From positions 310,001 to 374,000 of the forward strand of contig NZ_PXYA01000001.1 of the NCBI RefSeq assembly GCF_003841405.1: 64,000 bases of DNA. The letters are read 5' to 3'. The stretch comes from Tetragenococcus halophilus subsp. halophilus DSM 20339. Its GTDB lineage: Bacteria > Bacillota > Bacilli > Lactobacillales > Enterococcaceae. Of this stretch, positions 1-64,000 are shown piece after piece. Position 1 is the stretch's first letter. Each line of letters begins with the position of its first letter. The translations under genes and the position numbers were made by a program. The notes beneath the pieces are model-generated. The model was given only the letters and a program-made list of their open reading frames with translations. It made no database searches and had not been told where the DNA came from.

Positions 1-434
1 TAGTCACTTGCTATTCTGATTCTATTTGTTATTTAGCTGATGAACTAGAAGTACAAACGGCTTTTAATCAGGTTTACCAAGTGCTTAAAAAAGATGGTGT
101 TTTTTTGTTTGATGTCCACTCGCTTTATCAGATAGATGAAGTTTTTCCTGATTATACTTATCATTATCAAACAGAAGATTTCGCCTTTTTATGGGAAAGT
201 TATCCCGGAGAATTTCCTCATAGTATCGAACACTTTCTGACGTTTTTTATTAAAAATCAGGATGAAACTTTTAACCGTGAAGATGAATTGCATTTGGAAC
301 GTACTTATCCCATAGAAACTTATAAAGATTTGTTGAAACAAGCGGGTTTTGAGCAGATTAAAGTATGTGCTGATTTTAAGGATAGTGAACCAACAAACAA
401 TAGCGAACGTTGGTTTTTTGTTTGTTATAAATAA
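1..434 (+). CDS. Class I SAM-dependent methyltransferase (YqeM-like), 3' part only
   Basis: The reading frame is open from base 3 without a start, so the gene begins left of the window. The visible 144 residues look like the C-terminal part of a class I S-adenosylmethionine methyltransferase: a VTCYSDSICYL strand and loop, then a hydrophobic strand LKKDGVFLFDVHS as in post-motif segments of this fold, and an end WFFVCYK. The SAM-binding glycine motif would lie upstream and is not seen. In enterococci and lactobacilli a YqeM-type methyltransferase sits between rsfS and tmcAL, and tmcAL follows here, which supports this identity. The substrate is unknown. A GTG at 81 could be mistaken for a start, but coding continues upstream of it. 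Confidence 0.75.
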   Translation, partial: VTCYSDSICYLADELEVQTAFNQVYQVLKKDGVFLFDVHSLYQIDEVFPDYTYHYQTEDFAFLWESYPGEFPHSIEHFLTFFIKNQDETFNREDELHLERTYPIETYKDLLKQAGFEQIKVCADFKDSEPTNNSERWFFVCYK

Positions 435-438
435 ATGT

Positions 439-473
439 AATCCCATGAAATCTTTTGATTTCGTGGGATTTTA
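439..473 (+). terminator. Intrinsic terminator after the methyltransferase gene
   Basis: A 14-bp stem (439-452 pairing with 457-470, one G-T pair) with a TTTT loop lies just after the stop codon. The T-run after it is short, so read-through into tmcAL is likely. Confidence 0.55.
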
Positions 474-508
474 GTAGGAATTGAGTTTTTACATATAAGG
501 AGATAAGG

Positions 509-1666
509 ATGAATACTTGCGGAATCATTGCTGAATATAATCCATTTCATAATGGTCATAGATATCAATTGCAAGAGGCGAGAGAACGGACTCAAGCAGA
601 TGTGATGGTGGTTGTAATGAGCGGCAATTTCTTACAACGTGGAGAGCCGGCTATCATTGATAAATGGCAAAGAGCCGAAGAAGCACTATCACAAGGTGCA
701 GATTTGATCGTTGAATTACCTATTCAATGGTCCTTACAGTCGGCGGATTACTTTGCTAAAGGTGGCGTGCAACTTTTACATGCACTGCACTGCAAAAGCC
801 TTTCATTTGGTACAGATCATAGTGCAGATTTTGATTATTCTTTTTTTGGACATTTTACTACAACTCACCAAAAAGCGATTGATGAAGCTTACCAGAAATA
901 TGATGATCCTACTTTAACTTACGCGCAAAAAATGGCGACTGTGTTAGCTGACGATGATCCTGCTTTTGCACGACTAAAAGAACAACCAAATCATGTATTA
1001 GGATTGACTTATGCTAAAGAAAATGCTCGTTTTGAACAAGCTATGGGCATTTATCCCATTGAACGAAAAAAAGTAAACCATCATTCCGCCGAATTAACAG
1101 GAAAAATCGCAAGCGCTACGGCAATCCGTCAAGCAGTTTTTGAAAAAAATAGTGTGAAAAATGTAGTTCCGGTAAAAACAGCAAAAGATCTCACTAATTA
1201 TCAAGTGAGTTGGGAGGATTATTGGCCATTTTTACGATATAAAATATTAGCGAGTTCCTTAGCTGAATTACGTGAAATCTATCAAATGGTTGAAGGTTTA
1301 GAGTATCGTTTAAAAAGTAAAATTAGACAAGCAAGTAATTTTGAGGAATATGTACAGCTTGTTAAATCAAAAAGATACACACGTGCAAGGATTCAACGAC
1401 TGTTTTGCTATTGTTTATTGAATTTAAAAGATAAAGATGTAAAAAAAGCTTGGCATAATAACTATTTACACATTTTAGGATTTACACAGAAAGGACAACA
1501 ATACTTACAGCAGGAGAAAAAAACAATCTCATGGCCTATTATTTCTAAGGTTGGTCAAACTGAGGAAGAAAAGATGACACTGGGCATCCAAAGTGATAAC
1601 ATTTATCAGATGGTAAATACCAAGATAAAAGAACAAAACTTTGGCCAGTTTCCGATTCGTATTTAA
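509..1666 (+). CDS. tmcAL: tRNA(Met) cytidine acetate ligase
   Basis: 385 residues, the usual length of the YlbM/TmcAL family. In Bacillus subtilis this enzyme uses acetate and ATP to make N4-acetylcytidine at the wobble base of elongator tRNA(Met). The N-terminus GIIAEYNPFHNGH carries the HIGH-like nucleotide-binding motif of the nucleotidyltransferase fold, followed by VMSGNFLQRGEPAI, also typical. The ATG start is preceded by AAGGAGATAAGG. It follows the methyltransferase gene and precedes yebC, an order common in enterococci. The identification rests on motifs and context. Confidence 0.92.
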   Translation: MNTCGIIAEYNPFHNGHRYQLQEARERTQADVMVVVMSGNFLQRGEPAIIDKWQRAEEALSQGADLIVELPIQWSLQSADYFAKGGVQLLHALHCKSLSFGTDHSADFDYSFFGHFTTTHQKAIDEAYQKYDDPTLTYAQKMATVLADDDPAFARLKEQPNHVLGLTYAKENARFEQAMGIYPIERKKVNHHSAELTGKIASATAIRQAVFEKNSVKNVVPVKTAKDLTNYQVSWEDYWPFLRYKILASSLAELREIYQMVEGLEYRLKSKIRQASNFEEYVQLVKSKRYTRARIQRLFCYCLLNLKDKDVKKAWHNNYLHILGFTQKGQQYLQQEKKTISWPIISKVGQTEEEKMTLGIQSDNIYQMVNTKIKEQNFGQFPIRI

Positions 1667-1726
1667 TGTATAGTATTTTTAAAATATAGAAATAAACTTT
1701 AAAATAATTGAAAGAGAAGTGAAGAG

Positions 1727-2443
1727 ATGGGACGCAAATGGGCAAATATCGTCGCCAAAAAGACTGCAAAGGATAAAAATAATAGCAAAGTTTATGCAAA
1801 ATTTGGGATAGAAATTTATGCTGCCGCAAAATCAGGAGAGCCTGATCCGCATACAAATCAAAAGTTAAAGTTTGTCATTGACCGGGCAAAGACTTATGAT
1901 GTACCCAAGCATGTAATTGATCGTGCGTTGGAAAAAGCAAAAGGCGCTAGTGACGAAATTTACTCCGAACTGCGTTATGAAGGATTCGGTCCTGCGGGTT
2001 CGATGCTTATTGTAGATGCTTTGACAAATAATGTAAATCGAACAGCTGGTGAAGTACGTGCTGCTTTTAGTAAAAATGGTGGAAATATGGGTGTAAATGG
2101 TGCGGTGTCTTATATGTTTGATAATACGGCTTTGTTTAGTTTTGCCGGAGATAACGCTGATGAAATTTTTGAATTTTTGCTAGATAAAGAAATTGATATA
2201 CGAGATGTTGAAAATGATGAGGGTCAAATCGTCGTTTACGGTGAGCCAGAAGATTTCCATCTTATTCAAGAAGCATTAAATAGTTATGGCGTTGAAAAGT
2301 ACGACATTGCAGAAATGCAGATGCTTCCGCAAAGTGAAGTAACATTAAAGGATGAAGACAAAGCTATTTTTGAGAAAATTATTGATGTATTAGATGATTT
2401 GGAGGATGTGCAAAACATTTACCATAACGTAGCGTTAGAATAG
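1727..2443 (+). CDS. YebC/PmpR family protein, YeeI/YeeN-type
   Basis: 238 residues. The N-terminus [16 protein letters not shown] and the segment [19 protein letters not shown] match the YeeI/YeeN branch of the YebC (TACO1) family rather than the MAGHSKWKNI branch. Three-domain YebC proteins were long listed as transcription regulators; recent work on YebC relatives points to a role in translation, relieving ribosome stalling at proline runs. Which role applies here cannot be told from sequence. The family core [20 protein letters not shown] is intact. The gene stands alone behind a GAAGTGAAGAG ribosome-binding region and ends at a strong terminator. Confidence 0.9.
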
Positions 2444-2467
2444 AATGATTTTTATATTGAATTACGT

Positions 2468-2509
2468 AGAAAAAGCACTTAACTGTAATGCCAGTTAAGT
2501 GCTTTTTCT
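2468..2509. terminator. Bidirectional terminator between yebC and the 2527-2994 gene
   Basis: A perfect 18-bp stem (2468-2485 with 2492-2509) and 6-base loop, with A-run and T-run at the two ends. It can stop transcripts from both convergent genes. Confidence 0.9.
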
Positions 2510-2526
2510 AAACATGTAATTATTTA

Positions 2527-2994
2527 CTAACTTTCAAATAGTAGTGACACGGGGGTAAATGTGACATCTTTAGGGAAAATAAAAAATGGGAAAATTTTGT
2601 TTGGGATATTCATAAAATCTACATTTTTAATAACTGTATCATTAGTAATCATTGTTTTCACATCTTTTGTTTCTTCGAACTCTTCATAATGTAAGACAAA
2701 ATATTCAATTTTTTCAAAAGTTGCGGGCATATCTTTTTGTAAATCTTGCTGTATCTGTGCCTTATTATAATCAGCAATAGCACTCTTCATGGTTCTTTTG
2801 ACAAAGGTTTCTTTGAATGTATAGGCATCTTCTGGGCTTGTAAAAGGAGCAAAAAAGGCGTCACCAGGATAGAAAAGTCCAGTCATTAAATTTTCCTTAG
2901 CTTCAAACACTACACTTTGTTGTAAGTGAAACTGTCTATCAAAAACCAAATCTTCCAAAAGATATAAAAACAGAGCCGCTTGTTTTTTATTCAT
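2527..2994 (-). CDS. Hypothetical protein, 155 residues
   Basis: Not recognised. The protein starts MNKKQAALFLYLLEDLVF and has a central segment LFYPGDAFFAPFTSPEDAY that faintly recalls SseB-type domains, too weak to assign. No signal peptide or clear membrane helix; aromatic and acidic residues are common, and it is probably cytoplasmic. The start was placed at ATG 2994-2992 because AGGAGG sits 8 bases upstream; a GTG three codons earlier overlaps that ribosome-binding site. It is a single-gene unit on the minus strand, convergent with yebC and divergent from the antiporter gene. A possible extended -10 (TGTTAAAAT on the minus strand, 3055-3047) precedes it. Confidence 0.7.
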   Translation of the reverse strand: MNKKQAALFLYLLEDLVFDRQFHLQQSVVFEAKENLMTGLFYPGDAFFAPFTSPEDAYTFKETFVKRTMKSAIADYNKAQIQQDLQKDMPATFEKIEYFVLHYEEFEETKDVKTMITNDTVIKNVDFMNIPNKIFPFFIFPKDVTFTPVSLLFES

Positions 2995-3337
2995 AATTTG
3001 CACCTCCTAACTTAAAAATAATAGCGTTTTCGTAGTTGCTAACTAAATTTTAACATATAATTTCTAAAAAAGCTTTTCCAGACTTATTTTAACATACTTG
3101 AGTCCATTATTATTTACTAATGGATTAATTATTCAAAAGCCGAACTGCAGAAACGTTATTTTTATAGTTTATAATATTTTCAAAATATAGTGAAAGCTGT
3201 TAGAATTGCTTTCGGAAAAAATTGGAATAGGTTAAATGGGGAAAAATTGATAAAAGCTATTGTAAAATAATAAAATAAGAATTTATCCTATAACTTATTT
3301 CAAATATATTAAAGAATTTGAGTAGGGAGGCAAGTGT
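2995..3337. other. Divergent intergenic region, mostly featureless
   Basis: 343 bases of very AT-rich DNA between two divergent genes. Visible are -10-like hexamers in both directions (minus strand 3052-3047; plus strand TATAAT 3170-3175 and TAGAAT 3201-3206, without good -35 boxes), a small 7-bp hairpin (3103-3109 with 3118-3124) and the ribosome-binding site AGGGAGG before 3338. No open frame or repeat worth reporting was seen. Confidence 0.4.
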
Positions 3338-5197
3338 ATGAATTTTTCTCTCGTAATTGTAACTTTTGCAGCGTTTTTAACGCCTATGCTGTTAGCTAGG
3401 TTTCGTATATCATTTATTCCTACGACTGTTGCGGAAATTTTTGTGGGAATTTTATTAGGTAAGAGTGGATTTAACATTGTTGAAACCAATGCTGTATTGT
3501 CCACCATTTCGACTTTAGGCGTAGTTTTATTGCTTTTTTTAAGTGGGATGGAAATTGATTTTTCATTATTTAAAAAGCCTGATACCTCTACTCCCTTAGC
3601 TGCTAGACAAGCTGAAAATACTAGCCAAGAAACACCGCTCAAAGTGGCTAGCTTAGCTTATGGGCTAACAGTAGTTGGTTCTGTACTACTTGCTGTTTTG
3701 TTCCGTGTTTCTGGCTTTTTCTCAGATGTACAGTTAGCTAGTATTTTATTTAGTACGGTCGCTTTAGGAATAGTTATTTCGGTGTTAAAGGAAAATGAGC
3801 TATTAGGACGGACCTATGGACAAACCCTTTTGCTCTTTGCAGTATTAGGAGAAGTTGTTCCACTTCTTGGTTTAACGATTTATTCCTCCTTAAAAAGTGG
3901 AGACAGTAGTACGCTTTGGCTGACTTCCTTAATTTTTCTGGTAGCTGTATTATTACTTTTGCGCTTTCGTAATTTCTTTACTGTTTTTAAGAAATATACA
4001 AAGCCAACAACCCAACTAGATATTCGTCTTGCTTTTGTGGTGATTATTACGCTAGTGGTTTTAGCAGAAACAGTGGGAGCGGAAAACGTTCTAGGTGCGT
4101 TTCTGGCTGGAATTGTCATTAAATTATTGGAACCAGAAAAAGAGACTGAGGAAAAACTAGATGCTATTGGTTATGGTTATTTTATTCCGTTTTTCTTTAT
4201 TCTGACAGGGGTAAAATTAGATTTACCGGCAATGTTTAGTTCGGCGGAAACACTAGTATTGATTCCTTTATTCTTAATCGCTTTTCTGCTTGCTAAACTA
4301 CCAGCTTATTTTATCTTTCGTCGGCTATTTACAACTTCTAATGCTTTAAGTGGGGTATTTTTGTCGCAAACGACTATCACGCTTATTTTACCAGCACTTA
4401 ATGTAGCGGAAAATTTGAATGTTATTGATCAACAACAATCAGGTGCTTTCCTTTTATCGGGGATTTTGACTTGTTTAATAGGCCCTCTTTTATTTAAATA
4501 CTTTTATAAGCCTCACGAAGAAGCGCAGAAGAAGATAGAGGTGCATTTTATAGGGGTTGGATTAATGGCAATCTCTGCAATGCAGGAATTGTCTTCTACC
4601 CATTATAGTAAAGCTATCTATACTAATGATCAATACCAATATGATACTTATCATAATAAAGCAGCATTGTCTTTACTTGAGTCTTTAGATAGCCAACACT
4701 TAATATTTAATCAAGTATTTGATACTGATATTCTCGTTTTGGCCCACCAAGAGGCAAATATAAATTTTGATCTTGCATTGAAAGCTAAAAAATATGGCGT
4801 TCCTCGCGTCATTGTACGTTTGGATGTGCGTGATCCAAAAGAGCGGCTGCGAATGGAGGAAGATTTAGAGCAAGCTAAGGTAGAATTTTTCAGTATGTTT
4901 GACGTTAATGTCGGGATGTTGCGTAGTGCGATTGAAGCACCTGCTTTCTTTAACGTACTAACTTCTACACAATTTCGCTTAAATGAAGTTACTGTGACAA
5001 ACGCTAAGTATGAGGAAAAGATGATCTCGCAATTGCCAGAGGTTAAAGAGGTAATCATTAGTCGCATTTTTCGGGATCATGAGCCAATCATTCCCCATGG
5101 AACGACTCGTTTAGAATTAGGTGATCATTTAATTATGTCAGGTAGTAATGAGGCAGTTGAACACCTAAGAAACTTATTAGAAGCAAATAATGAATAA
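3338..5197 (+). CDS. CPA2-family cation/proton antiporter with RCK/TrkA domains
   Basis: 619 residues in three parts. Residues about 1-390 hold a dozen hydrophobic segments of a Na+/H+ exchanger (KefB/CPA2) fold. Residues about 400-520 resemble a TrkA-N (RCK_N) Rossmann domain, with the glycine motif degenerate (FIGVGLMA). Residues about 535-615 form a TrkA-C (RCK_C) lobe, ending VEHLRNLLEANNE. Such proteins exchange K+ or Na+ for protons across the membrane, with the RCK part sensing a ligand; c-di-AMP binds some RCK_C domains in Firmicutes. The ion and ligand are not determinable here. ATG start behind AGGGAGG; single-gene unit closed by a terminator. Confidence 0.85.
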   Translation: MNFSLVIVTFAAFLTPMLLARFRISFIPTTVAEIFVGILLGKSGFNIVETNAVLSTISTLGVVLLLFLSGMEIDFSLFKKPDTSTPLAARQAENTSQETPLKVASLAYGLTVVGSVLLAVLFRVSGFFSDVQLASILFSTVALGIVISVLKENELLGRTYGQTLLLFAVLGEVVPLLGLTIYSSLKSGDSSTLWLTSLIFLVAVLLLLRFRNFFTVFKKYTKPTTQLDIRLAFVVIITLVVLAETVGAENVLGAFLAGIVIKLLEPEKETEEKLDAIGYGYFIPFFFILTGVKLDLPAMFSSAETLVLIPLFLIAFLLAKLPAYFIFRRLFTTSNALSGVFLSQTTITLILPALNVAENLNVIDQQQSGAFLLSGILTCLIGPLLFKYFYKPHEEAQKKIEVHFIGVGLMAISAMQELSSTHYSKAIYTNDQYQYDTYHNKAALSLLESLDSQHLIFNQVFDTDILVLAHQEANINFDLALKAKKYGVPRVIVRLDVRDPKERLRMEEDLEQAKVEFFSMFDVNVGMLRSAIEAPAFFNVLTSTQFRLNEVTVTNAKYEEKMISQLPEVKEVIISRIFRDHEPIIPHGTTRLELGDHLIMSGSNEAVEHLRNLLEANNE

Positions 5198-5213
5198 AAA
5201 CGAACCTTTTATT

Positions 5214-5257
5214 TACTCTAAGAATCTGAACAAACAGGTTCTTGGAGTATTTTTTTG
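5214..5257 (+). terminator. Terminator of the antiporter gene
   Basis: Stem 5214-5228 with 5235-5249 (15 positions, a few G-T pairs), loop of 6 and a run of seven T. Confidence 0.85.
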
Positions 5258-5407
5258 TAGATAATAAGTAAATGATAAATAAATTATATAAGCGATTTTA
5301 AAATATTTTAGCTAGAAACTAAATAATATTTCATTTGTTATAAGCTAATCTTTGAAATTTATGTTATTATTATTTTTAAGAAGAAGTTTTGAATAGGGGG
5401 TTGAACG

Positions 5408-6049
5408 GTGGAAGAAGAAATAACTTTAAAGCCCTTTCGTCGTGTTTTAAGTGGGTATGAAGTATTATCCAAAACAGCGTTAACGATCCAAGATTGCTCT
5501 GAGCTTGCTGATAAGTATAAGCAATTTGGCGTTGATGGTTATCGTATTGGTGATTATAGTGGCCCTAGTTATTTAAACCGTTACTTGGAATGTTCTATTA
5601 AAAGTGCACCAATGCTTGTTTATAAGAGAAATATTTTCATTCCGATGGTTTTTCGTGGTGCGAAAGAATCACAACGATTGTTTACTGAGCCTAGTCGTAT
5701 GCCAGGATTTTTCGTTTTATTAGATTGGTTGATAGAAAATCGTCCAGAAAAGGCAATTATTAATTATAGGGCACCTGACGAATTTCATTCAGAAAAAATG
5801 TATGTAGATAGTGCTTATGTCGCTTTTCGTTTGTCTGAGATCCTTGATGTAGGAGGGTTTCCAATCAGCAGATTTGAAAACTTGGAAGAATTTATTGTAT
5901 GGAACCGTATTTACCATTTGATTGAAAATGGACAAATTGGTCGTCATAGTCGAATTTTTGATGAAGATAATCCTATCAATGTTTCTGAGTTAAAAATGAT
6001 TTTACAGGTGGTACAATTAAAATATCCAGAAACAACTTTTTTTATTTGA
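5408..6049 (+). CDS. Hypothetical protein, 213 residues
   Basis: Not recognised. Soluble-looking protein starting MEEEITLKPFRRVLSGYEVL, with a conserved-looking middle YGVDGYRIGDYSGP-type turn (here FGVDGYRIGDYSG) and a YRAPDEFH segment. No signal peptide, no membrane helix, no nucleotide-binding loop. The GTG start at 5408 is preceded by TAGGGGG at a good distance; a TTG at 5401 is in another frame. It is a single gene flanked by terminators, between the antiporter and helD. Codon use looks like its neighbours, so there is no sign of recent transfer. Confidence 0.7.
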   Translation: MEEEITLKPFRRVLSGYEVLSKTALTIQDCSELADKYKQFGVDGYRIGDYSGPSYLNRYLECSIKSAPMLVYKRNIFIPMVFRGAKESQRLFTEPSRMPGFFVLLDWLIENRPEKAIINYRAPDEFHSEKMYVDSAYVAFRLSEILDVGGFPISRFENLEEFIVWNRIYHLIENGQIGRHSRIFDEDNPINVSELKMILQVVQLKYPETTFFI

Positions 6050-6055
6050 GCGTTT

Positions 6056-6115
6056 AAAAAGCAGCAACCAAGCAGTCAGTTCAGTATTATTGACCGGTGG
6101 AGTTGCTGCTTTTTT
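6056..6115. terminator. Bidirectional terminator between the 5408-6049 gene and helD
   Basis: A 13-bp stem (6056-6068 with 6102-6114) flanked by A5 and T6 runs, with a long 33-base loop. It serves both convergent genes. Confidence 0.7.
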
Positions 6116-6120
6116 AGTTT

Positions 6121-8409
6121 TTATTCTCCTGGAAGTAAGTCTTTTTGTTGGTAACTATCTGCTTTAACATTTTCTAGTAAAGGACTGTTTTGTCCAAAGC
6201 TAATAATATTTAATTCATGCATGGCACGAGTAGCTATAGTGTAAAAAATGAGTTGATCACTAGCTGAGAAGTTCTCGGCAACATGCCAAGCATATACTCG
6301 ATCAAATTCTAAACCTTTAGCTAAGTAAGCAGGAATAATCACTATTGAACGCTTCATAAATTCATCTTCAGAAGTAATTAATTGAATATTTTTTTGCGCA
6401 GATACAGAAAGCTGACTGTGTAGTTCTTTACACTCTTGGGTGGTTTTGGCAATGATTGCAGTACGCCATTGTTTTTTCTGCGCAGTTTCATCGCACAAGT
6501 TATTTTCAAGCCAGTTAATTGCTTGCATTTGATTTGTGGCATTTAAAATTAATGGTTTTGCACCGTTTCTTGCTGTAGTTTGTACGCGATCTTTTTGCGA
6601 TAGAAACTGATTAGCAAAGGCTGTAATTTCCTCAGTTGAGCGATAACTTGTTGTTAGTTGATAACGTGTAACTTCATCATTTTCAAATAGTTTATCTACT
6701 GAATTAACAATTGTTTCATTGCCAAAAACTTTTTGATTTAAATCACCACATAGGGTCATTGAGGCTTTTGGAAATAGGTCTTTTAATAGTGCTGCTTGTG
6801 CAGGAGGAAAATCCTGCATTTCGTCAATAAAGATAAAGCGAACCTTCTGCTCATTAGTCATTGGGTAGATATTTCTTAAAAGTGAAAAGTAAAGTAGCGC
6901 ATCTTCTTGTAACATCTCTTTATTTTTCATTTGTTGGCGTACCCCTTGAATACTATCCCCCCAAGCTCTAGCAGAAATACCATGTTCTTGTAAAATATTT
7001 TCAGGAAATTGTTTTAAAAAGTGGATATATTGTTTGGCAAAGTTGATAAAGCGAAAATTATTGACTTTTTGTGTCATCGAACGAAATTTCTTTTTAACAA
7101 TTTCTTGTTTTATTTGTTTCCTTAACTGCTTTTCTTTTTCTTCAGAGTCATCAAGATTAGGGTTGTTTTCGTAAATTTCTTCGAGTTTTTCAGCTCCCTG
7201 TTCTTTTACCCAATTTTTTTTCGCTTCATCTTTTTGTAAGCCACTCACTTTCTTTAATAGTTTAGTTTGTAAAAGTTGTATTCTTTGATAGAGCGGAAGC
7301 TTTGTGTTGGTTTCTTTATACCACTGGCGCATTTGTTCTTTTTTGATATAGCTTTCTCCATTGATTTTTAAGTCGCGAAAAATAGGCCCAAAATTGGTAA
7401 TAGACGTCACATAAGGTTGAATTTCATCAAGTACGCTTAAGCCATTTTTGATTGTTTGGATCGGATTATTTTCACCATTTAAAAATTGTTCTTCTTCTTG
7501 TGCTACATTTTGAATCGTATAATTAGGAATAAGCTTTTGTAAAAAGTTGGTAAAAGTTTGAGTAGGTACTTCACTTTCGCCTAAAGAAGGCAATACCATT
7601 GAAATATAATCGGAAAATAAATGGTTCGGAGAAAATAATAATACTTGATCAACTTTTAACCAGTTTCTATGGTGATATAACAAAAAGGCAATGCGTTGTA
7701 ATAAAGCAGAAGTTTTCCCACTACCTGCGATCCCTTCAATGATCATATACTTACTGCTTGTATCCCGAATAATTTGATTTTGCGCTTTTTGAATCGTTGA
7801 AACAATATTTTTCATTTGTGGAGAAGACGTATCATCAAGGATATCCAACAAGAACTCGTCATTGATCATTTCAGAAGTATCAACCATCGAAAGAAGTTCC
7901 CCGTTTTGAATTTTGAATTGACGTTTTAACAACAAATCAACATAAAAAGTTTCTTTATTTGCTGAATAGGAAGCTTTTCCAAGCTCTCCTTCATAATATA
8001 GATTGGCGATCGGCGCGCGCCAGTCAATGACGATCGTGTCATCTTTTTTATCTCTTAACGAAGCAATCCCGAGATATAATGTTTCTTTTGGCTCTGCTTC
8101 TTCTTTAAAATCGATTCTTGCAAAATAGGGAGACTGTGCCATCGTTTCTAGTGTATTCATTCGTTTTTCTTTTGCTTCAGCACTTTGATAACGTAAAGCT
8201 AGTTCATGTTCGTGCTGACGATATTCAACTACAGATTCATAAAAGGATTCTTCAGTAGCAGTATTAATCGTATTTTTACTTACTTCTTTTAACTGATTGT
8301 TCATAGACTTTTCTAGTTCTTTTTGCTGATTTTTCAACAACTCTTCTTCGTTTTCAATCAACGAAATCGTTTGCGCTAAATGCTTTTCTTCATATTGACG
8401 TTCGCTCAT
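6121..8409 (-). CDS. helD: HelD-like RNA polymerase recycling ATPase / superfamily 1 helicase
   Basis: 762 residues, normal for Firmicutes HelD. The N-terminal 90 residues are a charged coiled coil (the arm that enters the RNA polymerase secondary channel in B. subtilis HelD). A Walker A motif GIAGSGKTSALLQR lies near residue 230 and the Walker B region FIDEMQDFPPAQ near 530. A UvrD-like motif VIIPAYLAKGLEFDRVYAW lies near the C-terminus. HelD removes stalled RNA polymerase from DNA. The ATG start is preceded by GGAGG. On the minus strand an extended -10 TGCTATAAT (8474-8466) lies upstream. Confidence 0.9.
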   Translation of the reverse strand: MSERQYEEKHLAQTISLIENEEELLKNQQKELEKSMNNQLKEVSKNTINTATEESFYESVVEYRQHEHELALRYQSAEAKEKRMNTLETMAQSPYFARIDFKEEAEPKETLYLGIASLRDKKDDTIVIDWRAPIANLYYEGELGKASYSANKETFYVDLLLKRQFKIQNGELLSMVDTSEMINDEFLLDILDDTSSPQMKNIVSTIQKAQNQIIRDTSSKYMIIEGIAGSGKTSALLQRIAFLLYHHRNWLKVDQVLLFSPNHLFSDYISMVLPSLGESEVPTQTFTNFLQKLIPNYTIQNVAQEEEQFLNGENNPIQTIKNGLSVLDEIQPYVTSITNFGPIFRDLKINGESYIKKEQMRQWYKETNTKLPLYQRIQLLQTKLLKKVSGLQKDEAKKNWVKEQGAEKLEEIYENNPNLDDSEEKEKQLRKQIKQEIVKKKFRSMTQKVNNFRFINFAKQYIHFLKQFPENILQEHGISARAWGDSIQGVRQQMKNKEMLQEDALLYFSLLRNIYPMTNEQKVRFIFIDEMQDFPPAQAALLKDLFPKASMTLCGDLNQKVFGNETIVNSVDKLFENDEVTRYQLTTSYRSTEEITAFANQFLSQKDRVQTTARNGAKPLILNATNQMQAINWLENNLCDETAQKKQWRTAIIAKTTQECKELHSQLSVSAQKNIQLITSEDEFMKRSIVIIPAYLAKGLEFDRVYAWHVAENFSASDQLIFYTIATRAMHELNIISFGQNSPLLENVKADSYQQKDLLPGE

Positions 8410-8890
8410 GAACTTACCTCCAGTTGATAAGTTTTTCTATCTAATATAGAAATTTCCATCATGAAATTATAGCATAATTTAAGCTTATACGCGAAAAAAT
8501 ACGCTAGCACTGAACTTTATTTGAAAAGAAGCAGGATCAGCAAAACCAACTTCCGGACCTAAGTATGACAAAGAAAGGGCCAAAGCTTTGTCTTTTGGCC
8601 CAAAGTCTAGCAAAGTAAAGACCGCAAATTCAATTTTTGGCCCTAAGTTAGGCAGAGAATGGGCCGTAAATAGAGTGATTGGTCTAACGTTTCGCATAGA
8701 AAAGACCAATGATACTAGTTTTGGCCCTAAGTCAGGTTGAGTATGGGACAGAAATATCCTAAAAAAATTCTCAACTATCTTAGCTATCTTAAGATTTATA
8801 AGTTAATGGATGCAATTGTTCTTTTACTTATGGTATACTTTCAATTAAATATTATGTATGAAAATTTTGAGAAAGAAAGTGGTTTTAGCT
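8410..8890. other. Divergent intergenic region holding repeat array 1
   Basis: 481 bases between helD (minus) and aslD (plus). It contains the helD promoter region, a 42-bp tandem repeat array (listed separately) and, for aslD, TATACT at 8834-8839 as a -10 candidate without a clear -35 box. Open frames through the array lack ribosome-binding sites. Confidence 0.5.
8555..8749. repeat. Tandem palindromic repeat array 1, five copies, period 42 bp
   Basis: Five degenerate units start at 8555, 8597, 8639, 8681 and 8723, exactly 42 bp apart. Each has a left arm (GGACC, GGCCC, GGCCC, GGTCT, GGCCC) followed by a T/AAAGT-like block. A right arm lies exactly 22 bp after the left arm start (GGGCC, AGACC, GGGCC, AGACC, GGGAC). 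Arms in copies 3 and 4 pair perfectly although their sequences differ, so pairing appears kept while sequence drifts. No coding frame with a ribosome-binding site explains it. Confidence 0.85.
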
Positions 8891-10129
8891 GTGAATACAA
8901 AAGTAAATGAACAATTTTTACCTCTTCTATTAGGTAGTGATATAAATGTTTATGGAATGGCGCGTTCATTTCATGAAGCATATGGGACAATTTCAGAAGC
9001 GCATGGTGCTGGACAACTTTCTCCGACAAAATACAGCAAAATCGTCAATGTTCATTCTCATCCTGGTTTTTCTGAACCAGAAGGCTTTATGAAAGTCATG
9101 CGTGAATTGATGGCACAATACAAGGATGATCCTCGTAAGATTATTTTAGTTCCTTGCGGCGATGGATATACCGAATTGATTACACATAACAAAGAAGAAT
9201 TGAGTCAACGTTTTATTTGTCCAACTGTAGATGCAAAAACGCAAGAAACATTAGAAGATAAAGCGGCATTTTATAAAACTTGTGAAAAATACGGTCTACC
9301 TTATCCAGATACTCTTATTATCACAAAAGATATGGTGGAAAAAAATTCCTCTGTTGAACTACCTTTTGGTTTCCCAGTAGCTTTGAAACCCTCAGATAGC
9401 GTTGAGTACTTGGATGTTGATTTCGAAGGACGAAAAAAAGCCTTTATTTTGTATTCACAAGAAGAAGTGGATGATATTTTGGCTAAAGTTTACCAAGCAG
9501 GTTATACTTCTGAAATGATTTGTCAAAATTTTATACCTGGTGATGATTCACGGATGCGTGTATTAAATGCTTATGTGGATCACAATCATAATGTAAGAAT
9601 GATGTATTTAGGTCATCCGCTATTAGAAGACCCTACACCAGAAGCAGTGGGAAATTATGTGGCAATTATGCCTGATTATAATGAAAAAGTTTTTGATCAA
9701 ATGAAAAGCTTTTTAGAAAAAATAGAATATGTTGGATTTGCCAATTTTGATATGAAATATGATGAAAGAGATGGCGAATATAAATTATTTGAAATTAATT
9801 TGCGGCAAGGTAGAAGCAGTTTCTGTGTAACGTTAGGCGGCTATAATTTAGCGAAATATTTAGTAGAAGACTATGTATTAGAAACACCGTTTACAGAAAC
9901 GACCTATGCTCAAGGTGATAAACTTTGGTTAGGTGTGCCAGAAAAAATCTTAAAACAATACATTGCAGAAGGCCCCGATAAAGAGCAAGCGATGCAATAT
10001 TTGGCAGAAAATAAATACGGCAATACTTTATACTATAAAAAAGACATGAATTTGAAACGCTATTTGCTTGTCAAACGGATTTTTTATTTATATCATGATA
10101 GATATAAAAAATACTTTAGAAAGAAATAG
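8891..10129 (+). CDS. aslD: D-aspartate ligase (ATP-grasp)
   Basis: 412 residues from GTG 8891. ATP-grasp enzyme resembling the E. faecium D-aspartate ligase, which adds D-Asp to the epsilon-amino group of L-Lys in UDP-MurNAc-pentapeptide to build the cross-bridge. Key segments are LLLGSDINVYGMARSFHE at the N-terminus, the lysine-bearing ATP-binding FPVALKPSDS, and the metal-binding FEINLRQGRSS. The aspartate racemase gene follows after 6 bases, which strongly supports the substrate. An in-frame ATG at 8858 would add 11 residues, but it lies about 20 bases after the -10 candidate and has no ribosome-binding site. GTG 8891 has the weak site AAAGTGG, so the start is uncertain. Confidence 0.88.
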   Translation: MNTKVNEQFLPLLLGSDINVYGMARSFHEAYGTISEAHGAGQLSPTKYSKIVNVHSHPGFSEPEGFMKVMRELMAQYKDDPRKIILVPCGDGYTELITHNKEELSQRFICPTVDAKTQETLEDKAAFYKTCEKYGLPYPDTLIITKDMVEKNSSVELPFGFPVALKPSDSVEYLDVDFEGRKKAFILYSQEEVDDILAKVYQAGYTSEMICQNFIPGDDSRMRVLNAYVDHNHNVRMMYLGHPLLEDPTPEAVGNYVAIMPDYNEKVFDQMKSFLEKIEYVGFANFDMKYDERDGEYKLFEINLRQGRSSFCVTLGGYNLAKYLVEDYVLETPFTETTYAQGDKLWLGVPEKILKQYIAEGPDKEQAMQYLAENKYGNTLYYKKDMNLKRYLLVKRIFYLYHDRYKKYFRKK

Positions 10130-10135
10130 ATAATA

Positions 10136-10855
10136 ATGGAAAACTTTTTTACAATTTTAGGTGGGATGGGAACACTAGCTACTGAAAGCTTTGTACATGT
10201 ACTCAATGAGCGAACGCCTATCCGTTCTGATCAAGATTATTTAAATTACCTTTTAGTAAATCACGCAACAGTGCCTGATCGAACAGATTTTATTTTGGGA
10301 AAATCGACAGAAAATCCTTCCAGTGAACTAAAAAAAGATTTAAGACAGTATACTAAACTTCAACCTGATTTTTTTGTATTAACATGTAATACCGCGCACC
10401 ATTTTTTTGATGAATTACAAGAAGTGACCAATATTCCAATTTTGCATATGCCGCGTCTGGCTGCAGAAGTAACGAGTCAAAAATTTGGCAAAAAAACAGG
10501 GAAAACGCGTGTAGGTTTGTTAGCGACTGAAGGAACGATTAAGACCAAAGTTTATGAAAACGAATTGAATAAATTCGATCATTTAGACGTTGTTTTGCCT
10601 GATACTAACTTACAACAAGAGGTTACAAATCTGATTTATCGAGATGTGAAGGAAAGTCATTTTTGTAATGAAGAATTGTATTATCAAATATTGCAAAAAA
10701 TGACGGAAGAATACGATTGTGATGTCATGGTTTTAGGATGTACGGAGTTGTCATTGGTACAAGAAGCCACGCAAAATGAAAAATATCCGGTAGTGGATGC
10801 ACAGTCAGAACTAGCCAATGAAACGCTTCGGCTTGCTTTAAAAAATCGGAAATAA
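10136..10855 (+). CDS. racD: Aspartate racemase
   Basis: 239 residues of the Asp/Glu racemase family. The two catalytic cysteines are present: Cys84 in LTCNTAHHF and Cys202 in LGCTELSL. The N-terminal GGMGTLATESF is the family's phosphate/substrate loop. It would convert L-Asp to D-Asp for the ligase encoded 6 bases upstream; the two genes form an operon as in E. faecium. The ATG start has only a poor upstream site (AGATAATA), so translation may be coupled to aslD. A strong terminator follows. Confidence 0.9.
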   Translation: MENFFTILGGMGTLATESFVHVLNERTPIRSDQDYLNYLLVNHATVPDRTDFILGKSTENPSSELKKDLRQYTKLQPDFFVLTCNTAHHFFDELQEVTNIPILHMPRLAAEVTSQKFGKKTGKTRVGLLATEGTIKTKVYENELNKFDHLDVVLPDTNLQQEVTNLIYRDVKESHFCNEELYYQILQKMTEEYDCDVMVLGCTELSLVQEATQNEKYPVVDAQSELANETLRLALKNRK

Positions 10856-10862
10856 ACAGCTT

Positions 10863-10899
10863 AAAAACAGCAAGGAATGCGATAATCCTTGCTGTTTTT
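10863..10899. terminator. Bidirectional terminator after racD
   Basis: Perfect 14-bp stem (10863-10876 with 10886-10899), with A5 and T5 at the ends. It overlaps the last codon of the convergent minus-strand gene. Confidence 0.9.
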
Positions 10900-11923
10900 A
10901 ATTATTGATATATTTAGGTGGGTGATTGACTTTTGTAAGAAAAGTAAGAAAATCTTTAAAGTCAAAAATCAATGTTTTATCATTTCTATTTGGGTGGAAG
11001 CTGATTTTTCCTCTTACAGGGATCTGCTCGTCTATGATCAATTGTACCTTTTGCTCTTTATCAAATAATAAACCTAAAGGTGAGACAGCTCCTTGAGTAG
11101 TATGTAAAAGTTGACTTAATTTTTGCTCAGAAGCAAAGGACAAGTGTCTTTCACCGACTTCTTGTGCGATTGTTTTTAAAATAGCTCGTTTATCTTCTGT
11201 TAGGATCAATAGATAAAAGTCGTCTTTTCCTTGTAAAAATAGATTTTTCACGCTGATACCTGGTATATCAAAGTCAATTTCGTTTATAGTATAAACTGCT
11301 TTGTGTTCTAGCAATTGATAGGAAATATTGGCTTCATTCAAAAAACTATAAATTTGATGTTGAGCTTTTTGACTGATGTAGTCTTTTTTTAATATGGCGT
11401 AGTATACACCATCAACAAGACCGCGATTATTGACCAATCGTTGTCGGAGCGTTCCTTCATAGCTCATACCAGCTTTTTCCATGACTTTTCCTGAAGGAGT
11501 ATTATCTGTATCGTGAATAGCTTCGATTCGTTTAAAATCATTTTTTTCTAATAAATAAGCAATCACTTCTTCTAATGCTTCACTAGTGTAACCTTTACAC
11601 CACCAATTTTGTCCAATACAATAACCAACTTCCGCAACTTTGGCCGTTTTATCAGCAACACTTGCTGAAATTGTACCGATAAGCTGTTGACTTACTTTTT
11701 CTTCAATTCCCCAGAAAAAATAATCAACATCGATATAATTTTTTTGATATTCACTTAAATTATTCCTGACATCTTTGACTGTTTGATAGGGCTTCCAGTT
11801 AAGGTACTTTGTCACCTTACCATCATTAGCCCAATGATCAAACATTTGTTGTGCATCTTCAGGTGTTAGAAGCCGTAAATTTAATCGCTTAGTTTCTAAT
11901 CGAATAGTGCCGATATTTTCCAC
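10898..11923 (-). CDS. Fusion of a RimJ/RimL-type GNAT acetyltransferase and a ProX/YbaK tRNA-editing domain
   Basis: 341 residues with two domains. Residues 1-180 are a GNAT fold of the RimJ/RimL type: start RLETKRLNLRLLTPEDA, acetyl-CoA region EVGYCIGQNWWCKGYTSEAL, then NTPSGKVMEKAGMSYEG. Residues about 188-335 match YbaK/ProX aminoacyl-tRNA deacylases (LLEHKAVYTINEID, GISVKNLFLQGKDDFYLLI, TTQGAVSPLGLLFD), which hydrolyse mischarged tRNA(Pro). The frame is continuous, so this is one polypeptide. GTG start behind AGGAGG; the NUDIX gene lies 19 bases upstream in the same operon. The acetyl acceptor is unknown. Confidence 0.88.
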   Translation of the reverse strand: MENIGTIRLETKRLNLRLLTPEDAQQMFDHWANDGKVTKYLNWKPYQTVKDVRNNLSEYQKNYIDVDYFFWGIEEKVSQQLIGTISASVADKTAKVAEVGYCIGQNWWCKGYTSEALEEVIAYLLEKNDFKRIEAIHDTDNTPSGKVMEKAGMSYEGTLRQRLVNNRGLVDGVYYAILKKDYISQKAQHQIYSFLNEANISYQLLEHKAVYTINEIDFDIPGISVKNLFLQGKDDFYLLILTEDKRAILKTIAQEVGERHLSFASEQKLSQLLHTTQGAVSPLGLLFDKEQKVQLIIDEQIPVRGKISFHPNRNDKTLIFDFKDFLTFLTKVNHPPKYINN

Positions 11924-11942
11924 TTTCTTCCTCCTTTTTTTC

Positions 11943-12542
11943 TTATTCGAAATAGCTAATATTATTTTCTTGCATTAATTGAACTAGTTGTTCTTGAGTC
12001 GTCCTTTTTTTGGAAAGTACCGGTAAATTATCCAGAGCAAAGTAATGCATTTGGTTAGTTTCTAGATTTTCCATAAAAGAGCCGGAGAGGATTTCACAGT
12101 CAAACACTAATTTGTAATATTGAAAAGCTTGGGGGATATCTTTACGTAAATTGGTATCAAAAATGGCTTTTAATTGTTTAACTTCTACATTAAGGCCGGT
12201 TTCTTCGTAGACTTCTTTACGTGTGTTTTCCTTAGGAGAAAAACCGACATCTGCATAACCGCCAGGTAAAGACCATTCGAGTGTTTTGCTATCTTGTACA
12301 AGCAATACTTTACTATCTTGAGTAATGAATGCTCGAACATCTACTTTAGGCGTCTGATAACCAGACTCATGAGAAAATAAATCATGAATCACTTCTTGGG
12401 GTTCATTACCAAGGCTTTGAATTAACTGTAGGGCTAAATCGTTTAGTTCTTGATAACGAACAAGGTCAAATTGATCGTTGCCATAATGTAAGCCAGCTTG
12501 TGCGATAGAAAGTAATTCTTTATAGCTTGCTAGATAGTCCAT
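11943..12542 (-). CDS. NUDIX hydrolase with N-terminal helical domain
   Basis: 199 residues. The first 65 or so residues form the helical domain common to one NUDIX subgroup. The NUDIX box is GGYADVGFSPKENTRKEVYE, then ETGL; it keeps the metal-binding EVYEE core but lacks the first glutamate of the textbook pattern, as is usual in the DVGxSPxEN subgroup. Substrates in this group include ADP-ribose-like and CDP-alcohol nucleotides; none can be assigned here. The start was set at ATG 12542 because AGGAAAGG lies 9 bases upstream; an ATG three codons earlier abuts that site. First gene of the pair with the GNAT-ProX fusion. Confidence 0.85.
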   Translation of the reverse strand: MDYLASYKELLSIAQAGLHYGNDQFDLVRYQELNDLALQLIQSLGNEPQEVIHDLFSHESGYQTPKVDVRAFITQDSKVLLVQDSKTLEWSLPGGYADVGFSPKENTRKEVYEETGLNVEVKQLKAIFDTNLRKDIPQAFQYYKLVFDCEILSGSFMENLETNQMHYFALDNLPVLSKKRTTQEQLVQLMQENNISYFE

Positions 12543-12609
12543 TGCTGTCATCCTTTCCTAAGTGTAAAATTTATTGAGGTTTTCTAGTGGACAAATAAAT
12601 AGTGAATAA

Positions 12610-12720
12610 CGGACAAAAGTTCGACAGTCTATTATCTGAAAACGAAATCACGGACAACAGTTTAGAAAAATCCTATCCGAAATGCCAATCACGGAGAGAG
12701 AAATAGAAAAGTTTTATCTG
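12610..12720. repeat. Tandem palindromic repeat array 2, three copies, period 41 bp
   Basis: Units start with CGGA at 12610, 12651 and 12692, 41 bp apart. Each has a right arm exactly 25 bp later (TCTG 12635, TCCG 12676, TCTG 12717) that pairs with CGGA directly or through a G-T pair. Blocks around the arms are shared: ATCACGGA before and GAAAA/GAAAT after. Sequence differs from array 1 but the layout is the same. Confidence 0.75.
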
Positions 12721-12854
12721 AAAAGTAAGGATATAACTTTTATTTTACTAAAACGGTCGTTTCTCAACGTTTTATTCTCTATCTTTGCCCCGAATAGCCT
12801 TGAATTGCTTAGTATTTTCCCTTGAAGACTTTATACCATTCTTTCTAAATATTT

Positions 12855-12884
12855 GTTTTTTATTGTAGCATCAAGTTATAATAA
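12855..12884 (+). promoter_or_regulatory. Promoter of the DUF488-GNAT pair
   Basis: TTGTTT (12855-12860), 18-bp spacer and TATAAT (12879-12884), 28 bases before the chosen ATG. It lies inside a longer open frame that begins at 12853, which argues against that longer start. Confidence 0.6.
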
Positions 12885-12912
12885 AGGAAATAAGAAAAGG
12901 AGCCGATTTTTT

Positions 12913-13281
12913 ATGGGAAATTTACAAATAAAGCGTGCTTATGAAGATATAGAGCCTTCTGATGGCAAACGAGTTTTAGTTGATCGTATGTGGCCACGAG
13001 GGATCAAAAAGGAAAAACTAGCGTTAGCTTTATGGGAAAAAAGCATTGCTCCTACAAATGATTTACGAAAAGAATTTGGTCATGACCCAGAAAAATTTCC
13101 TTGGTTTGAAAAAGAGTACAAAAAAGAATTGGATAATAACGATAAAACACAAGAATTTGTTGAACAAATCGCAGACTGGCTGCAAGCAGATAATGTGACA
13201 CTTATTTATGGTGCAAAGGACAAAAAGTATAATCAAGCGGTCGTTTTAAAAAATTATCTGCAAGAAAAGGTAGCTAGTTAA
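12913..13281 (+). CDS. DUF488 family protein (YeaO-like)
   Basis: 122 residues. IKRAYEDIEPSDGKRVLVDR followed by MWPRGIKKEKL is the family signature, with WEKSIAPTNDLRKEFGH and LIYGAKDKKYNQAVVL downstream. The function of this family is not established. The start is ATG 12913 behind AAGGAG; an upstream in-frame start would place coding sequence over the promoter. Its stop codon overlaps the start of the next gene (TAATG), so the two proteins are translationally coupled. Confidence 0.9.
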   Translation: MGNLQIKRAYEDIEPSDGKRVLVDRMWPRGIKKEKLALALWEKSIAPTNDLRKEFGHDPEKFPWFEKEYKKELDNNDKTQEFVEQIADWLQADNVTLIYGAKDKKYNQAVVLKNYLQEKVAS

Positions 13282-13694
13282 TGAAAGAATACGAATTAAA
13301 AGAAACTAAAGATATCGCTTTGGAACAATTATTACACTTATATCAAAGTGTGGGTTGGGACAATTATACTAGCGCACCTGAAAAACTTAAAAAAGGAGTA
13401 GAATGTTCATTAAAAGTGATCACTGCTTGGGCGGGTGAACAACTTTTAGGTTTAATTCGTGCAGTTGGCGATGATTTTACCATTTTGTATATTCAAGATC
13501 TTTTGGTTTTACCTGAGTATCAAAATCAAGGTATAGCTTTTACACTAATGAAGCAATTGTTAGCCAGCTATCCGCAAGTTCGCCAAAAAGTATTAATGAC
13601 TGAAGAAGCTGCTGATGTACGTTACTTTTATGAAAAATGTGGTTTTTATTCAGCTGATAAAGGTGTAGGCGTAGCTTTTTATCGATTTGATTAA
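13281..13694 (+). CDS. GNAT family N-acetyltransferase
   Basis: 137 residues, a compact single-domain GNAT. The acetyl-CoA-binding segment is LVLPEYQNQGIAFTLMKQLL; the C-terminal FYEKCGFYSADKGVGVAFYRF is typical of small-molecule acetylases of this subgroup. The acceptor is unknown. It overlaps the DUF488 stop by one base and has no separate promoter. The T-box leader of thrS begins shortly after it. Confidence 0.88.
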   Translation: MKEYELKETKDIALEQLLHLYQSVGWDNYTSAPEKLKKGVECSLKVITAWAGEQLLGLIRAVGDDFTILYIQDLLVLPEYQNQGIAFTLMKQLLASYPQVRQKVLMTEEAADVRYFYEKCGFYSADKGVGVAFYRFD

Positions 13695-13754
13695 AGAAAA
13701 ATTAACGCTTAGCACTTGCAAAATATTTTCAGAAGTGGTTAAATAAAGCCATAA

Positions 13755-13982
13755 ATGATTGATGAAAAAGCCAACCAAACTTGTGCGACTTTTATAAGAG
13801 AGGAAAAGCCAGGCTGAAACTTTTCCAAAAGCAACCCAAGCAAGGACCACTTTTGAAACCTTTGTTGAAACAAAGGCGGCCGCGCCGTTATAGCTAATGA
13901 GGGATACAAGTTTTGTATCCAAAAATAGGTGGAACCGCGAAATTAGTCGCCCTAGTATTAGGATAATACTAGGGCTTTTTTT
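13755..13982 (+). promoter_or_regulatory. T-box riboswitch of thrS
   Basis: The T-box sequence AGGTGGAACCGCG (13927-13939) is followed by a terminator (13949-13982). ACC at 13846-13848, a Thr codon followed by ACTTTTG, is the likely specifier: it lies 81 bases before the T-box sequence, the same spacing seen in the pheST leader. Uncharged tRNA(Thr) should favour the antiterminator. The 5' limit of the leader is approximate. Confidence 0.88.
13949..13982 (+). terminator. T-box-controlled terminator of thrS
   Basis: 12-bp stem (13949-13960 with 13964-13975), 3-base loop and a run of seven T. It lies 82 bases before the thrS start. Confidence 0.92.
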
Positions 13983-14057
13983 ATTGCAAAATAAACAGGA
14001 ATTTGCAGTAAAACGCGCTTTTTCATCAATTAAAATAAATATCAGGAGGAAATAAAT

Positions 14058-15995
14058 ATGTTGAAAATCACTTTTCCAGATAATTCTGTAAAAGAATTGG
14101 AAGATGGAATCACGCCTAAAGCGATTGCTGAAGATATTAGTAAAAGCTTAGCTAAAAAAGCTTTAGCTGCTAAGTTTAATGGACAATTAATCGATTTAGA
14201 CCGTCCTATTTATGAAGATGGGGCAATTGAAATTGTTACGCCCGACCATGAAGATGCTTTGGGCATTTTACGTCATTCGACAGCTCATTTAATGGCAAAT
14301 GCAATGCGTCGTTTATATCCCAATATTCATTTTGGTGTAGGACCTGCGATTGAATCAGGTTTTTATTATGATACTGATAATGGTGAGAATCCTGTAACCT
14401 CAGAAGATTTACCAGCAATTGAAGCAAAGATGATGAAAATTGTAAAAGAAAATAATCCAATCAATCGTAAGGTGTTATCTAAAGAAGAAGCGCTTGATCT
14501 TTTTGCAGATGATCCTTATAAAGTAGAACTGATTCATGACATGCCAGAAGATGAACAAATTACAGCTTATGAACAAGGAGATTTTATCGATTTATGTCGT
14601 GGACCTCATGTTCCTTCAACAGGCCGTATTCAAGTGTTTAAATTACTTTCAGTAGCGGGAGCTTATTGGCGTGGTAATTCAGATAATCAAATGATGCAAA
14701 GAGTTTATGGTACTGCTTTCTTTGATAAAAAGGATTTGAAAGCTTATATTAAACAAAGAGAAGAAGCCAAAGAACGTGACCATCGTAAATTGGGTAAAGA
14801 ACTTGGTTTGTTTATGTTATCTTCAGAAGTAGGCTCTGGTTTGCCTTTTTGGTTGCCAAAGGGAGCGACCATTCGTCGCATTATCGAACGTTATATTGTT
14901 GATAAAGAAGTAAGTTTAGGCTATCAACATGTTTATACACCGATCATGGCTAATGTCGATTTTTATAAACAATCGGGGCACTGGGACCACTACCATGAAG
15001 ATATGTTTCCACCGATGGACATGGGCGATGGCGAAATGCTGGTTTTACGTCCGATGAATTGTCCCCATCATATGATGGTTTATAAAAACGATGTTCATTC
15101 TTACCGTGAATTGCCTATACGTATCGCAGAATTGGGACAAATGCATCGTTATGAAAAATCTGGCGCATTATCTGGTTTACAGCGAGTGCGTGAAATGACC
15201 TTAAACGATGGGCATACTTTCGTACGTCCTGATCAAATCAAGGATGAGTTCAAAAGAACACTAGAATTGATGACAGCTGTATATAAGGATTTTAATATCA
15301 ATGATTATCGTTTCCGCTTAAGTTATCGTGATCCTAATGATAAAGAAAAATATTTTGACGATGACCAGATGTGGGAACATGCGCAAATTGTTTTAAAAGA
15401 AGCTTTAGATGAACTAGGTGTGCAATACTATGAAGCTGAAGGCGAAGCAGCGTTTTACGGTCCTAAATTAGATGTTCAGGTAAAAACTGCTTTAGGGATG
15501 GAAGAAACGCTGTCTACTATCCAGTTAGACTTTTTGATGCCAGAACGTTTTGACTTAACTTATGTAGGGGAAGATGGAGAAAATACGCACCGTCCGGTTG
15601 TTATTCATCGAGGGATCGTTTCGACTATGGAACGTTTCGTTGCTCACTTGACGGAAGTATATAAAGGTGCTTTTCCAACTTGGTTAGCACCAATTCAAGC
15701 AACGATTATTCCAGTTTCTGTCGATTTACATGCTGATTATGCTTATGAAATTAAAGGTCGTTTGCAAGAAAAAGGGATTCGAGTAGAAGTTGACGATCGT
15801 AATGAGAAGATGGGCTATAAGATCCGTGCGTCACAAACACAAAAGATTCCTTATCAAATTGTAGTAGGCGACAATGAAGTGGCAGAAGCTACAGTTAATG
15901 TACGTCGTTATGGTAGTAAAGAAACAGAAGTTCAATCAGCTAATATGTTTATCGATGCGATTGTAGCTGATGTGAATAATTATAGTAGAGTATAA
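14058..15995 (+). CDS. thrS: Threonyl-tRNA synthetase
   Basis: 645 residues, full length. Domains in order: TGS (about 1-62), the editing domains (63-240, with [16 protein letters not shown] and the Zn-type [12 protein letters not shown]), the class II catalytic core (about 245-540, with [10 protein letters not shown] and the motif 2 arginine in [15 protein letters not shown]), and the anticodon-binding domain (about 545-645). It charges tRNA(Thr) in the cytoplasm. Regulated by the T-box leader directly upstream. ATG start behind AGGAGG. Confidence 0.98.
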
Positions 15996-16001
15996 AAAAG
16001 G

Positions 16002-16039
16002 TGAGATTTCAGATAAATTTGCTGAAATCTCATTTTTTT
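16002..16039 (+). terminator. Terminator of thrS
   Basis: 11-bp stem (16002-16012 with 16022-16032), 9-base loop and T-run. Confidence 0.88.
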
Positions 16040-16125
16040 AAGATAGGTCTTATTGAATTATAAGAACAAATGGATTTTACTACTTTTTAAATTCTTCTTC
16101 TTTACATACAAAAAATGCATGAAGC

Positions 16126-16154
16126 TTGAGTTTATGCAAATTTTATGCTATATT
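16126..16154 (+). promoter_or_regulatory. Promoter of the rimP-nusA-infB operon
   Basis: TTGAGT (16126-16131), 17-bp spacer and TATATT (16149-16154) with a TGC extension at 16146-16148. Predicted start of transcription near 16161. Confidence 0.75.
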
Positions 16155-16177
16155 ATAAAAGTATTGATACTAGAGTT

Positions 16178-16210
16178 GAGTGAGGGCTGAAAATTCCCTC
16201 ACTCTTTTTA
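16178..16210 (+). terminator. Terminator-like hairpin in the rimP-nusA leader
   Basis: A 9-bp perfect GC-containing stem (16178-16186 with 16196-16204) followed by TTTTTA. It lies about 17 bases after the predicted transcript start and 46 bases before rimP. This placement suggests attenuation of the operon that encodes NusA. Confidence 0.75.
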
Positions 16211-16249
16211 TGGAAAGAATTTTTCAATTACTAAAGGAGGGGATAACTG

Positions 16250-16723
16250 TTGAGTGCAGTCGTTGACACTGTAAAAGATTTGGTGATGCCCGTACTCGAA
16301 GAAAATAACTTCGAATTGGTTGATCTAGAATTTGTAAAAGAAGGAAAAAATTGGTATCTTCGTGTCTTTATTGATAAAGAAGGCGGCATTGATATTGAAG
16401 AATGTGCTTATGTAAGTGAATATTTAAGTGAGAAATTGGATAAGGCAGATCCGGATCCAATTCCGCAAGCATATTTCTTAGAAGTTTCTTCTCCTGGAGC
16501 TGAACGTCCTTTAAAAAAAGAAGAAGACTATCAAAAAGCACTTGGAGAGTATATCCATGTTTCCTTGTATGAACCTATTGATAACCAAAAACAATACGAC
16601 GGTTTCTTGCAATCCTTTGACAAAGAACAACTTGTTTTAAAGATTCGCATTAAAACCCGCGAAAAAGAGATAACGATTGATCGAAAAAAAATTGCGAAAG
16701 CCCGTTTAGCTGTTCAAATATAA
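16250..16723 (+). CDS. rimP: Ribosome maturation factor RimP
   Basis: 157 residues. The N-terminal alpha/beta domain contains [20 protein letters not shown] and [15 protein letters not shown]; the segment [15 protein letters not shown] is the family hallmark; an SH3-like domain follows. RimP binds the 30S precursor and helps assembly of the head region. Start codon is TTG 16250, supported by AAAGGAGG ending 9 bases upstream. First gene of the operon, with nusA 20 bases later. Confidence 0.96.
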
Positions 16724-16743
16724 ATACGGAGGAATCAAAGATA

Positions 16744-17928
16744 ATGAGCAAAGAAATGTTGAACGCGTTAGACACATTGGAAGCAGAAAAAGGAGTTTCT
16801 AAAACGATCGTAATTGAAGCGCTAGAAGCTGCTTTGATTTCGGCTTATAAACGTCACTATGGACAATCACAAAATGTAGAAGTGGATTTTGATGAAAACG
16901 AAGGTGACATTAATGTCTATGCAGTAAAAGAAGTAACAGATGAAGTAATGGATTCACAACTAGAAATCTCATTAAAAGATGCTATTGCGATCAACCCAGC
17001 TTATGAAGTTGGAGACAGGATTCGGTTTGAAGTAACACCTAAAGACTTTGGTCGGATCGCAGCGCAAACGGCTAAACAAGTCATTCTACAACGTGTGCGT
17101 GAAGCAGAACGTTCTATAATTTATGATGAGTTTTCTGCTTATGAAAATGATATTATGCAAGGTGTTGTTGAACGTCAAGATCGGCGTTATATTTACGTTA
17201 ATTTAGGCAAAATCGAAGCTGTTTTATCTAAACAAGATCAAATGCCTAATGAACATTACCAAGCACATGATAAGATCAAAGTGTATGTTACTCGTGTGGA
17301 AAATACTTCAAAAGGCCCACAAGTTTTTGTTAGCCGTACGCATCCAGATTTGTTACGCCGTTTATTTGAACAAGAAGTGCCAGAGATTTATGATGGTACT
17401 GTTGAAATTTTAAGCATTGCGCGTGAAGCAGGTGATCGTGCTAAAATTGCAGTACGTTCTATTGATCCAGATATCGACCCAGTCGGTACTTGTGTGGGAC
17501 CTCAAGGTCAACGAGTACAAGCTTTAGTGAACGAATTGAAGGGTGAAAATATGGACATTGTTGAATGGAATGAAGACCCTGCAATTTATATCGCAAATTC
17601 TTTGAATCCTTCAGAAGTTAGTGATGTTATTTTCGATATGGAAAATCCTAAAGTGTGTACTGTCGTGGTTCCTGATAATCAACTGTCACTTGCTATTGGC
17701 AAAAGAGGACAAAATGCTCGTTTAGCTGCCAAATTGACAGCTTATAAAATCGACATTAAATCTGAATCGGACATGGAAGATTTTTATGCTCAGTTGGATG
17801 AAGAAGAGGATGCTTCAGAAATTATAGACGCAGAAGAAGTTGAAGATACTGTGTTAGAAGATAATAATGAAGCTTTTGATGAAGAAAATGTTTCTAATGA
17901 ATCAGATGAATCTGAAACAGAATCTTAA
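16744..17928 (+). CDS. nusA: Transcription termination/antitermination factor NusA
   Basis: 394 residues. Order: RNA polymerase-binding N-terminal domain (1 to about 125), S1 domain (about 133-200), KH1 (about 230-290, with GPQGQRVQALVNELKGE) and KH2 (about 300-345, with AIGKRGQNARLAAKL). The last roughly 45 residues are an acidic, Glu/Asp/Ser-rich tail and probably disordered. NusA binds elongating RNA polymerase and stimulates pausing and hairpin termination. Located between rimP and rnpM in the usual Firmicutes order. Confidence 0.97.
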   Translation: MSKEMLNALDTLEAEKGVSKTIVIEALEAALISAYKRHYGQSQNVEVDFDENEGDINVYAVKEVTDEVMDSQLEISLKDAIAINPAYEVGDRIRFEVTPKDFGRIAAQTAKQVILQRVREAERSIIYDEFSAYENDIMQGVVERQDRRYIYVNLGKIEAVLSKQDQMPNEHYQAHDKIKVYVTRVENTSKGPQVFVSRTHPDLLRRLFEQEVPEIYDGTVEILSIAREAGDRAKIAVRSIDPDIDPVGTCVGPQGQRVQALVNELKGENMDIVEWNEDPAIYIANSLNPSEVSDVIFDMENPKVCTVVVPDNQLSLAIGKRGQNARLAAKLTAYKIDIKSESDMEDFYAQLDEEEDASEIIDAEEVEDTVLEDNNEAFDEENVSNESDESETES

Positions 17929-17940
17929 GGAGGCTTTTGT

Positions 17941-18237
17941 ATGAAAAAAAGAAAAATTCCTTTACGAAAATCTGTTGTATCTGGCGAAATGATACCTAAA
18001 AAACAATTGTTACGCATCACACGTTCTAAGGAAGGCGATGTTTCAATCGATCCTACTGGAAAGAAACCTGGTCGGGGTGCTTACATTGCCATAGAGCCTG
18101 AAGAGGCACAAATGGCGTGGGATAAACATATTTTAGATCGTGTATTAGAAACGAAATTAAGCGACGAATTTTATCAAGAGTTGTACGATTATGTTTCGCA
18201 TCAAAAAGCTCGTCGTGAGCTGTTTGGCGATGAATAA
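17941..18237 (+). CDS. rnpM: YlxR family protein, RNase P modulator RnpM
   Basis: 98 residues. The start KKRKIPLRKSVVSGEMIPKK and the following LLRITRSKEGDVSIDPTGKK match YlxR; GRGAYI is the conserved RNA-binding loop. The usual cysteine of GRGAYxC is isoleucine here. In B. subtilis this protein binds RNase P RNA and modulates its activity. It starts 12 bases after nusA and overlaps ylxQ by 8 bases. Confidence 0.92.
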   Translation: MKKRKIPLRKSVVSGEMIPKKQLLRITRSKEGDVSIDPTGKKPGRGAYIAIEPEEAQMAWDKHILDRVLETKLSDEFYQELYDYVSHQKARRELFGDE

Positions 18238-18532
18238 ACAAAAAGCGTTGAATCTGCTAGGCTTAGCAATGCGTGCTGGTAAACTTGTAACAGGTGAGGA
18301 AATGACTGTTCAAAAAATACGCACACAAGAAGTGAAATTAGCTTTAGTAGCAGAAAATGCTGGTAAGAATACCCGAAAAAAGGTAAAAGATAAAAGTGCT
18401 TTTTACCAAGTTCCTTTTGTAGACTGTTTTCATTCATCTGAACTAAGTCAAGCGATTGGCCGACAACGTTTGGTAGTCGGTGTGTTGGATAGCGGATTTG
18501 CAAAGAAAATAAGGGAACTAATCTCAAGTTAG
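18230..18532 (+). CDS. YlxQ, L7Ae/L30e-fold RNA-binding protein
   Basis: 100 residues from ATG 18230. NKQKALNLLGLAMRAGKLVT and KLALVAENAGKNTRKKV are typical of the YlxQ group of L7Ae-like kink-turn-binding proteins. The frame could be extended upstream to 18191, but that would overlap rnpM deeply; the 8-base overlap with the rnpM stop region indicates coupling. The biological role of YlxQ is unclear; it is a standard member of this operon. Confidence 0.9.
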   Translation: MNKQKALNLLGLAMRAGKLVTGEEMTVQKIRTQEVKLALVAENAGKNTRKKVKDKSAFYQVPFVDCFHSSELSQAIGRQRLVVGVLDSGFAKKIRELISS

Positions 18533-18544
18533 GAAGGTGACTGC

Positions 18545-21097
18545 ATGAGCAAAAAAAGAATATATGAACTTGCAAAAGAAATAAACAAATCGAGTAAAGA
18601 AATTGTTGAAACGGCACAATCATTAGGTTTTGCTGTTAATAACCATATGAGCTCACTTTCTGAGTCAGAACAACAAAAGCTTCGTCAAAATTTAAGTGGT
18701 CAGCCAGATAATAGTCAATCATCAAATAAAAAACCAGCGGACAATAAACAGGCACCAAAAGAAAAGAAATTTCAATCACAACGAAATAATCCGAAATTTC
18801 AAAATCGACAAAAACAAACAATGCGTTCAGGAAAACCGGCGCAACAAAATCAAGCGGCGACTAAACAAGGCCCGCAAGATAGGAATCCGCAGCAAGCAAA
18901 GTCCCAGGCACAAGCAACAAATCAGCCAAATAAACAAAAGGCACAAACAAATGATAAAGATAAAAGACAACGTCAAAATGTATCGCAAAATCGCCCTGTA
19001 AATCAACAGCAGCGTAAAGCAAGTGAAAATAATTCACAAAACCGTACGCAAAAAGGTGACACTGCGAATAAATTTGCTGAAAAGAAACAACCACAAAAAG
19101 CGGAAAGACAACAGACACAAAAAAATACAAACAAGCAAGGACAAAAAGTGCAAGAAGATAAAAGAAAACAAGGAAACACAAACGAACAGCGTAAAAAGCA
19201 AAATCGCAACGATAACTATAATAAGAATAATAACTTTAATAATAAAAACCGTAATAAATTCAATAAAAAGGGCAAAAAAGGTAAACAACAACAGCAACAA
19301 AGTAAGAAACCAGCTACCCAACGTAAGTACCATGAATTACCTGAAGTATTAGAATATACAGAAGGAATGAATGTGGCTGATATTGCCAAAAAGATTCGTC
19401 GTGAACCAGCTGAAATTATCAAAAAATTATTTATGGTTGGCATTATGGTTAACCAAAATCAACCTTTAGATAAAGATAGTATTGAACTGTTAGCTGCTGA
19501 TTATGGTATAAAAGCAGAAGAAAAAGTGGAAGTTGATATTGCTGATATTGATAAATTCTTTGATAACGAAGAAATTAATGAAGAAAATCTAGAATCACGT
19601 CCACCTGTAGTTACGATTATGGGACACGTTGACCATGGTAAAACGACTTTATTGGATAATTTGCGTCATTCTCGTGTGACAAGTGGCGAAGCAGGCGGTA
19701 TCACCCAACACATCGGTGCGTATCAACTTGATATTGATGAAAAACCAATTACCTTTTTAGATACTCCGGGACACGCGGCTTTTACTAGTATGCGTGCAAG
19801 AGGGGCAAGTATCACCGATATTACGATTTTAGTTGTAGCTGCTGATGACGGAGTAATGCCGCAAACAGTTGAGGCAATTAACCACGCTAAAGCAGCGGAA
19901 ATTCCAATTATCGTAGCTGTTAATAAAGTCGATAAGCCTGGTGCTAACACACAACGTGTTATGCAAGAATTAAGTGAATATGAACTGATTCCAGAAGCTT
20001 GGGGTGGCGACACAATTTTTGTTGAAATCTCAGCGAAGTTCAATCAAAATATTGAAGAACTTTTGGAAATGATCTTATTAGTGGCTGAAGTTGAAGACCT
20101 GCAAGCTGATCCTACAAGACGGGCAATCGGTTCAGTTGTTGAAGCACGTTTAGATAAAGGAAAAGGTCCAGTAGCTACTTTATTGGTGCAACAAGGAACA
20201 CTAAAGGTGGGCGATCCAATTGTAGTGGGTAATACTTATGGACGCGTACGTGTAATGACTAATGATTTAGGCCGTCGTGATAAATCAGCTAAGCCAGCGA
20301 CTCCGGTTGAAATTACCGGGTTAAACGATGTACCACAAGCGGGTGATCGTTTTGCTGTTTTTGAAGATGAAAAAACAGCTCGTCAGGCTGGAGAAGAAAG
20401 AGCAAAAAGAGCTTTGATGGAACATCGAGCTACTGGTTCAAATGTCACTTTGGATAATTTATTTGAAAGCCTAAAAGAAGGCGAACTCAAGGAAGTAAAT
20501 GTTATCATTAAAGCTGATGTTCAAGGTTCAGCTGAAGCACTTTCTGCCTCTTTACAAAAAATTGAAGTAGAAGGCGTGAAAATCAATATCGTCCATGCAG
20601 CGGTTGGAGCGATCAATGAAAGTGATATTACTTTAGCTTCTGCTAGTGACGCGATTATTATTGGCTTTAATGTACGACCTACTGTACCAGCTAGAAGACA
20701 AGCTGAGACAGAAGAAGTCGATATTCGTTTGCATCGCGTGATTTATCAAGCGATTGATGAAATCGAAACAGCGATGAAAGGAATGCTTGATCCAGAATAC
20801 GAAGAAAAAATCACAGGACAAATGGTAGTACGTGAAACTTATAAAGTTTCTAAAGTCGGTACAATCGCTGGTTGTTATGTTATGGAAGGTTCAATTCATA
20901 GAGATAGTGGTGTGCGTGTTATTCGCGATGGTATCGTTGTTTTTGAAGGAAAACTTGCTAGCTTGAAACGTTTCAAAGATGATGTTAAAGAAGTAAAATA
21001 TGGCTATGAATGTGGTGCTACTATCGAAAAATATAATGATATTAAAGTAGACGACATTATTGAAGGTTTTGTCATGCAAGAAGTTAAAGTAAACTAA
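18545..21097 (+). CDS. infB: Translation initiation factor IF-2
   Basis: 850 residues. An IF2_N helical module (1-50) is followed by about 210 residues of low-complexity sequence rich in Gln, Asn and Lys with few hydrophobics. A second IF2_N module (about 268-318) precedes the GTPase domain, with G1 GHVDHGKTT near residue 360, DTPGH and NKVDKPG. Domains II to IV follow, ending in the fMet-tRNA-binding C2 domain. It brings initiator tRNA to the 30S subunit. Starts 12 bases after ylxQ behind GGAAGGTGA. Confidence 0.97.
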
Positions 21098-21136
21098 ATT
21101 TTTGGCAAGTAATTTGTTGGTATAGGAGGACGTATC

Positions 21137-21493
21137 ATGGCTAATTATCGTGATCGTAGAGTAGCTCAAGAAATACTAAAAGAAGTAACTCACTTATTGC
21201 AAACAAAAATTCGTGATCCACGCGTACAAGATATAACTATTACAGATGTAAGTGTCACTGGTGACCTGCAACAAGCGACAGTTTTTTATAGTATTTTGTC
21301 TGATGACGCTTCAGCAAAACAAGAAGCTCAAATGGGCTTAGAAAAAGCTAAAGGACTTATCCGGCGTGAAGTAGGTCATGTACTAAGTATATATAAAACG
21401 CCTGAGATCTTCTTTGAATTGGACGAATCAGTTGAATACGGTGAAAGAATCGATGAAGTTATTCGTGAGCTGCATGAAAATGAAGAAGATTAA
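21137..21493 (+). CDS. rbfA: Ribosome-binding factor A
   Basis: 118 residues, single KH-like domain: YRDRRVAQEILKEVTHLLQ at the N-terminus, IRDPRVQDITITDVSVTGDL in the core and IYKTPEIFFELDESVEYG near the end. It assists late 30S maturation of 16S rRNA helix 1. Start ATG 21137 behind AGGAGG. Last gene of the operon, followed by a strong double hairpin terminator that separates it from truB. Confidence 0.96.
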   Translation: MANYRDRRVAQEILKEVTHLLQTKIRDPRVQDITITDVSVTGDLQQATVFYSILSDDASAKQEAQMGLEKAKGLIRREVGHVLSIYKTPEIFFELDESVEYGERIDEVIRELHENEED

Positions 21494-21499
21494 AAATAA

Positions 21500-21584
21500 A
21501 CAGGTATCTGATGAACCGACCTCTAGAAGTCAAGTTTTTCTTTTGTCGTTTAGAGGTCGCTACAGGTGGATACCTGTTTTTTAT
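21500..21584 (+). terminator. Nested two-stem terminator after rbfA
   Basis: An outer 9-bp stem (21500-21508 with 21569-21577) encloses an inner 9-bp stem (21517-21525 with 21551-21559); T-run follows the outer stem. The two-tier fold is larger than the other terminators here. Confidence 0.82.
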
Positions 21585-21950
21585 TTTGAAAAACTAAATG
21601 TAAAGTTTATTGAGACTTTATAATAGCAGTAATAGTTTTCTTAACTAGAAAATTATTTGCTTTCATTCAGACATTCTACCATTATTTACAATTATTGGAG
21701 GCACATCGAAGGAGTTGCCGCCAATAATTCATGGATTGGGGGCACATCGAAGGAGTTGCCGCCAATAACTCATCGATTGGAGGTAGATCAGAAAAGTTGC
21801 CACCAATAACACTGATAGTTGGGCTGATCTATTATTTTTAAACACAGAGAGCTAGTTTTCACTTTTGTGTGTGGTGATTAATCTGTTTCATGCTTTTTTT
21901 AACAGGCTATGTTATACTATTAAAGCTAAAAACTAGAACAGGAGAAACTT
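21585..21950. other. rbfA-truB intergenic region holding repeat array 3
   Basis: 366 bases after the rbfA terminator. It holds array 3 (21694-21825) and the truB promoter: an extended -10 TGTTATACT at 21910-21918 without a convincing -35 box. Otherwise AT-rich and featureless. Confidence 0.5.
21694..21825. repeat. Tandem palindromic repeat array 3, three copies plus a remnant, period 41 bp
   Basis: Units start at 21694, 21735 and 21776 with ATTGG, exactly 41 bp apart; a decayed start (AGTTGG) follows at 21817. Each unit has a right arm CCAAT exactly 27 bp after the unit start (21721, 21762, 21803). In copies 1 and 2 the stem extends to 10 bp (ATTGGNGGCA with TGCCGCCAAT). Copies 1 and 2 are nearly identical over 30 bases, so duplication is recent; copy 3 has diverged. 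Confidence 0.9.
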
Positions 21951-22868
21951 ATGGACGGTATTTTACCTTTATGGAAAGATCGTGGCATGACAAGTCATGA
22001 TTGCGTGTCTAAATTAAGAAAAATCTTACATACTAAAAAAATCGGGCATAGCGGGACACTAGATCCTGATGTCGATGGCGTACTACCTATTTGTATTGGA
22101 AAAGGAACTAAAGTAGTCGAATTTTTAGTCGATTCTGGAAAAGAGTATGAAGGCGAAATTACACTCGGTTATGCAACAACTACTGAAGATGCTAGTGGAG
22201 AAGTTGTTCAACAAGATCCGATTAATGAGCCTTTTTCAGTTAAGGAAATTGATGATGCGATGCAAAAATTTGTCGGAGAGATGACTCAAGTTCCTCCTTT
22301 ATATTCTGCTGTGAAAGTAAATGGTAAGCGTCTTTATGAGTATGCAAGAAGTGGACAATCAGTAGAAAGACCACAGCGTAAAGTACAAATTGAATCCTTT
22401 ACGCGTACGAGTAGGCCAGTTCACCAAGAAAAACAACAGACACAATCTTGGCGCTTCAAAGTAGTTTGTGGTAAAGGCGTTTATGTTAGAACTTTAGCTG
22501 TTGATCTTGGTAAAGAACTCGGCGTGAGTGCGCATATGTCAGATTTAACGCGCGTTAAAAGCGCTGGTTTTACAAAAGGACAAGCGATAACTTTAGAAAA
22601 AGTACAAGCAGCAGCAGAAAAAGATCAAGTGAGTGAAATATTACTGCCGATAGAGTATGGCGTTCAAGCTTTTCAAAGAGTAGATATTTCTGAGCAACTG
22701 TGGCAGAAGGTCAGAAATGGGGCACGCTTACCTTATTCGGCTTTTGGTTTAGTTGATATGCCAAAAGAAGCCGTTGCGATTTTCTACCAAAATCAGGTTG
22801 TTAGTTTGTATGAAGCCAATAAAAACGAAAAGAACGGCTTAAAGCCCTTAAAAGTATTAAAGAACTGA
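21951..22868 (+). CDS. truB: tRNA pseudouridine(55) synthase
   Basis: 305 residues. GILPLWKDRGMTSHDCV, then KKIGHSGTLDPDVDGVLPIC containing the catalytic aspartate (GTLDPDVDG; the second Asp), and VCGKGVYVRTLAVDLG are TruB landmarks. It makes pseudouridine 55 in the T-loop of tRNAs. Start ATG behind CAGGAG. It is followed 23 bases later by ribF, the classic pair. Confidence 0.96.
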   Translation: MDGILPLWKDRGMTSHDCVSKLRKILHTKKIGHSGTLDPDVDGVLPICIGKGTKVVEFLVDSGKEYEGEITLGYATTTEDASGEVVQQDPINEPFSVKEIDDAMQKFVGEMTQVPPLYSAVKVNGKRLYEYARSGQSVERPQRKVQIESFTRTSRPVHQEKQQTQSWRFKVVCGKGVYVRTLAVDLGKELGVSAHMSDLTRVKSAGFTKGQAITLEKVQAAAEKDQVSEILLPIEYGVQAFQRVDISEQLWQKVRNGARLPYSAFGLVDMPKEAVAIFYQNQVVSLYEANKNEKNGLKPLKVLKN

Positions 22869-22891
22869 GTTAGTTAGGAGATTAGCTTTTT

Positions 22892-23848
22892 ATGAAAGTC
22901 ATTGAGTTTAGACATCCCTATTCAAAAAATATTATTCCTGATGAGGATGTTGTTTTAGTGCTGGGATTTTTTGATGGTGTACATAAAGGACATCAAAAGG
23001 TGATCGAAACGGGGAGAAAAATTGCAGATAAAAAAGGACTGAAGTTGGCAGTGATGACCTTTAACCAACATCCTTCCATTGTTTTTCAAAAAGTTAAACC
23101 AGATGAAATGAAATATTTAACCAATCCGGAACAAAAGAAGCAGTTAATGGCTGATTTAGGGGTGGATTATTTATATATCGTAGAATTTACATCTTTATTT
23201 GCAAGTTTGAGTCCACAGGATTTTGTTGACCAGTATATTGTTGACTTACATGCAAAGTATGCAGTTGCTGGTTTTGATTATACTTACGGACCTGAAAATA
23301 TAGCAGATATGGATCATTTACCGCAATATGCCCAAGGCCGTTTTGAAGTTGTATCAGTTCTTAAAAAAACACAAGATAACAGTAAAGTTAGTTCAACACG
23401 AATTAGAGAAAGCTTAGATCAAGGAAATATGGAGCTGGCGGCAAGTCTATTGGGATATATTTATGAAATTGACGGAACCGTGGTCCACGGCGACGCTAGA
23501 GGACGTACTTTAGGCTTTCCAACAGCTAATATCAAGACTGAAATCACCAGTCGTCTACCTAAAGAAGGCGTTTATGCTTCTGAAATAAAGATAGGTGAGA
23601 AGTGGTATCCAGCTATGGGGTCGATCGGTCATAATGATACTTTTGAAAAAGGTCGGCAGTTAACGATCGAAGTATATATTTTAGATTTTACCCAAGATAT
23701 TTATGGTGAACAAGTCAGAGTGCGCTGGAATCATCTTTTACGAGATCAAGTAGCTTTTAATGGAGCAGAGGAGTTAATTCAACAGCTAAAAGATGATGAA
23801 GAAGATACACGACGCTATTTTGCAGCAATGAAAAAAATTAGTGAGTAA
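22892..23848 (+). CDS. ribF: Bifunctional riboflavin kinase / FAD synthetase
   Basis: 318 residues. The N-terminal FAD synthetase (FMN adenylyltransferase) domain has LGFFDGVHKGHQKVI (HxGH type) and the SSTRIRESLDQGN loop. The C-terminal riboflavin kinase domain starts near residue 185 with GTVVHGDARGRTLGFPTANI. It converts riboflavin to FMN and FAD. Cotranscribed with truB; ends at a long terminator. Confidence 0.96.
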   Translation: MKVIEFRHPYSKNIIPDEDVVLVLGFFDGVHKGHQKVIETGRKIADKKGLKLAVMTFNQHPSIVFQKVKPDEMKYLTNPEQKKQLMADLGVDYLYIVEFTSLFASLSPQDFVDQYIVDLHAKYAVAGFDYTYGPENIADMDHLPQYAQGRFEVVSVLKKTQDNSKVSSTRIRESLDQGNMELAASLLGYIYEIDGTVVHGDARGRTLGFPTANIKTEITSRLPKEGVYASEIKIGEKWYPAMGSIGHNDTFEKGRQLTIEVYILDFTQDIYGEQVRVRWNHLLRDQVAFNGAEELIQQLKDDEEDTRRYFAAMKKISE

Positions 23849-23858
23849 TATAAAAATT

Positions 23859-23906
23859 AAATCGCTAGAAAATGAAATTTTTGTTCATTTTCTAGCGATT
23901 TTTCTT
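23859..23906. terminator. Bidirectional terminator after ribF
   Basis: 18-bp perfect stem (23859-23876 with 23884-23901), T-rich on the right side. Convergent with the 23930-24169 gene. Confidence 0.9.
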
Positions 23907-23929
23907 TACTAGAGAATATATATTTTTAA

Positions 23930-24169
23930 CTACTCTACTTTGTCATCTTCGATAATTTGTTTCACTTGAAATTCGCTGGATCGATCATTTTCAGAGTCAG
24001 CATCAGAAAAGTCAAATAGTAGGTACTCGCCTCTATTATCTTGAACGACAACTAATTTATTATTGAGCCCGCGTTTATCTTTTTCGATTTGCACTTTTTT
24101 CATCAATTCTTCTTGATCGACATCAGATGTTAAAGCATTTCCACGGTTAAAAAATATAGTTTCTTCCAT
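23930..24169 (-). CDS. Small acidic hypothetical protein, 79 residues
   Basis: Not recognised. Starts MEETIFFNRGNALTSDVDQE and ends IIEDDKVE; strongly acidic overall, no membrane helix, no signal peptide. A central LVVVQDNRGEYLLFDFSD could be two beta strands. The start was set at ATG 24169 because AAAGGG lies 9 bases upstream; an ATG three codons earlier touches that site. Single-gene unit on the minus strand between ribF and lemA. Confidence 0.65.
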   Translation of the reverse strand: MEETIFFNRGNALTSDVDQEELMKKVQIEKDKRGLNNKLVVVQDNRGEYLLFDFSDADSENDRSSEFQVKQIIEDDKVE

Positions 24170-24255
24170 GATGATCATCCCTTTTTATTATTTTGATGTT
24201 GACTTCAGCTTAAGACATAGAGACTGACTTGTCAAAGGATATAGCTAGTATACTT

Positions 24256-24284
24256 TTGTGGTATATGTTATTTTATGGTAAAAT
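24256..24284 (+). promoter_or_regulatory. Promoter of lemA
   Basis: TTGTGG (24256-24261), 17-bp spacer and TAAAAT (24279-24284) with a TGG extension. Confidence 0.6.
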
Positions 24285-24320
24285 AAAATGTGAAATACTC
24301 ACAAGGAAGGTGATTTAAAA

Positions 24321-24911
24321 TTGGATAAAAGAAATCGGAACCTTTTATTATTAATTATTGCGGCAGTGATTTTTGTTATTGCTGCTCCTACCATTTTTAC
24401 TTATAACCGCTTAGCTTCTGCTGAAAATGATGTGGACGCAAGCTGGTCACAAGTTGAAAATGTGATGCAAAGAAGAGCTGATCTTGTGCCTAATTTAGTA
24501 GAATCGGTCCAAGGAAGTATGCAACAAGAACAAGAAATATTTGGTAATATTGCCGAAGCCAGACAAGCTTATAATGAAGCCAATACACCTGAAGAAACAG
24601 TTGAAGCAAATGACGAATTGTCTGGACAGCTTTCAACAATGGTTAATGTTATCAGAGAGGATTACCCAGAACTAAGTTCAAATAATAATGTTAGGACATT
24701 AATGTCTCAACTAGAAGGAACAGAAAATCGAATTTCAACAGAGCGTAGACGTTATATACAATCGGTTAATCAATATAATCAATTGCTAGTACGTTTTCCT
24801 AATAATTTAGTTGCTAATATATTCAACTTTGATAGAAAGGATAACTTTGAAGCTGAAGAAGGCGCGCAGGAAGTTCCCGAGGTCGATTTTGATATTGATA
24901 CGAGTGAATAA
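24321..24911 (+). CDS. LemA family protein
   Basis: 196 residues. One N-terminal membrane helix (about 7-25), then a helical bundle with the family core NRLASAENDVDASWSQVENV and RRADLVPNLVESVQGS, and RRRYIQSVNQYNQLLVRFP. LemA proteins are membrane-anchored with the bundle outside; their function is poorly defined. Start codon TTG 24321 behind GGAAGGTGA. The TPM-domain gene follows 15 bases later; LemA and TPM proteins are often encoded together. Confidence 0.92.
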   Translation: MDKRNRNLLLLIIAAVIFVIAAPTIFTYNRLASAENDVDASWSQVENVMQRRADLVPNLVESVQGSMQQEQEIFGNIAEARQAYNEANTPEETVEANDELSGQLSTMVNVIREDYPELSSNNNVRTLMSQLEGTENRISTERRRYIQSVNQYNQLLVRFPNNLVANIFNFDRKDNFEAEEGAQEVPEVDFDIDTSE

Positions 24912-24926
24912 AGGGGGCTTTTGTCT

Positions 24927-26249
24927 ATGAAAGAAGTTAACGAGTCACATTTAAGTAAAAATACAATAAAAAATATTCATAATTATTATCGACGTTTTAA
25001 ACGTCTGAATACTATTTATGTTTGGATATGTGGATTTTTTATTTTATTGGGATTACTATTTTTTATTATCGGCGTGCCCTTATTAAATCATCAAAAAAAT
25101 GTAATGGAACAATATTACAATACACAAATTAACCAGTTGCAAGCGCAAAAAGAGCAAAAAGAAGAAGAAATTGATGCGCAAATTACTCCTTCGTTTGAAA
25201 CAACTTTACAATCTCAAAAAGTACAATACGCAAATGAATATACAGCTCAAGCTGATTATTACGAAGCGGATATAGGAAATAGCACGATTGCAATTGATCG
25301 TAATAATATTTTTGTTTCAGATAATGCAGGAATTTTATCTGATGATGTAAAGGAAAAAGTTTATCAGTTTAATCGACAGTTAGATGAGAATGCTAATGGT
25401 GCTCAGTTTATGGTTGTCACGCTTAATCAATTACCTAATGGAAAAGATATTGAGTCTTATGCAACAGATATCTTCAATAACTTAGGTATAGGAAATAATG
25501 AGGAAGACAATGGCGTACTGTATTTGATGTCGGTTTCTGAACAGGAAACTAGATTAGAAGTAGGATATGGACTAGAAGGTGTGCTGACAGATGCTGATAG
25601 TCAAGGGATCCTTGACGACGATGAAGTAGTAGAAAACTATCAAGATGAAGATTATTCAGAAGGTGTGAGTGCGACGACTGATTTAGTTGCAAATTATATT
25701 AATTCTAAAACACCTTATGAAGATAGCCAAATAAACACTTATGAAAGTCGTCGAGATAGCCTAGGCTTTGTTTTGCTTATTCCAATTGTTTTTATGACCC
25801 TCTTATTTATTGTGGTTCTTTTATATTTTATCGGAATAATGAGAACTAGAAGGTTGGTAAGAAAAGACTACAAAGAATTTTCTGGTATTGTTGGCAATGA
25901 CAATAGAATAACGGAACAGTCTGCTAAACAAATTAAAAAATTAAACTTATATGCACTCATTTTTTATGGTATGGTTTACTGGCAAACTTATCGTCATGTA
26001 TTAAAAAATAGAGACATCGGACGCCTGTTGAACAAATATCCATCTGGTCGTAAAATAGGACGTCGCGTATTAGTGGGCGATACTTTATATGATTACCGTG
26101 GATTAATTTTAACTGCTCATTACGCTTCTTCTGCTTATAATCCAAGATCATCCAAAGGCCGAGGCCGTGGTGGTGGGTTCGGTGGATTTGGTGGGGGCTC
26201 ATTTGGCGGTGGATCCTCTGGAGGCGGAGGCGCTTCAGGGGGGTGGTAA
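24927..26249 (+). CDS. TPM-domain membrane protein (YgcG-like)
   Basis: 440 residues. Membrane helix at about 32-54, a Gln/Glu-rich linker, then a TPM domain (about 128-245, from VSDNAGILSDDVKEKVYQFN to LLVANYINS-type end, here DLVANYINSK). A second membrane helix lies near 275-300, and the C-terminus is a glycine-rich repeat ([13 protein letters not shown]). TPM domains are found in YgcG-type proteins linked to LemA; the role is not known. ATG 24927 is preferred to TTG 24921 because AAGGGGG lies 9 bases before it. Confidence 0.88.
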   Translation: MKEVNESHLSKNTIKNIHNYYRRFKRLNTIYVWICGFFILLGLLFFIIGVPLLNHQKNVMEQYYNTQINQLQAQKEQKEEEIDAQITPSFETTLQSQKVQYANEYTAQADYYEADIGNSTIAIDRNNIFVSDNAGILSDDVKEKVYQFNRQLDENANGAQFMVVTLNQLPNGKDIESYATDIFNNLGIGNNEEDNGVLYLMSVSEQETRLEVGYGLEGVLTDADSQGILDDDEVVENYQDEDYSEGVSATTDLVANYINSKTPYEDSQINTYESRRDSLGFVLLIPIVFMTLLFIVVLLYFIGIMRTRRLVRKDYKEFSGIVGNDNRITEQSAKQIKKLNLYALIFYGMVYWQTYRHVLKNRDIGRLLNKYPSGRKIGRRVLVGDTLYDYRGLILTAHYASSAYNPRSSKGRGRGGGFGGFGGGSFGGGSSGGGGASGGW

Positions 26250-26285
26250 TGGGAAGGAGTCGTTAAGAATTATTAATGATTTATC

Positions 26286-26325
26286 AGGTCTTTAAGTGAG
26301 TATTCTCGCTTAAAGACCTTATTTT
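26286..26325. terminator. Terminator after the TPM gene
   Basis: 15-bp stem (26286-26300 with 26305-26319, one G-T pair), 4-base loop, then TATTTTAT. Convergent with hemW. Confidence 0.82.
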
Positions 26326-26401
26326 ATATCGATATAACAAAGAAAATAAAAATCAATAATTGCATTTGCTTTAATAGAAAAAATAGCTTATCTAAAAATT
26401 T

Positions 26402-27553
26402 TTATGAGAGCAAGAATTTTTCAAATACTTCGTTTCCTAGAAATAAACCTTTACGAGTCAACTTGAGATGATCGTTTTTAAAAGTTAATAATTGCGCATC
26501 GAATAGTTCAGGAAGAACTTCCTGGTATAAATCGGTAAGTTCTAAGTTGAATTTTTCTTTAAAACGATGCAAGGATACGCCTTCTTTTTTCCTTAATCCT
26601 AAAAATAATTCCTCTTCAATTTGGTTCTTAAAAGAAAGGTTTTCTGTTTCAATGATAGGTAACTGATTATTACGTAACAGGTTTAAGTAATGTTGAATAG
26701 GACCGAAATTTTTATAACGTTGTTGGTTTAGGTAGCTGCTAGCACCAGCGCCAAAACCATAATAATGCTCATTATTCCAATAAACTAGATTATGCTTTGA
26801 TTCCCATCCTTTTTTAGCGAAATTACTAACTTCATAGTGAGAAAATCCGGCTTTTTCCATCTCATTTATCGCTAGCTCGAACATTTTTGCTTCTTCTTCT
26901 TGTTCGGGCAATTCAATTTTTCCTCTTCTTACCCAATTCATAAACATTGTTTTATTTTCTAAAATTAAGGAATAAATCGCATAGTGAGGTAAATCAAGAG
27001 CGATCGCTTTTTCTAAAGTAATAAGAAAATCTGCAATGCTTTGTGCAGGCAGAGCATAAATTAAATCGATTGAAAGGTTGTCTATCTGATTTTTTTCTAT
27101 TAATTTTAATGTTTGGTATACATCTTCAGCAGTATGTTTACGGCCAATTCTTCTTAGAAGACGATTATCGAATGTTTGCACCCCCATTGAAAGGCGATTA
27201 ATTCCATAATTTTTAATGACATTTAGTTTTTCTTGCGTCAAATCACCAGGATTTGCTTCAATTGTAAATTCTTTGGTAGTTTCAACGGGCAGCAATTGAG
27301 TGATGCCACTGAGTAAATCATCTAATTGCTTAGCAGATAGACAAGTGGGCGTACCTCCTCCGATATAAATCGTTTGACTGGCATCTGTAGGATGAAGATC
27401 AAGTGTTAATTGTATTTCTTTTAATAACCCTTGGATATACTCATCGACAGGCTGCCCTTTTAAAAATACTTTATTAAAATTACAGTAAAAGCAAATATGT
27501 TCACAAAAAGGAATATGAATATATGAAGAGGTATTTTGTAGAACTTTTTCCAT
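26402..27553 (-). CDS. hemW: Radical SAM heme chaperone HemW
   Basis: 383 residues. The radical SAM motif C-x3-C-x2-C is at Cys17, Cys21 and Cys24 (PFCEHICFYCNF). IYIGGGTPTCLS and TIEANPGDLT match the SAM-binding region, and NRLSMGVQTFDNRLLRRIGR the HemN/HemW family. Often annotated as oxygen-independent coproporphyrinogen III oxidase, but this branch (HemW) acts as a heme-binding chaperone in Lactococcus. Start ATG behind AAAGGAG; a minus-strand extended -10 TGGTAAACT lies at 27600-27592. Divergent from hrcA. Confidence 0.9.
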   Translation of the reverse strand: MEKVLQNTSSYIHIPFCEHICFYCNFNKVFLKGQPVDEYIQGLLKEIQLTLDLHPTDASQTIYIGGGTPTCLSAKQLDDLLSGITQLLPVETTKEFTIEANPGDLTQEKLNVIKNYGINRLSMGVQTFDNRLLRRIGRKHTAEDVYQTLKLIEKNQIDNLSIDLIYALPAQSIADFLITLEKAIALDLPHYAIYSLILENKTMFMNWVRRGKIELPEQEEEAKMFELAINEMEKAGFSHYEVSNFAKKGWESKHNLVYWNNEHYYGFGAGASSYLNQQRYKNFGPIQHYLNLLRNNQLPIIETENLSFKNQIEEELFLGLRKKEGVSLHRFKEKFNLELTDLYQEVLPELFDAQLLTFKNDHLKLTRKGLFLGNEVFEKFLLS

Positions 27554-27645
27554 TAATTAATTGCTCCTTTAGCAAAGCATGTTTTGTCATTAGTTTACCA
27601 TAGTTATTTATAAACTTAGACGAATTTCTAGCTATTTCTCCAGAA

Positions 27646-27672
27646 TTAGCACTCTAACATAAAGAGTGCTAA
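27646..27672. promoter_or_regulatory. CIRCE operator 1 (HrcA binding site)
   Basis: Perfect consensus TTAGCACTC-N9-GAGTGCTAA. It lies 19 bases upstream of the hrcA -35 box and about 50 bases upstream of the hemW -10. Confidence 0.97.
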
Positions 27673-27690
27673 TTTTTTGAGCATTTCCTC

Positions 27691-27718
27691 TTGACATTCT
27701 TGTGATTTGTGGTATATT
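27691..27718 (+). promoter_or_regulatory. Promoter of the hrcA-grpE-dnaK operon
   Basis: TTGACA (27691-27696), 16-bp spacer and TATATT (27713-27718). Flanked by the two CIRCE elements. Confidence 0.85.
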
Positions 27719-27728
27719 AATAATCGTG

Positions 27729-27755
27729 TTAGCACTTAGATATAAGGAGTGCTAA
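27729..27755. promoter_or_regulatory. CIRCE operator 2 (HrcA binding site)
   Basis: TTAGCACTT-N9-GAGTGCTAA, one mismatch to the consensus in the left arm. It covers the transcript start region, a usual repression site. Confidence 0.96.
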
Positions 27756-27771
27756 TTAAAGGGTGATAAAT

Positions 27772-28812
27772 TTGTTGACGCAAAGACAAGATAATATTTT
27801 GCATCAAATTATTCATAATTATACAAATTTAGGAAAGCCAATTGGATCTAAAACGCTGATGGAAGAAGGGATCGCAGCTAGTTCAGCCACGATTAGAAAT
27901 GAGATGAAAACTCTCGAGGAATATGGGCTTTTGGTAAAACCACATTCTTCTTCAGGTCGTATCCCTTCGCTAAAGGGTTATCGCTACTATGTCGATTATC
28001 TGCTAGAACCAGAAAAGTTAAAAAAGAGCGAAGTAGACGTCATGCAGCAGTCCTTAGGAAAAGATTTTCATGAGATCAATGATATCATTGAACAATCAGC
28101 TAAAATTCTTTCTAAATTGACTAGCTATACGGCGCTATCGATTGGACCTGATGTAAGTAATAGAAAACTTACAGGTTTTAAAATGGTGCCACTTAATAAT
28201 CGGCAAGTGATCGCAATCATTGTAACTGACAAGGGAAATGTTGAAAATCAAGTATTTTCAATTCCTAAAAGCGTAGATAGTGAAGATCTTGAAAAAATGG
28301 TGCGAATCATCAATGATAAACTAATTGGTGAACCTTTATTAATAGTTTATCAACGCTTGCGAACTGAAATCCCGATGATTCTTCATAAGTATTTTCAAAC
28401 AACTGAAGGAATTCTTGATTTATTCAATAATATGTTGAGTGAAGCTTTTGAAGAAAAGATTTTTGTTGGCGGTCAGATGAATTTACTGAATTCCGATCAA
28501 ATCCAAAACATTGATCAGTTTAAATCCATGTATTTGTTTATGGAGAACTCGAAGCAATTGAATGAATTGTTGAGCACTAAAGATCAACCGATTCAAATTC
28601 GGATTGGGTCAGAATTGGGTAATGACTTACTAAGCGACATGAGTTTGATCCAAGCTAATTATGAGATTAAAGATCATGGCAATGGTACGATCGCATTATT
28701 AGGTTCGGCTAGTATGCCGTATTCGAAAATGCTTAGTTTACTTGATGTGTTTCGTCAAGAACTAGCAGAAACACTGGATGATTATTATCGTTCGATCGAT
28801 TCATTCGGCTGA
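27772..28812 (+). CDS. hrcA: Heat-inducible transcription repressor HrcA
   Basis: 346 residues from TTG 27772. The winged-helix N-terminal domain (LTQRQDNILHQIIHNY, then GKPIGSKTLMEEGIAASSAT and IRNEMKTLEEYGLL) is followed by the dimerisation domain. HrcA binds CIRCE and represses chaperone genes; GroEL helps its folding. A GTG at 27763 overlaps the site AAAGGGTGAT, so the TTG after it is preferred; TTG 27775 is a further option. Autoregulated through the two CIRCE sites upstream. Confidence 0.95.
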   Translation: MLTQRQDNILHQIIHNYTNLGKPIGSKTLMEEGIAASSATIRNEMKTLEEYGLLVKPHSSSGRIPSLKGYRYYVDYLLEPEKLKKSEVDVMQQSLGKDFHEINDIIEQSAKILSKLTSYTALSIGPDVSNRKLTGFKMVPLNNRQVIAIIVTDKGNVENQVFSIPKSVDSEDLEKMVRIINDKLIGEPLLIVYQRLRTEIPMILHKYFQTTEGILDLFNNMLSEAFEEKIFVGGQMNLLNSDQIQNIDQFKSMYLFMENSKQLNELLSTKDQPIQIRIGSELGNDLLSDMSLIQANYEIKDHGNGTIALLGSASMPYSKMLSLLDVFRQELAETLDDYYRSIDSFG

Positions 28813-28857
28813 TCTGCGTGAATTGTCAATTATTTATATAGAAAGGATGTTAGATGA

Positions 28858-29433
28858 TTGTCTGATAAAAAAAAGAATGCAGAAGAGTTTGAAGAAACAT
28901 TTTCTGACAAAACCAGTGAAGATGAATCAACTGTAGAAAATGAAACAGTTGAAGAAAATGAGAATGAAGATGTTCAAGCTATTTCAGAAGTTGATGACTT
29001 AAAAGCACAACTTGATGAAATGGAAGACAAATATCTTCGTGCTTCAGCTGAGCTTTCGAATATGAATAATCGTTTTCGTAACGAAAGACAAACATTGCAA
29101 AGGTATCGTTCACAAGATTTAGGAAAGAAATTACTTCCTGCAATTGATAATTTAGAACGTGCTGTAGCAATTGAAGTTGAAGGAGAACAAAACGAAAGCT
29201 TGAAAAAAGGGGTAGAGATGACTTTAGAAAGCTTACGTTCTGCCATGCAGGAAGAAGGAATTGAAGAAATTTCTGCCCAAGGTGAAACGTTTGACCCTAC
29301 ATTACATCAAGCTGTTCAAACAGTTCCTGCGACAGAGGACCATCCGGCAGAAACAGTCGTTGAAGTATTGCAAAAAGGTTATAAAATTTATGACCGTGTA
29401 CTTCGCGCCAGCATGGTAGTTGTCGCACAATAA
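28858..29433 (+). CDS. grpE: Nucleotide exchange factor GrpE
   Basis: 191 residues. Acidic, probably disordered N-terminus (1-45), long coiled coil (about 45-90), and the beta-wing domain with SLRSAMQEEGIEEISAQGET and VVEVLQKGYKIYDRVLRAS. It releases ADP from DnaK. Start codon TTG behind GAAAGGATG. Lies between hrcA and dnaK in the standard order. Confidence 0.97.
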   Translation: MSDKKKNAEEFEETFSDKTSEDESTVENETVEENENEDVQAISEVDDLKAQLDEMEDKYLRASAELSNMNNRFRNERQTLQRYRSQDLGKKLLPAIDNLERAVAIEVEGEQNESLKKGVEMTLESLRSAMQEEGIEEISAQGETFDPTLHQAVQTVPATEDHPAETVVEVLQKGYKIYDRVLRASMVVVAQ

Positions 29434-29486
29434 ATTAGTTTATTTCAATATTAAATGAATGATAAAATGACAAAGGAGATCATAGT

Positions 29487-31343
29487 ATGAGTAAGATAAT
29501 TGGTATTGACTTAGGTACAACAAATTCAGCCGTTTCAGTTTTAGAAGGCGGCGAATCGCAAATTATTACAAATCCAGAAGGAAATCGTACAACACCTTCT
29601 GCTGTAGCATTTAAAAATGGCGAAATTCAAGTAGGTGAAGTAGCAAAAAGACAAGCAGTTACAAACTCAGATACTGTTACTTCTATTAAGCGTCATATTG
29701 GTGAAGATGGTTATAAGGTAGAAGCGAACAATAAATCTTATACACCACAAGAAATTTCAGCAATGATTTTGCAACACATTAAAAGCTTTTCAGAAGATTA
29801 TCTAGGCGAAGAAGTTGAAAAAGCTGTTATTACAGTTCCTGCTTATTTCAATGACTCACAACGTCAAGCAACTAAAGATGCTGGTAAGATCGCTGGATTA
29901 GAAGTTGAACGTATTGTAAATGAACCAACTGCAGCTGCTTTAGCTTACGGTTTAGATAAAACTGAACAAGATGAAAAAATCTTAGTATTTGACCTTGGTG
30001 GCGGTACTTTTGACGTTTCCATCTTAGAATTAGGTGACGGTGTATTTGATGTGTTATCTACTGCCGGTGACAACAAGCTAGGTGGAGATGACTTTGACGA
30101 AAAAATCATTGATTACATGGTGAGTGAATTCAAAAAAGAAAATGGCATTGATTTAAGTAAAGACAAAATGGCTTTACAACGTCTAAAGGACGCTGCTGAA
30201 AAAGCGAAGAAAGACTTATCAGGCGTTTCAAGTACACAAATCAGTTTACCATTTATTACAGCTGGTGAAGATGGCCCTCTTCATCTAGAAATGAATATGA
30301 CTCGTGCAAAATTCGATGAATTAACAAGTAGTTTAGTTGATCGTACAAAAGAACCTGTACGCCAAGCTTTGAAAGATGCTGATTTATCTCAATCTGATAT
30401 TGATCAAGTCATCTTGGTTGGTGGTTCGACTCGTATTCCATCTGTTGTTGAATCAGTACGTAAAGAAACAGGTAAAGAACCAAATAAATCAGTGAACCCG
30501 GACGAAGTAGTTGCTATGGGTGCTGCTATCCAAGCTGGTGTTATTAGTGGTGATGTTAAAGACGTTGTATTACTTGATGTAACACCTCTATCTCTAGGAA
30601 TTGAAACTATGGGTGGTGTATTTACGAAGTTGATCGATCGTAATACTACGATTCCAACAAGTAAATCTCAAGTATTCTCTACAGCAGCTGATAATCAACC
30701 AGCCGTAGATATTCACGTATTGCAAGGTGAACGTCCAATGGCAGCTGATAACAAGACATTAGGTCGTTTCCAATTAACAGATATCCCAGCAGCTCCACGT
30801 GGTGTACCACAAATTGAAGTTAGCTTTGATATCGACAAAAACGGTATTGTAAATGTTTCAGCTAAAGATTTGGGTACACAAAAAGAACAAAAAATTACCA
30901 TTCAATCTTCTTCCGGTTTATCAGATGACGAAATTGATAAAATGGTTAAAGATGCTGAAGCAAACGCTGAAGCCGATGAAAAACGTAAAGAAGAAGTTGA
31001 TCTACGTAACGAAGTAGATACACTGTTATTTACGGTAGATAAGACATTGAGTGACCTTGATGGTAAAGTGGACGAAGAAGAAGTCAAAAAAGCTGAAAAT
31101 GCACGTGATGAATTAAAAGCTGCAGTAGAAGCTGACGACATCGAAGACATGAAAACTAAACGCGATGCATTGAATGAAATCGTACAAAACTTGAGTGTTA
31201 AGATGTACGAACAAGCGTCACAAGAACAACAAGGCGATCAAGCAGCCCAAGGTTCAGATGATGCTTCTAACGCTTCTGGTGACGATGATGTAGTGGATGC
31301 AGATTTTGAAGAAGTAGATGACGATGATAACGATAATCAATAA
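29487..31343 (+). CDS. dnaK: Chaperone DnaK (Hsp70)
   Basis: 618 residues. ATPase domain from [19 protein letters not shown] to about 360, linker [18 protein letters not shown], substrate-binding domain, helical lid and an acidic C-terminal tail ([16 protein letters not shown]). ATP-driven protein folding with DnaJ and GrpE. The 24-residue gap typical of Gram-positive DnaK in the ATPase domain fits the total length. Preceded by CAAAGGAGATC; followed by a terminator that partly separates dnaJ. Confidence 0.98.
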
Positions 31344-31356
31344 TTTCGTTATTTGG

Positions 31357-31391
31357 GAAAAAGCCAAAGACATCCACTTTGGCTTTTTCTT
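31357..31391 (+). terminator. Terminator between dnaK and dnaJ
   Basis: 13-bp stem (31357-31369 with 31377-31389), 7-base loop and T-rich end. dnaJ therefore has its own promoter or depends on read-through. Confidence 0.85.
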
Positions 31392-31526
31392 TTGAAATAT
31401 TGTCTATTATAGTGATGAATCGGTCTTTTCTTTTTAATTTAAGTATTTTTATAAAATAATGTTTCTTCTGCATAATTTATGATAAAATACGAAAGACTGT
31501 TAAAGTATTAGATGGAGGGAAAGCCA

Positions 31527-32681
31527 ATGGCAACAAAACGAGATTATTATGAAGTCCTAGGTGTAGACAAAGGGGCTTCAGATGATGAAATCAAAAAGGC
31601 ATATCGTAAGCTTTCCAAAAAATATCATCCAGACGTCAACCAAGAAGCTGATGCAGAAGAGAAGTTTAAAGAAATTTCAGAAGCCTATGAAACACTAAGC
31701 GACCCACAAAAACGTGCAGCTTATGATCAATATGGTCATGCAGGTGCAGACGCCAATTTCGGCGGCGGTGGTGCTGGTGGATTTGGCGGCTTCGGTGGAG
31801 GCTTCTCAGACGCTGGTGGTTTCGGTGGCTTTGAAGATATTTTTGAATCTTTCTTCGGTGGTGGCCGTTCTGCAGATCCAAATGCGCCACGACAAGGTGA
31901 TGATTTACAATATTCAATCAATCTGACTTTTGAAGAAGCGGTATTTGGAAAAGATACAGAAGTTTCGTATAAACGTAATGAAGTTTGTCATACTTGCGGT
32001 GGAAATGGAGCCAAACCAGGTACGCAACCAGAAACTTGTCACAAATGTAAGGGATCTGGGACGATCAATGCTGAACGTCAAACGCCACTTGGTCGAGTAA
32101 TGACAAGACAAACTTGCGATGTTTGTCACGGAACTGGTAAAGAAATCAAAGAAGTTTGCGAAACATGTCATGGTACAGGACATGAAAAGAAAACACATAG
32201 TGTTAATGTTTCTGTTCCAGCTGGTGTAGAAGATGGACAACAAATGAGGCTAGCTAACCAAGGGGAAGCTGGCACTAACGGTGGACCTTATGGCGATCTA
32301 TATGTTGTCTTTTATGTAGCAGAAAGTGATATTTTTGATCGTGATGGATCGGAAATTTATTACGAATTGCCAATCAACTTTGTACAAGCAGCTTTAGGTG
32401 ATGAAGTCGATGTACCAACTGTTCATGGAAATGTAAAATTGAAGATTCCAGCTGGTACACAAACAAGTACGAAATTCCGTCTGCGCGGTAAAGGCGCACC
32501 TCGTTTAAGAGGAAATAGTACGGGAGATCAACAAGTAACGGTGAAGATTATCACTCCGAAGAACTTGAATGAAGAACAAAGAGAAGCATTGCGGAATTTT
32601 GCTGAATTAACGGGACAAAGTACAGAAGAACAACAATCAGAAGGTTTTTTCGACAAGATGAAAGATGCTTTTAAAAAATAA
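31527..32681 (+). CDS. dnaJ: Chaperone DnaJ (Hsp40)
   Basis: 384 residues from ATG 31527 (behind GGAGGGAA; an upstream in-frame ATG overlaps that site). J domain with the HPD motif (KYHPDVN), Gly/Phe-rich linker, four Cys-rich zinc motifs ([32 protein letters not shown]) and two C-terminal substrate domains. It stimulates DnaK ATPase and delivers clients. No CIRCE element was seen between dnaK and dnaJ. Confidence 0.97.
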
Positions 32682-32686
32682 AAGAG

Positions 32687-32724
32687 AAAGTGGAGATCAT
32701 ATAATAGTTGATCTCCACTTTTTT
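32687..32724 (+). terminator. Terminator of dnaJ
   Basis: 13-bp perfect stem (32687-32699 with 32709-32721) and six T. Confidence 0.9.
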
Positions 32725-32733
32725 GCTGTGAAT

Positions 32734-32871
32734 CACTACGATTCAGCGACCATAGGGAGCTGAGAGTAGATCCTTCAAAGCCTTAGCGACTTGTCGGCTT
32801 AGGCCTTGATGAGATCGAAGCGTAAGCGAAGAGATGAACAGTACTAGGGCGAGAGAAAGCGAGGCGTAGTG
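32734..32871. other. GC-richer structured element with inverted ends
   Basis: This 138-bp stretch is clearly richer in G+C than the DNA around it. It starts with CACTACG (32734-32740) and ends with CGTAGTG (32865-32871), a perfect inverted pair. Inside, GCCTTAGCGAC and GTCGGCTTAGGC (about 32780-32803) form a near-perfect hairpin. The word AGCGA recurs at 32745, 32785 and 32825, 40 bp apart. It has no convincing open frame. It may be a small mobile repeat or an untranslated RNA; identity unknown. Confidence 0.45.
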
Positions 32872-33076
32872 TCCTTTATCCTATTGTTGTAATTTTTAAT
32901 TACTATATTCGAGTAAAAGGTGGGTAAATTGAAAAAATTATTTATTCAGCTGTTGAATAAATAAAAAAAAGATTAAAATTAAAAAATGCGGAATTGATTT
33001 GTCATAACCCGTCGAAGAAGAAGCAGAGATTGTAGATGAAGAGTAAATTTTCTCAAATAAAATTAAATACTGTTAA

Positions 33077-33164
33077 ATAGCACAAAGAAACAAGAAAGCT
33101 ATGTTGTATGAGGAAGAGATAGCATAAAGAAACAGGAAAGCTATGTTGTATGGGAAGAGATAGC
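33077..33164. repeat. Tandem palindromic repeat array 4, two copies plus a partial, period 41-42 bp
   Basis: Units start with ATAGC at 33077, 33119 and 33160 (steps of 42 and 41). The two complete units have a right arm GCTAT exactly 21 bp after the unit start (33098, 33140). Copies 1 and 2 agree at nearly every base. The third copy is cut short where the glnQ terminator begins. Confidence 0.88.
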
Positions 33165-33165
33165 A

Positions 33166-33196
33166 CAAAGAAAAGTTCTCGCTACAAACGAGAACT
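33166..33196 (-). terminator. Terminator of glnPQ
   Basis: 8-bp stem (33196-33189 with 33181-33174 on the minus strand), 7-base loop, then TTTTCTTT on the minus strand. Confidence 0.75.
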
Positions 33197-33208
33197 CCTT
33201 TTTACTAT

Positions 33209-33946
33209 TTAGATATTTAATACTTTGTCTAGGAAATCTTTCGTTCGCTCGTTTTTAGGATGATTGAAAACTTCATCGGGTTTGCCATCTTCTAAGAAAT
33301 AACCGTCATCAATGAACATTATACGATTTGCAACCTCTTTGGCAAATCCCATTTCATGGGTAACAATGACCATTGTCATTCCTTGATCTGCTAATTTTTT
33401 CATGACTTTCAAAACGTCTCCGACCATTTCGGGGTCTAATGCAGAAGTAGGCTCATCAAATAACATGATATCTGGATTCATAGCTAAAGCACGGGCGATG
33501 GCTACACGTTGCTTTTGTCCGCCAGAAAGACTTTCAGGATAGACATTCTTTTTATCTGATAGTCCAACTGTTTGTAATAATTCATCTGCTCGCTCTTCTG
33601 TCTCTTTTTTGTTTTTACCTTTTACATCTAGAGGTGCTAAAGTAATATTTTCTAAAACAGATAAGTGAGGGAACAAATTAAAATGTTGAAAAACCATGCC
33701 AATATGTTGACGTATTTGATTAATGTCAGTTTTTTTATCGGTCAAATGCTCACCATCAATGATAATTTGTCCGCTAGTAGCTTCTTCTAAACGATTCAGA
33801 CATCTTAAAAAGGTGGATTTACCGGAGCCGGAAGGACCGATAACACAGATAACTTCACCTTCTTTAATGCTTGTTGTAATGTCGTTTAATACAGTATTAT
33901 CTCCGAATTTTTTCACTAGATTTTCAATTGCAATTTTTTCCTTCAT
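33209..33946 (-). CDS. glnQ: Glutamine/glutamate ABC transporter ATP-binding protein
   Basis: 245 residues. Walker [11 protein letters not shown]-loop [16 protein letters not shown], signature [16 protein letters not shown], Walker [15 protein letters not shown] and the H-loop THEMG are all present. As in polar amino-acid importers of the GlnQ/HisP group, it drives the GlnP permease encoded directly upstream; the ATG follows the glnP stop by one base, so translation is coupled. Confidence 0.93.
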
Positions 33947-33947
33947 A

Positions 33948-36113
33948 TTATTTCACCTTCTTTTCAAGTACTTTTGCAAGTTTTGTTAAAGCAGTAATTA
34001 CAATCAAGTACATAATTGCAATAATCAAATATACATAAGTACTTTGCATTGTTCGTGCAACAATGATTTTTCCTGTTTGTAATAATTCGACAACCCCGAT
34101 AACAGAAATGATTGTGGTATCTTTTAAAGAGATAACGAATTGATTGACAAAAGATGGAATCATAATTTTGATTGCTTGTGGTAAAATGATTTTTTGCATC
34201 GTTTTGTTATAGGTTAATCCTAGACTTCGCGAGGCCTCCATTTGTCCTGTTGGCACGGCATTTATTCCACCTCTGACAATTTCTGCAATATAAGCACTAG
34301 CGTTTAATGTCAATGTGATAACACCTGCTGTAAAGTCAGGAATGGTTATGCCAATTGCATCAGATAAACCAAAGAAAATAAAGAAGGCCAAAACCATCAT
34401 CGGTATACCACGAATCACATCAACATAAATTGAAGCGATCATTCGTAATGTTTTAATAGGTGCTACACTAAAGAGACCTATGATAACACCAACGATCAAA
34501 GCTAAAGCAAAAGAAATCAAAGCTAAAGCCATCGTTTTCCATAAACCGTTCAATAATACTTTATAGTTATTTTTAATTAAGCCGATAAGAGAAGATTCAT
34601 CGGCAGAAGATTCGCTGGCCGTAGCATCTCCGCTATCATCGATATAATTTGCAATAATTTGGTCGTATTCACCAGTTCGTTGCATCTCTTTTAAACCTTC
34701 ATTGAACATTTCTAATAGTTCAGGATTTTCTCCCTTTTTAACTGCAAAGCCGTATTCACCACCAGATTCGCGTTCAATAGGTGTCTCAAGTGCCTGTCCT
34801 TGAGCAACGGAATAACCTATAACCGGGTAATCATCCATTAAAGCATCGATTGCATCAACGCTTACAGCCTCATATAGCTGATCAGCATCGTCATATAATT
34901 TTACATTATAACCGTATTCGTCCTCATGCTCATCTAAAAAGTCAGCACTTTCGGTTCCAACCTTAGCTCCCACAGTTTTTCCGTCTAAATCTTCATAAGA
35001 GCTGATATCATCATCGTTACCTTCTTGTACGGCTAATTGAATACCACTTTCAAAATAAGAATCCGAAAAATCAAAACTTTCTTCTCGTTCATCTGTGATA
35101 GACATTCCAGCAATCATACCATCTGCTTGATTGCCTTCAACAGCTTGCACTGCACCGGAAAAGCCTATATGGTTGAAAGTAATGTTGAAATCTTGTAATT
35201 CGGCAGCACGCTTCATTAAATCAACATCGATACCAATATATTCATTTTCATCGTTTTGAAATTCAAAAGGCGCAAAAGCAGTGTCACTAGCAATTACATA
35301 TTCGTCTTTTTTGGCTTCTACATTTTTCATCTCGCCAGATTCTTCGCTGTTACCCTCTGTTTCTACATATTTATCGACGATTTCATCATATTCTCCAGAG
35401 TCTTTCAATTTCTTTAATCCAGCATTGAATTTTTCTAGCAGTTCTTCATTCTGCCCTTTTTTAACTGCAAAACCATAGGGATTTCCCGCCTCTGGTTCAC
35501 CAACTAAGGATAATTCTTCTCCTTGTTTAATTGCATAACCAAGGACTGGAAAATCATCAAAAATAGCTTCGACGGTGTTATTGTCAACAGCTCCATAAAG
35601 TCCAGACGCATCATCGTAGTTTTTAACATCAAAGTTATATTTATCTTTATTATCTTCTAAAAAATCTGCACTTTCGGTACCCACTTTAGCGCCTACCGTT
35701 TTACCCTCTAAGTCCTTGTAAGATTTTATCTCATCATTCCCCTGGGCAACTGCCATTTGTATACCGCTGTCGTAGTAGGGGTCGGAAAAGTCAAAACTTT
35801 GCTCCCTTTCTTCAGTGATCGACATTCCTGCGATCATGCCATCAAGTTGATTAGATTGTACGCCTTGCACCGAACTATCGAATCCTAAAGGACGTAAATT
35901 TATTTTAAATCCTTGATCTTCGGCGATCGCATTTAATATATCAATATCGATACCTTCGTATTCGTTATCATCATTTTGAAATTCGAAAGGAGCAAATGTC
36001 ACATCTGTTCCAATATCATAGGTTTTTTCCGCAGCTGAAACAGTTTTACTCCCACAAAAAAATAAAGTAATAAACACAGAAAGTAACGAAATAAGTATCG
36101 TTCTTTTTTTCAT
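33948..36113 (-). CDS. glnP: Glutamine ABC transporter: two substrate-binding domains fused to the permease
   Basis: 721 residues. Signal sequence (1-28), two family 3 solute-binding domains in tandem (about 30-255 and 270-490), each with [18 protein letters not shown]-like and [17 protein letters not shown]-like motifs, then a permease domain (about 505-720) with the EAA-type loop [20 protein letters not shown]. This is the layout of Lactococcus GlnP, in which the two receptors differ in affinity for Asn, Gln and Glu. The receptors would be outside, tethered to the membrane channel. ATG start behind AAAGGAGG. Confidence 0.94.
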
Positions 36114-36198
36114 TTAAAAATTCCTCCTTTAAAGACAATTGAAAATCAGGGTCTAGATTAAAATAAATTATTTCCGTTAAATTGTCTTAATAAAGAAG

Positions 36199-36228
36199 AT
36201 TATATCCTAAAGTTTTTAAACAAAGCAA
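36199..36228 (-). promoter_or_regulatory. Promoter of glnPQ
   Basis: On the minus strand TTGCTT (36228-36223), 18-bp spacer and TATAAT (36204-36199). The predicted leader is about 80 bases. Confidence 0.7.
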
Positions 36229-36328
36229 GAAAATTAGAATAAAAAATACAAAAATGTCTAAAAAAATCACGAATTACGTAAGAAAACCTAACATTTTAGA
36301 GAAATTATAGAAAAAAGTAAAAAAATAG

Positions 36329-36342
36329 CGAAAGTACGTTCG
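36329..36342. promoter_or_regulatory. LexA (DinR)-type SOS box upstream of uvrBA
   Basis: CGAAAGTACGTTCG matches the Gram-positive LexA box CGAAC-RNRY-GTTCG at 13 of 14 positions. It lies just upstream of the extended -10 TGTTAGAAT (36346-36354), so bound LexA would block RNA polymerase. Confidence 0.85.
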
Positions 36343-36345
36343 GTG

Positions 36346-36354
36346 TGTTAGAAT
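36346..36354 (+). promoter_or_regulatory. Extended -10 of uvrBA
   Basis: TGT followed by TAGAAT, about 60 bases before the uvrB start; no good -35 box is seen, which fits an extended -10 promoter. Confidence 0.65.
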
Positions 36355-36416
36355 AGTATAGGAAAAGCAATGATTTGCATATAGGATAGTTTTATCCAGA
36401 AAGAAGGCAGACGTTT

Positions 36417-38399
36417 ATGATTGAAAAAGAATTATCACATCAATTTGAACTTGTTTCAAATTATCAGCCGTCAGGGGACCAACCTGAAGCAATTGAAGAA
36501 TTAACTGATGGGGTGTTAGATCATAAAAAGGCTCAAATTCTTTTAGGTGCTACCGGAACGGGGAAGACTTATACTATTTCAAATGTGATCCAAAATGTAA
36601 ATAAGCCAACACTGATTATTGCTCACAATAAAACACTAGCGGGTCAGCTATATGGAGAATTTAAGGAATTTTTCCCTAATAATGCGGTGGAGTACTTCGT
36701 AAGTTATTATGATTATTATCAACCAGAAGCTTACGTCCCATCAAGCGATACTTATATTGAAAAAGATTCCAGTATTAATGATGAAATTGATAAATTACGC
36801 CATTCAGCCACTAGCTCGTTATTAGAACGTAATGACGTTGTTGTTGTTGCTTCAGTATCGTGTATTTTTGGTTTGGGTTCACCAATGGAATATCAAAAAC
36901 AAGTTGTTTCTTTGCGTCAAGGAATGGAAATCTCTCGAGATGAATTATTACACTCATTGATCGATATCCAATTTGAACGTAATGATATAGATTTTCAACG
37001 GGGACGTTTTCGTGTAAGAGGCGATGTTGTTGAAATCTTTCCGGCTTCACGTGCTGAACGTGCTTTAAGAGTTGAATTTTTTGGTGATGAAATCGATCGA
37101 ATACGTGAAGTTGATGCGTTAACGGGTGAAATATTAAATGAAACAGAGCATGTTTCTATTTTCCCGGCGACTCACTTTGTGACAGATGAAGATCATATGG
37201 AAACTGCTATTGCTTCGATTAAGCAGGAATTAGATACTCGTTTAGCAATTTTAAAAGAAAATAATAAATTATTAGAAGCACAACGATTAGAACAAAGAAC
37301 GAATTATGATATTGAAATGTTGCGAGAAATGGGCTATACTTCAGGCATTGAAAACTACTCTAGACATATGGACGGAAGAGAAGAAGGAGAGCCCCCGTAT
37401 ACACTATTAGACTTTTTCCCTGAGGACTTTTTAATAGTGATCGATGAATCTCACGTAACTATGCCGCAAATTCGCGGGATGTATAATGGAGACCGGGCCA
37501 GAAAACAGATGCTGGTTGACTATGGTTTTCGTTTACCTTCAGCCTTAGACAACCGACCATTAAGGTTAGAAGAATTCGAAAAACATGTGAATCAGATTAT
37601 TTATGTTTCTGCGACACCAGGTCCTTACGAATACGACCAGACAGATACGGTGGTTGAACAAATCATTCGTCCAACTGGTTTATTGGATCCAGTGATTGAT
37701 GTCCGTCCTATTATGGGACAGATCGATGATCTTGTAGGGGAAATCAATGAACGTGTGGAAAGAGACGAGCGTGTTTTTGTTACAACTTTAACTAAAAAAA
37801 TGGCGGAAGATTTAACCGACTATTTCCGAGAATTAGGAATAAAAGTCAAGTACCTTCACAGTGATATTAAAACATTAGAACGAACAGAAATTATCCGCAA
37901 CTTGCGATTAGGTGAGTTTGATGTTTTAGTAGGAATTAACTTACTAAGAGAAGGTTTAGATGTGCCTGAAGTTTCTCTTGTCGCGATATTAGACGCTGAT
38001 AAAGAAGGCTTTTTGCGTAGCGAACGTTCCCTTGTACAAACGATGGGAAGAGCGGCTAGAAACGCTGATGGTGAGGTTGTGATGTATGCTGATAAAGTGA
38101 CTGATTCTATGCAAAATGCTATAGATGAAACCACTCGTCGTCGTAAAATTCAAGAAGCATACAATGAAGAACACGGGATTGTTCCACAAACAGTTAAAAA
38201 AGATGTTCGAGATTTAATTTCAATTTCTTCTGTTACCGAAGAAGGCGAAGAAAAACAAGTCTCTTACGAAGATCTTACAAAAGATGAAAAAGAAGATTTA
38301 ATTGAAAAATTAAATACAGAAATGAAAGAAGCTGCTAAATCGCAGAATTTTGAAAAAGCAGCTAATTTACGTGATTCGATTTTAGAATTAAAAGCTTAA
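36417..38399 (+). CDS. uvrB: UvrABC system protein B
   Basis: 660 residues. Walker A GATGTGKT (about 42-49), the DNA-clamping beta-hairpin region [20 protein letters not shown], the DESH Walker B box (VIDESH), helicase motifs to GRAARN, and a C-terminal UVR domain ([15 protein letters not shown]) that contacts UvrC. UvrB loads on damaged DNA and verifies the lesion. Start ATG 36417 behind AGAAGG. Operon with uvrA 17 bases later, under the LexA-like box. Confidence 0.98.
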
Positions 38400-38416
38400 T
38401 AGTTCGGGGGAAGAAT

Positions 38417-41239
38417 ATGCCAAACGATAATATAGTGATACATGGTGCTCGTGCCCATAATTTAAAAAATGTAGATGTGACCATTCCCAGAGATGAACTG
38501 GTAGTGGTCACAGGTTTGTCTGGATCAGGAAAAAGTTCTTTGGCTTTTGATACGCTATATGCAGAAGGACAGCGGCGTTATGTAGAAAGTCTTTCCTCTT
38601 ATGCCAGACAATTTTTAGGTCAAATGGATAAGCCGGATGTTGATAGTATTGATGGTTTAAGTCCAGCTATTTCGATTGACCAAAAAACGACTAGTAAAAA
38701 TCCTCGTTCAACCGTCGGTACAGTGACTGAAATCAATGATTATTTGCGGTTACTGTACGCTCGTGTTGGACATCCGATTTGTCCTAATGACCATGTGGAA
38801 ATTACCAGTCAGTCACCGGAACAAATGGTTGACCAAGTACTTGAATTACCAGAAAGAAGTAGGATTCAACTGCTTGCGCCAGTCATTTCTCAAAAAAAGG
38901 GTCAACATAAGAAGACTTTGGAACAGGTACAAAAAGAAGGATATGTACGTGTAAGAGTTGATAATGAGATTTATGACATAACAGAGGTGCCTGAACTTGA
39001 GAAAAATAAAAAACATGATATTGCGATCGTTGTAGATCGTATCGTCATTAAAGAGGGCATTCGTTCTCGTTTATTTGATTCCCTTGAATCAGCGCTTCGG
39101 TTATCTGATGGTTACGCCATCGTCGATGTGACTGATGGAGAAGATATGCTTTTTAGTGAACATTATTCTTGTCCTTACTGTGGTTTTACCGTAGGTGAAT
39201 TAGAACCACGTTTATTCTCTTTTAATGCGCCTTTTGGTGCTTGCCCAGAGTGTGACGGTTTAGGGATAAAATTAGAAGTAGACATTGATTTAGTTATCCC
39301 TGATCAAACAAAAACTTTACACCAGGGGGCAATTGTTCCTTGGAATCCTATCAGTTCTCAATATTATCCGCAGATGTTAGAACAAGCTTGTCAGGATTTT
39401 GGGATTGATATGGATACACCTTTTGAAGAGCTTACAAAAGAACAGAAAGATATTGTATTAAATGGGTCCAATGGTCGTCATTTTCACTTTCATTATAAAA
39501 ATGATTTTGGTAATGTTCGTGATGTAGATATGCCTTTTGAAGGAGTGATGGTCAATATCAAACGTCGCTATCATGAAACAAACAGTGACTTTACTAGAGA
39601 ACAAATGCGTTTGTATATGACAGAGTTGACTTGTCAACTTTGTCACGGTTACCGTTTAAATGATAAGGCTCTTTCCGTAAAAATAAATGGGGAGCATATC
39701 GGAGAAGTTAGTGATTTAGCGATTAATTATGCCTATGATTTTGTTGAAGACCTCAAATTATCACAACAGGAACAAATGATTGCTCAACCTATCGTTAAAG
39801 AAATCGGAGATCGTTTGAGCTTTTTACAAAATGTTGGTTTAGATTATTTGACTTTGAGTCGTTCGGCAGGCACGCTTTCTGGCGGTGAAGCACAACGGAT
39901 TCGTTTAGCAACGCAGATTGGTTCTAATTTATCTGGCGTATTATACATTCTAGATGAACCTTCTATTGGCTTACATCAACGGGATAATGATCGCTTGCTA
40001 GGCTCTTTAAAGAAAATGCGCGATTTAGGCAATACTTTGATTGTGGTGGAACATGACGAAGATACGATGCGCTCTGCTGATTATTTAATCGATGTGGGTC
40101 CAGGTGCAGGAGATTATGGTGGCGAGATCGTAGCTTCTGGTACGCCAGAGCAGGTGGTCGAGAATCCTCATTCCTTAACAGGTGAGTATCTTAGTGGAAG
40201 AAGGGAAATTCCTTTACCTAAAAAACGTCGTAAAGGAAATAAAAAAAATATTACTTTAACGGGCGCCCAAGAAAATAATTTGAAAAATATTAATGTTAAG
40301 TTTCCTCTTGGGAAATTTATTACAGTAACAGGTGTATCAGGTTCAGGAAAATCAACTTTGATTAATGATATCTTGAAAAAAGCCCTTGCTCAGCGTTTGA
40401 ATAAAAATTCAAAAAAACCAGGGAAATTTAAAAAGATCACAGGTTTTGAAAATATTGAAAAAATCATCGATATTGATCAAAGTCCAATTGGTCGAACGCC
40501 TCGTAGTAACCCAGCTACTTATACGAGTGTGTTTGACGATATTCGCGAACTATTTGCGCAAACGAATGAAGCAAAAATACGTGGTTATAAGAAGGGACGT
40601 TTTAGCTTCAATATCAAGGGCGGACGATGCGAAGCTTGTAAGGGCGATGGTATCATAAAAATTGAAATGCATTTTCTACCAGATATTTATGTTCCTTGTG
40701 AAGTTTGCCATGGCAAACGATATAATTCCGAAACTTTAGAAGTACATTATAAGGGTAAAAATATCTCCGAAGTATTAGATATGACCGTTGATGACGCTTT
40801 TGACTTTTTCCAAAATATCCCTAAAATCAGTCGTAAGCTTCAAACGATTGTGGATGTAGGCTTAGGCTATGTTAAGTTGGGTCAGCCTGCGACTACTTTA
40901 TCTGGCGGGGAAGCGCAACGAATGAAGCTGGCTAGTGAACTACAAAAAAATTCTAACGGTAAAAACTTTTATATTCTAGATGAACCGACTACCGGCTTAC
41001 ATTCAGATGACATTCTTAGATTATTACAGGTTTTAGATCGTTTAGTTGATGCTGGCAATACAATTTTAGTGATTGAACATAATTTAGATGTCATAAAATC
41101 TGCTGACCACGTGATTGATTTAGGGCCAGAAGGTGGAGAAAATGGTGGTACAGTTATAGCAACAGGTACGCCAGAACAAATTGCAGCTAGTCCAGATAGC
41201 TATACTGGGCAGTACTTAAAAAAATTAGTGGAAAAATGA
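38417..41239 (+). CDS. uvrA: UvrABC system protein A
   Basis: 940 residues. Two ABC ATPase halves: Walker [14 protein letters not shown] near residue 35 and [12 protein letters not shown] near 641, signatures [16 protein letters not shown] and [15 protein letters not shown]. Zinc modules have paired cysteines (CPYCGF...[14 protein letters not shown]...CEVCHGK). It finds DNA distortions as a dimer and delivers UvrB. Full length. RBS GGGGGAAG before ATG. Confidence 0.98.
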
Positions 41240-41249
41240 CAACTTTTTT

Positions 41250-41279
41250 GAGCAATTACTTCAAGTGATTGCTCTTTTT
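41250..41279 (+). terminator. Terminator of uvrBA
   Basis: 12-bp stem (41250-41261 with 41263-41274, with a G-T pair and a very tight loop, so the innermost pairs are likely open) and five T. Confidence 0.75.
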
Positions 41280-41339
41280 ATCGTTCATAAAAAAATTTTT
41301 TAATTATTTTAAAAACCATTCGGAAAGATACGCCCGGAG

Positions 41340-41348
41340 TGTTATAAT
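41340..41348 (+). promoter_or_regulatory. Extended -10 of rapZ-yvcK-whiA
   Basis: TGT followed by TATAAT, about 37 bases before rapZ; no clear -35 box. Confidence 0.6.
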
Positions 41349-41384
41349 TAGAAGAATAGAAAGTTTGAGCAAGGGGAGAAGAAG

Positions 41385-42269
41385 ATGTCTGATAATTTAG
41401 ATTTAGTAATCATCACTGGGATGAGTGGCGCAGGAAAGACTGTAGCCATCCAAAGTTTTGAAGATTTAGGTTATTTTTGTATAGATAACATGCCGCCTAA
41501 TTTAATTCCTAAGTTTTGGGAATTGATTAAAGAGTCGGGCAAAATAACAAAAATTGCCTTAGTTGTGGACTTGCGTTCCAGGTCTTTTTTTGAAGAAATT
41601 CAAGCGATGTTAGTAGAAATTGAAAATACGGCCTTTATCAATACACGTGTATTGTTTTTAGATGCTTCAGATAGTGAGCTAGTTTCGCGCTATAAAGAAA
41701 CACGTCGTACGCATCCGTTAGCTATGGATGGTTTGATTACAGAAGGTATCAGAAAAGAACGAGCTGTTTTAGAAGAATTAAAAGCAGATGCGTCGATTGT
41801 TATAGATACAACAGAATTATCACCAAGACAACTGCGAGAAAAAATCAATGAAGAATTTCGTAGTTCAAACGATGCCGGCTTTCGAATTGAAATGGTATCT
41901 TTTGGATATAAATATGGCCTGCCGATTGATGCTGATATCGTGATGGATGTGCGCTTTTTGCCTAACCCGCATTATATCGCTGAATTACGTCCATTAACTG
42001 GACTAGAAGAACCAGTTTATGATTATGTGATGAGTTTTTCTTCAACTGAAAATTTTTATCAGCGATTTCTATCTCTATTGCAATCGATTTTACCTGGCTA
42101 TGTAGAGGAAGGAAAAAGCAATCTATTAGTTGCTATTGGTTGTACAGGGGGCCAGCACCGTTCAGTCGCATTGACGCAAAGAATCGGAGAAGCCTTGGCA
42201 CAAGATTATAAGGTGAATATCACTCATAGAGACAAGGCTAAAAGGAAAGAGACGGTGAATCGCTCGTGA
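41385..42269 (+). CDS. rapZ: RNase adapter / nucleotide-binding protein RapZ (YvcJ)
   Basis: 294 residues. Walker A GMSGAGKT at residues 12-19; family segments [42 protein letters not shown] and [15 protein letters not shown] are present. It binds ATP and GTP; in E. coli it regulates GlmZ decay, while the B. subtilis homologue YvcJ affects competence. ATG start behind AAGGGGAG. Its stop overlaps the yvcK start by 4 bases. Confidence 0.95.
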
Positions 42270-43267
42270 GAATGAAAACCTACCGTATTAGACGTCCTAA
42301 GGTTGTTGTGATGGGTGGAGGTACTGGACTACCTGTAATACTCAAAAGTTTGCGTAACCAAGGGGTAGATATTACTGCTGTGGTTACAGTCGCTGATGAC
42401 GGAGGAAGCAGTGGACAGTTGCGTGACTCAGTGACTTCAGTAACACCTCCTGGAGATCTACGTAATGTACTAGTTGCTTTATCTGATATGCCAAAACTTT
42501 ATTCAGATATTTTTCAATATCGTTTTAAAAAAGAAGATAAGTTTTTGGCTAACCATGCATTAGGAAATTTAATTATCGCTGGCATGTCTGAGATGCGCGG
42601 CAGCACTTATGAAGCGATTCAATTGTTATCCAAAATGATGCATGTTAAAGGCAATATTTATCCTTCTTCTGATGAACCACTTGTACTACAAGCAAACTTT
42701 ACAGACGGGACGAGTGTGATAGGCGAATCAAAAATTGCTTTGGACCGTAAAACAATCGACAATGTTTCTGTTAGAAATCAAGCAAATGATGGTAAACCTA
42801 AAGCAGCTAAAAAGGTTGTTTCCTCTATTTTAGAAGCAGATATGATCGTTTTAGGACCGGGAAGCTTATTTACCAGTATTTTACCTAATCTGATGATTTC
42901 AGAAATCGGACAAGCAATGCTGCAGACAGAGGCAGAAACAGTTTATATTTGTAATATCATGACACAAAAAGGTGAAACTGAACGTTTTACAGATGCAGAT
43001 CATGTACGTGTGTTAAATGAACATTTAGGTAAGGCTTTTATTGATACTGTCTTAGTGAATACTGAAAAGGTACCGGATGGTTATATGAATGTTGAAGTTT
43101 ATGATGAGTATTTATTACAAGTGCAGCACGATTTTAAGGGACTAAGGAGCCTAGGTTGTCGTGTGGTATCCACCGACTTTCTTGAGCTAAGAAACGGTGG
43201 TGTTTTCCACGATGGCAATAAAGTTGTCGAAGAATTGTTACGAATTGTTTATGAAGCCAAAAATTAA
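42266..43267 (+). CDS. yvcK: Gluconeogenesis factor family protein YvcK
   Basis: 333 residues. [19 protein letters not shown] and [15 protein letters not shown] are the nucleotide-sugar-binding signatures of the YvcK/CofD-like family; [11 protein letters not shown] and [14 protein letters not shown] follow. YvcK binds UDP-sugars and is needed for cell shape and growth on gluconeogenic carbon in B. subtilis. GTG 42266 overlaps the rapZ stop (GTGA); ATG 42272 is an alternative but lies farther from GGTGA. Confidence 0.95.
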
Positions 43268-43291
43268 AAAGAATTTGAGAGGGGTGCAATT

Positions 43292-44227
43292 ATGTCTTTT
43301 GCTGCGGATGTAAAAAAAGAGTTAACAAGTCTAGAAGTGCATCGTGAACATGCTAAAGCCGAACTTGCTGCCTTAATTCGCATGAATGGCTCATTAAGTC
43401 TTTTTAACCAACGTCTTATCTTAAATATACAGACAGAAAATGCTGCGATCGCAAGACGAATTTATTCTTTATTAAAAGAACACTTTAATGTGCGTAGCGA
43501 ACTTTTAGTGCGACGAAAGATGAAATTAAAGAAAAACAATGTCTATATTGTCCGTTTAAAACAAGATACAAGACGTGTTTTAGATGAACTAAGTATTATG
43601 GAAAGTGGAATGCCTACTACTCAGGTAAGTAACGATATTATAGGAGATACGCAGAAAATGCGTTCGTACTTACGAGGTGCTTTTATGGCTACGGGATCTA
43701 TCAATAACCCGGAAACGAGTCGTTATCATTTGGAAATTTATTCTACATATGAAGCGCATAATCAAGATATCTGTAAGATGTTAAATTATTATGATTTAAA
43801 CGCACGGACATTAGAAAGAAGAAATGGCCATATTTCTTATTTAAAAGGCGCGGAGCATATCGCTGATTTTCTTACTTTGATCGGCGCAACGAATTCTATG
43901 CTTAAATTTGAAGATGTACGGATTGTACGCGACATGAGAAATTCTGTTAACCGACTGGTGAATTGTGAGACAGCAAATATGAATAAAACAATCGATGCTG
44001 CTTCTAAACAGATTCAAAATATTCAATTTATTGAAGATCGTGTCGGTTTGTCTGCCTTGCCAGATAAACTACAAGAAATCGCGGAACTGCGTTTGGTTCA
44101 TCCAGAAATTAGTCTGAAAGAACTAGGAGAAATGCTGCCCTCAGGTGCCATATCTAAATCGGGGATCAACCATCGTATTCGAAAAATCAATGAATTTGCA
44201 GATAAATTAAAAAAAGATGTAGTATAA
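43292..44227 (+). CDS. whiA: DNA-binding protein WhiA
   Basis: 311 residues. An N-terminal domain related to LAGLIDADG homing endonucleases (from [36 protein letters not shown]) and a C-terminal helix-turn-helix (about 220-300: [30 protein letters not shown]). No nuclease activity is expected. In B. subtilis it affects cell division and chromosome segregation. Last gene of the rapZ-yvcK-whiA operon. Confidence 0.96.
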
Positions 44228-44230
44228 AAA

Positions 44231-44278
44231 AACCCTCATAATTGTTAGACATAACATCTAATAATTATGGGGTGTTTT
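44231..44278 (+). terminator. Terminator of whiA operon
   Basis: About 18-bp stem with G-T pairs (44231-44249 with 44257-44274), short loop, then TTTT. Confidence 0.8.
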
Positions 44279-44297
44279 AAATAGCGCTCAGTGTTTT

Positions 44298-44813
44298 TTA
44301 TTCACTAATATAATCGTTTAATGTTTTTTGATCGATATTTTCATCAAAGATATGTTCACCAAGAATTAAGGTTGGTACTAATGTAATATTTGCTTTTTTA
44401 CTTTCTTGTACGATTTCTTCGGCAATATCTAAATGATGATGTTCACTCAATCCTAATTCGTTTCTAGCGTAATTGGCTACCTCTTGTAAAGGTAAATCCC
44501 CCCACTTATCTTGAGAATCAAAAATACGAGTTATATCTTCAAGAGCTTGATCGGGGTCATCGTCTGTCACAAAGCGATGCATTACATTTCCGCGCTGTAG
44601 CGATTCTTTAGTATGATCTAACAACTTAATAACACGATTTAATTTTCCGTCTGAGACAGCTTTACTCAAAGTATCTTTGGACTCTGTAAACCATTGTTTA
44701 CAAAAAGGACAGTTTAAATTAATAAATTCCGCCGTTGTTTTGGGTGCTTTTTCTCCAATGAAAATACCGTAGTCAGTGTTTACCTCTTCTTTATTAATTG
44801 CTGAGATATCCAT
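44298..44813 (-). CDS. DsbA-family thioredoxin-like protein
   Basis: 171 residues. Thioredoxin fold with the active-site motif Cys35-Pro-Phe-Cys38 (NLNCPFCKQW) and a cis-proline VPT (TLVPTLILG); a helical insertion lies between. No signal peptide, so a cytoplasmic oxidoreductase is expected rather than a secreted one. Substrate unknown. Start ATG 44813 behind AGGAGG. Single-gene unit on the minus strand with its own promoter. Confidence 0.88.
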   Translation of the reverse strand: MDISAINKEEVNTDYGIFIGEKAPKTTAEFINLNCPFCKQWFTESKDTLSKAVSDGKLNRVIKLLDHTKESLQRGNVMHRFVTDDDPDQALEDITRIFDSQDKWGDLPLQEVANYARNELGLSEHHHLDIAEEIVQESKKANITLVPTLILGEHIFDENIDQKTLNDYISE

Positions 44814-44840
44814 ACGAGAATTCCTCCTTTATTTTCTTCC

Positions 44841-44869
44841 AGTGTAACGTTTTTTTTAACGATTGTGAA
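44841..44869 (-). promoter_or_regulatory. Promoter of the DsbA-like gene
   Basis: Minus strand TTCACA (44869-44864), 17-bp spacer and TACACT (44846-44841). Confidence 0.65.
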
Positions 44870-45045
44870 TCAATTCGTTTTTGGTATATGAAAATAAGGT
44901 TTTAATAAAGGTTAAATACAAAATGAAAATAAGCTATTGAGTTGATATTTTAGCCAAGGTTATTAACGTTTTTCTGATCTATATTTTTCAAAGTGAATAA
45001 AATGTTATTTTTTTTTGAAAAAATAAAAAGGAAGTAACTTTTTTA

Positions 45046-45074
45046 TCAACAACAGAAAAAAGCTATGCTATACT
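45046..45074 (+). promoter_or_regulatory. Promoter of cdaA-cdaR-glmM
   Basis: TCAACA (45046-45051), 17-bp spacer and TATACT (45069-45074) with a TGC extension. Confidence 0.7.
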
Positions 45075-45114
45075 GTAACAGAGAGTGTAGTCTTAGAGTA
45101 AAGGAAGGCTTTAT

Positions 45115-46005
45115 ATGTCGTTTAACATTGCAGAACTTTTTGATTTAGATTATTGGAGACAGTTATTATCTGTGGATTTTTTTTCTGTTCCTTTTTTTAT
45201 CAATATTTTAGATATCTTGGTTGTTTGGTATCTTGTATATAAATTGATACAGATGGTACAAGGGACAAAGGCGATCCAACTATTCAAGGGCGTTGTGATG
45301 TTTATTGCTATTCGCTTCTTAGCTGAAGTGATTGGACTTCACACTTTGTCTTGGTTGATGGATCAAGTCATTACTTATGGTGTTATTGCTGCAATTGTCA
45401 TTTTTCAGCCTGAGATTCGTCGCGGCTTGGAACACTTGGGGCGAACAACCTTTTTTACCCCGACAAAAACAGAGAAGGATCAGGGAGAAACAATGATTCA
45501 AGCCTTTGATAAGGCGATCCAATATATGGCCAAACGTAAGATTGGCGCCTTGATTACCATTGAACGTAATACAGGACTAGAAGAATACGTGGAAACTGGG
45601 ATTAGTTTAGATGCGGATATTACTGGAGAACTTTTAATCAATATCTTCATTCCCAATACGCCACTACATGATGGTGCTGTAATTGTTAGAAATGGAAAAG
45701 TTGCGGTATCGAGCGCTTATCTACCGTTATCTGATAGTAATATGATTTCTAAAGAGTATGGTACTAGGCACCGAGCAGCTGTTGGTGTTTCAGAAGTTAG
45801 CGACGCTTTAACAATTGTGGTTTCTGAAGAAACTGGCGGCGTAACTTTGACTTTGAATAACCAGATGTACAATGAATTAAGTCAAGAAGAGTATTTAAAA
45901 TTGCTTAGAGATACACTGGTTGTAGAAAATACTGAGAAGAGTAAAAAGAATTTTTTCAGAAGCCTTTTAGATGAATTGAATAAGTTGAGTAAAGGAGGCA
46001 AATGA
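45115..46005 (+). CDS. cdaA: Diadenylate cyclase CdaA
   Basis: 296 residues. Three N-terminal membrane helices (within about 20-95) and a cytoplasmic DAC domain with the DGA motif at 186-188 (LHDGAVIV) and RHR at 218-220 (GTRHRAAVG). It joins two ATP into c-di-AMP, the messenger controlling potassium and osmolyte transport. Its stop overlaps the cdaR start, and glmM follows; CdaA is regulated by both partners in other Firmicutes. Confidence 0.97.
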   Translation: MSFNIAELFDLDYWRQLLSVDFFSVPFFINILDILVVWYLVYKLIQMVQGTKAIQLFKGVVMFIAIRFLAEVIGLHTLSWLMDQVITYGVIAAIVIFQPEIRRGLEHLGRTTFFTPTKTEKDQGETMIQAFDKAIQYMAKRKIGALITIERNTGLEEYVETGISLDADITGELLINIFIPNTPLHDGAVIVRNGKVAVSSAYLPLSDSNMISKEYGTRHRAAVGVSEVSDALTIVVSEETGGVTLTLNNQMYNELSQEEYLKLLRDTLVVENTEKSKKNFFRSLLDELNKLSKGGK

Positions 46006-47225
46006 TGCTTAAGAAAAAGAAAAAAAGCAATGTTGTCTACGGACTCTTAGCTTTATTTATCAGTCTGCTTCTGTTTTTCAATGCTAATGGTTCAAATTTT
46101 CAAAATAGTATTGCTTCTTCAGAAACTTTTGATGAAACAGCACATGATGTTCCTATTACCATTGACTATGATTCTGATGAGTATTACATTCAAGGTTATG
46201 AAAAAACGGCTGATGTGACATTAAGTGGTGCTAACCGAGTTCAGTTAAATGCAGAAGCTAACGAAGAAACACGAAATTTTGAAGTAGTTGCTGATTTAAC
46301 TGATTTAGAAGAAGGTACTCACGATGTTCCTCTTGAAATAGATAACTTAAGTAATAGTGTAGACGCTAGCGCAGAGCCAGATACTTTAACAGTTACGATT
46401 GAAAAAAAAGAGACGAAAAATTTTCAAATTGATACACAAGATCTAGAAGATAAACTGCAAGATGGTTTTGAGTTAGATAATCTGGCTGTTTCCCCGCAAG
46501 AAGTAGAAGTTACTTCAGGAGAAGAGACAATGAAAGATATTTCTAGAGTGGTTGTTTCCTCTGATTTAGAAACAATTAATGAAAATATTTCTGATAGTTT
46601 TCCTTTACAAGCTGTCGATGAAAACGGGGAAAGCTTGTCTGCAAGTTTGAGTCCACAAAATGTGGACCTTAGTATGGAGGTTTCTGCGCCAGATAAGGAA
46701 GTTAGTTTAGAACCCTCTCAGACAGGTGAAGTTGCAGAAGGAGTAACTGATTACGATTTTCAATTGAGCGAAAATAGTGCTACAATAACTGGAGCACAAA
46801 ATTTATTAGATGATGTAGATTCTCTTGAAGTGCCGATTGACGTAACTGATATTACAGAACCGACAACCAGAAATATTGATGTTCAAGCTCCTTCTCAGTT
46901 GACTTCTAATATTGATTCGGTAACTGTTAATATTACGCCGGTATTTGAAGATTCAACTACAGAAGAAAGTAACGGTGATGAGTCAGCGCCAGATAATCAA
47001 GCTCCAGCAAGTGAGGAAAATAATGAAGAAAATGAAAATGCAGAAGTAGAAGATACAACAACAGAAACTACAGATAGCAGTCAGATAGAGGAGAACTCGC
47101 CGGAAGAAGAAACAACTACTCAAGAAAGTCAAGAGCAAACACAAACAGAAGATTCACAGGAACAGCAAGATTCAACAGATGAACAAATAGATTCACAAGA
47201 AAATGAAGAAGAAACAGAAAGGTAA
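46002..47225 (+). CDS. cdaR: CdaR, YbbR-domain regulator of CdaA, with long acidic tail
   Basis: 407 residues. One N-terminal membrane anchor (about 11-28), three or so YbbR repeats outside the membrane (about 40-313, each around [20 protein letters not shown]-type strands), then a tail of about 92 residues made almost only of Glu, Gln, Thr, Ser, Asp and Asn. CdaR binds CdaA and tunes c-di-AMP synthesis. Two adjacent ATGs (46002, 46005) follow AAAGGAGG; the second has the better spacing, a difference of one residue. Confidence 0.93.
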
Positions 47226-47232
47226 GTTGATT

Positions 47233-48591
47233 ATGGGAAAATATTTTGGGACAGATGGTGTTAGAGGTATTGCAAATAAAGAGCTAACACCTGAATTGGC
47301 ATTTAAATTAGGACGTTGTGGGGGTTATGTACTAAGTCGTCATGAAGACGAAAAAGAACAACCAAAAGTTTTAGTAGGACGAGATACACGGATGTCAGGT
47401 CAGCTATTAGAAAGTGCGCTGATTGCCGGTTTGCTTTCGGTGGGAATTGAAGTCTTTCAGTTGGGCGTGATTTCAACACCCGGAGTTGCTTACTTAACTC
47501 GTGTCCAAAAAGCCAGCTCTGGTGTAATGATTTCTGCCTCACATAATCCAGCAGCAGATAATGGGATTAAATTTTTCGGAAATGATGGATTTAAATTGGC
47601 AGACGAAAAAGAGCTAGAAATTGAAGCTTTACTTGATTCTGAGGAAGATGATCTTCCACGCCCTTCGGCTGATGGTCTAGGATCTTTAGAAGAATTTCCT
47701 GAAGGGATGCTGAAATATTCGCAGTATTTGCAACAAACAATTAAAGACGACTTATCTGGACTTACGGTATGTATAGATGCTGCCAATGGAGCAACTGCGC
47801 CTACTGTGAATCGTTTATTTGCTGATTTGGAAACAGATTTTTATACAATAGGTACTTCTCCTAACGGTGTTAATATTAATGATGGTGTAGGTTCTACTCA
47901 CCCAGAACAACTAGCTGATTTTGTAGTAGAAAAACAAGCCGATGTAGGTATTGCATTTGATGGCGATGGTGATAGAGTCATTGCGGTTGATGAAAATGGG
48001 CAGATCGTTGATGGCGATAAAATTATGTACATTTGTGCAAATTATTTAGCGGAAAATGATTTGTTAAAACAAAATACGATTGTAACCACTGTAATGAGTA
48101 ACTTAGGTTTTCACAAGGCAGTAGAAGCTGCTGGTTTGAATGATGTTGTGACCAAAGTTGGTGATCGTTACGTAGTTGAAGAAATGCGTAAAAATGACTA
48201 CAATTTTGGTGGCGAACAATCAGGACATATGGTGTTTTTTGATTTGAATACTACGGGTGACGGCATGCTTTCGGGCATTCAATTACTTAACATCATAAAG
48301 CAAACGGGTAAAAAGCTTTCTGAATTAGCGGCTAATGTGACGATTTATCCGCAAAAATTAGTTAACATTCGTGTTTCTGACAAATACGGTGCTATGGAAG
48401 TTCCAGCAATCAAAAAAATTATTGATGATGTCGAAGCCAAACTTGGAGACGAAGGACGTATTTTAGTTCGGGCCTCTGGTACAGAACCTTTATTACGCAT
48501 TATGGCAGAAGCGCCAACGGATGAAGAAGTTGATTATTACGTTAACCAAATAGCTGATGTAGTAAGAAATGAAATAGGTTTAGATGAATAA
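47233..48591 (+). CDS. glmM: Phosphoglucosamine mutase
   Basis: 452 residues from ATG 47233 (behind AAAGGT; earlier in-frame starts lie inside cdaR). [14 protein letters not shown] at the N-terminus, the phosphoserine loop ISASHNP with Ser103, the metal site FDGDGDR and the C-terminal phosphate-binding [12 protein letters not shown] are present. It converts glucosamine 6-phosphate to glucosamine 1-phosphate for UDP-GlcNAc. Third gene of the c-di-AMP operon. Confidence 0.97.
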
Positions 48592-48640
48592 AGGAAAACG
48601 ATCGATCTAAAAAAAGAGATCGATCGTTTTCCTTTTCTTT
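48591..48640 (+). terminator. Terminator of cdaA-cdaR-glmM
   Basis: 18-bp perfect stem (48591-48608 with 48617-48634) beginning at the stop codon, then T-rich sequence. Confidence 0.92.
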
Positions 48641-48668
48641 GCTAAATAAGATAAACGTGTGTCATAAT
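48639..48668 (+). promoter_or_regulatory. Promoter of the DUF308 gene
   Basis: TTGCTA (48639-48644), 18-bp spacer and CATAAT (48663-48668) with a TGT extension. Confidence 0.6.
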
Positions 48669-48699
48669 ACTCCTTAGTGAGAAAAGAGGAGGTGAAAAA

Positions 48700-49224
48700 A
48701 TGAATGAACGAAAATCTGTTAATTGGGGCGGCTTAATTTTAGGGATACTATTTCTTTTAATTGCGCTATTAGCGTTTAATAATCCAGCTGGAAGTTTGTC
48801 AGCTCTTGTCATCTTCTTTGCTATTATTGCGATTATCAATGGAATTTTTAGTATTGTAGTCCGTAACCAGATCAAGAATATGACTGGTTTTCGCGCGACC
48901 GCTTTTTTAGTACTAGGTATCATCGAATTGATCCTGGGAATTATTTTATTATTTAACCTTAGCGCAGGTGTTATTGCACTATCCTATGTCTTTGCTGTTT
49001 GGTTTATTGCGGATTCTGTTAGAAACTTATTCTTCTTAGATCACGCTCGAACATTTGGTAACGGGCACTACTGGCTAACGCTATTTATAAACATTATTGG
49101 AATTATAGTGGGGCTTATGTTATTTTTCGACCCAATCGTTTCGGCACTTACTGTCTCATTTTTAGTTGGTTTATACTTTATATTGATTGGAATATTTTAT
49201 ATTATCAATTCTTTAGACCACTAA
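48700..49224 (+). CDS. HdeD-like DUF308 membrane protein
   Basis: 174 residues with six hydrophobic segments in three pairs, the HdeD/DUF308 layout: WGGLILGILFLLIALLAF, LIFF-AIIAIINGIFSIV, TAFLVLGIIELILGIILLF, and so on. In E. coli HdeD is linked to acid resistance; the function in Firmicutes is unknown. ATG start behind GAGGAGGTG. Single-gene unit. Confidence 0.85.
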   Translation: MNERKSVNWGGLILGILFLLIALLAFNNPAGSLSALVIFFAIIAIINGIFSIVVRNQIKNMTGFRATAFLVLGIIELILGIILLFNLSAGVIALSYVFAVWFIADSVRNLFFLDHARTFGNGHYWLTLFINIIGIIVGLMLFFDPIVSALTVSFLVGLYFILIGIFYIINSLDH

Positions 49225-49238
49225 TTTTGCAAACTATT

Positions 49239-49289
49239 AAAACCTTTGGACTATCTGCTAGATAAAAAGTTCAGAAGTTTTAGTTTTTT
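49239..49289 (+). terminator. Terminator of the DUF308 gene
   Basis: 14-position stem with two or three G-T pairs or mismatches (49239-49252 with 49268-49281), then T6. Confidence 0.65.
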
Positions 49290-49363
49290 ATAGGGGGCTA
49301 TTTTTTAGTTAAGGACAATCGTTTTTTAGTTTGCTTGCAAAATTTTGAATTGGTGGTTTCTCT

Positions 49364-49392
49364 TTGTAGATTGTTCTATCTTCTGATAAAAT
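49364..49392 (+). promoter_or_regulatory. Promoter of the 49409-49906 gene
   Basis: TTGTAG (49364-49369), 17-bp spacer and TAAAAT (49387-49392). Confidence 0.55.
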
Positions 49393-49408
49393 AGAAGGAG
49401 TTAGAAGG

Positions 49409-49906
49409 GTGGTGTTTACTTTGACAGTATTTACCTTATTGTTTGTTGCGTTTACAACGGTTTTATATTTATATTTATTTTTAGTAAAAAAAGAATTGAT
49501 CTTTACTGCAAAACATCAATCACTCTTTTCAATTTTTCTTCCTATATTACTGGGTATTTTTGCGGGTAGCTTATTTATAACCACAGGAACTTTAGATGAA
49601 ATAGTAAGAGGAGTTGCAGTTAGTTTAGCAATTATTAGTTATGCTGTTAATGGCAGAGGAATTGCTAGCGATCGATTTGTTATCCATCCTTTAGATAATC
49701 GTGGAATCAAATTTGATGAAGTGGATCGAGTTGTTTTATTTCGAGATGAAAAGAAAAATGAGGTCAAGATGAATTTCTTTAAATTTGGTTTACGCGGTCC
49801 TTTAATGAAATTTAGTACGCCCATGGATGAACTAGTTAAGTTTTTGTCAAAACATTTAAAAGAAGGGACGCCTATTGATGTTGTAATGGAGTCAAATAAT
49901 AAATAG
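49409..49906 (+). CDS. Hypothetical membrane protein, 165 residues
   Basis: Not recognised. Three hydrophobic segments in the first 80 residues (around 3-25, 40-60 and 65-80), then a soluble part with RGIKFDEVDRVVLFRDEKKN, resembling the PH-like stretches of small YdbT/DUF-type membrane proteins, but too weak to assign. Start codon uncertain: GTG 49409 (AAGGAG 8 bases before), GTG 49412 or TTG 49421 (AAGGGTGG before). Single gene, ending at a bidirectional terminator. Confidence 0.7.
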   Translation: MVFTLTVFTLLFVAFTTVLYLYLFLVKKELIFTAKHQSLFSIFLPILLGIFAGSLFITTGTLDEIVRGVAVSLAIISYAVNGRGIASDRFVIHPLDNRGIKFDEVDRVVLFRDEKKNEVKMNFFKFGLRGPLMKFSTPMDELVKFLSKHLKEGTPIDVVMESNNK

Positions 49907-49950
49907 TACAGCTTGTTCTCTGGTATGATGCAAGCTGTACTATTTATTAT
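49901..49950. terminator. Bidirectional terminator before the nitroreductase gene
   Basis: 15-bp perfect stem (49901-49915 with 49931-49945), overlapping the last two codons of the plus-strand gene. Confidence 0.85.
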
Positions 49951-49954
49951 TTGT

Positions 49955-50554
49955 TTATTGTTTGAATACTTTAAAGCGTTCATCATCTGCTATAAAGTCT
50001 TTATTACTGGCTTGTTTCTCGGGTGAGCCAAAAACAAGTTGCGAGCGTAAGCGCCAGTTTGTAGGGATATCCCATTGGTTAGTTACTGCTTCATCAATGA
50101 CTGGATTATAATGTTGTAAATTGGCCCCCATACCAACTTCTGCTAAAGCTGTCCAAGTATTTGCCGTCGCAATACCGTTTGCTTGTTCAGCCCAAGTAGG
50201 AAAATTATCTGCATATAGGCTAAATTGTTCTTGTAATTGCTTGGTGATGTCAGTGTCATTAAAAAACATCACTGTACCAAGTCCTGCTTTAAAACCTGCT
50301 AGTTTTTGCTTTGTATTTTCAAAAGCTTCTGCTGGAGTTAATGGTTTTAAAGCCTGTTCCGTTAGTTCCCATAACTTTTCATGAGCGTCACCAAACAAAG
50401 TAATAACGCGGGGCTCTTGGGCGTTAAACGCGCTAGGACTTTGTTTTACAGCCTCTTTGATTAATTCTGTAATTTCAAGTTCAGTTAAAGAAATATCGCG
50501 TCCTAAGGAATAAATAGAACGACGATTTTTAATCGCATTTAAAAAATTTGACAT
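49955..50554 (-). CDS. Nitroreductase family protein
   Basis: 199 residues. NRRSIYSLGRDISL at the N-terminus, SPSAFNAQEPRVITLFG for FMN binding, and VGMGANLQHYNP near the end place it in the compact nitroreductase branch related to yeast Frm2/Hbn1. FMN-dependent NAD(P)H oxidoreductase; natural substrate unknown. Start ATG 50554 behind AAAGGTGG. Single-gene unit on the minus strand. Confidence 0.88.
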   Translation of the reverse strand: MSNFLNAIKNRRSIYSLGRDISLTELEITELIKEAVKQSPSAFNAQEPRVITLFGDAHEKLWELTEQALKPLTPAEAFENTKQKLAGFKAGLGTVMFFNDTDITKQLQEQFSLYADNFPTWAEQANGIATANTWTALAEVGMGANLQHYNPVIDEAVTNQWDIPTNWRLRSQLVFGSPEKQASNKDFIADDERFKVFKQ

Positions 50555-50739
50555 AAAAAAATTCCACCTTTGGTTTTTTGCTACAAAATAAAGTATACCC
50601 TCTTACTAAAAGTTAGTAAATAAAAATGCTTATTTTTGTTATTAAATTTAACTTTACTAATGTGTTACACTGGTCATTGAATATGATAATATGAGTCAAT
50701 TCCATTGATAATATTAGATAGAAAAGGAGACGGGGCTTT

Positions 50740-53700
50740 TTGAGTTTACAATTTATAACCGGAGATGGTAGTTGCGACCATGAAAAAGTGGTATTAGATA
50801 CCGCTTGTGACTGGTTAGCAAATGATCATAATGAAGTCTTTTTTTTAGTCCCTAACTACAATAAATTTGAACGTGAACAAGAAATTTTGTCGCAATTAAA
50901 ACATAGACAAGAAAAAAAGGATTTTAGTACGATTCGGGGACAAGTTTATAGTTTTAACCGTTTAGCATGGTATTTTTTACAAGATAGTGAAAATATAAAT
51001 GGACAGACAATTTCGGATACAGGCTCAGCTATGATTATGCGTAAAGTTCTTCTAACTTTAAGCGATAAACTGATTATTTTCCGTGGTGAGATCAATAAGG
51101 AAGGTTTTATTGCAAAATTACTTGAACTTTATAAAGAATTTCAACTAGGCAACATTACAATTGATACGCTTGGCTTTCTTCCTAGCAGTCAGGAAACAAC
51201 TAAGGCTAAAGATTTTGAACTTAAGATGTATGAAATTAGACTGATATTTACCGCTTATGAAAAAGAACTGGCTAAAAGAAACTTACAAGTAGAACAACCG
51301 ATTTCGATGTTAACTAATTTTTTAGCAGCTAGTGATTTACAGGATACAGCTCAGTTAGAACAAAAGCTTTTTATAGTCACTGGTTTTTCGAATTTTAGTA
51401 TGCAAGAACAAGAACTTTTAAAAGTCTTATTTGGTAAAAGTCATGTGTGTATTGATCTGTATGTTGACTCTGTGCATACAGATAGTGACGCCTTAGATTT
51501 ATTTTTTGATCCAAAACAAACTTACCATCTTTTAAAAAACTTTGCGCAAAATCAACAAAGCCATGTCTTATTTGATAAAAAGGCCCCTCTTTTAAATAAT
51601 GTATCTACTAGTTACTTAGAGTTAGAACGCTGTTTCAGACAGACGAATCACGGAAGATATGAACAAGCAGGTGCTCTGAGTGATCATGTGGAAATTTGGA
51701 AAGCCGAGAACCCAGAAGAAGAGTTAAGACAAGTAGCAACAGAAATTCGACGATTAGTTTCTCTTTCATTTACTAAAGGGAATAAGCCACTTTATTATCG
51801 AGATATTCAGCTATTAACTTTGAATCCGGAACTATATTATTCTTTCATTCCGTCGATTTTTGAAGAATTAGATATTCCTTTTTATTTAGATGAAGATCGG
51901 CAGATGAAACAACACCCCTTAGTAGAATTTATCCAAGCTTTATTTGCTTTAGATAATTATTATTACCGGACATCTGATGTTTTCCGTTTCTTGCGCACCG
52001 AACTATACATACCAAAGCAACTACAAGAAGATACACAAGATTGGCAAAAAGCACGTGATAAATATCGTTGGATAGTTGATATAACGGAAAATCAAGCTTT
52101 GGCACATAATTTTCATGGTGCTGACTGGACACGTGAGCAAGACTGGCGTTTATTTAATTTTGATTTTGAAAAAGAAGAACTTATTGATACTGAAAATACA
52201 GAAGTACTTACAAATCAGCTTCGTAATAATTTTCGTAATGATATTGTCAGCTTTTTTATCAGTTTAAAAGCTGCAGATACAACGAAAGAAGCAATTATAA
52301 TCTTTTATCAATTTTTACAAAAAATTGGTGTTGAACAGCAGTTGATCTATTGGCGAGAACAAGAAATTGTATGGGGAAATTTGGAGCAAGCACGTGATCA
52401 CGAGCAAACATGGGCTTCTTTGATGGACTTATTAGATGAACTTGTAGAAATCTATGGGGAAGATCCTTTTGACTTTGACCTTTTTAAGGAAATATTATCT
52501 AGCGGGTTGGAAAATCTTACATTTGGTAAAGTTCCCACGGCTATTGACCAAGTACAAATTAACCCACTAGATTTAACTCGTCCTTTACAAGCAAAAGTGA
52601 CTTTTGCAATTGGTTTAGACGAAACAAGTTTTCCTCGTACTGTGGAAAATAAAAGTTTAATTTCCACAGAAGAAAGACAACAATTAAACGAAAATTTACA
52701 GCCAGGACAATATTTAAAGGATCAAGCAGAAGAAACGATTCGTAAAGAGCCTTTTGTCGCTTATAATATGTTATTGTCAGCTTCTGAAAAATTATATTTA
52801 AGCTATCCCAAAAATGCAGATTCCAAGCAAAATATCAAGATGTCTTCTTATCTTGCTCGTATATTAAAGTGGACTGATCTAACGCTGCAAGATCGATGTA
52901 GCTTGGATTTAACTTGTGATCCGCATCATTACGTTGGAAGCTATAAGAGCCTAATCCGCCAATTGAACAGCTTATATCGTCAAGCACAAGAGGAAAAAAG
53001 CGCTCTTTCCGGGAAATGGCAATCCTTAAAAGACTTACTCTTGATGTCTGATTATCGGTCATTAGCAACTAAAGTATTTGAAAGTCAAGTGCATCGTAAT
53101 GTTCCAGTGAACCTCTCACCTGAGTTGGCTGAGCAGTTATATGGGAAAAATATTTATAGCTCGATTTCACAAATAGAAACTTTTTATGATTATCAGTATG
53201 ATTATTTCCTTAAATTCGGTTTGGGGCTAAAAGAAAGAGAAATTTACGGTCTCAATTCTGCGATGACTGGAGAAATCTTCCATGAGGCTTTAGATAACTT
53301 TTTAAAGGCTGTTTTTCAAGATGACCTTTCACTGACGCAAATGTCAGAAGAACAGCGACAACTTTTAATCGATCGTGTGTTAAAAAATATATTTGGACAA
53401 GAACGTTATGCTTTTATGGAAAAAAATGCTCGTATGAGTTTTATTCGTTATCGTTTAGGCAAAACAGTCCAACATGTTTCCTGGGGGTTAAAAAAACAGG
53501 CTGAAAAAACACAATTAACGCCTGTTCAGACTGAAGTCTTATTTGGAGAAATTGCAGGAAACCAAGGGATTCCCGGTTTAGAAATCCCTTTATCTAACGG
53601 GGGCAAACTTTATCTAAGAGGAAAAATTGATCGTGTCGACACAACGACTATTGATGGAAAACCTTGGCTTGCGGTGATGGACTATAAATCAAGCGCTCAT

Positions 53701-54297
53701 CAGTTTGATATTACCGATAGTTACTATGGTCTTGCCATGCAACTGCTCACTTATTTAGATATTGCTTTAAAAGATGCTGTTGAACTCATAGGCAAAAAAG
53801 ATGTAAGTGGTGCTGGTGCTTATTACTTCCATGTTTACGATCCTATTCTGGCCCCTAAAAAAGCTAGTGAAAAGGAACGCTTGAAGCAATACAAGCTTGA
53901 TGGGCTTTTTGCAGATGACCCGGAAGTGTTTGAAGCTTTTGATGAAACGCTTAATAAGTCCGAACATTCACTAGTATTTCCTATTCAAAAAGATAAAAAT
54001 GAGCAAATAAAAGGCTCTGTTAGAAGTAAAGAAAAGTTTTATACTATAGAAGAGATGAACACGCTGATGGCACACAATCGCAAGAAGTTAAAAGAAGCGG
54101 CTGAAAGAATACTTTCTGGTGAAATTAAAATGAATCCTTCTTATAAGATGAAAGATAAAAGGCGAGCAACACAATATTCTCCGTTTCGTAGTATCTCTTT
54201 ATTTGATCCGATGTTAGAAGAAAATGACTATCATCGCATTCATTCCTTATCAAAAGAAGAAATTATGGAACGCTTAAAGGAGGAAAAAGATGACTGA
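50740..54297 (+). CDS. rexB: ATP-dependent helicase/nuclease subunit B (RexB/AddB)
   Basis: 1185 residues. N-terminal inactivated helicase-like part (from SLQFITGDGSCDHEKVVLD) and a C-terminal PD-(D/E)xK nuclease with the motif AVMDYKSSAHQF. Works with RexA to resect double-strand breaks for recombination. In AddB four cysteines hold an iron-sulfur cluster; at the matching places this protein has Tyr818, Thr1144, Ser1147 and Ser1153, with the C-x2-C-x5-C spacing kept. TTG start behind AAAGGAG. Overlaps rexA by 8 bases. Confidence 0.95.
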   Translation: MSLQFITGDGSCDHEKVVLDTACDWLANDHNEVFFLVPNYNKFEREQEILSQLKHRQEKKDFSTIRGQVYSFNRLAWYFLQDSENINGQTISDTGSAMIMRKVLLTLSDKLIIFRGEINKEGFIAKLLELYKEFQLGNITIDTLGFLPSSQETTKAKDFELKMYEIRLIFTAYEKELAKRNLQVEQPISMLTNFLAASDLQDTAQLEQKLFIVTGFSNFSMQEQELLKVLFGKSHVCIDLYVDSVHTDSDALDLFFDPKQTYHLLKNFAQNQQSHVLFDKKAPLLNNVSTSYLELERCFRQTNHGRYEQAGALSDHVEIWKAENPEEELRQVATEIRRLVSLSFTKGNKPLYYRDIQLLTLNPELYYSFIPSIFEELDIPFYLDEDRQMKQHPLVEFIQALFALDNYYYRTSDVFRFLRTELYIPKQLQEDTQDWQKARDKYRWIVDITENQALAHNFHGADWTREQDWRLFNFDFEKEELIDTENTEVLTNQLRNNFRNDIVSFFISLKAADTTKEAIIIFYQFLQKIGVEQQLIYWREQEIVWGNLEQARDHEQTWASLMDLLDELVEIYGEDPFDFDLFKEILSSGLENLTFGKVPTAIDQVQINPLDLTRPLQAKVTFAIGLDETSFPRTVENKSLISTEERQQLNENLQPGQYLKDQAEETIRKEPFVAYNMLLSASEKLYLSYPKNADSKQNIKMSSYLARILKWTDLTLQDRCSLDLTCDPHHYVGSYKSLIRQLNSLYRQAQEEKSALSGKWQSLKDLLLMSDYRSLATKVFESQVHRNVPVNLSPELAEQLYGKNIYSSISQIETFYDYQYDYFLKFGLGLKEREIYGLNSAMTGEIFHEALDNFLKAVFQDDLSLTQMSEEQRQLLIDRVLKNIFGQERYAFMEKNARMSFIRYRLGKTVQHVSWGLKKQAEKTQLTPVQTEVLFGEIAGNQGIPGLEIPLSNGGKLYLRGKIDRVDTTTIDGKPWLAVMDYKSSAHQFDITDSYYGLAMQLLTYLDIALKDAVELIGKKDVSGAGAYYFHVYDPILAPKKASEKERLKQYKLDGLFADDPEVFEAFDETLNKSEHSLVFPIQKDKNEQIKGSVRSKEKFYTIEEMNTLMAHNRKKLKEAAERILSGEIKMNPSYKMKDKRRATQYSPFRSISLFDPMLEENDYHRIHSLSKEEIMERLKEEKDD

Positions 54298-57200
54298 TAT
54301 TCCTTTAAAACCAAAAAATGAAACATTTACTGACAAACAATGGCAAGCAGTATTTGACACTGGTGATAATTTACTAATATCTGCTTCAGCAGGTTCAGGA
54401 AAAACGACTGTTTTGGTACGTCGCGTGATTGAAAAATTAAAGAGTGGAAGTAATATTGACGAATTATTGATTGTCACCTTTACCGAAGCAGCAGCTAGAG
54501 AAATGAAGGAGCGTATTCAAAGTTCTTTACAAGATGCAATTAATAAAGAAAGTCAGCAATCGCGGCGTAATCACTTTGTTAAACAGCTATCTTTACTACC
54601 TCGAGCTCATATTTCTACTTTGCATGCTTTTTGTCTAACTGTTATTCGCCGTTTTTACTTTTTGATTGACTTGGATCCAGTATTTCGTATGCTTACTGAT
54701 GATACGGAGCGGATATTATTAAAAGAAGAGGTTTGGGAAGAGTTACGGGATGAATACTTTGAAGCTTCTGATCAGGAATTTTATCAATTAGCAGAGAATT
54801 TTTCTAGTGATCGCTCAGATGATGGATTTACTGATCTGATCATGTCTTTATATAATTTTGCTAGAGCCAATCCTGATTCGACCACTTGGTTAAACCAGCT
54901 GGTACAAAGTTATGATACGACACATGGTTTAGCAGGAAATCAGATGTATCAAACCCAAGTTAAGCCGCTTGTTTTAGCTAATTTACAAACGGCTATTGGT
55001 CAATTACAAGCAGCTTTGCAAGTAGCTCAAAGTTCGGAATCGATGGAAAAAGCAGTCGTTGTAGTCGCCAATGATTTAGAACAAGCGAATCGTTTATATG
55101 CTTACATCAAGGAGGATAATGTAGAACAAGTTTACGCGCAGTTAACAAGCTTTGACTTTAAACGCTATCCAACTTATAAAAAAGAAGAAGAAAAGGAACT
55201 ATCAAAACAATTCATTAAACCTCGACGTGATCATGCTAAGGAACTCATTAAAGATTCTGAAACATTTTTTGCGCAGCCTCCTGAAAAAATGCTCGAATTA
55301 ATGGAGCAAGCCAAACCTTTAGTTAAAAAGATGAGCGAAGTAACTTTAAGCTTTATTGATAGATATCAAAAGCGTAAGCAGGCTAAGGGTGTATTAGATT
55401 TTAATGATCTTGAACATTATGCCTTAGATATTTTACAAGCTAATGGCGAAGGTAGTGAAGCTTCTTCTTACTATAGAGATCGTTTTGAAGAAGTTCTAGT
55501 TGATGAGTACCAAGATACCAATCGCCTGCAAGAAGCTATTTTGTTTTGGATCCGTAAACCAGATCCCGCACAAGGAAACTTATTCATGGTAGGAGATGTG
55601 AAGCAATCTATTTATGCCTTTCGCTTGGCTGATCCGACATTATTTGTAGATAAATACTTAGCTTTTGCACAGCAAAATGGTGGCCGAAGAATTATTTTAG
55701 CGGAAAACTTTCGTTCTAGAAAGGAAGTACTACACTTTACCAATCTGGTATTTGAGCAATTGATGGATGAAAAGGTAGGTCAGATCCCTTATGATGAAGC
55801 AGATCAATTAGTCCCTGGTTTTTCAGATTTTCCCGAAAGTGATGCATTTAATACTGAGTTACTCTTATGTGAAAAAGAAGTTGAGGAAGATCCAACAGTC
55901 GTTGACGATAAAACTGAAGGAGAATTATATCTGGTTGCGCTAAAGATCAAAGAACTAGTTGAAAATAAGTTTATGATCTATGATAAACATGCTAAAGAAA
56001 AACGGGCTGTTACTTACAATGATATTGTGTTATTGACGCCAACACGCAAAAATAATCTAGTGATTATGGACATATTTAAACAGTTTCAAATTCCTTTGGA
56101 AGTCAATGATGCACAAAACTACTTTCAAGCATCAGAAATCCAAATTATGATTTCACTATTAGAAATTATCGATAATCCTTATCAGGATATTCCTTTTGTA
56201 GCAGTTCTGCGCTCTCCGATAGTTGGTTTAAATGAAGAAGAGCTAACTAAAATTCGTTTAGCTAAAAAAAATGATGATTATTATAAGGCATTTTTGGCGT
56301 ATTTGTCAGAAGACGACGAACTTGCTAGTCGTCTGCGAACTTTTAATGAACAATTAGAATTGTGGCGAACACTAGCTAGAAGACGTTCACTTAGTGAATT
56401 GATCTGGTCGATTTATCAAGAAACGGCCTATTTAGATTACGTCATTGGCCTTCCTTCAGGTCGACAACGTCATGCCAACTTAGTTGCTTTAGCTCATCGG
56501 GCAGAAACTTATGAAAAGAGTAGTTTTAGAGGTTTGTATCAGTTTATCCGTTTTATCGAAAAAATGCAGGAAAAAGATAAGGACTTAGCCGAACCTCTTG
56601 CCTTAACTCAAGAAAATGCGGTAAAGGTTATGACGATCCATGCTAGTAAAGGACTCGAATTTCCGGTGGTTTTTCTTTTGGATATGACTAAGCAGTTTAA
56701 TTATAGTGATTTTTCGACACGCTATATTTTTGAAGAACGTTTAGGAGCAGGTATTCAATATATAGATCAAGCACAAGTTCGCTATGATACTTTGCCGTAT
56801 CAAGCAATCAAACAGCAAAGAATCCAAAAAATGTTATCAGAGGAAATGCGTAAGTTGTATGTTGCCTTGACCCGAGCAGAACAGAAGCTTTATCTAGTTG
56901 GCTCCTACAAAACCAAAGAAGAAGCCTTAAAGAATTGGCAACAAGCGCTAGATCAAGAAAATTTGGTGCTAGATACAGCTTTACGTCTAAAAGGCAAAGG
57001 GAACTTAATGGATTGGGTAGGAATGACTTTGATGCGTCATCCAGATATGCAAAAAGTTTTTGCTGAAGCCAAAGATAGTAAAAAAGTACTTGATCATCCA
57101 GCTCATTTTGAAATACATTGGGTAAATCAAGCACAACTACAAAAAGAGTTGAATAAGCCTAAAACATCAGTTGCTGAAGATTTTTCATTAAGTAATTCAG

Positions 57201-57967
57201 AAAAAACTGAAGTAAATGACTTACAGCAACGTTTGGACTTTGTTTATCCATTAGAAAAATCAACCAAAACCACTAGTTATCAGTCCGTTTCTGAAATGAA
57301 ACGTTTGTATAACGACCCTGATGACCAGCAACTTAATAGAATCTCTTGGCAAAGTAATGTCGAGCAGCAACAAGCACAATATTATCGGTATGTAACAGAA
57401 GAATTGGCTAAACCTAAATTTATGCAAGCAGATCGTATTGATCCAACGACTGTAGGCAGTGCGACTCATAGTTTATTACAGTTGATCCCATTAACGACTT
57501 TGCCAACATTTGACAGTATACAAGAAAAATTAAAACAGTTAGTAGATAATCATCAAATCGAAAAACAAGTTGCTGAAAAAATTGATTTAACAGCTATTCT
57601 GTGGTTTTTCCAAACAGAATTAGGCAAAGAAATTTTAAAAAAACCACAACTTGTCCATCGTGAACAACCATTTTCTATGCTAAAAGATGCTCGTGATGTA
57701 TTTTTAGACTTTCATGAAGCAGATGCTGAATTATTAATACACGGTATTGTCGACGGTTTTATCGAATATGAGGATTATGTTATTTTATATGACTTTAAAA
57801 CAGATGCTGTGTATAATGAGACAAGCAGACAACAGTTCATTGCTAAGTATCAAGGGCAATTACGCTTATATTGCCAAGCTTTGGAACAGGCACTAAATAA
57901 ACCTGTGCAACATACTTTTTTAGTTCTTTTAAATAGTAAAGAAAATATTGAGTTATTTACCGAGTAA
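54290..57967 (+). CDS. rexA: ATP-dependent helicase/nuclease subunit A (RexA/AddA)
   Basis: 1225 residues. UvrD-type helicase: Walker A SASAGSGKTTVLVRR near residues 32-46, VDEYQDTN Walker B, LAENFRSR, MTIHASKGLEFPVVF and YVALTRAEQKLYLVG. A C-terminal nuclease domain has HGIVDGFIEYEDY with DFKTD. It is the motor and one nuclease of the RexAB complex. The ATG lies inside the end of rexB, so translation is coupled. Confidence 0.97.
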   Translation: MTDIPLKPKNETFTDKQWQAVFDTGDNLLISASAGSGKTTVLVRRVIEKLKSGSNIDELLIVTFTEAAAREMKERIQSSLQDAINKESQQSRRNHFVKQLSLLPRAHISTLHAFCLTVIRRFYFLIDLDPVFRMLTDDTERILLKEEVWEELRDEYFEASDQEFYQLAENFSSDRSDDGFTDLIMSLYNFARANPDSTTWLNQLVQSYDTTHGLAGNQMYQTQVKPLVLANLQTAIGQLQAALQVAQSSESMEKAVVVVANDLEQANRLYAYIKEDNVEQVYAQLTSFDFKRYPTYKKEEEKELSKQFIKPRRDHAKELIKDSETFFAQPPEKMLELMEQAKPLVKKMSEVTLSFIDRYQKRKQAKGVLDFNDLEHYALDILQANGEGSEASSYYRDRFEEVLVDEYQDTNRLQEAILFWIRKPDPAQGNLFMVGDVKQSIYAFRLADPTLFVDKYLAFAQQNGGRRIILAENFRSRKEVLHFTNLVFEQLMDEKVGQIPYDEADQLVPGFSDFPESDAFNTELLLCEKEVEEDPTVVDDKTEGELYLVALKIKELVENKFMIYDKHAKEKRAVTYNDIVLLTPTRKNNLVIMDIFKQFQIPLEVNDAQNYFQASEIQIMISLLEIIDNPYQDIPFVAVLRSPIVGLNEEELTKIRLAKKNDDYYKAFLAYLSEDDELASRLRTFNEQLELWRTLARRRSLSELIWSIYQETAYLDYVIGLPSGRQRHANLVALAHRAETYEKSSFRGLYQFIRFIEKMQEKDKDLAEPLALTQENAVKVMTIHASKGLEFPVVFLLDMTKQFNYSDFSTRYIFEERLGAGIQYIDQAQVRYDTLPYQAIKQQRIQKMLSEEMRKLYVALTRAEQKLYLVGSYKTKEEALKNWQQALDQENLVLDTALRLKGKGNLMDWVGMTLMRHPDMQKVFAEAKDSKKVLDHPAHFEIHWVNQAQLQKELNKPKTSVAEDFSLSNSEKTEVNDLQQRLDFVYPLEKSTKTTSYQSVSEMKRLYNDPDDQQLNRISWQSNVEQQQAQYYRYVTEELAKPKFMQADRIDPTTVGSATHSLLQLIPLTTLPTFDSIQEKLKQLVDNHQIEKQVAEKIDLTAILWFFQTELGKEILKKPQLVHREQPFSMLKDARDVFLDFHEADAELLIHGIVDGFIEYEDYVILYDFKTDAVYNETSRQQFIAKYQGQLRLYCQALEQALNKPVQHTFLVLLNSKENIELFTE

Positions 57968-57976
57968 AGCAATTTT

Positions 57977-58006
57977 TGGGAAGAAATCGAATAATTATGT
58001 TATAAT
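57977..58006 (+). promoter_or_regulatory. Promoter of the HxlR gene
   Basis: TTGGGA (57977-57982), 18-bp spacer and TATAAT (58001-58006) with a TGT extension. It leaves a very short leader before the ribosome-binding site. Confidence 0.6.
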
Positions 58007-58027
58007 TTTAAAAAGAGGTGAGGGCTC

Positions 58028-58375
58028 ATGATGGAAACAAGAGAAACAACTTATACACTTTGCCCTAAATTTGAAAAAGCTTTTTCTATTTTGGGGAAAA
58101 AGTGGAACGGTCTGATTATAGATGTATTACTTCAAGAAAAATCACAACGATTTGTTGATATGGCACATAAAATTCCTATGTTAAGTGATCGTGTGTTAAC
58201 AGAACGTTTGAAAGAATTAGAAAATGAAGGAATCGTTAGCAAATCAGACGGACTATACCAATTAACTGATAAGGGCGCAGGCCTTGAAGAGGTGCTAGAT
58301 TCAGTAAGAAATTGGAGCCAAGATTGGGCAAGCGAAAAAGAATGTAATTTCAAGAATTCAACAAACAGTTATTGA
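58028..58375 (+). CDS. HxlR-family winged-helix transcription regulator
   Basis: 115 residues. CPKFEKAFSILGKKWNGLII with Cys12, LSDRVLTERLKELENEGIV and YQLTDKGAGLEEVLDSVRNW are the HxlR/DUF24 pattern. The N-terminal cysteine is the redox sensor in B. subtilis relatives such as HypR and YodB, so thiol or quinone stress sensing is possible. The target gene is unknown; neighbours are rexA and pheST. Start ATG 58028 (or 58031) behind GAGGTGAGG. Confidence 0.88.
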   Translation: MMETRETTYTLCPKFEKAFSILGKKWNGLIIDVLLQEKSQRFVDMAHKIPMLSDRVLTERLKELENEGIVSKSDGLYQLTDKGAGLEEVLDSVRNWSQDWASEKECNFKNSTNSY

Positions 58376-58439
58376 TTTCTTCTTTATTATTTAGTAGACT
58401 AACAAATAATTAGATAATAAAAAGCGTTAATAGAAAAGA

Positions 58440-58641
58440 GTAGTTTGGTTGAAACAGTAACAGGGAAAATTGCCACAGACTGAAAGCAATTGCTGGTTTC
58501 GAAAAATGAAGTTCACTTCTGTAGCTTGCTTTGATATAAAGCCGGTAATGACTACCGTTAATTAATTAAGTGCGCGATGATTGTTGCGAATTAGGATGGT
58601 AACACGAAACCTCGTTCCTTTATGGAATGAGGTCTTTTTTT
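58440..58641 (+). promoter_or_regulatory. T-box riboswitch of pheST
   Basis: The T-box sequence AGGATGGTAACACG (58593-58606), a variant of the consensus, is followed by a terminator. TTC at 58512-58514, a Phe codon followed by ACTTCTG, is the likely specifier, 81 bases before the T-box sequence as in the thrS leader. The 5' limit is approximate. Confidence 0.87.
58609..58641 (+). terminator. T-box-controlled terminator of pheST
   Basis: 10-bp stem (58609-58618 with 58624-58633, one G-T pair), 5-base loop and seven T. Confidence 0.9.
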
Positions 58642-58665
58642 GTTTAAAAATAAGGAGGGAAATAA

Positions 58666-59709
58666 ATGACTTTAGAAGAACAGCTAGAAAATTTAGAGAA
58701 AGAAACAATGGAAAAGATCAGTAATATCTCAGATTTGGATTCTCTCAATGACATTCGAGTAAAAACGCTGGGTAAAAAAGGTCCTATTACTGAAGTATTA
58801 CGCGGTATGAAAGATTTAACACCTGAGGACCGACCTAAGGTGGGAAGTTTTGCCAATCAGGTAAGGGATCATTTAACACAACAAATTGAAGAAAAAAGAG
58901 CTAAGTTGGAAGAAGAAGCGTTAAATCAAGCCTTGGCAGAGGAAAGTATTGATGTTACTTTACCTGGTAAACAGATCCCACAAGGTACAAGACATATTTT
59001 AACTAAAATTGTAGAAGAAATTGAAGATATTTTTGTAGGTATGGGCTATCAAATTATTGAAGGACCAGAGGTTGAGCAAGATCATTATAATTTTGAGCGA
59101 ATGAATATTCCTAAAAATCATCCAGCTCGAGATATGCAAGACACCTTCTATATTTCAGATGAATTATTGATACGCACGCATACTTCTCCTGTACAAGCTA
59201 GAACGATGGAAAAACATGATTTTTCTAAAGGGCCACTACGGATGATCTCTCCTGGTAAGGTGTTTCGTCGAGATACAGATGATGCCACACATAGTCATCA
59301 ATTTCATCAAATCGAAGGACTTGTTGTTGACAAGCATATAACAATGGGGGACTTAAAAGGGACACTAGAAGAACTGATGAAAAAAATGTTTGGTGAAAAT
59401 CGCGAAGTTCGCTTACGTCCTAGTTACTTTCCTTTTACGGAACCTTCTGTTGAAGCGGATGTTTCTTGTTTCAAATGTGGAGGTAAAGGATGTAGTGTCT
59501 GTAAACATTCAGGTTGGATCGAGATTTTAGGATCCGGTATGGTTCACCCTGACGTCTTAGAGATGTCTGGGATTGATCCTAAAGAATATAGCGGTTTTGC
59601 TTTTGGTTTGGGTCCTGACCGGATCGCTATGTTGCGTTACGGTGTAGAAGATATTCGTAGCTTTTATTTAAACGATACTCGTTTTATTGATCAGTTCAAG
59701 GGGGAATAA
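58666..59709 (+). CDS. pheS: Phenylalanyl-tRNA synthetase alpha subunit
   Basis: 347 residues. An N-terminal coiled coil (1-85) contacts tRNA; the class II core follows with [32 protein letters not shown] and the C-terminal [17 protein letters not shown] (motif 3 Arg). A CxxC-rich loop [16 protein letters not shown] is normal for the bacterial subunit. Works as an alpha2-beta2 tetramer with PheT, encoded 4 bases later. Controlled by the T-box leader. Confidence 0.97.
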
Positions 59710-59713
59710 GTAA

Positions 59714-62131
59714 ATGTTAGTTTCATATAAGTGGTTAAATGAATTGGTAGATGTGTCTCATGTCACGCCTCAAACTTTAGCCGATAAAATGTCGTTAACC
59801 GGTATTGAAGTAGAAGAAATTTCTTATCCATACGAAGGATTAAAAAAGATCGTTGTGGGTTATGTAAAATCTTGTAAATCTCATCCAGATTCTGATCATC
59901 TTTCCATCTGCCAAGTAGATGTAGGACAAGAAGACTTGCTACAAATTATTTGCGGCGCGCCTAATATTAAAGCGGGCATTAAAGTAATCGTTGCTTTACC
60001 GAGTGCACGAATTGCTGGAAATGAAAAAATAAAAAAAGGTAAAATCCGAGGAGAAATCTCTTATGGGATGATCTGTTCTTTACAAGAGATCGGTTATAGC
60101 GAAAGTGTTATACCTAAAGAGTATGCAGATGGAATTTATTATTTACCAGAAGAGGCTGTCGTTGGTGATGAAGTATTTCCTTATTTAGCAATGGATGACG
60201 CGATTATTGAATTAGAAATCACACCTAATCGTGCGGATGCCTTGAGTATGAGAGGGGTTGCTTTTGAAACAGCTGCAATTTATTCTGAAAAACCAGTGTT
60301 TAAAAAACAAGAGCTAACTGAAACGACTGCTAAAGCAGAAGATCAGATCAAGGTCAAAGTAACAGATGAAAAAGATGCACCTAGTTATCAGATACGTTTG
60401 ATTGAAAACGTAAAAATTAAGCCGAGTCCCCATTGGTTGCAAAATCGTTTAATGAATATCGGAATTCGTCCTATTAATAATGTAGTGGACGTGACAAACT
60501 ATATTTTGATGTATTACGGTCAACCATTACACGCATTTGACTATGATCGTTTAGATAGTCAGGAAATTGTCGTACGTCGTGCACAAGAAGATGAAAAACT
60601 TATAACTTTAGATGGGGAAACACGCTCGCTTTCTGAGCAAAATATCGTTATTACAAATGGCAAACAACCAGTGGCCCTAGCAGGTGTGATGGGAGGACTT
60701 GATTCAGAGATTACGGAAACAACAACGACTGTCGCTCTTGAATCAGCAATGTTTGACGCAGCGGCTGTTCGACATACATCGCAAGAGTTTAATTTACACA
60801 GTGAGTCTTCGGCTCGTTTTGAAAAAGGTATCAACGTAGCTACAATTGACGAAGCTTGCGAACAAGCTTGTGCTTTGATCGCTGAACTATCTGACGGAAA
60901 GGTACTTCAGGGTAGTGTAAAGGCTAGCCAGGTACAACCGCAAGATAAAGAGGTTATGACAACACTGCAACGTTTGAATGACTATCTGGGAACGGAATTA
61001 ACAGTAGCTGATGTCAATGATATTTTTGCGGCTTTAGGTTTTGGTTATCAAGAAGATGGGGGAAGCTATACAGTAATCGTTCCGCCGCGTCGCTGGGATA
61101 TTGCTATTGAAGCAGATATTGTAGAAGAAGTTGCCCGCATTTATGGATATAATAACTTACCATCAACTTTACCTAGCGGCGAAACCGTTGCAGGTAGCTT
61201 GACAAACGATCAGTTGAAAACACGCAGGATACGTACACTTCTTGAATCAGCGGGTCTAAGTGAAGCGATTAGTTATGCATTAACATCTGAAAAAAAATCA
61301 CTGCAATTTACCAATACAAGCTCAAAGCTTACTCATTTAGATTGGCCGATGACATCTGATCGTACGGTCCTTCGTTTGAATTTGATCACTGGACTCCTAG
61401 ATGATATTTCTTACAATGTTGCTCGTAGAAATGAACAAGTGGCATTATATGAAATTGGACGTGTTTTCTATCAAACAGATGATCCTAAAGCAAATTTGCC
61501 TCAAGAAAAAAATCATGTTGCTTTTGCTTTATCTGGAAAGTGGACAAGTCGTGATTGGCAAAGTAAGGAAGAACGGGTTGATTTTTATCAAGCCAAAGGT
61601 ATTTTAGAAGAGCTGTTTACAGAATTGAATTTAGCGGACAAAATTAGTTATGAAAAAACTACGGCCTTAAAGGAAATGCATCCAGGCAGAACTGCAGAAG
61701 TCTTTTTAAATGAACAAAGTATCGGTTTTATAGGGCAAGTACATCCAACGATTACAAAAGCTTATGAAACCCCAGAAACTTATGTTGCTGAATTAGATTT
61801 AGACGTCATTTTAAAAACAAAGCCAGAATTTACTTATGTAGCAGTCACAAAATATCCGAAAGTTACACGAGATATTGCGCTAGCTATTGACGAAAGTGTA
61901 GCAAATCAAACGATTGTACAAACTATAGAAAAAGCTGCAGGTAAATTCTTGCAAAGAGTTACCTTATTTGATGTTTATCAGGGAGAAAATATCGAAATAG
62001 GATATAAGTCAATGGCTTATCGTCTAACTTTTGTAAATCAAGAAGCGACATTAACTGATGAACAAGTTAATAAAGCGATGGAAAAAGTGGAAAAAGCTTT
62101 AACTCAACAATTAGCAGCAACAATTCGCTAA
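59714..62131 (+). CDS. pheT: Phenylalanyl-tRNA synthetase beta subunit
   Basis: 805 residues. tRNA-binding OB domain (about 40-150, [17 protein letters not shown]), B3/B4 editing domain (about 210-390), B5 domain, the inactive catalytic-like core and a C-terminal ferredoxin-fold anticodon domain ([15 protein letters not shown]). [17 protein letters not shown] is a family marker. Full length, cotranscribed with pheS. Confidence 0.97.
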
Positions 62132-62143
62132 TAATTAAAAAAT

Positions 62144-62183
62144 AAAAAAAATTCCGAGTAAAATTTTACTCGGAATTTTTTTT
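62144..62183. terminator. Bidirectional terminator between pheT and trpS
   Basis: Palindrome centred at 62163/62164 (arms 62151-62163 and 62164-62176) flanked by A7 and T8 runs. Confidence 0.92.
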
Positions 62184-62184
62184 A

Positions 62185-63254
<1,070 letters not shown>

Positions 63255-63348
63255 TCATTAACTTATAACAAAATAAATTTCATACGATAAGTAAGCTAAC
63301 ATGAGTTTGTTAGGAATAAAAAATTTTCGTCTTTCTGATTAAAAAAAC

Positions 63349-63378
63349 TTTACAAAAAGGAATTTGTAAGATTATAAT
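63349..63378 (+). promoter_or_regulatory. Promoter of the second glnQ-like gene
   Basis: TTTACA (63349-63354), 18-bp spacer and TATAAT (63373-63378). Confidence 0.75.
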
Positions 63379-63441
63379 GTTGATTAGCTGTTTATTAGAA
63401 AAATCTTATTAATTTTAAATAAAAAAAGGGAGTGTGAAAAT

Positions 63442-64000
63442 ATGTCAATGATTGAATTTAAAAACGTTGAAAAATACTTTGGTAATTTCCATGCTTTAAA
63501 AAATATTAATCTTACATTTGAAAAAGGCGAAGTAGTAGTGGTGATCGGACCTTCGGGATCTGGTAAAAGTACGCTTTTGCGTACAATCAATGGGTTAGAA
63601 ATGATTACTTCGGGGAATCTTCTGATTAATGATCAAGATATTCGTAGTAAAAAAACCAAATTAACAGAAATAAGAAAGAATATTGGCATGGTTTTTCAAC
63701 ACTTTAATTTATACCCTAATAAAACTGTACTGGAAAATATTACTTTAGCACCTACTAAAGTTTTAAACAAAAGTGAAAAAGATGCAGGTGATACAGCAGA
63801 AAGTTTACTTGACCGAGTGGGGATGTTGGATAAAAAAGATTCTTACCCTTCAACGCTTTCTGGTGGACAACAACAACGTGTTGCTATTGCAAGAGGGCTA
63901 GCGATGCAACCAGAAATGCTTTTATTTGATGAACCAACTTCAGCGCTTGATCCGGAAATGATCGGTGATGTATTAGATGTTATGAAAAAAATCGCTCATG
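63442..64000 (+). CDS. Amino-acid ABC transporter ATP-binding protein (GlnQ-like), 5' part only
   Basis: 186 residues visible; the gene runs off the right edge. Walker [11 protein letters not shown]-loop [16 protein letters not shown], signature [16 protein letters not shown] and Walker [18 protein letters not shown] are present. It is the same subfamily as the GlnQ at 33209-33946 but a different paralogue, and here the ATPase comes first, so the permease and receptor are probably encoded downstream. Substrate likely a polar amino acid such as glutamate or glutamine. ATG 63442 or 63448 behind AAAGGGAGTG. Confidence 0.9.

Follow-up and report, generated by a model that had tools for sequence, protein, structure and literature searches.

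The AddB-type nuclease subunit encoded in the DNA that we analyzed, a 64,000-nucleotide stretch of the Tetragenococcus halophilus subsp. halophilus genome (hereafter, the window), carries a different residue at each of the four positions at which Bacillus subtilis AddB binds its 4Fe-4S cluster, and this loss of the cluster site is confined to Tetragenococcus among the Enterococcaceae examined. We consider it probable that the gene (rexB/addB, positions 50740 to 54297, + strand) encodes a functional, vertically inherited subunit of RexAB/AddAB, and that its 'iron staple' was lost on the Tetragenococcus branch following its divergence from Candidatus T. pullicola.

The gene begins with a TTG codon and encodes 1185 amino acids, assigned by AddB homology, Pfam and fold match to a helicase-like and PD-(D/E)XK nuclease subunit. 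B. subtilis AddB (3u44_B) aligned with residues 4–1184 (E = 2.5e-122), AddB 4cej_B was the top fold match, and an N-terminal ADDB_N domain and a C-terminal PD-(D/E)XK nuclease domain were both found. As is characteristic of AddB-type subunits, an AddA/RexA partner gene adjoins it: rexA/addA (54290 to 57967, + strand) overlaps the end of rexB and scored 1406.9 bits against TIGR02785 (cut-off 707.65). The nuclease motifs around D964, D967, D981 and K983 (53620 to 53688, + strand; Pfam PDDEXK_1) are intact, and G961, D964, R965, D967, D981, Y982 and K983 are invariant in a 22-row RexB/AddB alignment, as is His848 in the nuclease domain (53281 to 53283, + strand). We take His848 to be the RecB-family motif residue and D964, D967, D981 and K983 to be catalytic; these RecB-family residues are retained in all 22 rows. 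Compared with the homolog in genome G193, dN/dS was 0.116/1.51 for the whole gene and 0.085/1.64 for codons 800–1160, where a dS above 1.5 is close to saturation. The name RexB, used in the preliminary description, applies only loosely: the protein is nearer to the NCBIfam model addB_Gpos (TIGR02773, 725.8 bits) than to rexB_recomb (TIGR02774, 357.3 bits), and is below the curated cut-offs of both (903.7 and 718.35, respectively). Because an Enterococcaceae homolog with intact cysteines (L004) is likewise below both cut-offs (734.5 and 356.5 bits), these low scores reflect distance from the seeds of the models rather than loss of the cluster.

Iron-staple (4Fe-4S) nucleases include AddB, Dna2, Cas4 and Bad, and the integrity of the AddB nuclease domain has been described as depending critically on the cluster. 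In the full-length alignment to 3u44_B, the first cluster cysteine (AddB residue 801) paired with Tyr818 (codon TAT, 53191 to 53193, + strand). The other three form a C-x2-C-x5-C motif. When the C-terminal region was aligned with AddB as a single sequence, the second and third cysteines of this motif, i.e. the third and fourth of the cluster, paired with Ser1147 (TCT, 54178 to 54180, + strand) and Ser1153 (TCT, 54196 to 54198, + strand), and Thr1144 (ACA, 54169 to 54171, + strand) fell one column off the first, with a 1-residue gap opened beside it; the family alignments placed Thr1144 on this second cluster cysteine without a gap. The earlier claims that all four ligands are substituted and that their spacing is kept are thus borne out. 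None of the alignments with AddB and its relatives placed a cysteine of this protein in the cluster site. The four conserved cysteines that span the nuclease domain of iron-staple nucleases are absent (0/4), and RexB, although it may work like AddB, is no iron-staple nuclease in this sense. Nor was a replacement set of cysteines found: the window protein has Cys12, 23, 237, 298, 720 and 726, only Cys237 and Cys298 are common to all eight Tetragenococcus rows, and these positions rule out compensating cysteines. With the ligands substituted, the spacing kept, the remainder conserved and dN/dS low, a working fold that is held without a cluster, as originally suggested for the fold, seems the best reading. 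AlphaFold models are silent on the site, because the strap had low confidence both in the window protein (pLDDT <50 at 1133–1165, with 22 sequences as input) and in L004 with intact cysteines (1134–1158, with the same 22 sequences).

Within Enterococcaceae, Tyr/Thr/Ser/Ser was observed in 8/8 Tetragenococcus rows (six distinct proteins, with two identical pairs; Candidatus T. pullicola apart), and four cysteines in 73/73 other rows, with Candidatus T. pullicola, the sister, among them. The 73 leave out a Vagococcus row and five reference rows that are not from Enterococcus, all six of which have the four cysteines. Among 164 columns that were at least 97% conserved in the 73 rows, eight were altered throughout the Tetragenococcus rows, and the four cluster cysteines made up half of these eight (P = 2.4e-6 under random column hits). 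In a RexB tree of 36 rows from which the four cluster columns had been removed, Tetragenococcus formed one clade (100*) with Candidatus T. pullicola as its sister (94, unstarred), and a single change of state was required. Acquisition of RexB by transfer was ruled out, as the genus is nested inside Enterococcaceae in this tree.

RexB sites were read in 91 of 198 genomes. Ten fragment loci (L040, L045 and L051–L058) were dropped before the family alignment, and two rows (L046 and L048) ended ahead of the last three sites in the first alignment, so that their genomes were re-fetched for a count of 94 genomes. In this count the site was all-or-none, with four cysteines in 43 genomes, none in 51 and one to three in no genome; in four genomes (G160, G121, G083 and G051) at least one of the sites was gapped. 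The preliminary description had proposed mapping the trait on a tree of lactic acid bacteria, and on an rpoB tree we found at least five changes of RexB state within Lactobacillales, with the cysteine-less state recurring in other lactic acid bacteria. The substitutes vary by lineage (Y/T/S/S, often D/S/G/S, N/L/x/x). For the rows of family f3, the C-terminal register differed between two alignments, with no cysteine at the sites in either. The 30 outgroup Bacilli were the best-scoring of 81 genomes searched and are biased towards classical AddB.

We read the MutY and Nth proteins in 77 of the 91 genomes and in 15 further Enterococcaceae that had no RexB reading. The 4Fe-4S motifs of both were absent in 3/3 Tetragenococcus genomes and kept in 27/27 other Enterococcaceae, a loss that was beyond the reach of the preliminary description. 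The contexts of Lys/Asp in Nth and Glu/Asp in MutY, which we assume to be the catalytic residues, are still present in the three genomes, although the MutY Asp pattern was unmatched in the sole control (G002). The Tetragenococcus MutY groups within a 10-row Enterococcaceae set (95*) and is a vertically inherited protein with a rewritten loop. The Nth falls together with a second copy of Nth from family f6 (4 rows, 97*), and its locus is a different one in the genomes inspected; it appears to have been exchanged for a foreign cluster-less gene and not to have decayed. The routes of loss look different: substitutions in RexB, loop rewriting in MutY and a foreign gene for Nth. In 19/91 Nth rows, from Tetragenococcus and others, C-x4-H-x-H-x2-C stands in place of the motif.

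Across the order, the states of RexB and MutY agreed in 69/69 genomes with both genes; a further eight genomes, which lack MutY and have a cysteine-less RexB, are outside the 69. Independent pairs changed in the same direction in 3/3 cases on supported branches (sign test, P = 0.25), a number too small for significance, and five contrasts were obtained on all branches. Nth is loosely linked to the RexB state, since its motif was kept in 8/42 genomes having an Nth and a cysteine-less RexB. SufB/SufD-type genes were found in all three Tetragenococcus genomes searched, and loss of the SUF system as a cause was ruled out.

We propose that the C-terminal strap, formerly pinned by the cluster to the helix near residue 818, would now be held by packing and hydrogen bonds, possibly through the conserved residues F815, Y820, Y822, F823, F1149, F1155 and D1156. 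The nuclease motifs, the residues flanking the site and the rexA partner were kept when the ligands changed to Tyr/Thr/Ser/Ser, and such a cluster-less RexAB would still bind ends and resect DNA. DNA repair independent of Fe-S clusters may have been selected for, or at least have been permitted by a shared change, with SUF still serving other clients. However, cysteine mutants of the related nuclease Bad were unstable, according to the available part of one report (PMC7430649), which is a counterpoint to a functional cluster-less RexB.

That the loss was an adaptation in which scarce iron or cluster-destroying oxidants drove it, as the preliminary description proposed in pointing to a low-iron, oxygen-exposed lifestyle, is possible but doubtful. 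The fact that three repair enzymes lost their motifs in ways that look different suggests direction over accident, and Streptococcus pneumoniae, an H2O2 producer, is reported in the accessible text not to conserve the MutY and Nth clusters (PMC5214746). However, SufBD is present in the three Tetragenococcus genomes, which have 4, 5 and 3 radical-SAM matches, inside the range of nine other Enterococcaceae (3–10), and SUF loss does not track the RexB state (five of 77 genomes lack SUF, four without and one with the RexB cysteines). Somewhat less probable, we think, is that selection was relaxed and a cluster dispensable for the fold drifted away without benefit. The repeated changes on the rpoB tree do imply a fold that tolerates its absence, and the substitutes are unlike between lineages; genomes with one to three cysteines are nevertheless missing (0/94), RexB matches MutY in 69/69 genomes, and the Tetragenococcus Nth appears swapped rather than decayed. 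That another metal such as Zn occupies the old RexB site is unlikely, indeed very much so: the related nuclease DUF3799 and the C-H-H-C motif of Nth speak for it, but Tyr/Thr/Ser/Ser would be unusual as ligands of Zn, and conserved cysteines have not newly arisen near the site. Degeneration of RexB, to which the loss of the Bad mutants in purification (PMC7430649, as far as available) might point, or a sequencing or alignment artefact is largely refuted and the most improbable of all, given the same state in eight rows from several species and assemblies with the spacing kept, the low dN/dS, the intact motifs, the open frame and the intact rexA.

Beyond the loss in Tetragenococcus itself, we suggest, as a tentative reading with nearly even prospects, that DNA-repair sets free of Fe-S arose several times in lactic acid bacteria, each selected as a single package in which the RexB and MutY clusters were lost in step, all four ligands together, with Nth often following. 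Tetragenococcus, a salt-loving food bacterium, would then be a clearly separate case that arrived by three routes (substitution, loop rewriting and a xenologous C-H-H-C Nth, possibly Zn-binding) and kept SUF for other clients. A genus without all four ligands whose close sisters have them is a natural comparison for the use of the cluster in DNA repair and for the residues that replace it. Moreover, joint loss is expected if clusters of different repair proteins cooperate, and the match between RexB and MutY makes their redox function or cooperation testable by comparison.

Our literature search returned nothing that treats AddB, RexB and iron-sulfur together, and no work on Tetragenococcus repair clusters among the titles and opening parts of abstracts; RexB/RexAB was absent among the matches listed for a broad query, and neither 'cluster-less' nor 'lactobacill' occurs in the available part of PMC9266487. 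Compared with B. subtilis AddB (AddAB; PDB 3u44, 3u4q, 4ceh, 4cei and 4cej), the window RexB has near whole-length homology, its top fold match, the nuclease motifs and an addA partner, but all four iron-staple cysteines are replaced. AddB-type subunits without a cluster are not unprecedented within the order, because the f3 rows, of which L039 matches the TIGR02774 RexB model (1431.6 bits), lack cysteines at the same sites; the window protein, nearer to the AddB model, represents a separate change inside Enterococcaceae. The DUF3799 nuclease resembles RexB in having a RecB-type nuclease domain and a staple without Fe-S; it keeps four cysteines with Zn, whereas RexB keeps none, and the accessible portion of that paper warns that the Zn is possibly artefactual (PMC3466216). 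Absent repair clusters have already been published for MutY and Nth of S. pneumoniae, in which the DinG-family helicase and DnaG also do not conserve 4Fe-4S clusters (PMC5214746, in the part available); AddB and RexB do not occur in its main text. S. pneumoniae is like Tetragenococcus in having several repair enzymes without conserved clusters while SUF remains, but the loss in Tetragenococcus is confined to the genus, with sisters that have intact clusters at hand for comparison.

AddB has been described in two papers as using four cysteines to bind a 4Fe-4S 'iron staple' that is critical for structural integrity (PMC3466216, PMC7430649). In the window, the ORF for the AddB/RexB subunit (rexB/addB, plus strand, positions 50740-54297) encodes 1185 amino acids, and its end is overlapped by addA/rexA (54290-57967; TIGR02785, 1406.9 bits against a cut-off of 707.65). 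The single PDB sequence matched by this RexB using phmmer was B. subtilis AddB (residues 4-1184). Tyr818 was partnered by residue 801 of AddB, a cysteine, and Ser1147 and Ser1153 stood opposite the second and third cysteines of the C-terminal C-x2-C-x5-C; Thr1144 was one column off a cysteine because of a local gap, and fell on a cysteine in the family alignments. The preliminary description had proposed these four residues as replacements of the cluster ligands at kept spacing, and the AddB and family alignments bear it out. The codons at the four sites are TAT, ACA, TCT and TCT; a relative with intact cysteines (L004) has TGT at all four, from which threonine at the second site requires more than one base change. 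No shared alternative set of cysteines was found near the site in RexB. The nuclease residues were unchanged across 22 rows, and dN/dS between the window gene and that of a second Tetragenococcus genome (G193) was 0.116/1.51 overall and 0.085/1.64 for codons 800-1160.

In a homologue scan of named genomes, Tetragenococcus ranked first, with T. halophilus (L134 and L135), T. muriaticus (L136) and one MAG (L137), and with T. solitarius (L148) at a lower rank; the scan also recovered Candidatus T. pullicola and many Enterococcus. The nearest RexB was that of T. halophilus (96% identical), and it is on RexB that we assign the window to Tetragenococcus. All 8 Tetragenococcus rows (6 distinct proteins) carried Tyr, Thr, Ser and Ser at the four sites, and four cysteines were present in 79/79 other rows of the same alignment. 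We compared 73 of these 79 rows as other Enterococcaceae, excluding Vagococcus and five references. Among the 164 columns conserved in at least 97% of the 73 rows, eight were changed in every Tetragenococcus row, namely the four cysteines and four mild changes (W299F, L641I, R736K and V1008I); the probability that all four cysteines fall among eight random columns is 2.4e-6. The three Tetragenococcus genomes fall, in the rpoB tree, inside family f1, which we equated with Enterococcaceae, and the four cysteines were found in 23/23 f1 genomes outside Tetragenococcus. In a RexB tree computed without the four columns, Tetragenococcus formed one clade (100*) with Ca. T. pullicola as sister (support 94), and the latter retains all four cysteines: a single event on this tree.

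A RexB/AddB match was found in 198/198 genomes of the order searched. The site proved all-or-none in 94 genomes, of which 91 belong to the order and 3 to other Bacilli: 43 had four cysteines, 51 had none and 0 were intermediate. The rows without cysteines number 52, since the window is entered twice. Among the genomes read, the site was kept in f1 (Tetragenococcus apart), in the single f5 genome and in f7 and f8; it was missing in f3, f4, f6 and f9, and f2 was split. The rpoB tree of 80 genomes implied at least five changes of RexB state, a count that by itself cannot separate loss from gain; since the 30 outgroup Bacilli read, the top-scoring of 81 genomes searched, all had four cysteines, loss is the natural direction. 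Lactic acid bacteria thus commonly carry a cysteine-less RexB, and the striking feature is the isolated Tetragenococcus loss within a family whose other genomes retain the cysteines. In one f9 genome (G171), the rexB match (G171:C1:187368-190919) contained one in-frame TAG, and this genome was also without a SufBD match.

The same division was observed in two further repair enzymes. Among 30 genomes, C-x6-C-x2-C-x4-5-C was present in Nth and MutY of 27/27 non-Tetragenococcus Enterococcaceae and in neither enzyme for 3/3 Tetragenococcus, in which the catalytic contexts of both persist. With the Fe-S columns cut, Tetragenococcus MutY nested inside Enterococcaceae (10-row set, 95*), so its loop was rewritten in place. 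The rewritten loop has three conserved cysteines at other spacings and a nearby histidine, and could be a different metal site. The MutY tails concerned (L268, L269 and L270, of G193, G172 and G000) read ECPxWLKPFCYAC and differ from the other MutY tails compared.

Tetragenococcus Nth fell outside Enterococcaceae, in a group of 4 rows (97*) that includes a second Nth copy from an f6 genome. Its flanks in G000 and G193 (both viewed by eye) are presumably a P-type ATPase and a reductase-like gene, and the gene adjoining nth in two other Enterococcaceae (G002 and G274, both viewed by eye) we take to be dnaD. Judged from a quick tree (194 columns, some branches long), the most economical explanation is that a foreign cluster-less gene replaced the native one. 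Among 91 Nth tails, 51 had the motif, 19 had C-x4-H-x-H-x2-C, 14 had the first C-x6-C only and 7 had others; the 19 came from f6, f2, two f4 and Tetragenococcus (L237, L238 and L239, of G172, G193 and G000), and their pattern is a possible Zn site. Two Nth genes, neither with the full motif, occurred in three f2 genomes (second copies L357, L359 and L360, of G057, G111 and G143). The nth of one Enterococcaceae genome (L241, G034:C1:496842-497833) is divided into two open frames of 84 and 149 aa and is perhaps not intact; we scored the motif as present on the strength of the part that bears it.

We then compared RexB with MutY and Nth in the 77 Lactobacillales genomes with RexB read. For MutY, 28 genomes had both the four cysteines and the motif, 41 had neither, 8 with cysteine-less RexB had no MutY gene, and 0 were discordant; for Nth, 28 had both, and cysteine-less RexB accompanied Nth without the motif in 34, Nth with it in 8 and no gene in 7. 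Because the independent-pairs test for RexB and MutY had only 3 supported pairs, all in the same direction (p 0.25), the coupling is suggestive, not proven.

SufB/SufD-type genes were found in 179/196 genomes, with two matches in each of the three Tetragenococcus genomes, which also had 4, 5 and 3 radical-SAM matches (3-10 in nine other Enterococcaceae). The repair-cluster loss in Tetragenococcus is therefore not a general Fe-S collapse. SUF was missing in 5/77 genomes, 4 with cysteine-less RexB and 1 with four cysteines. The last, an f8 genome (G125; L094, L272, L303), kept the motif in RexB, Nth and MutY, yet had no SufBD match; either its clusters are assembled by a different system or its genome sequence has a gap.

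The AlphaFold model of the window RexB (mean pLDDT 82.2, pTM 0.62) had AddB 4cej_B as its best fold match (TM 0.73-0.75, rmsd 7.9, 1204 columns). Its C-terminal strap (1133-1165) had pLDDT below 50, and a control model of an intact-cysteine relative, built from the same input rows, was equally weak at 1134-1158, so that this weakness is not attributable to the missing cysteines. In AddB the cluster pins this strap to the beginning of the nuclease domain. In the mechanism we propose for Tetragenococcus, the strap would be held by packing of the retained neighbouring residues F815, Y820, Y822, F823, F1149, F1155 and D1156, and RexAB would resect breaks as before. The different loss routes of the three enzymes, together with S. 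pneumoniae MutY and Nth reported without conserved clusters (PMC5214746), suggest that repair cofactors sensitive to oxidants or iron may have been selected against. Shared relaxation across the three enzymes may instead explain the losses.

In annotation rules, cluster-bearing and cluster-less AddB are separate types, and a cluster-less MutY of a lactobacillus has reportedly been studied. Neither AddB nor RexB occurs in the main text of PMC5214746; our literature search found no paper joining RexB, AddB and iron-sulfur, and a search by title found nothing on Tetragenococcus repair clusters. The phenomenon is partly known already, and the Tetragenococcus loss is a new and well-placed case of it.
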